Source: Trissonchulus latispiculum
Taxonomy: Eukaryota > Nematoda > Enoplea > Enoplida > Ironidae
Assembly: GCA_030248195.1 (NCBI GenBank)
Contig: JASAND010017645.1
Coordinates: forward strand, 30,423-94,422
DNA length: 64,000 bases
Direction of reading: 5' to 3'
The number at the start of each line of letters is the position of its first letter. Within the stretch, counting starts at the first letter, position 1. A program made the position numbers and the translations under genes. The notes below the pieces were generated by a model that was given only the letters and a program-made list of their open reading frames with translations, was not told the DNA's origin and made no database searches. Shown here piece by piece: positions 1 through 64,000 of this stretch.

Positions 1-273
1 TTTCTGTATTCTGAAATTTTACTTCAGCAACCTTTCTTAACTCCTTATGCATTTGTTTGTCGGAATGATAAAATGAAGCTAGCTCAGTCAAATTAGTGTG
101 CAAGATGTGCTTGACACTGAAAATCCGACTTTAAAATAAGTTTCATCTAGCTTTTTGAAGAAGCGAACCCGGGATCGACCGATCCAGGACCTGGATCGGA
201 TCGGATCGACAATTAATTTGACTGGATCGGATCGGTTAAACTTTTGCTGCCGATCCGATCCGATCCACATCAC
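1..273. mobile_element. Right end of a GGATC-repeat MITE (cut by window edge)
   Basis: From about 97 the sequence matches the right part of the element at 62381-63599 in the same orientation, including the GATCGG/GATCCG arrays at 170-265 and the terminal CCACATCAC followed by TA. The left end lies outside the window. No coding capacity is seen. Confidence 0.6.
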
Positions 274-592
274 TAGTCAGAATACACATTTTGAAGTTTT
301 CGTTGCTATGATTTAGCTGCTGGACTTTCTTTATTGACTCAATAATGTTAGTTTTAGGACTTTCTTCTTTGACTCAATAATGTTAGTTTTAGGACGTTTC
401 CTTTTAATTTCAAGTTTGTTCTGGACTCGAATTCTAACAAGATTTGGACCCGATTGTCAACTCTGGTTAGGGTGTCCGACTAGGGAAAGCAAACTCGGTT
501 TCAATCCCAAGTGGACACTTTTCTTCAACCCTCCCAAGAGGTTCGATTTTATCTTCAAGAAGATTTGAGCTCTCACCTATTCTATTTCTAAG
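274..592. other. Unannotated AT-rich sequence
   Basis: It contains a short direct duplication (TTTAGGACTTTCTT type, about 345-400) and nothing recognisable as a gene. Frames here are short and lack family signatures. Confidence 0.5.
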
Positions 593-642
593 TATGTAGT
601 AATGTTTCAGGCACTGAAACTGAAACTATTTTGGGAGGAGAC

Positions 643-1785
643 TAGAGGCCTGCACGGGCCGAATTTTTGCGGCCCGGCCCGGCCCGGCCCGTGAAAAATC
701 TTTCTCGGCCCGCCCGGCCCGGCCCGTCAACTGGTTCGGCCCGGCCCGGCCCGGCCCGTCAGATGCTTCGGCCCGGCCCGGCCCGGCCCGTCAAAATTTT
801 CGGCCCGCCCGTGCCACGAAATTTTTTCATTTGTCGCAAAATGCAAAATTACGTAAATAATTTTGTTAGCTTGGTTATTAAAAACAGAATCTCTGGTTTT
901 TGGTGCTTTTTCTAGGAAAAGTGTATTTTCTAAAAACTGATTTTTGAGTTTTAATGGTTTTTAAACGCAGTTTTAAGGACAAAATAATTTTTGTCGTTCT
1001 ACAAATGAAACCAAAAGATAATGCTGCCTCATGTTGACACTTTGTATATAAGACTGGAACGCTAGAAAAACAAAAAACTGAAAATTCCCTAAAAAGTTAC
1101 AGTGGCAATATTTAAATATTGTACTTTATTAAACCAGATGAAATTTTGTGAAGTGCGCATTTTTATAAGGATTAGTTGAGAAATAAACTAATTAGAAGTA
1201 GAGGACTTTAAAAAGATGCAACTGTGCAGAAGGAGTAAACTTTCATTTCTAAAGAAGTAGTAAATCTTTGCTCCACAAACTCAAAACTTTGATTTTTTTA
1301 AAACTGCTTTTTTCTAAGTAAATGCTTCGTTTTCTTAAAAAAGACAGCAAATACATCAAAACCAAAATAAAATACTTACACTGTTACTAATACCATATAT
1401 TGCCCTATTCCAAAGTTTCATATTCTAGTATTGTAAACGCTAAAATTACTTAGGCGAATTGAGGATTTTACATTAATGATGTGACGATAAATACATGTAT
1501 TATTTATGAAAATAAAATGCTAACGTTACTGCAGGAAATCAGTGTTAGTTTGAACGAAACATATTGCGGAAACACAAAACATTTTAAGCTAAATTATGAA
1601 TTACTATTTTATAGTTAAATCTTTTAAAAAACTGATGGCGGGCCGGACTGTCGGCCCGCGGCCCGGCCCGGCCCGTGAGTTTCGGCCCGCGGCCCGGCCC
1701 GGCCCGTGAACTTTGGTCGTCGGCCCGCCCGGCCCGGCCCGCGGGCCGTGCCTGGCCGGGCCGCGGGCCGTAATGCAGGCCTCTA
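643..1785. mobile_element. Non-autonomous hAT-like element, CGGCC-rich ends
   Basis: Terminal inverted repeats TAGAGGCCTGCA...TGCAGGCCTCTA are bounded by an exact 8-bp target duplication, GAGGAGAC (635-642 and 1786-1793). Both subterminal regions (660-820 and 1640-1770) are dense arrays of CGGCCCGGCC. The middle is AT-rich and non-coding. Length and TSD fit a hAT MITE. Confidence 0.85.
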
Positions 1786-1810
1786 GAGGAGACCTGAAAC
1801 TGAAACTAGA

Positions 1811-3163
1811 CTGGTTCTTGGCTGGCTCTCAGTAGCTCGCCTGGCACCCGAGAACGGGTCCGACCCCCCACTTTTGGAGACACCCACTATAAATACTAAA
1901 AACTTTCTCCTTGATGTTTGGTTCAATAAAAACATCTACGCTTTGACATAATGAGAGAAGACATATTGGGTAACATAAACATGGCATTAGCTTTGCTGTA
2001 GCCCTAACGGTTAGAGAGCAATGCTACCCTAAAACTTTAAGAATCGTCGAAAATTTGGCAAATTTTGGCTGCTGAATCAAAAAATTTAAATCTGGTGCGA
2101 CCACAGAAGCTGAAATTTGATGTGAACATACTTCCCATAGATCCACACAATTGTGCCAAATGTGAAGGAAATCTGCCCAAGCATTATAGTTTTATTCCAG
2201 TTGAAACATGAAAAAAGTGGCAAAAACGGGAAAAAAGCGAATTTCTGAAAATTGTCCAATATATACAATATGTATATCAATCGATAGCTTTCATGGCTGT
2301 GAACAACTTTTCTTCTTGGCACAATCGCGTATTTGCAACCTATTTCAAGATATTTTCGAAAAACTGAAATTTTATCGTTTGAAATGACCACTGAATTGAG
2401 GATTTTCACCGCCACTTTATCTGTCTTGAATAAGTTGAAAAAAAGGTTGTATCGGGTAGAACTCAGATATTTACACATATTTCTTTGCTTATCAAAAGTT
2501 TTCTTTTCGTGTGGGAGGCTGTACAAACAAACCCTACAAAAATGTACTGAGCAGGCAGTTGAGTTGGCTGGCATTCAACTGAGTATACTCAAAGTATCAG
2601 CTATGCTTCTGTTAATTACAGAAACAGGTTGAAATTAATGTTAGTGTGGCAGGGTCAGTAAGCCTACAAATCAGTACATTTTGAACCAAATCTGTCAGCG
2701 TCGTCAAGCTAGAACACCTGGAGATATATACTTTTGATCCTGACCAATATTGGCATTTTTTCATGTTTCAAGTGGCGTAAACCTATAATGCCCAGGCAGA
2801 ATTCCTGCATATTTGACAGAATTTTGGGGACCTATGGGATGTATGTTCACACCAAATTTCAGCTTCCAGGGTCGCACCAGATTTAAATTGATTGATTCGG
2901 CGGCCAAAATTTGATAAATTTTCTACGATTCGTCGAGTTTAGGATAGCGTTGCTATCTAACCGTTTGGGTTACAGTAAGGCTAATGCCATGTTTATGTTA
3001 CCCCATATGTCTTCTCTCATTATGCCAAAGCGTAGGTGTTTTTATTGAACCAAACAGCAAGGAGAAATTCTTAGTATTATTTATAGTGGGTGTCACGAAA
3101 GGTGGGGGGTCGGACCCTTTCTCGGGTGCCTGGCGAGCTACTGAGAGCCAGTCAAGAACCAAC
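1811..3163. mobile_element. Foldback element with arms of about 340 bp
   Basis: The left arm (about 1811-2165) and right arm (about 2831-3163) are imperfect inverted copies. Both contain the GGCTCTCAGTAGCTCGCC block at the outer end and the GGTGCGACC block at the inner end. The 660-bp centre has no recognisable gene. A third, single-arm copy lies at 58866-59215. The element is inserted inside the outer hAT-like element. Confidence 0.65.
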
Positions 3164-3410
3164 GACCAAGTATTTATTGACCACGCACATGTTGTATATT
3201 CGTGCAAAAAATGAAACCGGTCCAAGAAATTTGGGGCACCCCCATTTTAGTCGCCCCCTGCTTAAACTAGTTTCAGCCTTTTCTCAAAACATGAATATTT
3301 GAAGGTTTAAAGCGGTTTTTTTCGTTAATACTCTGCAGAGTGGAAGTATAAATAATCATAAATTTATGCATTATATTATGTCTCAAGGCTATGCAGTTTT
3401 TCGAATGAAC

Positions 3411-3565
3411 TAAAACTGAAACTGAAACTCCGACTGAAACCTGAAACTATTTTGCGGTCCCGACTGAAACCTGAAACTATTTTGGGAGGATACCCGAAAC
3501 TGAAACTGAAACTGAAACCGTCTTGGACCGCCGACTGAAACTGAAACTGAAATCGGTTACTGAAA
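3411..3565 (+). repeat. CTGAAA-type minisatellite
   Basis: Many tandem or near-tandem CTGAAAC units are interleaved with the block ACTATTTTGGGAGGA, also seen at 626-641. This is best read as the right subterminal array of the outer hAT-like element. Confidence 0.6.
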
Positions 3566-3611
3566 CAACACTACTTCTAAGCGAATGCTGTGCCAGCTTG
3601 CATCAAACTAT

Positions 3612-4141
3612 AGTCAGAGCTTTCAACCAAGGATTGCAGTTAACTCTATAGAGTATTTATGTTGCAAACGGTGGTTAGCAAATCGCCAAACTTTTGGCGC
3701 GTACGCTTGTTTAGTTTCGTTGTTCGTATTTTTCTTTTTTCCGTTAAACGTAAAAAATAACTAAAGACAACTATATAGTTCAGTCCAAAACATTGTCACA
3801 AGTATTGCTCAATATATTTACAATCGTAATTTATGAAAAAATTAATTCTAAACGTCAATGGTTTACTAGAGAGAGGGTCCACATTTTATCCACTACCATT
3901 CACACTGATAATAGTTACTGAAGGACTAGGCGTAGTACTAGCAGCAGTAGTAGTAGCAGTAGTAGCAGTAGATTTAATAAGACCGGCTTCTCGGCCGGCC
4001 AACCACAGGCCCACTCTTGAAACGACATAGAATACAATGGAGCATGGCACAACTAGCCAGGGCCAGGGGCCAAGCCGGTCGAACGATCACAAAACCGCTG
4101 ACAAGGGCCACTAACTCCAGCAGGTAGACCAGACCGGCCAG
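3612..4141 (-). pseudogene. Duplicated 3' fragment of the TauE/SafE gene
   Basis: The segment is a near-identical direct copy of about 6131-6680, which carries the last part of the final TauE/SafE exon and its 3' flank. Relative to that copy it has a 13-base deletion near 4040, which shifts the coding frame, plus several substitutions. It stops abruptly at 4141 where the GTCAGAATTTC element begins. No upstream exons accompany it, so it cannot encode a complete transporter. It preserves the un-inserted GTCAGAGC site at 3614-3621 that is occupied by a hAT-like element in the other copy. Confidence 0.75.
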
Positions 4142-4919
4142 GGTTATCTTCAGTAGTCAGAATTTCATATGTCAGAATTTCATTAGTCAGAAACTAACTT
4201 TTCAGACTTTCATTAATCAGAATTTAATTTTTTGAAATAATATAAGTTGAACTTTCATCTGTCAGAATTTCATAAGTCAGAATTTCATTAGTTAGAATTT
4301 CATTAGTCAGAATTTTGCTTGTCAGAATTTTGCAAAAAAGCACTGTGCTTCCTGGCGCAAAGTGTAACAAGATGGCTGGTCTTGATGATAATTTTATAAA
4401 AAGATTTCTAGTCGACACAAATATAATGTGTCTTGGCTCTACCATCAGCAACGAGCAAATCTTTCTTTTCAAAAGAGTTCCCCAACAACTTTGTAGGTTC
4501 CGCGTACACCTACCTACATTTTATAGACAGGAAATGAAGATAGGCTGTTTCGTTAGAATTCGAAAAGAATCAGAATGGCCAAGAGTACGTAATAACTGTT
4601 GGATTATGTACTCTTGGTATGGCACAAATCATCAATGTTCTTTCTGGGGAAGAGTTAAGAGCTACAAAATAGTTGATTTTAGCTCCACTCTAACCTACTT
4701 TATCGGGAAAGGCCCTAAAACAGTGCAGCAACGTGCAAAATTTTGATGAAACTAGAAAAATAAAATTCTGACTTACGAAATTCTGACTAATGAAATTCTG
4801 ACAAATGAAAGTTCAACTTATATTATTTCAAAATTAAAATTCTGACTAATGAAATTCTAACTAACGAAATTCTGACTAATGAAATTCTGACTAATACGAT
4901 TCTGACGGATGAAAGTAGA
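4142..4919. mobile_element. Inverted-repeat element with GTCAGAATTTCATTA arrays (copy 1)
   Basis: Tandem GTCAGAATTTCATTA-like units run at 4150-4335 and return inverted at about 4760-4918. Together they form terminal inverted arrays around a 400-bp centre. The centre matches the copy at 11127-11745 (for example TTCCTGGCGCAAAG and TCTAGTCGACA blocks). The frame across the centre is not conserved in an informative way. Classification is open, with no clear TSD. Confidence 0.65.
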
Positions 4920-4929
4920 CGGTCAGAGC

Positions 4930-6132
4930 TAGAGTTGTGACGCGGGCCGGTGGCGGGCTGCGGGCTCGGGCCGGGCCGCGGGCCGGGCCGGCCCGGGCCC
5001 GGCCCGGATTTTTCGGCGACAGCCCGGCCCGCGGCCCGGCCCGCAAGATTACAAATAGGCGGCCCGCCACCGGCCCGCGGGCCGGTGGCGGGCCGCGGGC
5101 CGGGCCCGTTTTTTAAACGGTAAATGGCAATTTTTCAATAAATTTCGGTGCAATTTCAAGTCTACAATCAAAATTTTATTTACGGATTTTCAATGGTTTT
5201 GTTTTAAGATGATCAATTACACATAATTGAAGTTAGAATTGAGCTGTGTCGTTATCTGGGTGTCTAAGGTTGTTATATGGTGGCTACTTATTGGATATAC
5301 CTAATCCATTCTAAGTTACGTCTATGAGGAGGGTGTAGAAGCTTTTTATATGTGAACAGTTGTCGCAAAACAATTGGAATGAAAACATTCGCTTATATAA
5401 TTAGGTTTGATTGTATTGGTACTGAAGTAAGGGGGCATCGTTCGCAGTTTAAGACGCAGTGCTCGTGTTGCGATTGTAATTGCTAAGTGGAAACGTAACC
5501 AACATCCAAAACCTTGTTAGACAAACTAAACGAAATTTGGTTTAGTTTTTCCCTGCTATTGGTCATGCAAATTAGACCTTTATGTCAAAATCAAGCACGT
5601 GGACAAACTTAACACAAGAGACATTTAGTTTGAGGAAGTGAAAAGCTTCAAAAAAGTAGCATCTTTGAAAAATAATGGAACCGGAATTGTAACATAAGGT
5701 TAAGAGTGGAGTAGGAGCGACAGCTTGGATTTGTATATGGATAATGTGTGGAATTCTGCATAACAATGTAATACTTACCAAACACTTAATCGACTGACCA
5801 GTGGCCACTTGTTATTGCTATTTGTTGTTTGTGAAAAATGGAAGACATAAAAATAGCCGTAAAATATGTTGAAATTAGACGTAAAGCAAGTTGAAATTAA
5901 TTAGCTAACAGTTCGGGCCACTTTTGCGACGTCGGGCCGTTCGGCCCGTAGAAATTTGCGGCCCCGGGCCGGCCCACGTGGCCCGGCCCGCCACCGGCCC
6001 GCGGGCCGGTGGCGGGCCGCGGGCTGCGGGCTGGGCTCGGGCCGGGCCGACCCGGCCCGGGGCCCGGCCCGTAGCACCACGTCGGCCCGCGGGCCGGCCC
6101 GGCCCGCAAAATTTTCTTATTTTCCAACACTA
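4930..6132. mobile_element. Non-autonomous hAT-like element, CGGGCC-rich ends
   Basis: An exact 8-bp duplication GTCAGAGC flanks it (4922-4929 and 6133-6140). The ends read TAGAGTTG inward on the left and TAGTGTTGG on the inverted right. GC-rich subterminal arrays of CGGGCC occupy 4940-5112 and 5925-6110. The paralogous segment at 3612 shows the same locus without the insertion, which supports the boundaries. No transposase is present. Confidence 0.85.
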
Positions 6133-6409
6133 GTCAGAGCTTTTAACCAAGAATTGCAGTTAACTCTAGAGTATATATTCATGTTGCAAACGGTGGTTAG
6201 CAAATCGCCAAACTTTTGGCGCGAACGCTGGTTTAGTTTCGTTGTTCCTATTTTTCTTTTTTTCCGCTAAACGTAAAAAAATAACTAAAGACAACTATAT
6301 AGTTCAGTCCAAAACATTGTCACAAGTATTGCTCAATATATTTACAATCGTAATTTATGAAAAAATTAATTCTAAACGTCAATGGTTTACTAGAGAGAGG
6401 GTCCACATT

Positions 6410-8517
6410 TTATCCACTACCATTCACACTGATAATAGTTACTGAAGGACTAGGCGTAGTACTAGCAGCAGTAGTAGTAGCAGTAGTAGCAGTAGATTTA
6501 GTAAGACCGGCTTCTCGGCCGGCCAACCAAAGGCCCACTCTCGAAACGACATAAAAAACAATCGAACCGCCCAGTAGCATGGCACAACTAGCCAGGGCCA
6601 GCGGCCAGGCCGGTCGAACGATCACAAAACCGCTGACAAGGGCCACTAACTCCAGCAGGTAGACCAGACCGGCCAGGGTTTGCCGATGGAAATGGGAGCT
6701 GATAAGGCTCCCCAGGGGGGCACAGATAACGACCACGGGCACACAGACGGCGAAATAGTTCCAGGCTTCCTGGGAGGTCCCGTCCATCATGAGCTGGCGC
6801 CAGTAGAACCCCACCACCGTGTTGATGCCCATCAGAACCACGGAGGTTGGGGTGGCCACTTTTTCTGAGACCTGAAATATGGAGGGAAGGAGTTTTGCTT
6901 TATCCAGTTAAGTGACTCGTGGAAATTTGTAATGAATACATAAGATCAGATTGGATGTAATTCTATTAGTGTTAAATTAAAGTTGTGTTAGAGGTGTAGT
7001 GTTAGAACTTATGGTTGTGTTGAAGGGTGTCGAACGGCATTAATATTGTATGAATAACGATATAGTATTGTTTGTAGTGTTAAAATATATGTGCAACCTG
7101 GGGAGCAAGTATATGGAAAAGGATTAAAAGATCACAAAGGAATAATGCACAGTAAATGCATAAGCAGATGGGATGAAGTAAATAATAGTAATTATATAAT
7201 TAATAGTATTTTAAATTTTAGTTTAAATTTAATTTTAAAATCCCTACCATAAAAAGCAGTGTCAGTATGGAGAATGAGCAAATGTCAATCCCAGATCCGG
7301 CCAGCGAAGTGAACAGACCACCCACCGCGCCGATCGCCAACAAAATCCCGGCCTTCCACCAACCAAAGTTGGGGATCTGATCAAAAGTTTGCCGCTTTTT
7401 TCGTCGATTCAGCAGAAACAGAGCGCAAGCAAACGAAGCCCAAACGGACACAAAAAACATCTTTTTGACGGCAGGAGGCACGTGGTTTGCCACAAATTCC
7501 AGACCCAAAATTAGACCCAGACCCCCGCCAAGGGTGCAGAAAATCACGGAACGCCACTCCAGTTTGAGGCGCATCCAGAATATGGTAAAGGCTGCTGCAG
7601 TCATGCCTGAAATAGAAAAAAATTGGTAAAGGTTCTCGGTGGTGACAGTGGTAAGGTGCTTGTCTGGTGAGCTGGCTGTCGCTGGAACAAATCTCAGATG
7701 TTTGCTTTGCTTTTTTGATTGCTGAAAATGGATTTGTAATTTTGTAAATAAATAATTAAATTTTGTAAACTTGACAGAGCTACACTTATAATGCAACATT
7801 TACCGGCAACACACGGCAAACTGTGCTGAGCACAACCCTCACGAGGCGAAATTAGTTTAAAACTTTACCACAACTTTGTATCATTAGGGAGAAATCCCGG
7901 GCCACGTCCGGCTGTATATGGAAAGCCAAAGTCATAACGGGGAACGCCACAGCGCCCCCGCCTTCACTCGTCATACCTGAAATTGAAAAAGTGAGAAAAA
8001 CTGGAAAATATTAAACTTTTTCTAAGGGAAGCCATTTTAGATTCCCATATCGATAATAATCGAACTTTAATTTTTATTTGGTGTATTATATTTCGCTTTT
8101 ATTAATTTTTCCTACCAGCCACGAGTGCTCCAAAAATCATGGTTATGGACATGAAATATCGAGTGGGGAAAAGGGCGAATAAATTCCATCGGATGGCCAA
8201 ACTCCACCAAATAATTTCGAAAAATAGAGCCGGAATTGCCAAACCTGAAAACAGGAAACAAAATTTTAATAAAAATCTAATTAATATTTAATAGTATGAA
8301 TAACAGAGTATCAGCGATTTGGATGTTAGTCTGGTTTTGTTCTGAAGTTTTATAAATAGTAATTAATTATTAATGAAATAAATTTAATTAAATACACGGG
8401 GATAATTTTTGAATTATTTACCAATCAAGCGTCGATACTTCGTCAAAATTTTCCGATCCCATGATATTTCCTCCTCAGTTGACTTTTCGATACGTTGATC
8501 TTCTTCAAGCTTCTGAC
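6410..8517 (-). CDS. TauE/SafE-family membrane transporter (3' exons; 5' end not found)
   Basis: Five phase-consistent exons on the minus strand: about 8517-8422, 8244-8116, 7976-7869, 7606-7248 and 6871-6410 (TAA at the end), all with AG/GT borders. They encode at least about 383 residues. About nine hydrophobic segments are visible, with the glycine-rich loop GMTSEGGGAVAFP and its second-repeat counterpart SLAGSGIDICSF, the duplicated signature of the TauE/SafE (DUF81) anion-exporter fold. The C-terminal tail is a Thr/Ala/Ser-rich stretch. The first seen exon encodes a charged, probably cytoplasmic segment, so one or more upstream exons must lie beyond 8517, but I could not identify them. 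The family transports sulfonates or sulfite in bacteria. The substrate in animals is unknown. Its 3' end is duplicated at 3612-4141. Confidence 0.85.
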
Positions 8518-11126
8518 CTATGTATGAATTGGATGAATGCATTAAAATATGTTGGTTTAAAATTGTGAATTTTTCAAGAACAACTGGTTGATTTATGTTG
8601 ATACAAGTATTAAAAATTTTAAAATTTTGGTAAATACTGGAACATGTTTATAGTTCTCCTTCAGACAAGCATAAAAAATGTAACCACTTTTGACAATAGA
8701 CGGAATCAGGGCTGAACACAGCAGGCCCCTTTGCTACTATGGTTAAAAATCATCAATTTTCTAGTAAAAAGTGCCTTTTGAATGATTATGAAATCAGAAA
8801 GTAGCCTATTCCTAAGGACATATACACACAGGTTTTGTGATCGGTTTAATATTCTCCCATTTGGTCCTGGTAGATTCATTAGGAACTTTTGAGTGAGTCC
8901 AAGGTTAAGCCAGCGCCCAGTGTTAGACCTTATACAAATTTATGGGGATATATGCCAGCAGAAGCTCTTGTCGGACACTCTTATGTATTATGTACTCTTG
9001 GTTGGCCAGCAATTTCAAGAATTGAAATCAAGACAAACGCATACCTTCCCAAAAATATTTCTTGATGAATTGTTTGGATTTCTCTGAAAAAGTAGCAATC
9101 ATATTAATTCAATCACACAATGATTTTTGAGATTGTTACTGTTTACACTGCAGCATATAGAAAATTTGACGTTTCAAGTGCAAATTTAAGAACCTCCATT
9201 TTTTGAACGAACAGTTTAAAAATTTCTGCCGGAAATTTGTCGACAGATTGAGCTGATTTTAATTAACGCCACATGAAAAATTGAGAGCATCCTAACTTTT
9301 TCAAACACACAAAACGAAAATCGTTTTCGACAAAATTGTCATTTTGTTTAGTCGTTCGTGAATCGTGACAGCAGATGCGAATCACAACTTTACAACAATT
9401 AGCTGAACTTGACGACAAGTTTCGCTATTTATAAATGTTACTCACTTTTTTGCCCATCACATGTGCAAAAACGGAAAAGTTTTTAACGTTCACATTATTT
9501 ACAGGTTTTACAATTTGAGAACATTCAGTAATTACCTTTTCTATTTGCTTCAGCAACATTTTCTCTTTCGCCGAGATACAATAGCAGTCCCTCTTGAAAG
9601 CTCATAACTTATCTAACAGCCGATTTCTATGAATATTAATCGGATTAGATTAAAATTACGCGATTGATTAAATTTAGCGAAGAATACTTGGTGCTATTTT
9701 CACGAATTTAGCTCAAATTGCATTTACGGACATCCCTTAGCACCTAACGCAAACCGATAAACCAATTAGCTTCATTATCGTTTCCTCAATAGAAGAGAAA
9801 TGTTAAATTAAATTAAATGATAGATATAAGGTAACTTGAAAGATCTGCTTGTTTAGCTTTCCGGAAAACTTCAGGCAAATATTACAAGCATATTCTAAAA
9901 CTTTTCATTTCACGAAAATGTTATGCAAATTGCAGAGATTTGCTTTAGGATCTTTCTAGGGCTGTCAGCGGGCACAAAAATGAGCAAACATTTGTGAAGT
10001 TCGAATTTCATGCAAAAGTAGAGGCGCGGAAATAAATCGCGAAGAAGGCGAAAGCTTATAACTGGACTGTGTTTGAAGTTGAAACTTTAGTTGATCTGAA
10101 ACCTTTGAAAAATAGAAAAAATATAAAATAGCTAGGCTTGAACTCTCAGGCTTTTCAGTTTTATGTCATAAGGGTTATGTCAATAGGAAACGCCAGCTGA
10201 GTGAGACCTCTTAAAGTAAGCCTCAAAATCCGCACTATTTTTTACCACTCTATTTACAAATATTTAGTTTAGCTATTTTCCAAAACAGCTTTGAGACCAA
10301 AAGGTGCTTCAGCTAAACCGGAAAACTCTTGGCGTGAAGCGGCCCCAAGAAATATGACTCCATTGAAATAGTGGTACATTTGTATCCCAGTCGTTGTACT
10401 AATCAAATGACTAACTATGTAAAAAAATTGTCTAAAAACTCTAAAAACTATATTCATGGATCTATCATCTACTTACTGATCAATAAAAAACAGAAAGTTT
10501 GGTTGAATGTTAAGTTGTTTAAAAGATCTTGCGTAAATCGTGTGAACTTTCGGAAAGGCTGCCGCTTGAACCACTGTGCATTACTTTACACTACAAAAAA
10601 TAATTAAAGCTAATCGAAAAAATAACTGCAAGGATTGAACAAACGTACACTTAAAATCAGAATCGGAGGTTTAAGCCAGCTCAGCAGTTGGTTACCACCT
10701 AAAACTAAATCATATTGATAAAACCAAAAACAGATGTCAACGACATGAACACTGTGGTTAAGCTTAAGGTTTTTACAGGAAAGCAGTACATTTTTAGTTT
10801 CAAAATCAGGCTACAGGATTTCAGATTTAAATTAAAATTTAGAGTCAAAATTAATTAACACTAACTTCATTTCAGACTGCAGAGTCGGATTCGAATTAAT
10901 GCAGACTCATTCTTTTCGCTGCAGGGAAGTCTTCTTTGAATAAAGAAGCCCTCGTAACCGCGGCTCGCAGGTTACCTAGTAGTAATCTTTCTTTCACTAC
11001 AACTCAAAAGTAAGTTGGCTAAAGAGCCACTAAAGTTGTCAATTTAATTCAGCACATCTACCTCATATCTGCATCCGTTTCCGTATCGGTATTACGCTCT
11101 TAAGTAAACTATATCAGAACTCAAGG
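8518..11126. other. Non-coding, AT-rich; probably holds unidentified 5' exon(s) of the TauE/SafE gene
   Basis: I see no family-recognisable coding segment on either strand and no clear repeat boundaries. The TauE/SafE gene must start somewhere upstream of 8517 on the minus strand, so a short 5' exon and promoter are expected here. Confidence 0.4.
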
Positions 11127-11745
11127 GTCGGTTCATTAGTCAGAATTTCGTTTGTTAGAATTTTGCCAAAAAAGCAATTTTCTTCCTGGCGCAAAGTCTA
11201 ATAAAAATGGCTGATTTTGATGTTAATTCTATAAAATGGTCTCTAGTCGACATAAATATATGGGTCTTAGCACTACCACCAGCTACGAGAAAAAGTTTCT
11301 TTTCAAAAGGGCTCCCCAACAACTTGGTTAATTCCGCCAAACCTACCTACATCTTACAGACAAGAAACGACGATAGGCTGTTTCGTTCGAATCCTAAAAC
11401 AATCAGAATGGCCAAGAGTACGTAATAACTGTTGGATTATGTCCTCTTCGTATGGCACAAATCATCAAGGATCTTTTTGGGGAAGAGTTAAGAGCTAGCT
11501 ACAAATGAGTTGATTTTAGCTCTGCTCTTCTCTACCCTACTACTTTATCGGAAAAATGTCCTAAGATTGTGCAGCAACGTGCAAAATTTTGAAAAAGCCA
11601 TGAAAATATTCTGCCTGACGAAATTCTGGCTCGTGAAATTCTGACAAATGAAAGTTCAACTTATATTATTTCAAAATTTAATTCTGACTAATGAAATTCT
11701 AACTAACGAAATTCTGACTAATACGATTCTGACAGATGAAAGTAC
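11127..11745. mobile_element. GTCAGAATTTC inverted-repeat element (copy 2)
   Basis: It is homologous to 4142-4919 in the same orientation: a GTCAGAATTTC unit at the left edge, the same central blocks, then inverted AATTCTGACTAATGAA arrays to 11740. The left array is shorter than in copy 1. It has no coding potential of note. Confidence 0.6.
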
Positions 11746-12500
11746 ACACAAGGGTAGCCCAGGAGGACCTCAAGAACAATATACTTGAATTTAACTCTCA
11801 ATGATATCTAACACCATAAAAGCTGGTCTAACTTAACTATCTGGCATGCTAGCTTTGTCAGAACCAAATCGAACTTAAACATCAAGGGGCTATCTTTGAC
11901 ACAGAACCTTAGACAAGGTTGCGAGTGTTACACCACCATAAAGTACAACTAAATTGATGTGAACTATTAGCTACCCACCGCATTTGCGCCAGACACCTAT
12001 TTTACATGGCCTAACCTAAGCATGTGCGCAGCGGCCCGAAATCCAAAATCTAACCCTAACCAACTAATCAATGTATGTACAAATTAATTTTAATTTCAAT
12101 ATCACAAATACCATTGAATCAAACTCAACAAGGAAATATACAAAACGATGCAAGTATCAACAGAATAGCCATTAACGTTATGGCACACAAAACTATTCAG
12201 ATAGCAACAATACACACCAGTGTCCAGCAGTGTTTAAACAAAGCAACCATTAATCCACCAGAAAAATAGTAACCGAAATTCGCAAAAACCCAGCAGGGGT
12301 CATCCATTCTCGTTGGGAAAGATTGAAATCAGGATAGAAAAAATTGGAAAAATGTGGGGGGATCGTACCACCGCATTTCAACATTGCAGTCCGGACAATC
12401 CTAACCACTCAGCCATCAGTCATCCAATCAAAACTCAGATGCCGAGTGAAACACAACCCTCTGCAGAAATTCTGCTCTAGGCTATGGGGGAAAAATTCAA
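11746..12500. other. Intergenic, nothing recognised
   Basis: The sequence is mixed-composition and non-repetitive. It lies between a MITE and the stop codon of NDUFAF3, so the NDUFAF3 3' UTR is expected in its right part. Confidence 0.4.
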
Positions 12501-15500
12501 TCACAATTTTCCTGTTTCCTTTTCCTCCTTCTTTTCCCCCTTCGTTTCCCCGTCATCCCTGTCACGCGGATCCCCGCCGGTCAGCAGTCGGCGTACCCGT
12601 TCCATTTTTCCGGACAGCTGTCGGGTTTCGGGGTGGCCGGCCTCATGATAGAGCGGGGTCTGGTCGAAAACGTCCGGGGCCGATTCACGGGTAGCCTGCC
12701 AGTCCGCCTCGAAAAAGTGACCCTCCATCCGTTTCGGGGGAAACAGGAGGGCACAGACGTGGCGACCTTCGGCCACCAGATAGTTGTAGGTGGTGCAGGC
12801 ATGATCCTGAAGCAACAAAAACAGAAATAATTCACTAAATGTAGTATTTAAAATGTAATAATTAATTAAATTTAACTAAAACAAGATACACTGTGCGAAG
12901 ACAAAACGGGGTTTAACCAACACATTGCGAAAATCAAACTTAAGTTTTGCCTCGACACAAAATTGCCACCCTCCAACCAAGTTTTTCTCGAAATGAGTCG
13001 TCAGGTCAAGGATTGGATTTTGATCAATTTTCTGGGAATCTCAGTCACCGCTCCCTCGACAGACATATTCGCTTTGTTTAGAAAATAGACCCGTGCTAGA
13101 ACTCTCCGTCAATGCAATCGCGAACATCCAAAAATGAAAATCCATTGACTCTCTCCTGTTTTGCCTTAGTGACTGCAGGCAGGCGTTTTTCATTACTTCT
13201 TTATGACAAAAAATGAAATCACTCACTATACCATGGCCGTTTTTTGTTAACAGCTTTGAAATTGGACCAATGCTTGCATAATAGTAAACAAGGGTAGTAC
13301 ACAGTGATGGGCTGGGCCAAGCACTGCCGGATAATATGCGATTTGACAATATTCATTTAAATTTTAGAAATACTCAGGGTATTTTTCAGGATTTTTGGGG
13401 GGTGCAAAAAGGAGAGAAAAGTAGTATTTTTTGGCGTATCCTGCACGTAGAAACGCAAAAAGTTCTCAAAAAATGCCAGAATTTACGCTAAAAAGAGCCA
13501 TGAACAGGAAAAATCTTCGGCGAAGACGGAAATTTTTCGAACAAGAATTTGGGGCCCCAAAAAATCCGGGAAAAAAAGGGGAAAGCAAAAATCTCGAGAG
13601 GGGGCGATTTCTGGGCGAAAGACATTTTCGAGGGTGAAGGGTCAGTCCCTCCCCCCTTGTAAAAATACCCTGATACTACTGAAAAATCCAGGTCACTTCA
13701 TCGATTGATCACAGAAATTCAATGCGTTGAGCAACACAGACAAAGAAATTGCAAACCTTGAAAACCAACATTCATGAATAAATTGCTTGAACTTTGAAAA
13801 TTTCGCTTTGGCTTTTGGCGGATAACCGGAGATCCGTTAATGAAAAATAGGCGGACATGATAATGAAAAAATATCCGGTATTACAACGGCACAACATGGA
13901 TCGGTATGTCGATCTCACCAAAAAATAAATTATTGCTGAGTGTAAAGTTTAGAGATTGTACGGCAACGTGAACGTACGGTTGAGAGGACTTCAAAGCCAA
14001 TCTTGTGCCGACGAAAGAAGGGAGTCAGACGGGTGCGGACCAGGTCCACATTTGTGGAAGCGCCCACGCCCAGCACCACCAAATCTACAACAAACCACAA
14101 TCACAGTCTAGTCACCAAAATGAACAGTCACCAAAACAACATGTCCTGTACAGTACTTTAAATTCAAGGGGGGGAGGGTATGTTTTTCAATCCTAACCAA
14201 TTCACTTTCACGTTATAGCGCAGTCTAGGGAAATTTTAACGAGGAAAGGCGTACAGCTGGATACTAAAACGTTAAAAGGTGTCATCACCTGTAAACTGTC
14301 AACCAGCAATAAACATGTCGGTCTATTAAATGAAAAACCAATCATACCCCTCAAATAGGAGTACCTAAATACGTATTGTTAGGACGTACCTAACTTTGGG
14401 ACCAGCATTCCGAGAAGGGCAACGGAGGCCTCGTCAATGTCTTCTGCCTTGTAAACCTGAAATAAATAAAAACACAAACTAACGAAACAATAATTTAGCA
14501 GGAAAGGCAAATTTTACAATTACAGCAAACCAACAAATACAATTCCATAATAATTATGCCTGTAAAGGCGAAGTGACCGCGGAGAGAACTCCAACCTACA
14601 GAAGATTATAGAGTGCCGGTGCTTATCTCCGGATTCTCAGCCCGAAGCCAGAAGCGACAACTCTAATGTTGACTACATCTGTGGAAGGGGGCATCGGGCA
14701 TTACTCCAGAACACAGACTCCTGTTACCTTCCCACCGTAGTGGTGCCCATTTAACGACCAGTTAAGGATAGACAGCTGGGTTGGCTAGAGCTCACGGCGA
14801 ACCGATATGTGCTCAGTCTCTTGCTCAAGGGGATTTGTTAAAGCTTTGTGACAGCGGGGATTCGAACCTAGGACCGTAAGATCTTCTACTAGAACGTCTT
14901 ACCACTCGGCCATCACGGCACTACGGTCATGCCTGTCAGTACGATCTTTGCAGTGGCTTAGCCAGAAAAAAACTTAAGAGGGGGCAGTCTAAGATTATTG
15001 TGAGGGGGGGGGTCTCGGGAGCGGAACCAAAATAAGCTGACTGGTTTTTCGAAATTTCAACCAACAAATGTTTTAGGAGACATCTTCGAAGCCTACAAGG
15101 GGACCAGGATTTGGACACATTGTGCCGCAAATTACGCATGGCGTTGTCAAACAATGCCAAATACGCCTAGAAAAATAGTTGGTGTATACTCCAGCAGAAG
15201 TACCAAAAACGTTTCATGCTTGAGGTTTATAAAACGAGCTCACTGCTGCGCATGGAATAGACGTTTGGGAGGTGGGTCTAACTCCACAACTTTGGGGAGG
15301 AGAATTTCCGTACCTGGCCCTCTCCCGCCTACGCCAGTGGTTCCCTGACACATAAGGGGGACTTTTGGCGGCCAATTTATCGACTTTCTTCGATGTCGCT
15401 GATTTTTACACGTTTTTATTGTCCAAATGATAAATTTCGACGAGTTTTTTTACAATTACAAGTCTAACGGTTGTTGCGTAATAGTGCAATCTCAAAGTTG

Positions 15501-17958
15501 AGACTGGATTTGTGTTATATAAATGTAGGAGTTGCGAAAAGTGAGTTGCGAAAAGTTGTCACCTTTTCAAGTGCGCCAGAGAAATCGGCAAAATGGGATC
15601 CGTCCAAAATTACCATGTTTCTAAATTGCGGAAACCAGAGGCAATCTTAACGAACTAATAACTCAGAGATAAAGTTTGTGGCCCCGGAGCCAATGCTCGC
15701 TGGTCGGATCAACAGCAATGGCAGCGCCTTTACCACTCGACCAATCGCACAAAACACAGTTTCAAGAGAAACTAAAACAAATATATATTATGTACGTATT
15801 CAACAAGAATTACATGCCTTCCAGGAGAAGACAAGTTTCGGCAACAGACAAACCGGACCGGACAGGAACCGCCCGTCATTGGTTCGAAATCCCATGACAC
15901 TGTAGGTATCCACCATGATCAGATGATCCTTGTAGTCCTGATTCAGGACACTCACGGTGGTGCGCTCCGTCTGTGGGCTGTCCAGATTCTGTAGATGAAA
16001 CTCCCCGGTGGAGAGCTGTTCGATGGTGTTGGGCGCGTAGCGAGTGGGACGCAGCTGACGGGTGGCTGAAAATAGGTATGTAACATATAAAAAATTAAAA
16101 ACGAAAATAACTACAATCCTATCCACAGAAATTATATACCTGCATAAAGTAAAAAAAACAGTTGTTACAAAGGCAGCCAAGAAGTTGGCTAAAATTGTAC
16201 AAGTATATATATATATACCCAGGAAAACGTTTTGAGAAATTTGAGTGATTGACTAGGACATAATATTTCACATCCCTTTTTTGGATGCTTTCCCCCTGGA
16301 TGGATTCCCGAGCAAATTTTTGCATCACCCCCCACTCACTACGTATGTTTTGATTGATTCGGTCAAAATTCAAGTTTCTAACAGTTTCCAGCGTCGCAGA
16401 TTTTAATGCTAATAAAACTGAATTTATGAGCACTTTTCAGCCTTTAGCTATAGCCGGTCCAAAGCAAGAGAGTGTTGCTGCATTTTTGATGATTGTAGAA
16501 TACTCTAGAGGCCCCACCCCAAACTTTCCCCCTGGAAACGACAACTCCTCGCAGTAGACTCAGCCTCCCCCCCCCTTTCCTTCAGACACAAATTAGTATC
16601 CCTACAGATACGTACAAAATATACGTATTTACATCTGGGGTTTTTTAGGCAAAAATAAGTGGGGGGAGACGCCCCACCCTACTAGTGGGGGGAGGGGTCC
16701 AAAAGTGGGGGGGGGGAAATAAAATGGGCTAAAAATGACCGCCCCCGCCCCTCCCCCCAGTAAACAAACCCCAGTACGTAAGTTCTGTACCTTTGAGCAT
16801 AGGCATTTTCTCATCCGGATTCTGAATCCAATGCTCCGGGACCGGATCTTGCATGTTGGGATTGGGGTCCGGCGGATGGGGAAACTCCCCGCCTGTCAAC
16901 TCGTCCGGCCGGAGGCGCCGGGTGGGCGGGGGCCGCTTGGGCAGGCCAGCCGCCGGTACAAAGCCCCCCTGAGTCTGAGCGCGAGGTTTCAGCTCTCTTC
17001 GGGGCACGGCAGGCTTGGCCGGTGAAGACGAGTTGTTTTCTGTGCTGTCTGTATTCGCTGGAGGCGACGATGCTTTGGACGAAGACGGGCCGTGATCATT
17101 GGAGCAAACTCTAAAAAATAAAAGGAAGTTTAATAAATTAGACAGAATAGACAAGTAAATAGACAAAAAACTGAACTTCCTAAACCTGGACAATTTCGGT
17201 GACAGAAAGACTGGCTTGTTTTTAGGTATCTCTCTGTTCGGGGGAGGCGGTTTTTGGGTAGGGTATATAGACAATGGGACGCACGAAAGATTTTGTAAAC
17301 AAGGTTTGAATTTGCAATAATAAAAATTCATATGGTTTTATTTGGTATATAAATATTTGAAATAATCCAGGCAGAATGGCCCTTATCATGGACGTCGCCA
17401 ATTCAAACGACTTCGGACTGAAAATGTTAATCAACAAAAGCAAGATCACTGGAATGACCAACTCGTAGCTTTATGCCATCCAAGTGGTTAAATTATGCTA
17501 CCAAGTGTTTCGTTCTCCTCATTCCTGCCTATTTCCGCTTAACAAATGCAAAATTTTTAGCTCAGCAGCAAAGACTAGCTACTGTAAAGCACTTTTCAAA
17601 AATATAAAAATGTTCGCCAACCCCCAGCAATCCGTGCGCCCCTCCAGCAGTTTTGCCTAGAAAAACTCTAGGCAAGCTACAGCTGTTGAATGCACCTCAT
17701 AGCAGAAAATCCTGTCATCTTCCCACCTCAACGAACCACCGACAAAAGTTAATAACTGCGTTGACTTAGAGCACTTATGGCAAACCGAAATGAAAATCAA
17801 ACACTTGGCTCGATAAGTCATGAGAAACCGAAAGCCAAACCCGGCAAACAAAAATACACGACACGTAGAAGTCACCTGATTTGGACCCGAGACGCGGCTC
17901 TCACAGAAGAAGTTGCAACAGGGCTGGTTGAGATCGCACGAAAAATCGAATAAGACAT
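12501..17958 (-). CDS. NDUFAF3: NADH dehydrogenase 1 alpha subcomplex assembly factor 3, complete, 6 coding exons
   Basis: Exons (minus strand): 17958-17876, 17110-16791, 16065-15818, 14456-14390, 14084-13978, 12806-12501; 1131 nt, 376 aa. Phases match at every junction. The first exon starts MSYSIFRAISTSPV, a Ser/Arg-rich mitochondrial presequence. Residues 28-135 are a proline-rich, probably disordered linker with the PEHWIQNPDEKMP block. From about 173 the Mth938-like core aligns without gaps to the metazoan family (VDTYSVMGF, SGPVCLLPKL, LDLVVLGVGAS, ACTTYNYLVAEGR, ALLFPP). NDUFAF3 acts with NDUFAF4 in early complex I assembly at the mitochondrial inner membrane. The protein is about twice the mammalian length because of the linker and a charged C-terminal tail (KKEEKETGKL). 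Exon 3 ends at a GC rather than a GT donor. Introns contain MITEs and a SINE. Confidence 0.93.
13375..13672. mobile_element. Small hAT-like MITE in an NDUFAF3 intron
   Basis: Terminal inverted repeats CAGGGTATTTTT...AAAAATACCCTG are flanked by a 5-bp direct repeat ATACT (13370-13374 and 13673-13677). The inside is G-rich near the left and C-rich near the right end, with no coding frame. A 5-bp TSD occurs in some hAT groups but is weaker evidence than 8 bp. Confidence 0.6.
14564..14928 (-). mobile_element. tRNA-derived SINE in an NDUFAF3 intron
   Basis: On the minus strand the head carries an RNA polymerase III A box (TGGCCGAGTGGT, 14912-14901) and B box (GGTTCGAATCC, 14868-14858) in a tRNA-Leu/Ser-like context. 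A tRNA-unrelated body follows. ATGCCTGT flanks it on both sides (14556-14563 and 14929-14936). It is not a functional tRNA: the anticodon arm region is unusual and no acceptor pairing is evident. Confidence 0.75.
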
Positions 17959-18030
17959 CGTATGAACTCCAACGAAGCTGCAAAAACCGATAAGTATATA
18001 TATATTTATTATGCGTGGTACGGATTATAT

Positions 18031-18246
18031 ATATACAAGTAGGAAAAATGCTCCTTGCAGTCGCATGAAAAAGTTAAAATGAGCTATTATGGCCAACATT
18101 TAAACGTGCTGAGGACAAGATTTAAAATGTTTAATATGAGCCAACATCTAAATAAGTAGAGGACAAGATGTAAACGTCTAACATGAGCCGCTACGTTTCT
18201 CTTGGGCTCATATTGACGCTCACTTTGGTTACGCCTGTGGTACGTG
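18031..18246. repeat. Single end of the ACAAGT...GCTCC foldback family
   Basis: The segment begins ACAAGTAGGAAAAATGCTCC and contains GAGGACAAGAT and ATATGAGCC blocks. It is related to the arms of the element at 25554-26172 and closely similar to 52424-52610. Only one arm is present. Confidence 0.5.
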
Positions 18247-18413
18247 TCCTCTAAACAGACATTGTTAAACCTAGCCAGAAAAGACTGAATATTAGTAGTG
18301 GCGCATACGTTTTAAGCAAAAATCAGAATTGCCTGATTTTTCAACTTCGCTTCAAAACATTTGTTTGTTTTTCGACGTTGCTTCTAGATCTCACTATACG
18401 TATGTATATACTA

Positions 18414-18490
18414 GGGATCGACCGGAACTCCGAAAAACCGGAACCGGAACCGGAACGAGCTTTAAAAAACCGGAACCGGAACCGGAACCA
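18414..18490. repeat. CGGAAC array, probable end of a lost hAT-like element
   Basis: It starts CTAGGGATCGACCGG and continues as CGGAACCGGAACC units. A matching opposite end was not found, so this may be a truncated element. Confidence 0.4.
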
Positions 18491-18766
18491 GCTCTTTAAC
18501 ACTACAAAAATCGAAATTTTTTCTTAGCTTCTGGACAATTTTCGCTCAATTTTTCGTATTTTTGTAGCTAATAGAACGTTGTAATAACATTTGAATTGTA
18601 TTTTACATAGTTAATTCAATGCATGAAAACGAAATTTGCAATTTATATATTAGGAGAATTTTTCTTGTTATACAGTTAAAGTTTACTACATGTATATATA
18701 TAGCTCTAAAACTGTATACAATATATGTATACAACTTAATTATACACGGTATCGGTATGAGTACTT

Positions 18767-19451
18767 TATTCAATCACATTCAAGACGCAAAAAACTACGT
18801 ATATATATATATATATTTACGTTATTACACCGAATCTCGGTGAATGACTTGATTGAATGCAAGTTGACTTCTCAGGGAAATCTATTGGCAAATTAAAAAT
18901 TTTTTAGTTAAGCAGAATATTAAGAATATTAAATTAAATTAAATATATACATAGAAATTAATTCCACGAAATATCTGCAAGCATCAAAATTGTTAGAAGA
19001 GCTTTTTTAGTTTATTATCTAATTTGACAAACAATCTTTGGTCATATATAATCAACTAGAGCTCCAGGAAAAGTTACAGCATTTTCAAAACACTAAATCA
19101 AAAATTTAATTGTTGCAAAAATGCCATCGACATTTAGCTAAGATATCCATTATTATTTAGCTTAAGATAACTATTATAATTTTAGTTTACTTTTATTCTG
19201 TTTGTATGTATTCAAGAGAAAAAGCCTGAATCTAGCTATGAGCTTACATAGGTTAGCTTTAATAACTGGTCTTCAGTTTTTAAATTTTGCCCATGGGTGA
19301 CCTTAGCTTATAATTACTTATTTGGTTCTAGCTGTTTTGTGAGAATGCAAATTTTTGTACCTTTTTGGAGATCTTTGTCTCGTTGCAATATTTAAATTTT
19401 CATCCATTAAACATATAAAGACTAAAGTCTTTTTCACACTTTTCAAAGAAA
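18767..19451 (-). repeat. 3' pseudo-LTR of the Penelope-like element
   Basis: Direct repeat of 24382-25064, differing mainly in the length of a (TA)n tract near 18800. It begins TATTCAATCACATTC and ends at ...CACTTTTCAAAGAAA. Confidence 0.85.
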
Positions 19452-19621
19452 TTTGAAAAACAAACACAATCTTTACAATATATACCATTAATGTCTATAC
19501 CTGCCAAGCCACCTTTAGTGACGACAGTTTCGTAAGTCATCGTAGAAGTGTCAGATTCATCGCTAGGAATTCTTTCATCATCAGCCGTTGCATACTCTTC
19601 ATTACTATTAGACGAATTCAT
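19400..19621 (-). CDS. Small acidic ORF downstream of the Penelope RT (uncertain)
   Basis: An ATG frame beginning MNSSNSNEEYATADDERIP encodes about 73 residues. It is rich in Asp/Glu/Ser/Thr, has a C-x2-C-x-C cluster (CKDCVC), and ends inside the 3' pseudo-LTR. I do not recognise it. It may be a chance frame or the tail of a lost 3' ORF. Confidence 0.2.
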   Translation of the reverse strand: MNSSNSNEEYATADDERIPSDESDTSTMTYETVVTKGGLAGIDINGIYCKDCVCFSNFFEKCEKDFSLYMFNG

Positions 19622-19778
19622 ATTTACCAAAATTATCAATAACTTATCTAAATATAAATAAAAGAAAATTTAAAACATTTGCATACCATTTAATTCATAT
19701 GTACTACACAAAAGTGCAAGGTGATAAAATAGCATTTACGGATCGCTTTGTTATGCCCGACCATTCCTGATTGTGGGA

Positions 19779-19865
19779 CTCATCAGGGGCTTACAATCAG
19801 GTTCAAATTTTTAGTAGAAAATTAAAAATTTTATTTTTGACAATGAACTGTTCGGTTTCGTCCCC
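19779..19865 (-). ncRNA. Hammerhead-like core boxes (weak)
   Basis: On the minus strand GGGGACGAAAC (19865-19855) precedes CTGATGAGTCCC (19786-19775). The GGGAC and GTCCC halves could pair as stem II in a permuted (type II) hammerhead. A GTC follows GAAAC at a plausible distance. The would-be stem I does not pair, so this looks degenerate. Penelope-like elements are known hosts of hammerhead motifs. Confidence 0.25.
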
Positions 19866-19979
19866 TAGCGATCAACTCCACTTATTCGTGAGACATTTAT
19901 GTTTCTTTCAAACACATACATATGTGCATAACATTGAATTTAAAAGCAACTATTTACATAGTCCTTATTCTATTTTAAA

Positions 19980-22193
19980 CTATCTAATGCATTCCACCCA
20001 TAGTATATTTGGTTTTATATTTACAAAAATCTGATTAATTTTCAATATTTTATCATAATTCCTACAAAATTTTAATTTCAATTTTCGTTTTGAATAATTT
20101 TTTGTTAACAAATAATTTACCAATCTTTTTAACTTAAATACAAATGACAGTTTTGTACTACATATCCTTGCATATCTTAATACCTCATTAACATAAACTG
20201 TATAGGCTACATTAGAAGAGAAATTACCGTACAAATTAGGAAATTTTACTACGTGAAAGTTATAATCGTCAGTTTTATCAAATACTTCACACATAAACTT
20301 ATTATTAATAATATCTAATTTAATGTCTAATACATTTGCTGCATAATCATTTAAATTTTCTCTATTTAAAATTAAACATAGAGGATAAATTTCCATAAAA
20401 ATACTATCGAAAAATCCCTTATCATTAAGAATTGTGATATCATCAATATATCTGAATACATATCTTAACTTTCTAAGCGCATTAAAATTATGCTTATATA
20501 ACATTCTTTTCATAAAAATATATTCATAATAAAATAAAAATAAATTAGCTAAATACGGAGCACAATCAGTCCCCATAGGTATTCCACATTTTTGTTTGAA
20601 CATCATGTCTCCACATTCAATATACAAATTATCCAATAACCAACCAATATTCGATATCAAATCCACAGCAGTTAATTTATTTCCTGTATTAGTATTACAA
20701 CCCCATCTAGCACTTCCTTTGTATAGAATTATACACTTGTTTTTAGTATTTGCAAAAGCTAATTTTATTAAGTAACCTAACGCCTCTTTTATTTCCTTAT
20801 GCGGAATACTTGTATACAGTTGACCGAAATCATACGTATAAACTGATTTAGCAGACTGTCTTTTATTTATAGAATGTATTGCATCTAATATAACACTAGA
20901 TCTATCAATTATCCAAAATAAATTGGCATTATTTTTAGTATTTTGGTAAATAGCATTAGTATACATTCTTAATCTATTTAATATCAATTTTAAAGCACAA
21001 CCAATTCCCTTTGACACAGGTTTTGTAATTGCGCTGTGACTGGCTACTATAAATCTGTGTTTAATTGGATTCTTATGAAATTTAGGAATCATATATATAA
21101 ATGGGAATTGTTTACAGGTTTCTGTAACATTCCAGCCCATACAGTACATATCTTCACATAAACTATTAATTAAAATATCTTTATTAACTTCGACATATTC
21201 GTACACATCACTTACAAAATTTATATTATTATTATTACTAGTATCAACTTTAATTCCTAATTCATTTAAAATAACACTAATGTAATGTTGTTTGCAGATT
21301 ATAGCATAGGTTTGATTTGCTTTATCAATTGGAGTAAATACATAATTCTTTTGTAACTTACGGAGTTCATTTTTACTACTTTCTATATTCAACTGTTTAT
21401 TTATTGTAAAGTTACCATACCTATTTAACTGACTTTCAACCATTTCATATATTCTACTGCTCCACAAATATAAATTACACTTATCAATCTCCGATACTTT
21501 CTTATTAATACCTAAACTTTTAATATACCTACTCAAGCCTATTTTCACACTTTCCATAGTTTTATTCTTATCATTATCTTTAGCCATGCGATATCTACAT
21601 CCCAATGCAAGTAATCGACTTATTACCTCATTATCTACAACACTTACATCGCCAGTAATTATGTGCCTATGATAATTATCAACATAATTTATTTTTTCTT
21701 TACACATACAAGTATCATTTTGTTTTAAGAAATCCATAACTTTTAAATTACTAACCGTTTCCTTATAATTAAATATTAAACTTGACGTACTATTATCGTA
21801 TTTATATATGATCATAGGTCTAGCATATAACTTATTTTCCAATGGCCAATAGGTTGAAGCATAGTCAAAAACAATTCGGAAATCAATAATATCAAATAAT
21901 TTATTAGCGTAATGAAATAAAATTTTAGGTTTCTTAGGCTGTTTCAACTTTTCATTGTTAATACTACTCTTATACATTTTAGTCAGGCACAAATCTATAA
22001 GCAACTCTACCATATCACCACTATCTTGTTTATCTGAAATAAGCAAAAACAACTTTCTTATTTCCGATCTGCGTAGACCAAAAATAATTTTAGTAATGCT
22101 TTTTCGATATTCTAATTTATCTCTTATAGTACTATCTAGTAGCTCTTTATATAACTCATCAGCATTTATCCTTAACTGTGTGCTGGAAGGTTT
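19980..22193 (-). CDS. Penelope-type reverse transcriptase
   Basis: The frame opens at 22193 and stops at 19980; the first ATG in it is at 22013. The RT core has motif A YDFGQLYTSIPH (Asp), motif B GIPMGTDCAPYLANLFL, and motif C RYIDDI with the two catalytic aspartates. Upstream, a conserved C-x-C...HIITGDV segment and the PIDKANQ region match the N-terminal RT extension of Naiad-like elements. It copies element RNA at a target nick or telomeric end. The 5' end overlaps the endonuclease frame by about 22 bases in another phase, so the two products are either fused by a -1 shift or made separately. No internal stops. Confidence 0.9.
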   Translation of the reverse strand, partial: KPSSTQLRINADELYKELLDSTIRDKLEYRKSITKIIFGLRRSEIRKLFLLISDKQDSGDMVELLIDLCLTKMYKSSINNEKLKQPKKPKILFHYANKLFDIIDFRIVFDYASTYWPLENKLYARPMIIYKYDNSTSSLIFNYKETVSNLKVMDFLKQNDTCMCKEKINYVDNYHRHIITGDVSVVDNEVISRLLALGCRYRMAKDNDKNKTMESVKIGLSRYIKSLGINKKVSEIDKCNLYLWSSRIYEMVESQLNRYGNFTINKQLNIESSKNELRKLQKNYVFTPIDKANQTYAIICKQHYISVILNELGIKVDTSNNNNINFVSDVYEYVEVNKDILINSLCEDMYCMGWNVTETCKQFPFIYMIPKFHKNPIKHRFIVASHSAITKPVSKGIGCALKLILNRLRMYTNAIYQNTKNNANLFWIIDRSSVILDAIHSINKRQSAKSVYTYDFGQLYTSIPHKEIKEALGYLIKLAFANTKNKCIILYKGSARWGCNTNTGNKLTAVDLISNIGWLLDNLYIECGDMMFKQKCGIPMGTDCAPYLANLFLFYYEYIFMKRMLYKHNFNALRKLRYVFRYIDDITILNDKGFFDSIFMEIYPLCLILNRENLNDYAANVLDIKLDIINNKFMCEVFDKTDDYNFHVVKFPNLYGNFSSNVAYTVYVNEVLRYARICSTKLSFVFKLKRLVNYLLTKNYSKRKLKLKFCRNYDKILKINQIFVNIKPNILWVECIR

Positions 22194-22798
22194 TTATAAC
22201 CTCTAGATCTTGTTCTTTGAGATTTACTAAAATTACAATACACAGGTAAATTATTATTTTCGTTTCTTAAATAATCATTAAGTCCATACGGGTATTTTGT
22301 TTTAAGTAATTTAATCCAGTATTCCTCCCTATCTAATAAATTCTGTCTATTAATAGACTCATCATCCACGTAATGAACCTTTTCAATAATTTTAAGACTG
22401 AATTTTTTACAAGCATTATTTTGAAAATGTGATACTAAATTAAAACACCCAGACTGCCCTGAACCACAAATAGCTCTAATATGTTCCATCATTCTTATCC
22501 TGAATTTACGCTTAGTTTGTCCTACATACTGCATACCGCATTCCATACATGTAATTAAATAAATCACATTCGTTGTGTCACAAGTTAAAGATAGTTTATC
22601 ATTGTTAATTACATTGTAGTTCCACGACTTATACGTATTCTTAAATGTTTGCTGAGTGTCCGTACGACAGCAAACGATGCATCTCGCTCTATCACAGGTA
22701 ATATATTTAGACGCAGGTGAAAAACCACCCGAGCATGACGCCTCACCCAAAGCGACATGGGTGGACACGGAGAAGGTTAGGTTTTTAAAAGGGACCAA
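22172..22798 (-). CDS. GIY-YIG endonuclease of the Penelope-like element
   Basis: About 208 residues from the frame opening. A cysteine-rich segment (CDRARCIVCC) precedes the nuclease fold. VIYLITC and QYVGQTKRKF provide the GIY and YIG strands, followed by the Arg/His/Glu set in RIRMMEH and the metal-binding glutamate in DREEYWIKLL. No ATG starts the open stretch. Translation may start by splicing from an upstream exon or at a non-ATG codon. Its place upstream of the RT defines the permuted architecture. Confidence 0.88.
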   Translation of the reverse strand: MVPFKNLTFSVSTHVALGEASCSGGFSPASKYITCDRARCIVCCRTDTQQTFKNTYKSWNYNVINNDKLSLTCDTTNVIYLITCMECGMQYVGQTKRKFRIRMMEHIRAICGSGQSGCFNLVSHFQNNACKKFSLKIIEKVHYVDDESINRQNLLDREEYWIKLLKTKYPYGLNDYLRNENNNLPVYCNFSKSQRTRSRGYKNLPAHS

Positions 22799-23207
22799 CC
22801 CAATGAAAAAACCCCAAAAAAACTAAGTGTAGCCTGGCCCAAAAAGGGGGCTTACCGTGATTTTGCCCCATAAATTGGTTATAACCGGTTCACACACTTA
22901 GTGAAATAACTATACATAAATAGAGCTAAGTGATAAGCCTGAATAAAAAGTTAAATAACCGATTGCAAGTATAGTGAACTATAGGTAGGGGGAAATTTAG
23001 AAAAAGTGGGGTCCCTCCTATAAACCCCGTTACTATGGATTATTAACGATGACTAACTATAAAAAGAGAAGTCTATTAATAAGTACGGACACAAGACCCT
23101 ATCACAAAAAAATTCTTTACCGTTCAAATTATTCAAGACAAAACAGCAATTAACAATAAAGCAATAACAAGCATTTCAAGAAGAATAAAAGTTCCAGTCC
23201 TCAGAAT
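22799..23207 (-). other. Spacer between ORF1 and endonuclease
   Basis: Non-coding. A short inverted repeat (CTAAGTGT...ACACTTAG, about 22822-22901) lies here. On the minus strand a GTAAGC-type donor near 22855 suggests a spliced or structured linker RNA. Confidence 0.35.
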
Positions 23208-23911
23208 TCAAGCATTAGGTGCCTGGAAGCGGCCACCTACCATCTTCGCATATTTTTCCGGCAAAGTCAGAGCAGTATATTCGTCATCTTTGATTCTGAT
23301 CGAAGGATCCGAGGCACCAGGATTATCACGAACTTCAATGTGGCCTTTCATTGTCGCATCTTTTTCCAAAAGGATCTGCTTCACCTTTCCTAAATAACCT
23401 TTCATTGCAGATTTGATCGGTTCATGATGCTTTTCAAGAATAATGGGTTTCAATCCATTATTCTTTCGATCAATATTCATAGCTTTCAGTTTACTACCAT
23501 TCTGCAATATCTTAAACACATCATCAGCCTTATTAAAAGCAAGTATAATAGGTTTAGGTTTAGTCTTGCTTTTCAGAAAATGGCACGCATTAACCCAGTC
23601 AGAACAGAATTCATCCAAAACATTATCTTTCAGAAATTTAGTAACATCTTCCAATAAAGATTCTTCCTTTTTTATTTCCAAGTTTCTGATTATCAAATTT
23701 TCTTTCCTGCTGTGTTCAGCTTCCTGTCTGACCCGTTTCTCCAAATGTGAAAAACGATCATCGACTTCATTCATACAGCGTTGCAAATTTTTGTAAACTT
23801 CCTCTTTAGCATTTTTGACCTCAGATTGAACGAGCTGAACAACTTCAAGGCTAACAGGTTTTGACTTGGAACCAGAAGGCAAAGGAGAACTAGCTTTTCT
23901 CTTTTTGTCGC
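23208..23911 (-). CDS. ORF1-like coiled-coil/RRM-type nucleic-acid-binding protein
   Basis: About 234 residues. The coding exon probably begins at 23911, just after a strong 3' splice site (pyrimidine tract ending TTTAG). No ATG opens the frame upstream. A basic KKRK stretch is followed by a coiled coil (VQSEVKNAKEEVYKNLQR onward), then SRKENLIIRNLEI, an RRM-like fold resembling L1/CR1-type ORF1 proteins, and a C-terminal basic/helical region. Such proteins package element RNA. Its presence upstream of a Penelope-type EN-RT, inside the same pseudo-LTR borders, is unusual. Confidence 0.7.
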
Positions 23912-24043
23912 CTAAACAAAAATAAAAAACTTTTTTAAAATCGAGTTATGTCTAGGAACAAACATTTTTAATTCTTTAAAAAAACTTTAAAAAAAAACGA
24001 ATTTAGGAATTTTTTAGCTTTATTAAAAAAATTACTATGTACC

Positions 24044-24175
24044 GTTAGCCGATAAATCGGCTAACAGCATTAATAGGTTTCCTTGCCCGAAGGCAAGGAC
24101 ATTAATAGTCCCCTTTCCAGCCAGAAACTGACTAGAGAGGGTATTAATAGTATCCTCGAAAGAAGACATTAATAT
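24044..24175 (-). promoter_or_regulatory. Leader hairpin array separated by CTATTAATG repeats
   Basis: Read on the minus strand, four ATTAATR boxes (24175-24167, 24150-24142, 24108-24100, 24076-24068) alternate with hairpins. Two are perfect: 24099-24080 (arms TCCTTGCC, tetraloop) and 24065-24044 (arms GTTAGCCGA, tetraloop). A third (24141-24111) has 7-bp arms including one wobble pair, and a weak fourth lies between the first two boxes. It lies in the 5' leader of the Penelope-like element. Confidence 0.6.
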
Positions 24176-24381
24176 ATTTCAATTCATAAAATTTATACAA
24201 CCAAAGATATTTCAAAAAATTTTTCCAAAAAGATTTTTCGGTACCGAAAAATAAAAATTCTTTTATAAAATACCTAGCTATCAAAACTTTAAATTTTACA
24301 AATTTTAATAAAAAACAAGATTTTGAACTATTACAGTATAAAAGATTTTAATACATAATCTGACTCTACTAAAAAGCTCTC

Positions 24382-25064
24382 TATTCAATCACATTCAAGA
24401 CGCAAAAAACTACGTATATATATATATATTTACGTTATTACACCGAATCTCGGTGAATGACTTGATTGAATGCAAGTTGACTTCTCAGGGAAATCTATTG
24501 GCAAATTAAAAATTTTTTAGTTAAGCAGAATATTAAGAATATTAAATTAAATTAAATATATACATAGAAATTAATTCCACGAAATATCTGCAAGCATCAA
24601 AATTGTTAGAAGAGCTTTTTTAGTTTATTATCTAATTTGACAAACAATCTTTGGTCATATATAATCAACTAGAGCTCCAGGAAAAGTTACAGCATTTTCA
24701 AAACACTAAATCAAAAATTTAATTGTTGCAAAAATGCCATCGACATTTAGCTAAGATATCCATTATTATTTAGCTTAAGATAACTATTATAATTTTAGTT
24801 TACTTTTATTCTGTTTGTATGTATTCAAGAGAAAAAGCCTGAATCTAGCTATGAGCTTACATAGGTTAGCTTTAATAACTGGTCTTCAGTTTTTAAATTT
24901 TGCCCATGGGTGACCTTAGCTTATAATTACTTATTTGGTTCTAGCTGTTTTGTGAGAATGCAAATTTTTGTACCTTTTTGGAGATCTTTGTCTCGTTGCA
25001 ATATTTAAATTTTCATCCATTAAACATATAAAGACTAAAGTCTTTTTCACACTTTTCAAAGAAA
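24382..25064 (-). repeat. 5' pseudo-LTR of the Penelope-like element
   Basis: Direct repeat of 18767-19451. As the upstream copy it should carry the promoter of the element. No canonical hammerhead ribozyme core (CTGATGA with GAAA) was found within it. Confidence 0.8.
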
Positions 25065-25553
25065 GTTGAATTAAACGAATTTCTCCCAGTTGAAAAAAAT
25101 TTTACCTTTTTGATTAGCTACATCTGGGTTTTTAAATTTTAAGTGACATTTCTTCAACATATTTATACTTTAAAAACCCTTGCTATATACATATTTTGTT
25201 CCAGCCATAATGTTGAAATAATTATGTTGCACTCGGCGCGAAAATTGATCACTAAACAAACAGCAAAAATCTTATTCTATGCTATTTAAACAATTGGGAC
25301 AATAGTTTTAAGCTAAAACTGACAAGTAATTATATAATAAAACAGTGCACTATAATTTTGAAATAGCAAAGGTATATGACAAGATTTCATTTAAATTTAT
25401 TATTAAACATCTCCTACCAACAATTACATAATTTGAAAAGGGAATCGGCGGGCTTGTGCTACCTTTTTCTGAATTATATAAGTATAAGTTTTCTTGCATA
25501 GTAATTCATAACAATGAATTAAGTTGTATATATATATTAGACATTATATATAT
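25065..25553. other. AT-rich spacer, nothing recognised
   Basis: It contains a (TA)n run at its right edge and no gene or clear repeat boundary. Confidence 0.4.
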
Positions 25554-26172
25554 ACAAGTAATAAAAATGCTCCTCCGGAGCATGAAAAAGTAATATGGGT
25601 AGTTGTGAGGTTGTAAAATCAAGAGAGGACTAGTCTTAAAAATGCTTAATATGGGGCTAGGTTCAAAAAAAGAGGACTAGGTTGTGGGCGAATTAATATG
25701 GGCACAGCTTCGCCGAGCAACCCATATTCGCGGACTGAAGAAGTTATATATTTTTATACGTACCAGTGTTCAACAATAAATTCAGGATCAGGACACTCTC
25801 CGACGATCTTCTACTTCTATTCAACCGTTAGCGTTACAATCATAGCTTTGGTACTTTCTAGTTGCTTGTCGTAGTCCAGCACAACCAAATTATATACTAT
25901 ATAGTTTACGTATATATAACTGCTGGAATTGTAATTATTGACTGACATTAATTGCTTTGTATATGGCAATCGCCATGACGAAGCGTGAAAGCCCGCGAAT
26001 ATGGGTTGCTCGGCGAAGCTGTGCCCATATTAATTCGCCCACAACCTAGTCCTCTTTTTTTGAACCTAGCCCCATATTAAGCATTTTTAAGACTAGTCCT
26101 CTCTTGATTTTACAACCTCACAACTACCCATATTACTTTTTCATGCTCCGGAGGAGCATTTTTATTACTTGT
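25554..26172. mobile_element. Foldback element with perfect 180-bp arms
   Basis: Arms 25554-25733 and 25993-26172 appear to be exact reverse complements. They start ACAAGTAATAAAAATGCTCC and include internal GAGGACTAG direct repeats. The 259-bp loop is related to the sequence at about 29430-29560 (ACGATCTTCTA...CAGCACAAC block). No protein is encoded and no TSD is evident. Confidence 0.8.
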
Positions 26173-26305
26173 CCTTCTGTCATTTTAAAGGTTCCCTTTC
26201 CAGCAGTGAGCTGACGCAGATTAGGAGCTTGAAAAATGCAATAGGCAGGGCAAATGGGCTTTCATTTTTTACCAAACATGACTACTTTTGAAGACTTTAA
26301 TTTTT

Positions 26306-28250
26306 GACCCACGCCGGCCACCCACCCACAGGCCGCTGGGGCCACTTTTTGTGGGTGGCATAATGACAAAAGTTGATCGCCTCGCCAAGGGCTTTCATTG
26401 GACACCAAACTTGACCACTTTTGAAGACTTTCATTTTTGACCCACACCGGACCCACTGTGGGTGGGCCACCCACCCACAGGCCGCTGGGGCCACTTTTTG
26501 TGGGTGGCATAATGACAAAAGTTGATCGCCTCGCCAAGGGCTTTCATTTGACACCAAATTTGACCACTTTTGAAGACTTTCATTTTTGACCCACACAGGA
26601 CCCACTGTGGGTGGGCCACCCACCCACAGGCCGCTGGGGCCACTTTTGTGGCTGGTATAATGACAAAACTTGATCGCCTCGCCAAGGGCTTTCATTTGAT
26701 ACCAAACTTGACCACTTTTGAAGACTTTCATTTTTGACCCACACCGGACCCACTGTGGGTGGGCCACCCACCCACAGGCCGCTGGGGCCACTTTTTGTGG
26801 GTGGCATAATGACAAAAGTTGATCGCCTCGCCAAGGGCTTTCATTGGACACCAAACTTGACCACTTTTGAAGACTTTCATTTTTGACCCACACCGGACCC
26901 ACTGTGGGTGGGCCACCCACCCACAGGCCGCTGGGGCCACTTTTTGTGGGTGGCATAATGACAAAGGTTGATCGCCTCGCTAAGGGCTTTCATTTGATAC
27001 CAAACTTGACCACTTTTGAAGACTTTCATTTTTGACCCACACCGGACCCACTGTGGGTGGGCCACCCACCCACAGGCCGCTGGGGCCACTTTTTGTGGGT
27101 GGCATAATGACAAAAGTTGATCGCCTCGCCAAGGGCTTTCATTTGATACCAAACTTGACCACTTTTGAAGACTTTCATTTTTGACCCACACCGGACCCAC
27201 TGTGGGTGGGCCACCCACCCACAGGCCGCTGGGGCCACTTTTTGTGGGTGGCATAATGACAAAAGTTGATCGCCTCGCCAAGGGCTTTCATTTGACACCA
27301 AACTTGACCACTTTTGAAGACTTTCATTTTTGACCCACACAGTGTTTTTGTTTTGCTCAGACACTTTTGCGCTCTTCTGCGCACTGCCTCAAAATTGTTT
27401 GCGCCATTTGTTGAAAAAGTATGCATAGCCGAAAAATGCTATAATTTATTTTAAATTACGATTTCTCACGTATTAGCAATTGTAGGACATTTCTAGAATT
27501 TTCAGAGCGGCCGACAGCATATGTCTCACACAAAATACACTAAAAAGTGACTGGCGTGAGCGGGAGCATGGACCAAAAAACCATTCAACGGGGGGAGTCT
27601 GGGAACCGTATCCTCTAGAAGCTGCAAAATTCTTAAAAATATCAAACAGCCCCGCTAGGGTAACTCTAACTGTTGATCAGTACTCTGTGTATATTTAGTT
27701 CCATTGACAGTCCCTGGGCAGCAGATGTGTACGTGTATTTGCTTAACAAATATTAATTTGCAATGAGTTGCATACCCTAGCCACGTTAGCTTATGCCAAG
27801 CTAATGTTCGCTTTCAACTTAAAGATGTGGTAGCAGGTAAATGCGTGTTCTGGGAGCGCCTGCAAGAAAAATTAAAAAATTTTTGTATAATTGCGAACAA
27901 CGAGCAAATTTTGCCAGCTTCTTCTGTGAATCATCTTAGTACTTCCTTTTTCTGTCTCTGGAAAAAAGTGCGCGCGCGTGCGCACAAGCCCAAAATTTTT
28001 TGCTCATTTCAGGAAAAAAGTGTGTCATTGCGCACTTTTTTGAGCAAATAAAAAACAGAGGACCCACACCGGACCCACTGTGGGTGGGTCACCCACCCAC
28101 AGGCCGCTGGGGCCACTTTTTGTGGGTGGCATAATGACAAAAGTTGATCGCCTCGCCAAGGGCTTTCATTTGATACCAAACTTGACCACTTTTGAAGACT
28201 TTCATTTTTGACCCACACCGGGCCCACTGTGGGTGGGCGCTGTGGGTCAG
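26306..28250 (-). repeat. 149-bp satellite array (interrupted)
   Basis: Monomer starts at 26306, 26439, 26588, 26736, 26885, 27034, 27183 and 27332 give a period of 149 (one 148, one shortened by 16). The array resumes at 28061-28250 after an inserted hAT-like element. Each unit contains the palindromic CCACCCACCCACAGG region. Long frames across it exist because the monomer lacks stops in several minus-strand frames; they are not genes. Confidence 0.92.
27340..28060. mobile_element. hAT-like element inserted in the satellite
   Basis: GACCCACA occurs on both sides (27332-27339 and 28061-28068), an exact 8-bp TSD made from satellite sequence. Ends are CAGTGTTTTTGTTTTGCTC and, inverted, CTCTGTTTTTTATTTGCTC. 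Removing it restores a continuous satellite monomer. There is no transposase frame. Confidence 0.85.
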
Positions 28251-28602
28251 GGGTCACATCCACCGACCTCAGCAGTATGCTCATCGTTTTCAGCGACCCC
28301 GATTTACTATATATGGGTACCACCCCAACGCCGAAAAACGCCATTTTTAGTGACTTTTAGGCCATTTCTAGTAAAAGTGGGACTTAGAAACTTTTCGTGA
28401 AAACAGGTAAAAAATGCAAAGTTTGGGCCCATCTCCTGAAAGCTACAGAGCGAAATTAAAAAATCCCCCTCGTTACATTCCGCGCATAGTCCGAAATATT
28501 CAAATAAAATAAACCAAACCGTTCTAGCTGCTAGCCTGTGAAAAAAGTCGATCACAACCGAAGTGCCAAAATAGCGAAAGTCCGACTTTGGGGCCTTGGC
28601 AC
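28251..28602. other. Unique-looking spacer
   Basis: Nothing recognised between the satellite end and the next MITE. Confidence 0.35.
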
Positions 28603-28870
28603 CAGGCCCGCACCCAGGATTTTGAAAAGGGGGTGGTCCAAGGTGAAACGCAACGGGGGGTCTGGGGGGCGGAGCCCCAAAACGGAAAAAATTTTTGCAT
28701 TTTTTGCCCAAAAACAGTACATTTGACGTTAATTTCTAAATTATCGCGCCGAAGGCTCGAAAATTTTTTAAAAATAGCTGTTTTTGCCATAAAAATAGCA
28801 AAAATTTTCCATTTCGTCATCCCAAAAGGGGGGTCTAGACCCCTTGAACCCCCCCCTGGGTGCGGCCTTG
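28603..28870. mobile_element. Short hAT-like MITE (GGCCGCACCCAGG ends)
   Basis: Exact 8-bp TSD CTTGGCAC (28595-28602, 28871-28878). Inverted ends are CAGGCCCGCACCCAGG and CAAGGCCGCACCCAGG. The 268-bp interior is non-coding, with a GGGGCGGAGCCCC palindrome. Confidence 0.85.
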
Positions 28871-29224
28871 CTTGGCACAGAGCCAAAATTGGCCAGGTGC
28901 CAAAATGACCAAAAAAAGGTTGCATGGGAGGACCCTGCCTACCAACATACAATAGTAGTATAGGACCAAAATGCCCATATCGTTCCAACACTGCGCTGAC
29001 ATAAGCACTTCCGAAAAGCGGTATTAACCGAGAAAAAAAAACGCACGGTAACTCCCGCCTAATGCAAAATTTCGAAGTTCGGAATTTTAACCAAAAGTAT
29101 GGTGGTACTTGTAGTACTGCTCGAGTACTTTACGATGGTAACATTTTTACCCCTCCCAGACCTCTAATTAGCTGGCACCAGGCCAACACGGTCTCCAGGG
29201 GGCCGCGCAGACGCCTTTACACCC

Positions 29225-29262
29225 ATATTATGTAGGGGCGCTATCGCGCCCCTACATAATAT
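29225..29262. repeat. Perfect hairpin, 17-bp arms
   Basis: Arms ATATTATGTAGGGGCGC (29225-29241) and its exact complement (29246-29262) enclose the loop TATC. It is followed by 29263-29602, non-coding sequence related to the loop of the foldback element at 25554-26172. Confidence 0.7.
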
Positions 29263-29602
29263 ATCCACGATACATTTGGTGTATAGTTCATAAATAACCT
29301 ACAGCTACGGTATGAGCTCGAGCTTTATTCGAACTTTTATTTTAGCAAACGTTTTCTTCGATAAGTGCTTCATACTAACCAGCGCATTTTAAGTATCCAT
29401 TTATACGGAAAACAACTTATATTCAAGAATAATTTAGGACTCTCCCACGATCTTCTATTTCCTCCTGACTTGGACCAATAGCTTTAGCATCATATCCTTA
29501 GACCTCTCCTAGTAGTAGAGCCTGCGGTAGTTCAACACAACAAAATGATGATAATTTACGTATATATTTCTAGCAGCGAGTCTAACAGTACATGCAAACA
29601 GT

Positions 29603-30145
29603 TGTAACGAGCGCATTTCATAACTTACGTAACTTAAACCGACGTAAGTAACAAGTTTCCCGCTAAAAGCTGAACTCTAGCTAACTTAAGTTAAACCTTA
29701 ATTTCAGCCTGAGTAACTGCTCAAGAAAGATAGATCATCCCGCTCGCGAAACTATAAAGCGTGCTGCAGCAGCGAGCTGCAGTCAGTTGAGGAAAGTGGC
29801 TGGTTGGGTTCACTCGCTCTACTTCTCTCTCTCTCCTCTCTTAGGTTGGAAGGTAGGCTGGCTGGTTGGTTGGATTTGAGCAGTTACTCAGAGAGTTCAC
29901 TTCTCCTTCTTCTTTTCATTCGAACAGGTCTAGGTTTGGTCAGGTGGTTTGGCAGGAAAGCCTGTAGTCATTTGTGACTTTTGGTTGGTTTTTGTACACA
30001 TTATACGGAGTGGGCCATAGCCCTTTTGCGTTTATTACCTTAGCCTTTTAGGTTTATTATAAGCTCTGATTGGCTGACAGAGCTTCGGTATTTTGGGTGA
30101 AAGCTCTGCAAGGACAGGTGTTTAGGATCTATACACCTTGTCACA
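29603..30145 (+). repeat. 5' LTR
   Basis: Starts TGTAACGAG and ends TGTCACA. It is aligned base for base with 42517-43058 except the patch at about 29957-30030. A polypyrimidine run (CTCTCTCTCTCC) lies at about 29825. Confidence 0.93.
29753..29788 (+). promoter_or_regulatory. LTR core promoter: TATA box and TCAGT initiator
   Basis: TATAAA at 29753-29758 and TCAGTT at 29783-29788 place the likely start at A29785, 32 bases from the first T of the TATA box. This is the normal TATA-Inr spacing and an arthropod-type initiator. It implies U3 29603-29784 and R/U5 from 29785. The same sites recur in the 3' LTR (TATAAA at 42667-42672). Confidence 0.65.
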
Positions 30146-30146
30146 T

Positions 30147-30163
30147 TGGTTCCCGTGCCGAAC
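30147..30163 (+). promoter_or_regulatory. Primer-binding site
   Basis: TGGTTCCCGTGCCGAAC begins one base after the 5' LTR. TGG complements the CCA tail. The next bases fit the acceptor end of a tRNA-Glu-like primer (TTCCC), but the primer identity is inferred and not exact. Confidence 0.6.
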
Positions 30164-30754
30164 TTAAGGCTGTGTGAATTGGTTTATGTATACAGGTTAT
30201 ATATCTGCGTGAAGTGGTCAAGGTTTATATATAGCTTTATATATATAGCAGTTTAATCCTTTTCTGTTGACAAGGCTGATTGTAAAGGCAAAGGCTAAGG
30301 ATAGCCAAAACATTTGGTTTTTTTGGTTTGGCTTAAACTTGAAGCTAAGTTTTTTTGGCTTTATTTTGAAGCAAGGCTTTTCAGTCATTGTGTTAGTGTA
30401 CACTTTTAGTTATCTTTTTTTGGTGTACACCTTTTGCTGTCGAACAGTTTTTGTGTTTTATTTTTACACGTTTTTTTTTGTTTCAGCCCTGCTTAGGATG
30501 AGTGGTTCACTATGATTTTCATTATTTCTGGTTTATTCCGATCTATATTGGAACTATTTATTTCATTCCGTTTATGTTTGGACTATTAGATTTGGTTGGC
30601 CTTTAATTTTTGGTATTTGGTCTGTGGTTGCTAATTTTTGGTTTATTTGGAAAGCCTCTTGCGGCTTAACTGTTAATTTGTCCTATTTTCGCCCTGGATC
30701 TGGCCACCTTTTGGATTTTCTTTCTCTGTGTCACTCGGAACTGGACCACTGAAG

Positions 30755-30760
30755 GTAAAA
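30755..30760 (+). promoter_or_regulatory. Candidate major 5' splice donor in the leader
   Basis: CTGAAG|GTAAAA lies 30 bases before the gag ATG. It could join to the acceptor at 41054-41055 (accessory gene) and to an env acceptor that I could not place. Confidence 0.45.
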
Positions 30761-30784
30761 ACAGCTACGTAACTTTATTTAATT

Positions 30785-33700
30785 ATGGCTTTTAATCCGG
30801 ATCGAGGTCCACCTGGAGACGTAACAGGCGCTGGCTTGGACAGCACGGAGCCTCACGGAAGCGGTGAAATGCTAAACCCCGTTTTAGGTAACATAAAACC
30901 CTTACTGGGTGGGAATAAGGAAACGTCCGCCCGATTCTTAATTAAGGATATACCTGTGTTCGAGGGTAAATTAGGGGAAGACTTTAGGGAGTGGTTGCTC
31001 ATGTTTGAACGTATAGGAGCAGCAAACGGCTGGCATTCTTCCGAAAAGGCACTTTACCTCCCCGCTTTTCTCAGGGGGTTTGCGGCAGAGAAATGGGATG
31101 ATTTACCTGCTGGGGTACAGGCGAGTTGGTCTAGCGTTAAACCCGCTCTTTTAGAGAAACTGTGCCCTGTGGAGGTTACTAGTGTGCATGTGGCTGACTT
31201 GCATAACCGTAAACAGAAGAGGACTGAATCTGTTTACGAGTATGCAAGGGAAATACAAAAAATTGCTTTAAAAGCTTACCCTGATTTTAAAATAACCGTT
31301 CGTGAAAGGTTAATGAAGGATGTGTTTATGAATGGTCTTTTGCCACAGTTAAGGCAGCTAGTCATGAATCAACGTCCCGGTTCTTTTGAGGAAGCGGTGA
31401 GCATCGGCCACGAGCAGGAAAGTATACTAAATACATTGAACTCTGAAAATACTGCTCAGGTGGTCAACGCAATTACGGAATCGGTGGACGTTGATTCTAG
31501 ACTTAAATTAATGGAGGCTACGATGGTAAAATTACAGCAAACTTTAGAAAAATTAGATACGGCTGCGGGAAGGAAAAGCACAGATTTTCGAACAGGTGAT
31601 AGCTTAAGTTTCCAAAGGCAATCATTGGACCGGTTCTCTCGGACGTCGGACGGTAGACCCAAGTGTTTCTTCTGTGGTCGTCCTGGGCATATCCAAGCGC
31701 GCTGTCGTCAGCGGCTAGGATTCCAAGGCCAGAGAACGAACCCTCACCAAGTCAGAAATATTGGTAACATTCCTTCGGGTATGAGAAGGAATGCTACCGG
31801 GAGAAATAGTCAGAATTTCGTTAACGCGATGGTCAATGACAATTTTAGAGGTGATTTTAGAGAAAGTAATGTAAGTAATAACTATCCTCCTATTTGCAGC
31901 ATGGCTACAGAATCACAAGCAAGTCCGGTGACAGATTCCACTATCGAAGAACTCAGAGAGCAGAATCAACGCCTGATCCAGAGGTTGCTCACCAACAGTG
32001 GTTACGCACCACCGACGGAGTCTGCAGTGCGGGTACTGAAGACCGTCACTTCACCTTCTTATGCGGAACACCTTCGTCAAAAAGAAAGGGCTAAGGAAAG
32101 GGAATATTTGGCAGACCAGTCACTGTATGACAGTGAATTAGATTCCGATCTGGGGTTAGGTCCCCTTTTTACGGAAGGAGGGCTATTCTTTGATTCCCCC
32201 AGCAGAACTAGTGGACGGAAGGTCGGAAGAAGTACCCACCCCCAAGGCAGGAAGGACGGTTTGTTTCTGTCTGAAAACAGGATTCGGCGTATCAGGGAAG
32301 CCGACCCTGAGAGTAGTTCCACCTCTCCCACCAGAACCAACCGTACCCTACCCAATGTCTCCGTGCGTAGGCGGGAATCCCCGGGTTATGGGGATCGTCT
32401 GAACTATGGCGCAGTCCTGATTAATCCGGTTCTGTCAGATAGGCTGGAAGAGATCAATGCTGGTTTACGGCGGCCCCTAATATCTCTATTTGAGGAAATG
32501 TTCGATGCAGATATAAGGATTATCCGGAGAGGTCTAACTGAAGGATTTCAGCTGGACCTGGTGGAGGTTCGGAGCTACAGCCGAGAGAAGGTACTGGATT
32601 GTATAACCAAGATCAACGAAGAGGATGACTTCTTCGCAAAACTGGTGTACGACGGCCTTAGGAAACGAGCGAAAGAGGGTAACATGTGGGAACGGATGAC
32701 GCCTCCGCCTGTAGGAAAGGATATGCTGATCAAGGCTAGGGTTGATGGACACTCTGTTACCGCTCTTGTCGATACTGGAGCGACTTCGTCAGTCCTATCA
32801 GCAGACCTAGTGCAGAAACATGGGTCTCTCCGGACTAAACTATGCAGGCTGGTTAAGAACGAAGCTGTTACAGCTTTGGGAAACCGAGTCCGATTCCTTG
32901 GCGTAGTTTATTGTTGCGTGACGGTAGGTCCTTACCATACCCCCATAGGATTCCAGGTTATTCAGAGTGGATGCCCAGTGGAATGCATACTGGGTACTGA
33001 TGTGCTTGAAGCGATGGGATCTGTAACCATCGATTTAGCTAACCGAAAAATCAGCATCAAAGGAACGGATGTGGATTTGGTGAATACAGAACTGGTAACA
33101 CCGTCCATAAGGATGATAAGTACGCCCCCGAGAATGAAACTTCCCCCCGGCATTTCTGTGCCACAAGAAGAGTCGGCTGAGGTGGAGTCTGAAACCCAAA
33201 CCCCAAATCTTCAGCAGAAACAGCAGATTCTGGAGATCACGTCTCCTTCTATTCAGCTGCTAGCCTGTTACGGTGAACAACTTGGTAGGTTGGGATACAC
33301 GTGCTTGACACCACACCTCCTACCCCTCGATCTCCCAGGTAGTGTGACTGTGATGAGGCACACGGTTACTGGGAAACAGTTGTGGGCCAGGCAAGTTTCT
33401 GAATTGGCCATAACCCTGTACCTGAGGCTCCAGAATAAGCTACATCGGCAGAACCAGTCTCTGTTGGCCATCACAGAACCTGCGTCTGAGGCTGTTCTAC
33501 CTTCAGATGTTCTGTGCATTGCTCTGAAAGCACAGAGTCCTGTGCCAACCAAGTTCCTTCTGTTGTACCCTAGTTTCTTCTTGACTCTACACGACTATAT
33601 CAGAATCTACGGTTATTTGGACGAAGGAAAGGCAAAGAACTTGTTCCGGCAGATGGTAGCAGCGGTAGAACGAGCCCATGATGCCAATATCATTGTTCGA

Positions 33701-36580
33701 GACCTGTCGTTGTCCTCTTGGGTATTCTCTGACAGCGAAATGGCTACCCTGAGACTTCGATATTTAGATTCTGCCTACATCGGTAATTCTCAGCTGGGAG
33801 ATGGCATAGAGAACCGATTGGCTTGTCTACCATACGCAAGCCCTGATCTCTTGCAAATGGAACAACCTACGTACAGTGGCAAAGCGGCTGACATGTGGGC
33901 TCTAGGAATTGCACTATATGTAATGGTCACTGGCAAATACCCATATGAAGGTCAGAACTCTCCGGAAGTCATATCCCAGATTGTTAGCGGGAAGGTGGAA
34001 TTCCCGGAAATTCCGATATTAAACAAGGAAACGGAAACCTTTATTAAGGAAATACTACAGGAACAACCGGACTTACGTCCTACCGCAAGGACATTGCTCC
34101 GCGCTAATTGGCTGGAAATACCGAAAGACCAGGATGTGACCAGCACAGATTACACGCCATGGTCCACAGAAACAGGGAAGGAAAACTGGCTATCTGCTGA
34201 GGATACCGGCCTGGTGGTTACAGTATACATAAACGGTTTCTCTATCCAGGCTGCCTTGGACTTCAGCAGTTCTCATTCCTATCTAGCCTCACAAAGGGTC
34301 GATCCGGACATGATCCTTACTACACCTGTTGTGGTCACGTGGACATTGCCAGACGTACTGAAACAATGCATAGTGGAAGGATCCGTACTGGTCACCCTTG
34401 CAGCTGGTGGGTTCCACGGTCTGGTGCCATTACACATCGTTTCAGGTCAAGACGATGGTTTCTGTTTGCTGGGAAAGGATATAATCCGCATGTTCGGTAA
34501 TATCAAGGTTAACTTGAGTTGGAACAGCGTGGAAATCATGGGACAGGAAACCCATTCAGATTCCTTCCCACTGCCGTTCCTTGACCTTGACACAATTGCG
34601 GCTGTCTCAACAACTGACCGATTGTTTCCCCCGATAGTACTGGGAAGGATTAATGATACCCCAGTGGAAATGCTGGTTGATACCGGCAGCCCGAGTACGT
34701 TGATTAAATCTGTCCTGGTAGGCAAAGCCAAGGTACAACCCACAAAGGCCATGCTAAAATCTATTACAGGACAGGCGGTCCCAGTTGTCGGAGAAACCGA
34801 GGTCGATATCTGCATCCAGAAAAACAGTTTCTTGCACAAGGCAAGGGTGGTTAGCTCTGGACCGTATGACGTTGTCCTTGGATCAGATTTCCTTCGGCAA
34901 AACGGGGCTAGTATTGATATGAACCTTGGTAAATTAAACTTGGGCAACGTAGCCGCGGATCTGTATGCAAATCCACAGACCGACGTTATTTCGTCAGTCC
35001 ACCTGGTCGGTGACTACGCTATTCCTCCTCGCAGCCAAGTCATTGTCACAGGTGAGGTATGGGGATTTACGAGAGGAATTAATTATATACTAACCCCCCA
35101 CGCTCAGTTACCTCTCAAATACGGATTGCTAGGAGCTAGGGAGCTAGTGGAAGTGGTGGAAAATAGGGTACCTTTCTTACTGATTAATATTTCGGAGGAG
35201 GTCATAACTGTACCATCTGGTTTGTGTTTAGGTGCGCTAGAAGCTGTGGAAGAACGCGATCAAATTGCGGCTGTGGTTGCCACGGATAAGGATTCATCAG
35301 ATGACGGTCAAGAGAACTGGCTCAAATCCCAACTAAAGCTCCCGGACGGATTAACAGCAGAGGAATCAGCTGAATTGACAAGGTTGGTACTGCAATATTC
35401 AGACTGCTTTTCTAGATATGATGGAGATCTAGGGAGAACAGAGGTAGTGAAGCATCACATTGATACTAGGGATAGTGCACCAATAGCACAACGAGCTTAT
35501 CGTGTACCCTACCAGCAACGGGAGGTAATTGCTAAAGAAATTTCGGGTTTGTTAGAACGAGGGTTAATCAGACCTTCAGCCAGTCCTTGGGCATCCCCCA
35601 TTGTACTTGTAAAGAAGAAAGATAATAGCGACCGTATGTGCATAGACTTTCGTAAGTTAAATGCAGTAACGGTGCGCGACACTTACCCCCTCCCCAGAGT
35701 TGACGAAGTTCTGGATAATATAGGTGGCGCGAAATATTTTACTAGCCTGGATATGGCTTCGGGATACCATCAGATCGAGATGGACGAAGCATCTAAGGAA
35801 AAGACTGCTTTCGTCTGCCATCTCGGTCTGTATGAGTATAATGTCCTGCCCTTTGGTCTCACCAATGCACCCGCAACCTTCCAAAGAATGATTGATTTTA
35901 TAATGTCGGGTCTTATAGGTGTAGGCTGTATGGTTTACTTGGATGATATTTTGATTTATTCTAAAGATTTTTCGGAGCATATGGGTCATCTCAGAGCTGT
36001 GTTTGAAAGGCTGCAAGGCAGCGGTTTGAAATTAAAACTTCGAAAATGTCAATTTTGCCAAAAGCAAGTAGAATTTTTGGGGCATGTGGTTACGCCTGCC
36101 GGTATTTTACCGTGCCAGGATAAAATTCAGTCTGTTAAACAGTTTGCTATCCCCAAAACTGTCAAACAGGTAAGACAATTTATAGGGTTAGTGTCTTACT
36201 ACAGGCGGTTTGTGGAAGGTTTTGCTACTATTGCAGCCCCATTGAACTCGCTTCTAAAGAAAACTGAGCATTTTGCTTGGACTAAGGAGTGTCAGGAGGC
36301 GTTTGAGACCCTAAGGTCACGCCTGATGACCGCTCCTATCCTTCGATACCCCAACTTTGCAGCCCTCTTCGTCCTGTTTACTGATGCCAGTAACGTTCGA
36401 ATCGGCGCAGCCTGTCGCAGGAAGATGAAAAAGGAGCCGACTATGTCATTGCGTATGCTTCGAGGGCACTGTCGGCGACCGAAAGGAAATACTCCACGAC
36501 GGAAAAGGAAGCACTCGCTGTGGTTTGGGCTGTTAAGCATTTCCGACCGTATCTCTATGGCCGACGTTTCAAACTGGTGA
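30785..36580 (+). CDS. Gag-protease-pseudokinase-RT polyprotein, interrupted in RNase H
   Basis: A 1931-residue frame with no gag-pol stop. Capsid region about 54-215; CCHC knuckle C294, C297, H302, C307; helical stretch 386-402; possible death-fold 541-632; protease-like unit 1 at 655-757 (VDTGA 662-666, ILGTD 735-739); Tribbles-like pseudokinase about 823-1113; degenerate protease-like unit 1142-1253 (DFSS in place of DTGS); protease 2 at 1284-1386 (VDTGS 1298-1302, VLGSD 1364-1368); RT about 1560-1800 (VYLDD 1717-1721, FGLTNAPATF). RNase H begins near 1858. At about 36405-36412 homology passes to the next frame, so the last about 55 residues of this frame are out of register. The break could be a mutation or a sequencing error, as the rest is open. 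Confidence 0.92.
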   Translation: MAFNPDRGPPGDVTGAGLDSTEPHGSGEMLNPVLGNIKPLLGGNKETSARFLIKDIPVFEGKLGEDFREWLLMFERIGAANGWHSSEKALYLPAFLRGFAAEKWDDLPAGVQASWSSVKPALLEKLCPVEVTSVHVADLHNRKQKRTESVYEYAREIQKIALKAYPDFKITVRERLMKDVFMNGLLPQLRQLVMNQRPGSFEEAVSIGHEQESILNTLNSENTAQVVNAITESVDVDSRLKLMEATMVKLQQTLEKLDTAAGRKSTDFRTGDSLSFQRQSLDRFSRTSDGRPKCFFCGRPGHIQARCRQRLGFQGQRTNPHQVRNIGNIPSGMRRNATGRNSQNFVNAMVNDNFRGDFRESNVSNNYPPICSMATESQASPVTDSTIEELREQNQRLIQRLLTNSGYAPPTESAVRVLKTVTSPSYAEHLRQKERAKEREYLADQSLYDSELDSDLGLGPLFTEGGLFFDSPSRTSGRKVGRSTHPQGRKDGLFLSENRIRRIREADPESSSTSPTRTNRTLPNVSVRRRESPGYGDRLNYGAVLINPVLSDRLEEINAGLRRPLISLFEEMFDADIRIIRRGLTEGFQLDLVEVRSYSREKVLDCITKINEEDDFFAKLVYDGLRKRAKEGNMWERMTPPPVGKDMLIKARVDGHSVTALVDTGATSSVLSADLVQKHGSLRTKLCRLVKNEAVTALGNRVRFLGVVYCCVTVGPYHTPIGFQVIQSGCPVECILGTDVLEAMGSVTIDLANRKISIKGTDVDLVNTELVTPSIRMISTPPRMKLPPGISVPQEESAEVESETQTPNLQQKQQILEITSPSIQLLACYGEQLGRLGYTCLTPHLLPLDLPGSVTVMRHTVTGKQLWARQVSELAITLYLRLQNKLHRQNQSLLAITEPASEAVLPSDVLCIALKAQSPVPTKFLLLYPSFFLTLHDYIRIYGYLDEGKAKNLFRQMVAAVERAHDANIIVRDLSLSSWVFSDSEMATLRLRYLDSAYIGNSQLGDGIENRLACLPYASPDLLQMEQPTYSGKAADMWALGIALYVMVTGKYPYEGQNSPEVISQIVSGKVEFPEIPILNKETETFIKEILQEQPDLRPTARTLLRANWLEIPKDQDVTSTDYTPWSTETGKENWLSAEDTGLVVTVYINGFSIQAALDFSSSHSYLASQRVDPDMILTTPVVVTWTLPDVLKQCIVEGSVLVTLAAGGFHGLVPLHIVSGQDDGFCLLGKDIIRMFGNIKVNLSWNSVEIMGQETHSDSFPLPFLDLDTIAAVSTTDRLFPPIVLGRINDTPVEMLVDTGSPSTLIKSVLVGKAKVQPTKAMLKSITGQAVPVVGETEVDICIQKNSFLHKARVVSSGPYDVVLGSDFLRQNGASIDMNLGKLNLGNVAADLYANPQTDVISSVHLVGDYAIPPRSQVIVTGEVWGFTRGINYILTPHAQLPLKYGLLGARELVEVVENRVPFLLINISEEVITVPSGLCLGALEAVEERDQIAAVVATDKDSSDDGQENWLKSQLKLPDGLTAEESAELTRLVLQYSDCFSRYDGDLGRTEVVKHHIDTRDSAPIAQRAYRVPYQQREVIAKEISGLLERGLIRPSASPWASPIVLVKKKDNSDRMCIDFRKLNAVTVRDTYPLPRVDEVLDNIGGAKYFTSLDMASGYHQIEMDEASKEKTAFVCHLGLYEYNVLPFGLTNAPATFQRMIDFIMSGLIGVGCMVYLDDILIYSKDFSEHMGHLRAVFERLQGSGLKLKLRKCQFCQKQVEFLGHVVTPAGILPCQDKIQSVKQFAIPKTVKQVRQFIGLVSYYRRFVEGFATIAAPLNSLLKKTEHFAWTKECQEAFETLRSRLMTAPILRYPNFAALFVLFTDASNVRIGAACRRKMKKEPTMSLRMLRGHCRRPKGNTPRRKRKHSLWFGLLSISDRISMADVSNW

Positions 36581-39500
36581 CGGATCATCAACCCCTGAAG
36601 TTCATAATGACTACTAGAAGCCCTTCAGGGCGCCTGGCTCGTTGGGCTTTATCCCTTCAGGAATACGACTTCGAAGTTATCTATCGGAGTGGAAGAATCA
36701 ACGATAACGCGGACGTGCTTTCACGACTACCATATGAGTCTGACTTGGATGACCAGACGAATGACGTCGCGGTTGTAGCGATTACGCTGCCAGATACGGA
36801 TGGAATAGCGGGAGAGGATAATGGCGACGGCGGAGATGAACATTCGCATAAACCCCTCATGGACCGGATAAAGGAAGAGCAAAATCAATGTCCTGAGTTG
36901 GAACCTCTGGTGGTTTATGTGTCCAAAGGCATACTTCCCGATCAGAACAAGCTGGCACGCAAACTCCTTCTCGAAAAGGACGGTTTCATTCTAGAGGAAG
37001 GCATTCTTTATCGAATATGGCGTGACACGAGTGCGAAACGACATCAGAGCGTCTGTCGCCAGATCGTTGTTCCATTATCGCTGAGAAAGGAAGTATTAGA
37101 AACTTATCACGACGACGTCTTTGCTGGCCACCTGGGTGTGGAAAGGACGTTCCTGAAAATACGCAGGCACTTCTATTGGGACCGCATGTACACGGACGTG
37201 GTGGAATGGTGCAAATCTTGTTTGGCCTGTCAAGGACGAAAAATGCCTGTGGTGAAGTGTAAGGCACCCCTGAAATCATTACCCATAACTGGCCCCTTCC
37301 ACCGTGTAGCGGTCGATTGCTTGGGTCCATTCCCGTCGTCGGATTCTGGAAACAAGCACATTGTTGTGTTTAGTGATTACTTCACTAAATGGCCCGAAGC
37401 ATTCGCTGTTCCAGATATTAAAGCGAATACAATAGCGCGACTGTTTATCGATGGCATCGTCTGCCGTCATGGCGCCCCGGATTCGCTGTTATCAGACAGA
37501 GGCACCAATTTCTTGTCAGATGTGGTAAAAGCGGTGTGCAGGTTAACAAATACAAGGAAGTTCTCCACTACGGCCTACCACCCCCAAACAGATGGCTTGG
37601 TGGAACGATTCAATCGAACATTGGCCACGATGCTGTCAATGTATGTCAGTTCGAACCACAAGGATTGGGATGTCTTTCTACCGTATGTTTTGTTTGCATA
37701 CAGGTGCGCCCCGCATGAGTCTACTGGGGAGAGCCCTTTTTACCTGCTGTATGCACGAGAACCCCTCATGCCTTTCACCAGTTGCCTACTACAAACTAAC
37801 GAGGAGATCAGCTTGGAAGGCTATGTGGCAGATCTAGCCCAGCGGACTAAAGAGATTAACGATCTCGTGAAGGCTAATGTCTTGACAGCGCAAGAACGCC
37901 AGAGAAGCAACTATAACAAGGGCGTTCGTAACGCCATATACCAACTAGGTGATCAAGTCCTCTTGTATGTGCCCATCGTACAAAAAGGAAAGAGTCCTAA
38001 GCTAACACACAAGTGGCATGGACCTTATGTGATTATGGAACGCTTGTCAAATCTAAATTATAGGGTGAAAAGGCGCTTCTCAGGAAAAGATAAAATAAAG
38101 GTTGTGCACGTAAACAGGCTTAAGCCTTACGGTGCCACTCCTAGGTTACGACAGGAAGCTGTGCCTAATGCAGATGCAACAGGAGACGTGCAAGATGAAT
38201 CCGCAGGATTAAGTGAACTTCAGGAGGCAGGAGAAGAGTCGGTAGACGTCGCTTCTGAACCGACGGATCACGTAAGGACTGACGAGAAGTCAGCGGCAGA
38301 ACGATGGAACATTGGAGATGTGGTTTGGGCAAAACTTCGAGGATTTCCAAGTTGGCCGGCACGTATTATCGACCCTGCTACACTCCCTAATACTACACCT
38401 CCCTCTTCCAAAGGTATATGGAAAGCAGTGTTATTTTTTAATAGCACTGATCATGCCTACGTCAAGGAGGAAAATCTTAAACCTTGGGAGTATCCAGAAT
38501 CACACGGTGGATACAAATCCAAAGGCTTGTTGAAAGCAATTGATGAAGCCAACGCGGCAACCGCTAATGGATCTGGAAACGATGCTCCAGCACCTTCACT
38601 GCCTCAACGAGTTGGAACGATTATGCAGCTATTCCTAATACTGTTGCTGTTGGCTCTAAGGGTATCGGGAGAGGAGTTAGGAATGGTGACATCCGATGGC
38701 GTTCGCTTGAATCCCCACTATGGTGTACTGTTTCGACAAATCGGAAAGTTCGACTATAGCCGCGATCACCTTAACCACTTTATTTATGTGCCATTCATTA
38801 CTAAGGTGCCAGATCCGTTGGTTATCCCTGCCTGTCCGGTACCTCCGAAAAATGAGAGCTATTTGTTCTCGTGGATTCACACCCTCCAGCATCAACTTTG
38901 TCACCTCTTGGACAGTTTGCAAGAATCAGCTAATGCGACTCATGCAGCTTTGGTTGTAGAACTGCAACTTTTATCGCAAGATATGCAGGATCTTCTCTTG
39001 GTTCAACGACGGTCGTCCAGGCCCAAACGAGGCTTGCTTCAAGGTATAGCCTGCCTTGTGGAATCTGTTTTTGGAGGATGTCAGGGCAGTGGTGTGGATG
39101 CCCAACATATTCGTACGGCTCTAACTGCACTGGATACCCGAGTTTCGGGATTGGCAGCCGAGCTGGTTCAGACAAAAGGCGAGCTGGTATCCCTTTCCAA
39201 ACTAACCATGAGCGGATTCAAGAACGTGGATGCAAAATTCGATATCATGGCACGCAGCGTTGAGCACTTGCAACGAATGCAGTCTACGCTCGCGTCTACC
39301 ATGGCACAACTTAACCAGTCTTTCGTCTTCTTTGGAGAGCTCGCCCGGACTCAAACGGCAACACTGGTGTCGATGATGGCGTGGATAACTCATGTTATGA
39401 ATTGGCATGATCAGGTGCAGGAAGCCTATGGGTTAATAACTGGCTTGACCCAACTGAAACGAGGGATCTTATCGCCAACATTACTTGCTCCTCGAACCTT

Positions 39501-40734
39501 GAGGAAAATGTTGGATGGCGTTTCGGAACAACTGAATAACGTAACCAACCCCAGAACGTTGCTCCATCCGCCGACTGAGCTTTACCGCTACTACACGGAA
39601 AGGATGGTAACTACAGTGTCTGGTAAAACCGACGCGTTCCTGATTGGTCTGAGCATTCCCATCACGCAACCTGAATTCCTCTATGACCTATGGCAGATCT
39701 TCAGCATGCCCGTCCAGATTAGTCAGTCGGGATTACTTTTATATAACAACATGGATGAAGACATGCTGGGACTTAATAGTGTAACGGATACATTCTTTGT
39801 AGGCGATACAGTCGATCTTCGGAGTTGCCATAGTTCTTCAATCATTCGTTGCCCATTTACCTACCCACGTTACAGCAGTTCCAAGAACAGTTGCATCTTG
39901 AAACTGTTTCAGGGATCTGCTGGTGAGGACGTACATCAATTATGTAACTGGACTATTGAACAATCTTACCCGACACCTAAAGTCCTGAATATTAAAGACA
40001 GCAAATGGTTTATCGCTCAGTCAGGATCGAATTGGTCGTTGCATTGTCAAATCCCTACCCCCGATCCATGGCCTACAAAATGCGACCGCTGTATAGTGGA
40101 TATACCATGCGGTTGCAGTCTAAGCATATCCAGTATGGTGCTAACTAGCACGAGTTCTTGTGAGGGAGAGGTTACTCTTGCGAGGTCCCTCAACTTCACA
40201 ATCTATCATAATCCCCTTAAATTTGCCCTGTATCCAACTTACCCTAATTTAGCAGTGTTGCAGCAGCAACTGTTTCAGCCCATCCCCGTCCTAAAGGCAC
40301 ACTGGAAAAACTTTAGCTCCAATTTAGCAGAATTAATCCACCGCACTGGAGGAAAATTACACATGCAAATGGTAAATTTCTCGAATGGAATCCAAATGGA
40401 ACGGCTGAGGTTTGAAAGGTTGGATAATGCCAGACATAAAGAAGTGAACGATGCTATCCAGGCTATCAGAAATGGAGATAATGGAACCTCATGGCAGATA
40501 TGGGTGCTTGCAGCGGGAGAATTCATCCTATCAGTGTTGCTGGTGGGCTTGATATTACGCATATTGACGTTCAATCCGATCAATCAAGCGTTACCGGTTC
40601 CTATATCTGTGCAAACCCCACCCCATGTGGAAGCCGCGTCGACGTTAAAGGGAATGTCGAGCACGGATGTGGAAATGGTGTTTCGCGCCATGAAAGGCAA
40701 CGATGGTAGTGCGCTGCACCCCGAGGTGCAGTGA
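36409..40734 (+). CDS. RNase H-integrase-PWWP-Env frame
   Basis: Homology in this frame begins near 36409; the first ATG is 36520 (1404 residues from there). RNase H end 1-70. Integrase zinc motif H197, H204, C231, C234 and DD35E core D266, D326, E362. GPY/F module 499-537 (WHGPY, VNRLKPY). PWWP domain 596-657 with PSWP at 610-613 and cage aromatics W603, W612, F640. Env starts M702 (ATG 38623): signal peptide 702-718, furin-type site RPKR ending at 837, a hydrophobic Gly-rich segment after it, glycosylation sequons, TM 1327-1349 and a short tail. There is no stop between Pol and Env. Normal Env production would need splicing. Env resembles errantivirus/baculovirus F-type fusion proteins in layout. 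Confidence 0.92.
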   Translation, partial: SLSQEDEKGADYVIAYASRALSATERKYSTTEKEALAVVWAVKHFRPYLYGRRFKLVTDHQPLKFIMTTRSPSGRLARWALSLQEYDFEVIYRSGRINDNADVLSRLPYESDLDDQTNDVAVVAITLPDTDGIAGEDNGDGGDEHSHKPLMDRIKEEQNQCPELEPLVVYVSKGILPDQNKLARKLLLEKDGFILEEGILYRIWRDTSAKRHQSVCRQIVVPLSLRKEVLETYHDDVFAGHLGVERTFLKIRRHFYWDRMYTDVVEWCKSCLACQGRKMPVVKCKAPLKSLPITGPFHRVAVDCLGPFPSSDSGNKHIVVFSDYFTKWPEAFAVPDIKANTIARLFIDGIVCRHGAPDSLLSDRGTNFLSDVVKAVCRLTNTRKFSTTAYHPQTDGLVERFNRTLATMLSMYVSSNHKDWDVFLPYVLFAYRCAPHESTGESPFYLLYAREPLMPFTSCLLQTNEEISLEGYVADLAQRTKEINDLVKANVLTAQERQRSNYNKGVRNAIYQLGDQVLLYVPIVQKGKSPKLTHKWHGPYVIMERLSNLNYRVKRRFSGKDKIKVVHVNRLKPYGATPRLRQEAVPNADATGDVQDESAGLSELQEAGEESVDVASEPTDHVRTDEKSAAERWNIGDVVWAKLRGFPSWPARIIDPATLPNTTPPSSKGIWKAVLFFNSTDHAYVKEENLKPWEYPESHGGYKSKGLLKAIDEANAATANGSGNDAPAPSLPQRVGTIMQLFLILLLLALRVSGEELGMVTSDGVRLNPHYGVLFRQIGKFDYSRDHLNHFIYVPFITKVPDPLVIPACPVPPKNESYLFSWIHTLQHQLCHLLDSLQESANATHAALVVELQLLSQDMQDLLLVQRRSSRPKRGLLQGIACLVESVFGGCQGSGVDAQHIRTALTALDTRVSGLAAELVQTKGELVSLSKLTMSGFKNVDAKFDIMARSVEHLQRMQSTLASTMAQLNQSFVFFGELARTQTATLVSMMAWITHVMNWHDQVQEAYGLITGLTQLKRGILSPTLLAPRTLRKMLDGVSEQLNNVTNPRTLLHPPTELYRYYTERMVTTVSGKTDAFLIGLSIPITQPEFLYDLWQIFSMPVQISQSGLLLYNNMDEDMLGLNSVTDTFFVGDTVDLRSCHSSSIIRCPFTYPRYSSSKNSCILKLFQGSAGEDVHQLCNWTIEQSYPTPKVLNIKDSKWFIAQSGSNWSLHCQIPTPDPWPTKCDRCIVDIPCGCSLSISSMVLTSTSSCEGEVTLARSLNFTIYHNPLKFALYPTYPNLAVLQQQLFQPIPVLKAHWKNFSSNLAELIHRTGGKLHMQMVNFSNGIQMERLRFERLDNARHKEVNDAIQAIRNGDNGTSWQIWVLAAGEFILSVLLVGLILRILTFNPINQALPVPISVQTPPHVEAASTLKGMSSTDVEMVFRAMKGNDGSALHPEVQ

Positions 40735-41053
40735 ACGCTGAAAAATCTGTACATAATTATATATATTTAATCTCTCTGTAATTAAACTTTTGTACATATA
40801 TATATCCATGTTTACTTTGGGTTTTCATGGCTTATTACTTGGTTTATTATTTACGGTTGCTTTGGTTATATATAATAAAGTTTATCTGCGTGCATAATGG
40901 CAGCAGTGTGCGGCAACTACCCCACCCCCCATGTACCGGTGTCATAAGGGTATATATACGTTGTGGTGTAATGGTACAGGAGGTACGGGAAAATGGTTTC
41001 CAATGTGTACGGTATCACTGGACCCGCTTGTGTAATTATTTATTTTTTCTTTT

Positions 41054-41059
41054 AGGATG
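41054..41059 (+). promoter_or_regulatory. Strong 3' splice acceptor at the accessory gene start
   Basis: A pyrimidine tract (TATTTTTTCTTTTAG, ending 41055) is followed by G and the ATG at 41057. The placement shows the downstream protein is made from a spliced transcript. Confidence 0.7.
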
Positions 41060-42106
41060 GCCGAATCGGGTTTGGCCGGCGTGAAGAGGGAACTGGCGGA
41101 TGCTCATCGTAAATTCCAATCTGTCGATCGTCGCTGGCGGAAGGCTGCAGTGAAGTCTAGTCGTTATCGCAGAAAGGAAATCAGTTATCGGAAACAGCGA
41201 CAGGATGCCCTTAAACGTTGGTGGGAACAGCGGTTCTTCCTACCAACATTCCCCCGAAGGAGGTCTCGAAAACCGGTTCTGGGACAGTCGGTGGTTACCC
41301 CTGCCCCCGTAGCAGGAAACAATGTTCGTGGATTGGTGGACCCTGAGTACGGTTACGACAGTACTGAGGAAGGAGAATTGGTAATCTCTGGACCGGAAGA
41401 ATCTGGTTCGGACGAGGTGGCAAGCAGCCGTCAGTCTCCAAATAGCCCCACGAACAGATCGAAGGAACCGAGCTTATGCAGTGGCACTGGCAGCAGCAGC
41501 GGAAGCAGCACCACAACGAAGAATCGAGGAACTGGTCTGCGGCCAAATCGGCGTCTGATGCGAACTCGTAAACCACCTGATCCCTGTCAGCAGCAAGCCC
41601 CTCAGGTCCCAGCCGTATCAGAAAGCAGTGGGATCCCAGGTCTGTTTCAGGTTCCTGTACCTGGCCCTTCGAAAAAGTTGGTAGAAAAACGGGGAAAGCA
41701 ACTGGTGCCGAGGAAGGAATCGTCTAAGTCGAGAACCCAGCCCGCTCAACCCAGTCCCTCCGCTGGACAGCGGAACGCTGGCAGTGCATGGAAGGTGGAG
41801 TTGCCTTACGTACTGAAGGCAAGAGTATCGTCGGATGGAACCTATTTTCGACGAATCAGCACTGAGCGCCTTCGTCTCTTCTTTGAGGAAGACAAGGAAG
41901 GTAACGAGGACCATCAGGATTGGCTGGAATCGATCCGAACTCAGCATATCAACAACTACGGTCAAATGGTCCAGAACTATGCTTCTGAACTGCGTGGTCC
42001 CTATCTCCTGGATATGTGCGACTACCTCCGACGACTCATGAAAGGAATCTGCAACAGCATCTACCGTGATCAGTATCAGAAGGACTACCCGTGGCGTATG
42101 CCCTGA
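41057..42106 (+). CDS. Accessory 3' gene of the retroelement, 349 aa, unknown function
   Basis: The frame starts two bases after a consensus splice acceptor and ends 410 bases before the 3' LTR. Residues 1-75 are strongly basic with Arg/Lys runs (RRWRKAAVKSSRYRRK, RRRSRK), suggesting RNA or nuclear targeting. Then an acidic patch (YDSTEEGELV), a Ser/Pro/Gln-rich middle, a second basic segment and a C-terminal globular-looking part of about 100 residues (from VELPYVLKARV to the end) rich in aromatic and acidic residues. I do not recognise the family. Position and splicing resemble regulatory genes of complex retroviruses, but that is an analogy only. Confidence 0.75.
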   Translation: MAESGLAGVKRELADAHRKFQSVDRRWRKAAVKSSRYRRKEISYRKQRQDALKRWWEQRFFLPTFPRRRSRKPVLGQSVVTPAPVAGNNVRGLVDPEYGYDSTEEGELVISGPEESGSDEVASSRQSPNSPTNRSKEPSLCSGTGSSSGSSTTTKNRGTGLRPNRRLMRTRKPPDPCQQQAPQVPAVSESSGIPGLFQVPVPGPSKKLVEKRGKQLVPRKESSKSRTQPAQPSPSAGQRNAGSAWKVELPYVLKARVSSDGTYFRRISTERLRLFFEEDKEGNEDHQDWLESIRTQHINNYGQMVQNYASELRGPYLLDMCDYLRRLMKGICNSIYRDQYQKDYPWRMP

Positions 42107-42516
42107 GTTGCCTTGTCGAAGACTCCAATTGCCGCCGTTGCCGAATCTGCTCATTATTATATTTGTTTATATTTCTTCAATTATTTAATCCATATTTATC
42201 CTTATTTTAAATCCATATTTATCCTTATTTTACCCATATTTATTCACTTATTTTATCTTACGTAATCAGGCCCCCTCCATCATCACCCTCCACCTAGCCT
42301 TCATCGTCATCATCATCATCATCATCACCATCTTCATCATCATCATCGAACACTCGAAGTCTTAAGGAAGAAATTAATTGGACATTTCGAACTGAACTTT
42401 GAATCGAAGAAAACAAAACTAAACTATCTGATTGTTCAGATGTTTTGTAAGACCGACCTTGACCTGTTATTCTTATTTTATCATCAGCGAGGCGCTGATG
42501 GCTGGTGAGGGAGATA
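42107..42516 (+). other. 3' untranslated region with short tandem repeats and polypurine tract
   Basis: It contains imperfect repeats of CCATATTTATCCTTATTTTA (about 42187-42245), a (TCA)n microsatellite (about 42300-42347) and, next to the LTR, the purine-rich GGTGAGGGAGA (42504-42514) as the likely plus-strand primer. Confidence 0.6.
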
Positions 42517-43058
42517 TGTAACGAGCGCATTTCATAACTTACGTAACTTAAACCGACGTAAGTAACAAGTTTCCCGCTAAAAGCTGAACTCTAGCTAACT
42601 TAAGTTAAACCTTAATTTCAGCCTGAGTAACTGCTCAAGAAAGATAGATCATCCCGCTCGCGAAACTATAAAGCGTGCTGCAGCAGCGAGCTGCAGTCAG
42701 TTGAGGAAAGTGGCTGGTTGGGTTCACTCGCTCTACTTCTCTCTCTCTCCTCTCTTAGGTTGGAAGGTAGGCTGGCTGGTTGGTTGGATTTGAGCAGTTA
42801 CTCAGAGAGTTCACTTCTCCTTCTTCTTTTCATTCGAACAGGTCTAGGTTTGGTCAGGTGGTTTGGCAGGAGAGTCTGGGGTTTTTTGTGTTTTTTGGGG
42901 GGTTTTTGTACACTTTATAGGGGGGGGCCCATAGCCTTTTTGTGTTTATTACCTTAGCCTTTTAGGTTTATTATAAGCTCTGATTGGCTGACAGAGCTTC
43001 GGTATTTTGGGTGAAAGTCTGCAAGGACAGGTGTTTAGGATCTATACACCCTGTCACA
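42517..43058 (+). repeat. 3' LTR
   Basis: It matches the 5' LTR except 42871-42944, where the sequence degenerates into G and T homopolymers, one missing base near 43019 and one substitution near the end. Confidence 0.92.
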
Positions 43059-43589
43059 TATGTATTGGAGAAAATTTTTAAAATCCGGTTTTCGCGAATT
43101 CCGGGAATTGAGTGCATTTTCACGAGTTCGTTCTATTACAAAAGTTGTTCAGATCGATAAGAATTTTCGAATGATACCCATCTTGAGGGTATTGGAGGAA
43201 ATTTTTAAAATCCGGTAATTTAGAAAACCCGGAATTCCGGAAATTGGGTGCATTTTCGTGAAAAGCTTCTAAGAGCAAAAATGTGTAGCGGGATCAGCTC
43301 TATTCGACTGTGAGAACCAAATTTTGATTGCAATAAAAATTTGGCGAAAAACTAAAAATTTTAAATTTTCCGCGAATGAAATCCGGAATTTCGGAATTTT
43401 TCGGATTTTCGAAATCTCGGGTTCCTGAGGATTCGAAAAATATATACATTGTATAGGCTACCTTCAAATGATAACTCAGGACAGCCGCTCACATTTCTGT
43501 TCCAAGAATTTTTGGTCAGACTTTAGATCTCAGCCTCGAAAACTGGTAGAAACTAAGTTTAAGCTAAAAATTGCTAGTCGCGGTCTCGC
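43059..43589. other. Non-coding; about 125-bp imperfect tandem duplication at its start
   Basis: The block ATTGGAG(G)AAAATTTTTAAAATCCGG occurs at about 43065 and 43190 with similar following sequence. Nothing else recognised. Confidence 0.45.
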
Positions 43590-43681
43590 CCAAAAGCCGA
43601 GACTTGGCCAGTCTCGGTCTCGGTACCCTGGTCTCGATCTCGTTCTAGGTTTCGGTGAAAACTCGGTCTCGCCCAACTCTG
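43590..43681. repeat. GTCTCG array with a hAT-like right terminus
   Basis: Repeated GTCTCGGTCTCG units end in CGCCCAACTCTG, the inverted form of a CAGAGTTGGGCG terminus. The matching left end was not found. Confidence 0.45.
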
Positions 43682-43923
43682 CTGAGGGCTAGCCCCCCCC
43701 AAACCTCCCCCCAATTACACCTATGCCAACAGAACGAACCCAGGTAAAACCTACACCAAATTAATCTATAGGCTCTATTAAACAAATGTATACGTATGTA
43801 TGTATAGCGCGGCGGTTATTGATTAAGCGACAAATCGAAAATCTAACGATAACTACTATGAGGCCTTGCGAAGAGCTTCAAAATGATAAAACATCTCTCT
43901 AGCATTTACGGTTGGTGAATTTT

Positions 43924-43965
43924 CGACCAAACAGATGGGAAAACTTTTTCCCATCTGTTTGGTCG
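43924..43965. repeat. Perfect palindrome, 20-bp arms
   Basis: Arms 43924-43943 and 43946-43965 are exact reverse complements around a 2-base centre (CGACCAAACAGATGGG core). It could be a cruciform or the core of a small inverted-repeat element. Confidence 0.65.
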
Positions 43966-44843
43966 CAAAAAACCCAATTGCGGGAAGAAACCCAAGGACG
44001 GGAAAAAAACCTAGCCGAACTTTTTGCTGGAAGCATGCCAGAACAGTTTTGACGATATATACCACTCGAAAGAGCGGGTAAGTTTTAGTACATCTGCATC
44101 ACAAAATATCAATATTTTTGCAAAAATTCATGTTTGACGTTAAAAAATTTTGTATGTTTTACACGTAAACATAGGCAAATTTTCGAAATTTTTGCAATTT
44201 GCTTAATTTTTGCAGTTTAAGCATAGTAAACGTTTTTTATTGCATTTAAAGCCAAACCCGACCTATTTTAGTGAGAAATAGGCAATTTTTGACGAAATTG
44301 AAAAATTCGGCTTGAAAGGCACCATGTCAGATTTTGGCCACCTGGACCACACATAGAAGGATGAACCAAGGTGAAATCTCTACCAAATTGAGCAGGAGGC
44401 TCTATTGACTGAGCTAAGAAATGCATGAATTGTTCCTTTGCTGCTAATGGTTAGAAAAAATTTCATTTTGAAATTTGGGTTTTTCCCGCACATAGGTTTT
44501 TTCCAGCCGAGTCTAGGTCACCACCCCCAGGTCGCACCACAGGTACTAGAGCCAAATTGCATACACCATCGTGAAGTTCGAGAAATGTCCTCTGTGAAAC
44601 TGTAATCCGTTATGGGCTAGGTCTTTCCAGTAGTTCAGGCTGATCCCTCCCCAAAAGTTGACCCTGTCAGACCGACCCCCATGTTGGGACCAAAATTTCC
44701 AAAAATTTAAAAGTCCCAAACACGAGCTACAATAATACAGCCTCTAGGGTAGTTTTGGACGCTCTTTAAGATAGGCTATTAAAATTCTATAAGAGGCCAT
44801 GCCTGTAGCTGTAGCTCATACGGAAAGTGGGTTTTTCCCGCTT

Positions 44844-44881
<38 letters not shown>

Positions 44882-45492
44882 GTACGTACGTTACCAAAGT
44901 TGACCTCCCGAAATCGGAAAAAATACTAATGATTATTCGAAGTTGCTTTATATATGTATATATGACGAAAGAATGATTAATCCAAAATGCAGAAGTAGCA
45001 CTCAAATTTAATCAGTCTGCCGCCCTCAAATCACCGCTCTATATATATTGTCTTGTCTGTGTGATTTATGTTAAGCATCGACGATATTTGAATGGTAGTA
45101 TAGTCAATCGGGAAAAAAGCCGTCAAAATTTCGGGGGAAAAGCCACGACCGCTTTGGCCTAACGGGTGAAGCTATTGCAGTAATATTTGGCAAGTAGAAT
45201 AACGACCTCAATAGAAGCCCACACGCCGATTTTTAGCTTTCCGGCTCTCCTCTACAGTCAATGGCAGGGTCGACATTTTTTGGAAAACTTGGTTCCTGAA
45301 ATGGCTGGATAATGGTAATGTTTCAAAAATTCATAACTTTAGTGTCAGTATCTCTGTCTCAATAATTTCTATTGCAATCAGAGAACATGTCTGGCTTTTT
45401 ATTTCTTACTATTTCTTGGAATCGACTAGCAACGCTTTAATTAAAAACTATAATAGTGACAAAACTAACGTTATTACGCGTATCCGCAACTT
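43966..45492. other. Non-coding, including a (TA)n microsatellite
   Basis: A TA dinucleotide run lies at about 44846-44880, followed by CGTACGTACG. No gene seen on either strand. Confidence 0.45.
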
Positions 45493-45708
45493 TTAGAAAA
45501 CAATTAGAAAAAAATTTCGTTTGTTTTCTAATTGTTTTCTTATAACAGAAAACAACTAGAAAACAATTAGAAAATAATTAGAAAATAAAATTTCAATATT
45601 TTCTCATTGTTTTCTAGATTAGAAAACATTAAGAAAACAATTAGAAAACAATTAGAAAATATATCTGTACATTAGAAAACAATTAGAAAAAAATAATTGT
45701 TTTCTAGA
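45493..45708. repeat. AGAAAACAATT minisatellite, both orientations
   Basis: Units TTAGAAAACAA repeat many times, with inverted TTGTTTTCTAA units at the left, centre and right end, giving strong hairpin potential. Confidence 0.65.
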
Positions 45709-48700
45709 AATGGGCTTCGTGTGTAAAACGGTAAAAACAAGTCTTGTTTTGACAAAAAAAGCGTTAAAATACAGAAAATTTTGCGTTTTAGGCCATTTTT
45801 TGAATTTTCTGAGGTCCGAATTTTGGGGGGGTACTCCCCATCACATTTCGGGGGTCGACCACCAAATTTTCGAAGTTTGCCCCACCCAACCAAAATTTCC
45901 AGGGAAACTACATATGGATTGGGGAGGTCCCCACTCCCCTCCTCCCAAATTTTGGGGGCCGGACCCGTTTTTAGACCTCCCCCAAAAAAAGTTTTCTATT
46001 TGTATGCCAAAAATCGCATTTTCAGCCATTGCCAACATAGTTTCCCCAGGAGGGGGGGGTTTGGGGGGAGTACTCCCCCCCCCAAAATTTTCGACCAACA
46101 TTATCCTCCCCAGATTTTTGGACTATCCCTCCCCCCACTTTTGGTTACCCCCCCCCCCCGAACCCCCCCAGCACTTTTTGGGGCCAAAATTTGGGGGTAA
46201 AAATGCCTATAACGATAAAAACAAGCCTTGTTTTGACAAAAAAACGTTAAAATACAGAAAATTGTGCGTTTTTAAGCCATTTTTTGAATTTTCTGAGGTC
46301 CGAATTTTTGGGGGGGGGGGGTTCGGAGGGTACTTCCCATCACATTTCGGGGGTCGACCACCAAATTTCCGAAGTTTATCCCCTCCCCCCGAGACCCTAA
46401 GTTCCAGGGAAACTATGGTGCCGACCATACATTAACACAGGGTCCGATTCTGGGGGGTCTACCCCAACCTCGGCAAGGGGTCTACCACTGATGTGTTTGG
46501 GGGGGGGGGGGGTGGGATCCAGGGGGGAATCCAGGGAAACTATGATTGCTAATGCCGAAAACATTAAATCATTAAGTAATTTTAACATTAGACAGTGTTT
46601 TTAAAATCGAAAACGTGATTGCCAACATGTTTCTAACTCCAAAATAGGGTCAATATTGAGTTAGAAAGTCCATAAAACTGTTGAAAATGTGTATTTCATG
46701 CAATAATGAACACCTTAAGCCAAAAACCTGGACATTTTTGAAAAATTTTGCAAAATTTACCCTAAAAATACCCGATTTTTGGCCAATTTTTCGCGCCTGC
46801 GGCGCGACTACCCCATAGTTTCCTTAGGGGCGTTTTCCTTAGGGCTTCCCATGGTTTGACCATTTTTCGAAATTTCTGAGGTCCGAATTCTGGGGGGGGG
46901 GGTTGGGGGGCATAGGTGTAACGGGGATTTGGGGTGGGGGGCCCCCTCCCCGGACATTTTGGGGGGGGGGCCCTTTTTAGGCCCCCCAAACCTCCCCCAA
47001 AAAATGTTTCAATTTTTATGCCAAAAATCGCATTTTCAGCCATTGCTGATGCCGAAAAACATGAAAGCATTAAGTAATTTTGACATTAAGTAACAGTGTT
47101 TTTAAACTCGAAAACTTGATTGCCAACATGTTTCTGAGTCCAGAATAAGGTCAATATTGAGTTTAGAAGTCCATAAAACCGTTATAAACGTGTATTTCTC
47201 GCGATAATAAACACGTTAAGCCAAATATTTGGACTTTTTTGAAAAATTTTGCAAAATTTACTCTAAAAATGCCCAAATTTTGGCCAATTTCAGCGCCTTC
47301 GGCGCGACTACCCCCCCCCCCCCCAGTTGGGGGGGCCGGCAGCCATAGGTGTAATTGGGGGGAGGTTTGGGGGGGATAACCCCCCCCCCAGCCATTTTTA
47401 CAAACCACCCCCAAAAATTTTTGGGGGCCCCCGGCCTCCCCAACTGGGGGGGGGGGGGGTTAGTCGCGCCGAAGGCGCGAAAAATTGGCCAAAAATCGGG
47501 TATTTTTAGGGTAAATTTTGCAAAACTTTTCAAAAACTTACAAATTTTTGTCTTAAACTGTTCATTATTGTGTGAAATACACGTTTTCAAAAGTTTTATG
47601 GACTTTCTGACTCAATATTGACCTTATTTTAGACCTAGAAACATATTGGCAATTAAGTTTTCGAGTTTAAAACCCCTGTCTAATGTCAAAATTATATACT
47701 TTATAATTGAATGTTTTTTGGCATTAGAAATGGCTGAAAATGCGATTTTTGACATAAAAATAGAAAAAATTTTTTGGGGGAGGTCGTGGGGGGGTTTGGG
47801 GGGGTCTAAAAAGGGGGCCCCCCGCAAAATTCCGGGGGAGGGGCCCCCCCCCCCAACCGAAATCCCCGTCGCACCGATGCCGGCAGCATAGATGTGTTAG
47901 GGGGGGGGGGGGGGGGGGGCACCCCCCCCCAAATTGACAAATTTTGGCGACCCCCCCCCCCAGCCTTTTCAGACTTTAGCTAGGCCCCCCCGATTTTTGG
48001 CCAAAAAGTGGCCAAAAATGGCAAAAAAATCGAAAATTTAGGGGTTTTTTGGGAAATTTGGCGGACCCCCCCACCCTCCGGCGGAACCCCCCCCCCCCCC
48101 CAGATTTTTTGCCCAGCCACACCTATGGCCGGCAGCCCCCAAAAAATTTCTGGGGGGGTTTGAAAAAAATGGCTTGGGAGGTACCCCCCCACCACACTTC
48201 GGCGGTGGGCCACGATTGCCCCCCCCAGACCCAAAGTTCCAGGGAAACTATGGACTACCCCCCCAAACCTCCCCACCTCCCCTCAATTACACCTATGGGT
48301 GGGAGGGGTCAGCCTTTTTGGGGCGGGGCGGGGTGGACAAGTGGGGTCCGAAAAAATTGAATTTGGGAGGGGGTTTAAAAATTTTTCGGTCAAAAAATCC
48401 CAAATTTGCTAAAACAACGTTACGTATTTCCAACTAAAAATCGACCATATATATTTCTTCATGTTTGCTCATTTATTCGAAAAAACTAGGATTTTTTGCA
48501 AAAATTTCGAAATTTTCCAAAAAATTTCGAATTTCTACTAATTTTAAGGCAAAATCTTCAAAATTTTGAGGGTGGGGTCTGGCAAATTTGGGTGGATGGG
48601 GTCTGGGATTTGGCCATTTGGGGTGGTGTCTGCCTCCAAAATTCGAGGGTGCGGTCGGCACAATAGGATAACGTGGGGGGGGGGGAATGGGGGGGTGCTG

Positions 48701-49630
48701 ACAAAAAACGGGTAGACCCCTCGTCCAGAAAGCAAAAAGGGTAGTCCCCTCAGCGATTTTCACTGAAAATTGGCAATTGTTTAGCAAATTTTAGCGATTT
48801 TTTCAAAAAATTTCTTAAAAATTGCTAAAAATTGTAATTTTTTACTAATTTTTGGTCAAAAACGTTAAAAATTCGCAATTTTTGTTAATTTCGGGGCAGA
48901 CCCCCTTAAAATTTTGGATTTTTTCAGGGGTAGATCGCGCTTTCTGCTGCTATGTTTTGGAGCTCATAGCGTCAACCCATGACCCAGGAGGCGGGCGGGT
49001 GGGTCTTTTTTAAAATTTTTCCTACCCCTCCCCCAAATCGATTTTTCGGACCCCCCCCCCTAAAAATTTTCAAACCCCAAACTAAATTTTTGAAAATTTT
49101 TAGCTTAAAATTCGAAATTTTTCCAAAAAAATCCAAAAATTAGCATAAAATTGCTAGAATTGGCTTATTTAAGATAAAGATCGTTAAAAATAGCTGTAAA
49201 TTCAGAAAATTTTTCAATTTTATAACGACAAAGTGACTTTTTTCGAAATTTTTCGCCGACCCCCCCTAGAAAATTTTTCTTACCGCTCCCCCGCCCAAAT
49301 CGACTTTTCGCGACCCCCTCCCCCTTTTTTCGCCAAACCCCTTCCCTACTTTTTTCGGAGACCCCCACCCCCACTTTTTTCGCCAGCCACACCTATGCCC
49401 ACCCCCCAAACACACCTATGGTAGACCCCTTGCCGAGGTAGGGGTCGGTAGACCCCCAGAGTTGGGTCCTGTGTTCTATGGTCGGAAACTATGGGCGGCA
49501 CCATAGTTTCCCTGGAACTTAGGGTCTCGGGGGGGTAAATTTTGGGATATTGGTGGTCGACCCCCGAAGTGTGGTGGAGGAGGGTACCCCCCCCTCCCGA
49601 ACCCTCCTCCCCCAGAATTTAGGCCTCAGA
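45709..49630. repeat. G/C-homopolymer-rich repeat cluster
   Basis: Repeated blocks (GAGGTCCGAATTTTGGGGG, TTCCAGGGAAACTA, GCGCCGAAGGCGCGA) recur directly at 45.7-46.4 kb and inverted between 46.56-47.33 and 47.44-47.74 kb. Between them are runs of 8 to 20 G or C. Proline/glycine-rich frames are by-products of these runs. Base accuracy in the runs is doubtful. Confidence 0.6.
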
Positions 49631-49762
49631 AATTTCGAGCCTTATTTTGATGAAAAAGGGCTAAATTACAGAAAATTTGGCACTTATTTAGATGGGGGGG
49701 GTTGATTTTTTCGCCTTGGTCCCCCCTTATGGTTCGAAAAATTTTTTGTCTCCGGTTTGGCT

Positions 49763-51441
49763 GAGAAGTTGCCCTTAGGGTAAATCGAGGTCGCTGATTT
49801 CAAAAACTCGAATCGAGAGATCGATCCGATCGATCGATCAGTAGAATCGATCGATCAAAATCTATAGCAAGCTTAACAAAAAAAATCAAAATTCGGTTTT
49901 TTGGCTGGAACTTTCGCAAAACTAAACCAAATCTATTACTTTGAGGACCCATGGATAGGTCTTGGGCTAAGCTTTAAAACCACCCCAGTTTCATTGCTCT
50001 ACCACCTACCAGTAAGTTGCAGTAGACGAAAATGTGTGATTTTTTTGTTAAAGGTTTAACAAAAAAAATCACCCGTTAACAAAAAAATCAGTGGTGGATC
50101 GGATCCCAGAGAGCAGCTAGCAACTTTTTCTCATCAGTTTTGGATAGAGCACACTAAATAACGTATTTAGAACCCAAAACCGCTAACCTAGTGCTCCAAC
50201 TAGGGCAACTGACCCCGCCGAAGTCTTAGTGGTCACTGATGGCCCCCGACAGCGTCCAGTATGAAGTCTGGTGGCTCTAAAGTGCCGTTTTAAAGGCTAA
50301 AACGTTGTTTTTTCGTGTTTGTGAGTGATTATAACCTATTTCCAGGCATTTTGGCAGAGAAATTCAGAACTTCATATTTTGGTGGGGTATGACCCACGGT
50401 CACGTGACCCCTGCCGGACCCGTCCGGACCCTCCAGGTACCAACTGGACAGTTCGAAGTGGCTATAAACATGTCCTAGGGGGTTTTCCAGGGCGCTGAAT
50501 TCAAATCTGGCATTAGTTTTTCGGTAACTATGGCCTAATACTGACTTCTGGGATCACGTTTACCGTCGGACGGTTCAGGCCCGGCTGGTTACCAGGTTGG
50601 ACTACCAGAAGTGCCAGGCAACCTCAAAAACAACGTATATAAGGGTTTTCGAGGTCGCTGAGCTCGAATTTGACGTTAGTTTTGCTCTGGCTGCTGTTCT
50701 GACTTCAGTAACAAAACATAAAAATGATTTTTTATTTGTTAAAATTTTAACAAAAAAAAATCACCCACCCCAGGACCGCACAGAGGTCCAACTGGGAACT
50801 TCTATATATGTATCGATAGCCCACAGTCAGGACATGTCACATGCACAATATGGGTTGCCTAGGGTTTTCCCTTAGTAAATAGCAGCCGAAATTCGAACTT
50901 CGGTCATGAACGTTTTTGAGGTCACTTTTGGGTACCCTCACTTAAAGGTCTGCCCTGAACGCATGGAGAGGGCCTAGGGGCTCAAACTCACAGGCTGTAA
51001 TGTCGAGATGTGTGGCTATCACCATGCAAAAATTTGGGTCTCTGCGACTTTCCTGTGAGTCAGGGTGGGGTGATTTTTTTTGTTAAAATTTCGGGTGATT
51101 TTTTTGTTAAGCTTGCTATATCAAAAAATTTTGTCACCAATTTTCGCGAAAAGTCGCCCCTAGCGTAATTCGGGGACGCTGATTCCGTCCAGTCGAAATT
51201 TCGATCGGAGCTGCCAAATTCGACTTATATATCGACTTTTTTGAAAAAAAGATGAATATAGATTTTTGTGGTCGATCGATCGATTTTTATGAAATGTCGA
51301 CTGCAGATTCGAAATCAGAGACTTTTCGCAAACGGTGACAAATTTTTTTGATCGATTTACTGATCGATCGATCGATCGGGTAGAGCTCTCGACTCGATTT
51401 TTGAAATCAGCGACCTTGATTTACAATAAGGGCAACTTCTC
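49763..51441. mobile_element. Nested inverted-repeat elements with GATC arrays
   Basis: Outer inverted ends of about 100 bp start GAGAAGTTGCCCTTA and include TCGCTGATTTCAAAAA and GATCGATCGATC. An inner pair TATAGCAAGCTTAACAAAA (49863 and, inverted, ending 51120) marks a second element inside. The centre has no recognisable gene. Confidence 0.6.
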
Positions 51442-52254
51442 CCCCATCACAGTTCGGAGTTCGGCCAAGATTTACCCCCCTCCCCCCAGACCCAAAGTTG
51501 CAGGGAAACTATGGGGGGGGGGACTCCTCCCCCCAAATAGAAATGTGCCGACCCCACTCGAAATTTTGGAGGGCGACCCTACCCCAACTGGCCAAATCCG
51601 AGTCCCCACCCACCCAAATTTTCCAGACCCCACGCTCCAAATGTTGAAGATTTTGCCTCAAAATTAGTAAAAATTCGAAATTTTTTGCAAAAAATCCAAG
51701 TTTTTTTACTAAATGAGCAAAAATGAAGAAATATATATTGTTGATTTTTAGTTGGATATATAACGTTTTTTCAGCGAATTCGCGAATTTCTTCTAAACAC
51801 CAGGGGGGGCTGGGGGGGTGCCCCCGCCCCCAAAATTTTCAACCAACTTTACCCTCTTCCCTCCCCCACTTTTGGTTACCCCCCCCCGTCCTTTTTGGGA
51901 CCAATAATTTAGCTAAATTTTGCCAAAAAATTGTCATTTTTTGAAAAATTTTCCTCAAATTTAAGCTAAGAATCGCTTTAAAATATTTACCATATAATTT
52001 TTACAGTTTTACTCCTCCTCCACAAATTTTTCCGGACTCCTTCCTACCTAAAACCGGCTGACGCTAGTTTCGACTACCCACATCACCAACTTTCTTAAGG
52101 TACAAAAATCCCTCCCTGAACATTTTATCTCCTTACGTCCATGTCCATGTTGTTCGACTTGTTTTTATTTGTTATTGCCTGTTTAGATTACGTGTATTAT
52201 ATACGTACCTATATCTACTTAACGGTTGAAATTCAGTTTCGGCATATATAAATA
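51442..52254. other. Repeat remnants, then BUD31 5' flank
   Basis: 51442-51950 resembles the G/C-rich cluster. 51951-52254 is AT-rich and should hold the BUD31 promoter and 5' UTR; no motif is decisive. Confidence 0.4.
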
Positions 52255-55200
52255 ATGCCAAAGGTTAGGAGAAATAGGAAGGCTCCTCCTGAAGGTTGGG
52301 AACTGATCGAGCCAACACTTGAAGAATTTGATCAAAAGATGAGAGAAGGTACGTATATATAGGTATATACTGTATCTGTATCTATTGCAATGTTGACAAA
52401 AAATCACTATAAATTGTAAAATCTTACAAGTGGAAAAATGCTAGTTAATAAAAAAGTTAATATGAGCTATGATGGCGAACATTTAAATGTATCGAGGACA
52501 ATATTTAGAATGTTTAATATGAGCCAGCATCTAAATAAGTAGACGACAAGATGCAAACGGTAATATGAGCCGCAACCTTTCTCTTGGGCGCGTATTGACG
52601 CTCACTTAGCTTTCGCTTACCTTGAATACAACATTGAAATAGGTTTGCGTGAATAACGTCGAGTTAACCATTAATTTTGCAAAGCTGTATGTAACCGCAG
52701 TTTTGCAACGCTATCTCAGTACAGCCATGTAACTCAACGAAACGAAACGAAACCGATGTGCAATCTAATGAAGAAATGAAAATATGGAACTTACACATAC
52801 GTATGTTACGAAAATTATGAGAAATCATATTTGAAGTTATCGCAATCATCGCATATATATATGCATCACAATCATTACAACAGTTTCAGTATTTCCAAGC
52901 CAATCAAATCGTTTATATGTAAACACTAATTCTTGATTTCCACGCAACGAAGAAAAATTTCCTAGCTCCTGCATCCTGAGATCAGATCCGTGGCGGATTT
53001 TTTGTGAATTCGTTCACTAAAAATAAAAAATTTTTATTCACGCTTCACACAGGCTACCTGCATGAAAATTGCACCATAGAGGGCTATTCAACCTCTACTT
53101 CGATGTCGATGGTTGATGACTAAAATTCCCGTTACAACAAAGCTTGACTAAGCGAATATATGTCGTGGTTAGATAGACAAGTTGGTTAGATGGACATCTA
53201 ACCACTCAAGTTGGTTAGATAGACATCTAACCGGTTAGATTGTAAACTCAGCGTAGTTTTACAATCTAACCGGTTAGATAGATAAATTTTACTATCTAAC
53301 CAACTGTTTTGGTTAGATGGCCATCTAACCAACTCACATTTGGTTAGATTGGAATTACATTATGCCATCATTGCAGATAATCTAAACAAACTTAAGAAAA
53401 TGGTTTTATTTCATATAATATACGTTGTAGCAGCAGGTGTATGATTTCTAATTTGAGTATTATTTTTCATTGAACTAAGTTAAATTTTAACAAAGTTTCA
53501 GCGGTTAGAGCAGCTAATGTTTGGGTGGCAGTGAGATGTACATTTCAAACTGTTTCAAAAGAAAGGGGTCACCCTCTTTCTTTGGTTTTTTACAAGTCTT
53601 GTCGAATTTCTTAACTGTACAATATCGTAAGTTCTGTTCAAGTGATAATGTTCATTCTTTTTCTTATCGACATCACCACTGCGTGCTGCCAATATCAGCT
53701 TTATTCTATCGTCTTGTTCTGCGGTTAAAGGCTTCTTTTTTGGATGTAGTTTGTAGAAGACTTCCAATTCCTCCAAAAATTTGGCTTCGAGATCCATGGA
53801 AGTTTTATGTAGAAAGCACAACCGAGTAAAGCTAGTAGGTAGGTTACAAGTTCGTGAGAGTGAAAAGTGGTATAATGAAAATTATATCGTGATAGTAATG
53901 GTGCATGAAAGGAACATTTCAGTTGCAGGAACATTTCTCACACAATTTATATTTTTGCGATAATGTTAACTTCTAATGCTTTACGTACGTAAAATCTAAC
54001 TTTTTCAATCTAACCAAATGTGAGTTGGTTAGATGGCCATCTAACCAAAACAGTTGGTTAGATAGTAAAATTTGTCTATCTAACTGGTTAGATTGTAAAA
54101 CTACGCTTAGTTTACAATCTAACCGGTTAGATGTCTATCTAACCAACTTGAGTGGTTAGATTTCCATCTAACCAACTTGTCTATCTAACCACGACATATA
54201 TACTGTTTTTTCTTCGGGCTCAAGCCAACACTTCGGTATAAATTGGTAGCACAAATGTAGCAAGCTATGTAATAGAAAACTATGTAGGGCGTCTGCCTTA
54301 AGGAGCTAGCCCGCTCTTCCCCTGTTTCAGTTATTATTCAAGGTCAGGGTATTCTTAGGGATTTTTCGGAGACATGGAGGGTTCCGGGCGTTCATTTTTT
54401 TGCTAAAATTATTTTTTGGCATGATGTCTGGAGTCATGCGTGTATCCATATGTGGGTAGTGGTTTCGGGACCCAGAAATTTGGGGTCTTTCATACATTAT
54501 GCAAATATATAATTACTCTAGGAGTGATTCCTGTCAGACATATAATTTGCCGCCTGCCGGTGCAACTTTGAATTTGGCCGATTTTGTAATTTTGATATGC
54601 ATTTTATTAAGATATGCTTGATGTGCATTTATTTATTAAATTTTATATATATGCTTTTTATTTATATTCATTGTTTCAGCTGAAACCGATCCACATGAGG
54701 GCAAAAGAAAAGTGGAGTCGCTGTGGCCTATTTTCAGAATACATCATCAGCGCTCTCGCTACATCTATGATCTATTTTATAAAAGAAAGGCGATCAATAA
54801 GGGTAACTTGATGTAGCTTTGTTTAGTGAGCGAATGCAATTTTCACTGCTGTTGCATTTCAATTTCATTGCATAAGTACGTATTTATCATAGGCAATTTT
54901 GTCATAAGTAACTCTTATTCAGTAATGATATATATACGTATAGCACGTTTTGGACATAGGAGTTTGAAGACGGAGAATTTAGAATGCTACGAAGAGTATT
55001 ATATATACAGGGCATTTTTAGGGATTGTTTTCGGGGGGGGGGCTATGCTGAGGGGGGTTGCAAAAATGAGAAAGTAGGAAATTTTTGAGAATTTGCCTAC
55101 TTTGGCCGAACATCGGGGCACCCAATAAATCTTGGGGGCGGTTTTTTGGGGGGCCACCCTCCTGTAAAGCCAACATTCGTATCGATAAAGAGCGGCTTTT

Positions 55201-56585
55201 GTTCTTCTGCAAAAATCGTTACCATTAAAGTTTAAAATACTACAAAAGTGAAAACTAAATAGTTTTAGTCTTCGAACTACCTTCAGTCTAGTGATTGTAA
55301 TCTGGCTGTACCATTCCATTCGATTATTTTATTTTGTTTTCTACATAATTGTCTGCGCTCTTTAGGTTAGCTTTATTATCATTAGCATGAGCATTATATA
55401 CGTATACGTACTTAATTCTCTTTCTATTTTAAGAACTGTATGATTACTGTTTAATGGAAAAGATTGCCGATCCAGCACTTATAGCAAAATGGAAGAAACA
55501 AGGCTATGAAAATTTGTGCTGCCTCAGATGTATTCAGACTCGTGACACGAATTTTGGCACAAACTGTATTTGTCGTGTCCCCAAGAATAAGCTTGAAGAG
55601 GTGGGTCATATCTTCATTTTAAAACTTGTCCTAATTTTTTGTAACTGATTGTTTTCGAATTGACTGTTCATTATAGCAGCCAATTCAATTTAATTAATCT
55701 GGCTACAAAAAACAAACAAATTTAACATTTTTGGTCGTGCTCTTTTATAAAACATATCAACCAGCCTATGCGGGTTCCAAAGAACCTGGCTTGCAGGAAG
55801 AAAGTCTCAAAGAAATTTCTAGCAACAGGTGGTGTGCGCTGAGATATTATTACCCCTGAGGTTTTAACCCATTTGATTCAGCTGTGCATATTACAGATAT
55901 ATAGGAGCAGATAGGGCATATCACTGCTGACGAAGACGGACAGACCGGAAAAGAACCAGTGGAGAACTAGTTGTTAGTCTGATAACACGCCTTTTCTCTG
56001 GTAAAAAGGCACCGGACAGACCTTGGGTTACCCAGCATATATGCTTACACGACCACAGGAGACAGGAAACAGGTAAAACCCGACCAGTCAGCAGGGACAG
56101 GATGCCAGACCCTGCTGATAACAACATCACTTGCTTCAGGTATGCCAACCCGCTATCTGGTGACACCTTCGAGGATGAGTAAGGACGGTCGGATGTCGAC
56201 CAGGACAGGTCAGTACCGCCTCAGTGAGGTGACCACACCGGTACACCTCACTAGGTGCCAATGTTTAGCCTTCTGTGCTGACTTCAATGGTTTGTCCAGC
56301 TTGCCGGCACATAAAAGTGTGGGGGTGACTCTCTGGTATAAAGCTTCCTACGTCCAATGTGGATAACCCCGACGCAGTCGGAGTTATTCACCTTGGTTGT
56401 CTCTATGGAGAGGCCTCGCGACAGCTCACCAGCTAGCGGGCGGGAAGTGAATTCTACCTACCTACCTACCTATTACCCCTGATTTTATGTCTATATATCT
56501 GCATTGTGAACTTATTTTCCGATGATTGTTTTAGGGCAGAATTGTCGAGTGTGTTCATTGCGGATGTCGCGGATGCTCTGGTTAA
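52255..56585 (+). CDS. BUD31: BUD31/G10 pre-mRNA splicing factor, complete, 4 exons
   Basis: Exons 52255-52348, 54680-54802, 55434-55600 and 56535-56585 (TAA 56583-56585) join in phase to 435 nt, 144 aa, the standard metazoan length. Signatures include [20 protein letters not shown] at the start, [49 protein letters not shown] and the C-terminal zinc-binding [15 protein letters not shown]31 is a component of the spliceosome Bact/C complexes in the nucleus. Donor sites are GTACGT, GTAACT and GTGGGT. Acceptors are TTTCAG, TTTAAG (less common) and TTTTAG. Introns 1 and 3 carry transposons. Confidence 0.96.
52424..52620. repeat. Single foldback-family end in BUD31 intron 1
   Basis: It begins ACAAGTGGAAAAATGCT and shares ATTTAAATGT, GAGGACAA, ATATGAGCC and TTTCTCTTGGGC blocks with 18031-18246. 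Confidence 0.5.
53156..54201. mobile_element. Foldback element in BUD31 intron 1, TTAGAT-rich arms
   Basis: Arms of about 195 bp (53156-53350 and 54003-54201) start ATATATGTCGTGGTTAGAT and consist of nested GGTTAGAT...ATCTAACC palindromes. The centre encodes a short protein fragment on the minus strand (53555-53821). No TSD was seen. Confidence 0.75.
53555..53800 (-). pseudogene. Integrase-transposon N-terminal fragment (KRBA2-like), inside the foldback element
   Basis: About 81 residues from an ATG at about 53798: [16 protein letters not shown], a [14 protein letters not shown] stretch, then [16 protein letters not shown]. The spacing K/R-rich, xYDxxxxxxxxxLV resembles the N-terminal domain of KRAB-A-domain-2-like integrase proteins derived from transposons. 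No integrase core follows. The family assignment is from memory of the pattern only. Confidence 0.35.
55860..56470 (+). mobile_element. Retroposon with (CTAC)n tail in BUD31 intron 3
   Basis: A 12-bp TSD TATTACCCCTGA flanks it (55848-55859 and 56471-56482). The 3' end is CTACCTACCTACCTACC. The 611-bp body has no long frame, so it is a SINE or a 5'-truncated non-LTR element. Confidence 0.8.
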
Positions 56586-58865
56586 AGCCAAATTCCATGT
56601 AGCTGAAATTATGGCAATTGAAATACTGTCCTGATTTAACCCCTGAGTGTCTGTCTGATGGATTTGACGCATCGGGATGGATTTTGTATAGAATACGTAC
56701 ACTGTGCTTGTTCTTATCGACATTAAATATATTTGCCTTGTTGTTGATGAAAAATAGGTTTGGCCGAGGTCGTCTGCAACCGTCAAGAAGAGACTGTGGT
56801 CACACATAGTGCAGCTCTTTCACTATCTTTCAGTTTTATGATCCTTCTTGTGCTACCTTTAAGTATATTTAACCAATATTTTTGCGCTGCCCGCAGTTTT
56901 TTAGTAAAACTGCTGTGTGTTCCATACGCGCTAGCAAGCTTTGGCGGGTTAGATTAGTTGCCTGTTATGTACACATTTATACAGACAAGACAGTAGTGTG
57001 ATGCGTGGTCGCAAATAGTAACCTTACCAACGCCTGTAATATTGGCGAGTGCGAAGTGTGAGGTTTTAGCTATATTTCAAACCTTCAGTTGAGGTTTGTT
57101 GCTAAAAGGCACTCGAAAGTACCAAAATTGACGATTTTCTACAAACTAATTTGGTATACGCATTTTTAAAACTGAGCAAAAACACTAAAACATTGGTAGT
57201 TTCTATTCGCCCTAGGGTGAGTGGGGAAAGTGGTAGGGAGGGGATAGGTTGGGTGGAGGGATTGCAAAAGGTGGGGAGCGCCCCCTCCCAGTAAAAAATA
57301 CCCAGCCATAAATCAGTGGCCATGAAGGTGTTGACGCTTTCCTACTATGTCACCAATCCGGCCGCCCGGTCTTCAGAAATAAGACACTACTCGATTTTAT
57401 TTGTTATACATAACCAGGAGTAGCTGTACGCATCATTTATGCTAAAAAATTTACAAAATAACGGCAAAACTGGTACCGGTCGACATGTTTTGTTTGTTGG
57501 TTTGGTAGAGTCAAAATACTGGCAGGGCAACAACACTACTCTTGACGAGAAACAGTCCATGGTGTAAAAATTATGCTCTTTTTGGTTAAGGTGGTGATTC
57601 CCTTTGGTCGCAAAAGTTTGCACCATTATTACTCGTTCATTACTTAGAGTTAAGAAGCCATTTTTATATTAAAATGTAGCTTGACATTTTCACTTTTTAA
57701 TGCATACCATTAAACTAATGTTGCTTTTATTAAAGTATTTTTGACACATTTTAGAAGAAGTATAATTTTCCAGATTTTTTGCTGACTCAAGTAAATTTTT
57801 TCGCGAGACATCGGTTATATCATTCGATACCTCCATCAAATAGCTGGGGACGATTTTTTATTTATTGTGAAATTGCTCTTCGTTATAGTCAAATAAGCTG
57901 AAATGTGTGCGTAACCTGTATTTTGCCTACTTTTTCCAAATTTGTCAAGCGATTACTTTAGCTAGAAAGCAGTAATCGAGGCAACTAAAAAAACGTCCCT
58001 GGGTATATTTGTGCAGAACTCATTTGGTAAGTAATAGCCCTCCAACTTGCATGGTGAATGCTCCACAATCTTTGAAAAAAAATTGGTCGTGTTTTTGCAA
58101 AAACTACATTTTTCATGATAGCAGCCTACGGGATAGCTGTTGGAAGACGATCATCCATCGGATAATTTGCCCCTGTGAGACCTTTAGATCGACGCCCTTA
58201 GTTTGATTTTCCGGCTTGTGTAGTTCAAGAAATGATGGATTATTTGATTTCTGCAAAAATGACAAGTTTTCGACGCCAAAACAAGAAAATCGGCTATATC
58301 GCACGCTAGAGAAAAGATAGAAAGTTGCTTTAAAAAGCAAAAATGTGAAGCTCAACGAGATCTTTCAAATGAATGTAGTCATAACTGTATAACTGCCGCC
58401 AAACTTTCAGAAATTGGGAAAAACCGCCCTGATCGGAAATCTCGAATTTTTGAATCGGGATTGCGCGGAGGGTGTTAGAACGCTAAAAGAATGTATTTTG
58501 GAAAGTTTTGCCAAATTTCATCCCGATTTGCGCCGCCAACCAACAATTTGTGCCCAAAAGGAATCACCGCCTTAAGTTGTATAATATTTCAATTGAGTTG
58601 AAAAACATTAATGTGTTGTATAATTTATATCAAGTTTTATTTTAAATTAAGAGGCATTGCTTTTGAGCCACTTTATTGTTTTTCCACAATATGTTATTTT
58701 TATATACATTTATTTCATATCACTCATGTTTATTATCTGCTATAAACTACATCGAAAATCATTTTTACTAATTTTGACCGTTCGGGCCGGTTTCGGGCCA
58801 GAAATCCGGGCCGGGCTGCGCATTGGAAAGTGTACTGCGTGTACGCACACTGAGTTAGAAAATGT
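56586..58865. other. BUD31 3' flank, nothing recognised
   Basis: AT-rich. Short frames lack any family signature. One frame at 56760-56957 is hydrophobic but has no support. Confidence 0.4.
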
Positions 58866-59215
58866 ACACCAGGGGTCGCACGACCAGATTTTTTGATTCG
58901 TAGGCCAAAATTTTCCAAATTTTTGACAATTCTTCAAGTTTAGGTTAGCACTGCTCCCAAACCGTTAGGGATACAACAAAGCACATGCTGATGCTATGTA
59001 TAATATGTTATCCAATATATATGTCATCTCTCATTCTCTCATTGTACTAAAGCGTAGACGTGTTTTCATTGAACCATATAGCAAGCAAAAACTCTTTCGT
59101 ATTTAGGATTGGATGTCACGAAAAGTGGGGATCGGACCGGTTCTCCGGTGCCTAGCGAGCTACTGAGAGCCAGTTAAGAACCAATGACCAAGTATTTTTA
59201 CCACGCACTATGATG
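58866..59215 (-). repeat. Single arm of the 1811-3163 foldback family
   Basis: It parallels the right arm of that element (GGTCGCACGACCAG, AAAGCGTAGACG, GCGAGCTACTGAGAGCC, AGAACCAATGACCAAG) with roughly 80-85% similarity by eye. Confidence 0.65.
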
Positions 59216-59364
59216 TATATATATATATTCATGCAAAAAAATTAGGTCGATCCAAGAAAGTTAGGGCTAAATGTTAGTCGCCTCGCCCCCCTTAAGGGGG
59301 GGGGGTCGCCAGGTACCAAATTTTATAGTCGCCGATTTCGCTCATTTTTGGGCCTAATATACCC

Positions 59365-61209
59365 CAGAGTTGTATGCGGGCCGCGGGTACCCGTGGGGCG
59401 GGGCGGGCCGAATTTTACTACCCGCGCGGGCCGTGCGGGCCGATTTTGGCTACTTTCCTGGGCTAATTTTGCTTTCTAGAAATTTCATACATACCAAATC
59501 ATATACAAAAGGAGGCAATATTTCAGAATTTTAAACATTACTTGACTTCGTTATGCCATTCGATACCTTCAGCATGCACTACATACTCAGTTAGCATTAT
59601 CAGCGTATCGAGTAATAACCTGTAGCTGCTGAGTAAAACATATAAACCCATGAAAACTACAGGTTTTATTTGTATTGAAATCTGTACAAGTCTAACTTGT
59701 AATCTATTATACCAAAGTATCTCTTGAGAAAAATATCAACGATGTCCTGTAGAAATTATAGATATATTCTATATATATAGTCGAAACTTATTTCTCATCT
59801 ACAAACTTGAATCCTGTGGTTTCTACAATTTTGGAACTTCGTGTTGGAAACTTAAGCACCTAAATATAAATCCATGACAACTTCTCACTGAAGATTTTAA
59901 TTCATTTAAGGTGCTGGTAACCTTTAGTGCAGTGCATTTGTGGTGATTTTTTTAAAACGCTATAACTTTCACAATTTTGGGAGTTGGAAAGAGTTCTATA
60001 CATCATTTTAAAGCTTGGAATCTGTACATTCAGGTGAGCTTACGGAACTAGCAAAATTAACAAAAAATTTTCAGACATACAGACATCTGGCAGCTTCCCG
60101 GCATTGATACTGGATTTTTCAGACCTGATTGAAGTATATACAGGCCTCAAGCTTAACGGGAAGAAATGTTATATAAGATCCTGAATTATTGTGCAAACAT
60201 TTTTGAACATCAATTTTTCAAAACTGTAGAATTGGATAAAAGCACTGTTCGTGCCATTGATTATATCAAGAGTTTATAATAGGAAGAGTACGACACCGTA
60301 CCCTTCCTAGTGCTTTTCAGCTTCTAGATGCTCGGCACATTAAGGCCGAAATCTCGGGGGGGGGGGGGCACGGACACGGTGTATATATAAGCTGACCCCC
60401 CCGAGATCTCGGGGGGCTCAGCTTAACGTTGTTAAGCGTGTGTTTATATGCGTTTGAACTGAAATGCATTTGATTGGTTACTTAGCTATCGTAGCCCTCA
60501 CCAGTGCATTTCAATAGCAGCAGCGAAGCAGCCAATCAAATGCATTTCAGTTCAAACGCATATAAACACACGCTTAACAACGTTAAGCTGAGCCCCCCCG
60601 AGATCTCGGGGGGGGGGGGGGGGGGGCAGCGTATAGACGTAAAAATGGCATGGGGTAAGCGAACAGCCAAGCAGATGCGGTTTAGTTCAACCGCATATAA
60701 ACACAGGGTTAACAGTGTTAACCGTGACCCCCCCCCCCGAGATTTCGGCCTTAATGTGCCGAGCATCTAGAAACTGAAAAGCACTAGGAAGGGTACGGTG
60801 TCGTACTCTTCCTATTATATACTCTTGATTATACTGACTTAACCACTGGAGATAGCTCGTAGGTTATAAAGGCAAAAATGTTCATTTCCGTGTCCTCTTT
60901 TCAGCCATGACAACTAACCAGCGTAACCTTTTAGTTAAGGGAGGCTAAGCTTTAGTTACCACTTTAAGAACAGTTAATTGGTAGACAACAAAGTTCAAGT
61001 CAAACGAACAAAAAAATTTGCCGGATCCGGAAGTATCTTTCAAAACACATCAGTTTTGGTGCTCAGGTACTACATAGGAAGCAATTTTTACGTGCGGGTA
61101 CCTGCGGGCCGGATTTCGCGTGTGCGGGCCGCGGGCCGGAGTGTTGCGGGCCGCGGTCATAAGGTGCGGGCTGCGGGCCGTGCGAAAAATCGGCCCGCAT
61201 ACAACTCTG
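59365..61209. mobile_element. Non-autonomous hAT-like element, GCGGGCC-rich ends
   Basis: An exact 8-bp TSD ATATACCC (59357-59364, 61210-61217) and inverted ends CAGAGTTGTATGCGGGCC are followed by GCGGGCC arrays on both sides. It contains a CTACAGG-rich repeat (about 59600-59830) and the palindromic MITE at 60265-60829. No transposase. Confidence 0.88.
60265..60829. mobile_element. Palindromic MITE nested in the hAT-like element
   Basis: Long inverted ends (ATCAAGAGT, then AATAGGAAGAGTACG, GTACCCTTCCTAGTGC) run about 90 bp, then G/C runs. An inner pair of exact inverted segments includes CTCAGCTTAACG...CGTTAAGCTGAG and GCATTTGATTGG...CCAATCAAATGC. A TAT direct repeat may be the TSD. Confidence 0.7.
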
Positions 61210-61217
61210 ATATACCC

Positions 61218-62228
61218 CCATATCTGCCCAAAAACAAGACAAATTTTTAGAGTCCAGCGTCAATCCAGTCCAGAGATATTGCAGTTCAAATCTCTACAAT
61301 TTAGTATTTACGTTAATGCCTCGCTGAGGGCTTCGAAGTCGCGTACAAGTGGGATGACAAGAGACTGTGGCATGACAAATACTTCAATTTAAAGCCTTTG
61401 CCTGTAGGTGATTATTACCGCATAAATTACAGTGGCAAGCTAAGCAACGAGCGAGACACGGCGATTGGACGATTTGGTAAAGCTTATTTCGACTGTCATT
61501 TGCTTCAAACTTTAACTGGCTCTAACTTTCTCATACTGCTTTATAGAGACTTGGTGCAAGAAGATGAAATGTTCAGGACATCGAGAGCTTCAATTTGATA
61601 TAAAATATGGCTATATTTGAAAAATTTGAAAATTTGACATTTTTTGCACATAGGTGTCCGCCATGCTATCGTACATATGTCACCAGAGGAAAACATAGGC
61701 TATTGGCATGAAACTTCACATAAGCGTAGGTTTTATCCCAGTCTATTAGCATGCCAAAGTTTATTGAGATACCTTAAGATTTGTCTGACTTATGAAGCAG
61801 TAAACATGAAATTTTCGAAAAATGACGATTTTTGAGGAAAAATGGAACTTCTGCTACCAAAACTGCGAGCTACTGAAAAGGCCAAATAGGGATTGATTAT
61901 ATGCAAAATAAAGCTCTAACAACATACTGTGCTAATATCTAAACAAGAAGTTTCTACACCAAAGGGTTAGTTCAGGACAAGACAAAACGTCCACTGACCT
62001 ACACATTTGTAGAGCGATTTTGAGCAAAAATCTACTTCTCTGGACTTTGACAATTCGTATAAAATCAGCGACCCTACGGAAAATAACCTCGTATAGATAT
62101 TAGCACTTTACCTAGTCCAAATTAGGTTTCCAGCGAGTGGTAACCGATTTACTCTTACACAGCGCTCAAACTTTTGGTAGCAGAAAAATTTTCCTAACTT
62201 TTTCATTTTCCTATGTTTAACACATGTC
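61218..62228. other. Unannotated sequence
   Basis: No family signature on either strand and no clear repeat boundary. Confidence 0.4.
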
Positions 62229-63753
62229 GGGGTCACCTTTGGAGGGCTATTGTGAATGATAGGAAAAGTTTTGTAACAAACGCACTTGTCTTGTTTTGCG
62301 GACCCAAGGGGACTACAAAATATGTGAAAATGAGAAAAATCAGAGATGGTCGAAAAATCGCGACCCCCCCCCAAGTAGTATAGTGATGTGGATCGGATTG
62401 GCAAAATGGAGGCCGGGATGATCGGACCGGTAGGATTGCTGGATAAGATCGGCGATCCGACTATTGTCACCACCACATTAATTGAAACCTTACTTGAAGC
62501 ATATTTGAAACTAAATTTGAGTACACTGTGTGCTTTTCTTCTACCAACCAAGCTTACTCTTCGTTTTCAGTTTTTCAGATTTAGTATAAAACCATATAAA
62601 TTCTATAAAAATTAAATTATATGAAAATTTATAAAATAATTAAATAATTCTCTCTCACTCTTAGAAATGTTCCAGTAGAAACCACAGGAATCAGTTTTGT
62701 AGATGATAAATACAAAAGCTTTTGTAGAAAATACAGGGTACGTCCTATAATTTCTAGAGAACATCGTTGATAGTTTTTACCGGATCTTCTTTGCTAGAAT
62801 GGATTACAAGTTAGACCAGTATATACTCACTACAAATGGAACCTGTAGTTTTCACTGGTTTACAGGTTTACTCTATAGGGATTCCTGTAATAAAAACTGC
62901 AGGTTTCCTTAGTATTTTCTACAGGAAACTCCTGTAATTTTTACTATTCGAGAGCCAGGTAAAAATACAAGTTACTTTTGTGGAAAATACAGGCAGCTCC
63001 GTTAGTGACTGACCGCACAGGAGCACTTTCGTAGAAAACTACAAGAATTCCTGTAATTTCTACAGGAGCCTTTAGAGTGTAATTAATGTTGCTTACTGTT
63101 GTCAGAATTTCAGAGTGAAGCTTCACAGTTGAGCTCTTTGTGGCTTAGATATCCAAAACCAAACGGAGTCAAACTCAACGCTTATACAAAATTACTTCAA
63201 GCAATGTTTTTTAAAGTTTTGTAACGTATATAATATATACTCCATTTTAGCAGCAGTTCTAGCTTCAGTTTCAGTTTTCAATTTGACTTATCATCCCATC
63301 CGCGAGTTTTTGGTGCCTGGAGCAACAACCTAAATATTCTAAGTAATCTTACTTCTTTTGCTTGATTAATTTGATTTTGCACAATTATAAATTCGGAATA
63401 ATAAACATTTCAGTGAAACTACATATGTAAGATGTGTTGTACAATGCAATATTCGATTTTAAGTCCGGTTTCACTTATATACATAGCTTTTGAAGAAGGC
63501 AATTCGGTTCGGATCGCCAGATCGGACCGGATCGACAAATAATTTTGCTGAATCGGATCGGTTAGTTTAGCTTGCGATCCGATCCGATCCACATCACTAT
63601 TAAGGGGGGTCACTTTTTTCACGGATTTTTCGACCATCTCCGATTTGGCTTATTTTCACATATGTTGTAGTCCCCATGGGTCCTCAAAAAGAGAAAAGTG
63701 CGTTTTGCGTAATATTGCTTCTGTCGTTCTGTAGAGCGCTTCAAAGGTGACCC
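62229..63753. mobile_element. Nested inverted-repeat elements; inner MITE 62381-63599 with GGATC ends
   Basis: Outer arms (62229-62375 and 63606-63753) share GGTCACCTTTG, AACGCACTT, GGGGACTACAA and GAGATGGTCGAAAAAT in inverted order. Inside, TAGTGATGTGGATCGGAT and its complement delimit a second element of the family seen at 1-273. A CTACAGG-rich stretch (about 62655-62870) is an inverted copy of 59620-59830. Confidence 0.65.
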
Positions 63754-63770
63754 AGAGTTGGAAGGTGGAC

Positions 63771-63863
63771 GCGGGTACCCGCGGGCACCCGCGGGTACCC
63801 GCGGGTCCAGTGGACATGGACAGAAAGCTTGTCCACGTGGACAAACGTGGACAAATGTGGACA
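63771..63863. repeat. GCGGGTACCC and GTGGACAA short tandem arrays
   Basis: Four GCGGGTACCC-like units (63771-63807) are followed by several GTGGACAA units. This has the look of another MITE subterminal array, with the element running out of the window. Confidence 0.5.
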
Positions 63864-64000
63864 AAATTTTCGTCACCCGTTATTTTATAAAAACGTTAAA
63901 ATTCAACCTAGCTTTATATAATCGTTTTTATATTGGCTATTTTTAGTTTACCATTGTTATGTTCTATTGTGCTGGCATCATTTTATGTAACTTTTCAGCT

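Follow-up and report, generated by a model that had tools for sequence, protein, structure and literature searches.

A Tribbles-like pseudokinase domain between the proteases of a Ty3/gypsy-type Gag-Pol polyprotein in the nematode Trissonchulus latispiculum

In the genome of the nematode Trissonchulus latispiculum, the Gag-Pol polyprotein of an env-bearing Ty3/gypsy-type element contains a domain akin to the Tribbles pseudokinases, lying in frame between aspartic proteases; the same position is occupied by such a domain in three divergent families, and differences among related copies bear the mark of constraint on its reading frame. To a fuller reading, according to which a captured and catalytically dead Tribbles-like domain became a fixed part of Gag-Pol, from which it would be freed to act as a mimic of Tribbles proteins, we assign a probability of roughly one half. 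The DNA analysed, referred to below as the window, is a stretch of 64,000 nucleotides (assembly GCA_030248195.1, contig JASAND010017645.1, positions 30,423 to 94,422); its positions 33251-34123 on the forward strand are translated into 291 amino acids with zero stops, which are residues 823-1113 of a Gag-Pol frame of 1931 amino acids (30785-36580). The original prediction, made from the sequence alone, had placed a Tribbles-like pseudokinase in frame and without stops within Gag-Pol, as the translation confirms, and all the motifs quoted in it are present in the translated segment.

The features of the element are collected in Table 1. Between the LTRs the order PR-RT-RNase H-IN is found, the RNase H being split in the window copy. 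Gag, for which Pfam gave zero matches in ORF1, was named from its zinc knuckle and from its similarity to the Gag of two related loci (L017 and L021), while the PF13975 score of PR1 was obtained on a separate piece around this domain. The degenerate PR2, in which a Pfam match is absent, scores 18.7 bits against a custom model of four protease domains (PR1 and PR3 of the window and of locus L040, described below), the best of 999 shuffles reaching 11.5 bits. The Env-like region has zero Pfam matches of its own and was recognised by tblastn, since 11 of the 20 loci fetched from the assembly have regions similar to it (21-28%); in the window, no kinase is found between the PWWP domain and this region. 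ORFs of 250-340 amino acids, comparable with ORF3, come after Env also in several other elements.

Table 1: Features of the element and of its pseudokinase domain (positions in the window).
Feature	Position	Strand	Details
5' LTR	29603..30146	+	direct repeat with 42517-43059
ORF1, 1931 aa	30785..36580	+	Gag-PR1-pseudokinase-degenerate PR2-PR3-RT-RNase H start
Gag CCHC zinc knuckle	31661..31711	+	residues 293-309; PF00098 E 0.0034, just below curated cut-off
PR1 aspartic protease	32729..33010	+	residues 649-742, DTGA at 663; PF13975 1.1e-11
Tribbles-like pseudokinase domain	33251..34123	+	ORF1 residues 823-1113; PF00069, TRIB1/TRIB2
PR2, degenerate protease-like	34205..34543	+	about residues 1141-1253; DFSS replaces DTGS
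PR3 aspartic protease	34631..34915	+	residues 1283-1377, DTGS at 1299; PF00077
Reverse transcriptase	35609..36088	+	residues 1609-1768; PF00078 3.1e-38
RNase H, first half	36278..36433	+	ORF1 residues 1832-1883; PF17919 positions 1-52
ORF2, 1404 aa	36520..40734	+	RNase H end-integrase-PWWP-Env-like
RNase H, second half	36523..36666	+	ORF2 residues 2-49; PF17917 positions 58-105
Integrase, zinc-binding and core	37069..37584	+	PF17921 2.7e-22; PF00665 6.5e-5, below cut-off
PWWP after integrase	38314..38559	+	ORF2 residues 599-680; PF00855 2.6e-16
Env-like protein	38620..40731 (start approximate)	+	tblastn similarity
ORF3, 349 aa	41057..42106	+	no Pfam match
3' LTR	42517..43059	+	direct repeat with 5' LTR

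In general layout, on which the likeness rests, the element resembles the env-bearing Ty3/gypsy elements (errantivirus-type Metaviridae), sharing with them LTRs, Gag, PR, RT, RNase H, integrase and an Env-like protein; it differs by the pseudokinase between protease copies, by the extra protease copies themselves and by the PWWP domain that follows the integrase. A PWWP domain is found after the integrase also in L015, L016, L017, L020-L022, L024, L026 and L027. HIV integration targeting uses the PWWP domain of LEDGF, and the domain following the integrase may, by analogy, be a built-in counterpart of it; a literature search on this arrangement found no description in the titles and opening parts of the papers listed.

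The element had been taken to be an otherwise intact and young provirus, a description that is not supported: the window copy is broken, because its RNase H is divided between the reading frames of ORF1 and ORF2. Of the 543 aligned positions of the two LTRs, 525 agree and 18 are mismatched, and there is one single-base gap; as all but one of the mismatches (17) fall within a single block of 72 bases (29958-30029 and 42872-42943), they look like the outcome of an exchange between variant LTRs rather than of age. In the flanks of the LTRs, inspected by eye only, no target-site duplication of 4-6 bases was seen. Elsewhere in the window, adjacent ORFs on the reverse strand (19983-22798), matching RT (5.5e-6, below the cut-off) and GIY-YIG (1.5e-5), probably represent a Penelope-like element, and a unit of about 149 bases is repeated in tandem over 26316-28386.

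The kinase fold and the Tribbles affinity of the domain are supported by Pfam, by the sequences of the PDB and by a fold search. Pfam recognises Pkinase in segment residues 113-288 (E 4e-22), corresponding to model positions 85-263; in the PDB, where 640 distinct sequences matched at E up to 1e-5 and the best 60 of the 640 were examined, TRIB2 (1.6e-30) and TRIB1 (8.5e-30) are followed by MARK2 at 3.3e-23. With the predicted model as query, Foldseek ranked TRIB2 first and TRIB1 second and third, so that the top structural match is a kinase fold, as had been anticipated. This model, built by AlphaFold2 on an alignment of ten sequences, has a mean pLDDT of 67 and a pTM of 0.66, the C-lobe lying mostly at pLDDT 80-95 and the N-lobe and activation segment being poor. 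The segment had been described as a kinase C-lobe; the kinase assignment stands, and the segment includes a degenerate N-lobe as well, with strands predicted at low confidence at segment residues 32-36, 43-50, 89-94 and 101-106. Degenerate HRD and DFG motifs, SGKAAD(M/V)W and G(K/R)YP are common to the window domain and TRIB1/TRIB2, from which it is distinguished by its location in Gag-Pol and by its very degenerate N-lobe.

Active kinases have HRD...N and DFG at their catalytic positions. The catalytic loop of the window domain reads VRDLSLSSW, in which the Asp is kept and other residues stand in place of His, Lys and Asn, and YLD is found at the DFG position when the domain is aligned with the other element kinases; the loss of catalytic residues (VRD...W, YLD) had been correctly foreseen, and the domain is predicted to be catalytically dead. 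Tribbles proteins keep the VAIK Lys, their ATP binding being weak or absent; by eye, an Arg (WARQV) occupies this position in the window, in a part of the N-lobe where alignment and model are poor (pLDDT about 57-60). The HPWF region, which in Tribbles binds MEK1 and is found in TRIB1/TRIB2 and in the host-like Tribbles, is not matched in the window, where RANWLE is read instead.

Tribbles proteins also carry a C-terminal COP1-binding motif of the DQxVP type. A script scan of about 20 residues after the domain found no COP1-type motif in the window, and the same scan identified DQTVPV in a fish Tribbles-like protein (P0003); none was seen by eye in residues 1113-1285 of ORF1. A more permissive pattern, [DE]..[VIL]P, was absent from the tail regions scanned in the window, L040 and L041; it was matched twice in the tail of L026 and once in the window, there inside the domain. 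Because the canonical COP1-binding tail was not found, the domain is, on the strength of its sequence, Tribbles-like rather than a full Tribbles, and the idea of a plain scaffold for ubiquitin ligases in the manner of Tribbles, entertained at the outset, is not borne out.

Copies of the same family were sought in the 734-Mb assembly by a DNA search with positions 32600-36500 of the window (40 of 101 candidates scored), giving at least 43 matches, one of which is the window itself. The kinase region was matched on contigs C13111 (80%) and C13054 (74%), each of which also has a 70-base piece at 89%; the other matches cover the RT region at 65-79%, and a single full-length copy of the family is present among the matches listed (40 of 101 candidates). 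These two relatives, the internally deleted loci L013 and L014, keep the leader, pieces of Gag and the kinase, with eight stops each within the kinase match; they are 92% identical over 2.7 kb, and share deletions together with an insertion, about 254-268 bases long, at an identical site. An intron at residue 30 was considered for these two loci and dropped, since the DNA comparison shows an insertion within deletion derivatives. The original prediction depended on the presence of the domain in further copies of the family, and other copies do carry it.

In columns away from gaps (140/144/145 sites), the differences from the window on which L013 and L014 agree number 15, 13 and 41 at the first, second and third codon positions, respectively (p 4e-5); when every aligned column is counted, the figures are 33/24/53 (p 0.002). 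The changes confined to L014 number 5/6/3 away from gaps and 11/13/13 over all columns; those private to L013 are 0 and 5, respectively. The third-position excess of the agreed differences indicates that the pseudokinase reading frame was constrained before L013 and L014 decayed.

The order PR1-kinase-PR recurs in two other loci, L040 (contig C3918) and L041 (contig C17532), in open frames of 2162 and 1844 amino acids, respectively; the first protease of L041 was found by tblastn (1.7e-15), Pfam giving one protease stretch there. When the assembly was searched with the PR1-kinase-PR part of L040 (best 77 of 1391 candidates), a match running from PR1 through the kinase to PR3 was obtained at three loci among the matches listed, namely L040 itself, C17532 (46% over residues 1-567 of the query) and the window (31% over 1-437 and 43% over 462-567). 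The kinases of L040 and L041 are 31-35% identical to that of the window, and their partner-binding surfaces may therefore have changed; that of L040 scores 87 bits against TRIB2 and 79 bits against CaMKII in the PDB, a small lead. In the RT tree, drawn without L041, whose RT lies outside the fetched piece, the window, L040 (partial RT) and L036 form one lineage (100/99), separate from eight rows (96/96) belonging to elements in which, as described below, the kinase lies between integrase and Env (IN-kinase-Env). L036 and contigs such as C16044 and C13706 are the nearest RT relatives of the window, the contig of L036 starting too near the RT to cover the kinase position. Adjoining the IN-kinase-Env rows are L038 and L039, which have a single protease and, in the fetched pieces, which end in integrase, no kinase match. 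A one-off capture is ruled out by the three PR1-kinase-PR3 loci and by the retention of the kinase in L013 and L014.

Related domains are widespread in the assembly, where the kinase search gave at least 134 places at E up to 0.001 (134 of 357 candidates); stretches of 7-10 kb were fetched at the 20 places ranked next after the window. In nine of these (L015, L016, L017, L020, L021, L022, L024, L026 and L027) an integrase lies upstream and an Env downstream on the same strand, defining a second Ty3/gypsy lineage with the related domain between integrase-PWWP and Env; two more (L023 and L028) have only Env on the same strand, seven (L018, L019, L025, L029, L030, L031 and L032) are Polinton-like, with a PolB-type ORF, and the remaining two are L013 and L014. 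The PolB assignment is supported by a Pfam match in L031 (4.1e-9); Pfam did not confirm it in L018 or L019, for which it rests on the 41% similarity of L031 to an ORF of L019 and on an rve integrase. Polintons/Mavericks are carriers of accessory genes, and here seven of 20 loci pair a Tribbles-like ORF with a PolB-type ORF; unlike the window element, these are DNA elements in which the kinase is a separate gene (two in tandem in L030) and not a domain of a polyprotein. An ORF of 370 amino acids, Tribbles-like, is accompanied by integrase-like sequence, recognised by eye, in L042. The single insertion originally envisaged thus gives way to several classes of mobile element holding such domains in one genome.

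TRIB1 or TRIB2 is the best PDB match of the kinases of L018, L021, L040 and L042, and a short motif such as SQIFYVQNH recurs in the tails of several IN-kinase-Env members. Among 11 chosen pairs, PR-kinase-PR members being in none of them, dN/dS is 0.10-0.31 in eight and saturated in the other three. Open frames of 370 amino acids recur at many kinase places of the assembly. The reverse strand of L042 (3-1256) contains, beside the Tribbles-like ORF, a 3'-5' exonuclease-like ORF (PF01612 4.5e-5, 23.7 bits against a cut-off of 23.6); in L044 an ORF with a NADAR domain (2-640; 5.4e-33) adjoins the Tribbles-like ORF, and a similar short NADAR-like ORF was noticed by eye in L007, within L018.

The best database relative of the element kinases is P0003, a Tribbles-like protein of the fish Gymnothorax javanicus, named hypothetical protein. 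As a query it matches 122 places in the assembly, many of the matches being short, at 37-53%, from about residue 193 on, which suggests a large host Tribbles family. Among six places fetched, four (L046, L048, L049 and L051) have a match that breaks off and resumes at one common position, as an intron would cause, and two (L047 and L050) have only its downstream part. The tails of L046 and L049, judged by eye, are without the vertebrate COP1 motif and have EMYLP...F at their ends, so that a ligase motif peculiar to the lineage is conceivable. A mitochondrial fragment in the nuclear DNA makes sense when translated with the invertebrate code (code 5), in keeping with an invertebrate host.

A kinase tree sets 29 rows (the element kinases, four host-like rows and P0003) apart from five other kinases with support of 100/98, no known MARK/AMPK-type row being in the outgroup. 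The IN-kinase-Env members form one clade (99/96), and the window kinase adjoins that of the Polinton-like L018 (94/89), the placement being unsure on such long branches; its top identity among the 33 other tree rows is 35%, to the host-like L051, L013 and L014 being excluded from both the tree and this maximum. A single origin of all element kinases (24 element rows) is weakly rejected (p 0.037), as is a single clade of the 15 retroelement rows (p 0.0275); one clade of the three PR-kinase-PR rows is not rejected (p 0.091). Repeated capture is likely, as far as these sequences can tell. We lean, with somewhat better than even confidence, to the view that unrelated mobile elements of one animal lineage, comprising at least three Ty3/gypsy arrangements and Polinton-like elements, have a Tribbles-like pseudokinase in common as an accessory module, probably taken up more than once and kept under selection, in a host with several intron-containing Tribbles copies and perhaps many more.

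As to function, we propose that an env-bearing Ty3/gypsy-type element captured a Tribbles-like kinase domain, which would have become fixed within Gag-Pol between two aspartic proteases. Its site between two DTG proteases suggests that these may cut it free from the polyprotein, and its translation within Gag-Pol that it could be packaged together with reverse transcriptase and integrase; in the producer cell and in newly entered cells it would then act as a Tribbles mimic, holding partners of Tribbles through its C-lobe, without phosphotransfer, candidate partners being degron-bearing transcription factors or kinases of the MAPK pathway. As the canonical COP1 tail was not found, the domain would more probably compete with host Tribbles complexes, or serve as their decoy, than recruit a ligase. 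The latter idea, that by an unrecognised motif the domain brings a host restriction factor to an E3 ligase and so has this factor degraded, nevertheless retains an appreciable minority share of our confidence: vertebrate Tribbles are COP1 adaptors, the accessory proteins of other retroviruses offer a parallel, and the tail motif common to several IN-kinase-Env members could be read in this sense, although the permissive motif was not found in the tail regions scanned in the window, L040 and L041.

Less probable than ligase recruitment is a role without any host target, in which the pseudokinase would be a spacer or switch governing the pairing of PR1 with PR3 and the timing of cutting. Its place between two DTG proteases in all three families, the degenerate third protease added in the window, and the single protease of the gypsy loci whose fetched pieces are kinase-negative (L038 and L039) are all consistent with such a role; in the IN-kinase-Env lineage, however, the related domain is distant from PR, and in Polinton-like elements it occurs by itself, and a spacer would leave the recurrence of a Tribbles-like fold unexplained. 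Baculovirus PK2, a kinase-derived lobe-swap inhibitor of eIF2alpha kinases, provides another model, according to which the domain would insert into host stress kinases, eIF2alpha kinases for instance; the far better preservation of the C-lobe than of the N-lobe agrees with it, but an N-lobe remnant is present and eIF2alpha kinases are absent among the best 60 of 640 PDB matches, and we hold it improbable. Finally, a chance in-frame capture devoid of any role would fit the one full-length family copy among the matches listed (40 of 101 candidates) and the long branch of the window kinase; it is strongly disfavoured by the codon-position bias, by the low dN/dS of relatives and by the same position being kept in three divergent families.

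A pseudokinase inside the Pol region of a gypsy-type element had been claimed to be undescribed, and no description of one was found in the proteins or in the portions of the literature searched: for Tribbles or pseudokinases in retroelements, Polintons/Mavericks, errantiviruses and viruses, none appears in titles and opening parts of the papers listed, and the main text of the Troyka paper (PMC12440569) does not contain the word 'kinase'. Searches of long proteins gave one weak match each for the kinase region of the window (P0002, Lucilia sericata, 29%) and for the PWWP-kinase region of L021, and a search with an alignment of 12 kinases gave 13 matches, P0003 and other kinases; a near-identical host protein was not among the matches. 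Since such searches depend on 5-residue words in common and on comparable lengths, they could miss relatives. Scanning IMG/VR with the 12-sequence alignment, six stretches matched a pattern and none was confirmed.

Acute transforming retroviruses carry captured cellular kinases, and resemble the present element in that a gene of cellular kinase type lies within the reading frame of a retroelement; the window domain differs from theirs in being predicted dead, kept beside gag/pol across divergent families, and constrained. In retroviral oncogene capture the gene is nearly identical to the host gene and replaces viral sequence; here, in contrast, the top identity is 35% and Gag, PR, RT, RNase H (split) and integrase are all recognisable. 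The data suggest that such elements have taken over a host signalling switch time and again and retained it. Retroviruses do not usually keep captured host genes for long; here a pseudokinase fold that has no catalytic function to maintain has been retained in replication polyproteins through divergence to 31-35% identity, and such long retention, together with the related domains in DNA elements, points to a binding partner worth controlling. The divergent sequences constitute a natural set for asking which surfaces of Tribbles matter, and offer an example on which to examine what mobile elements would gain by targeting the pathways of Tribbles (cell cycle, C/EBP, MAPK); if the shared module is real, it would imply an arms race, or a common dependence, around a host pseudokinase pathway.
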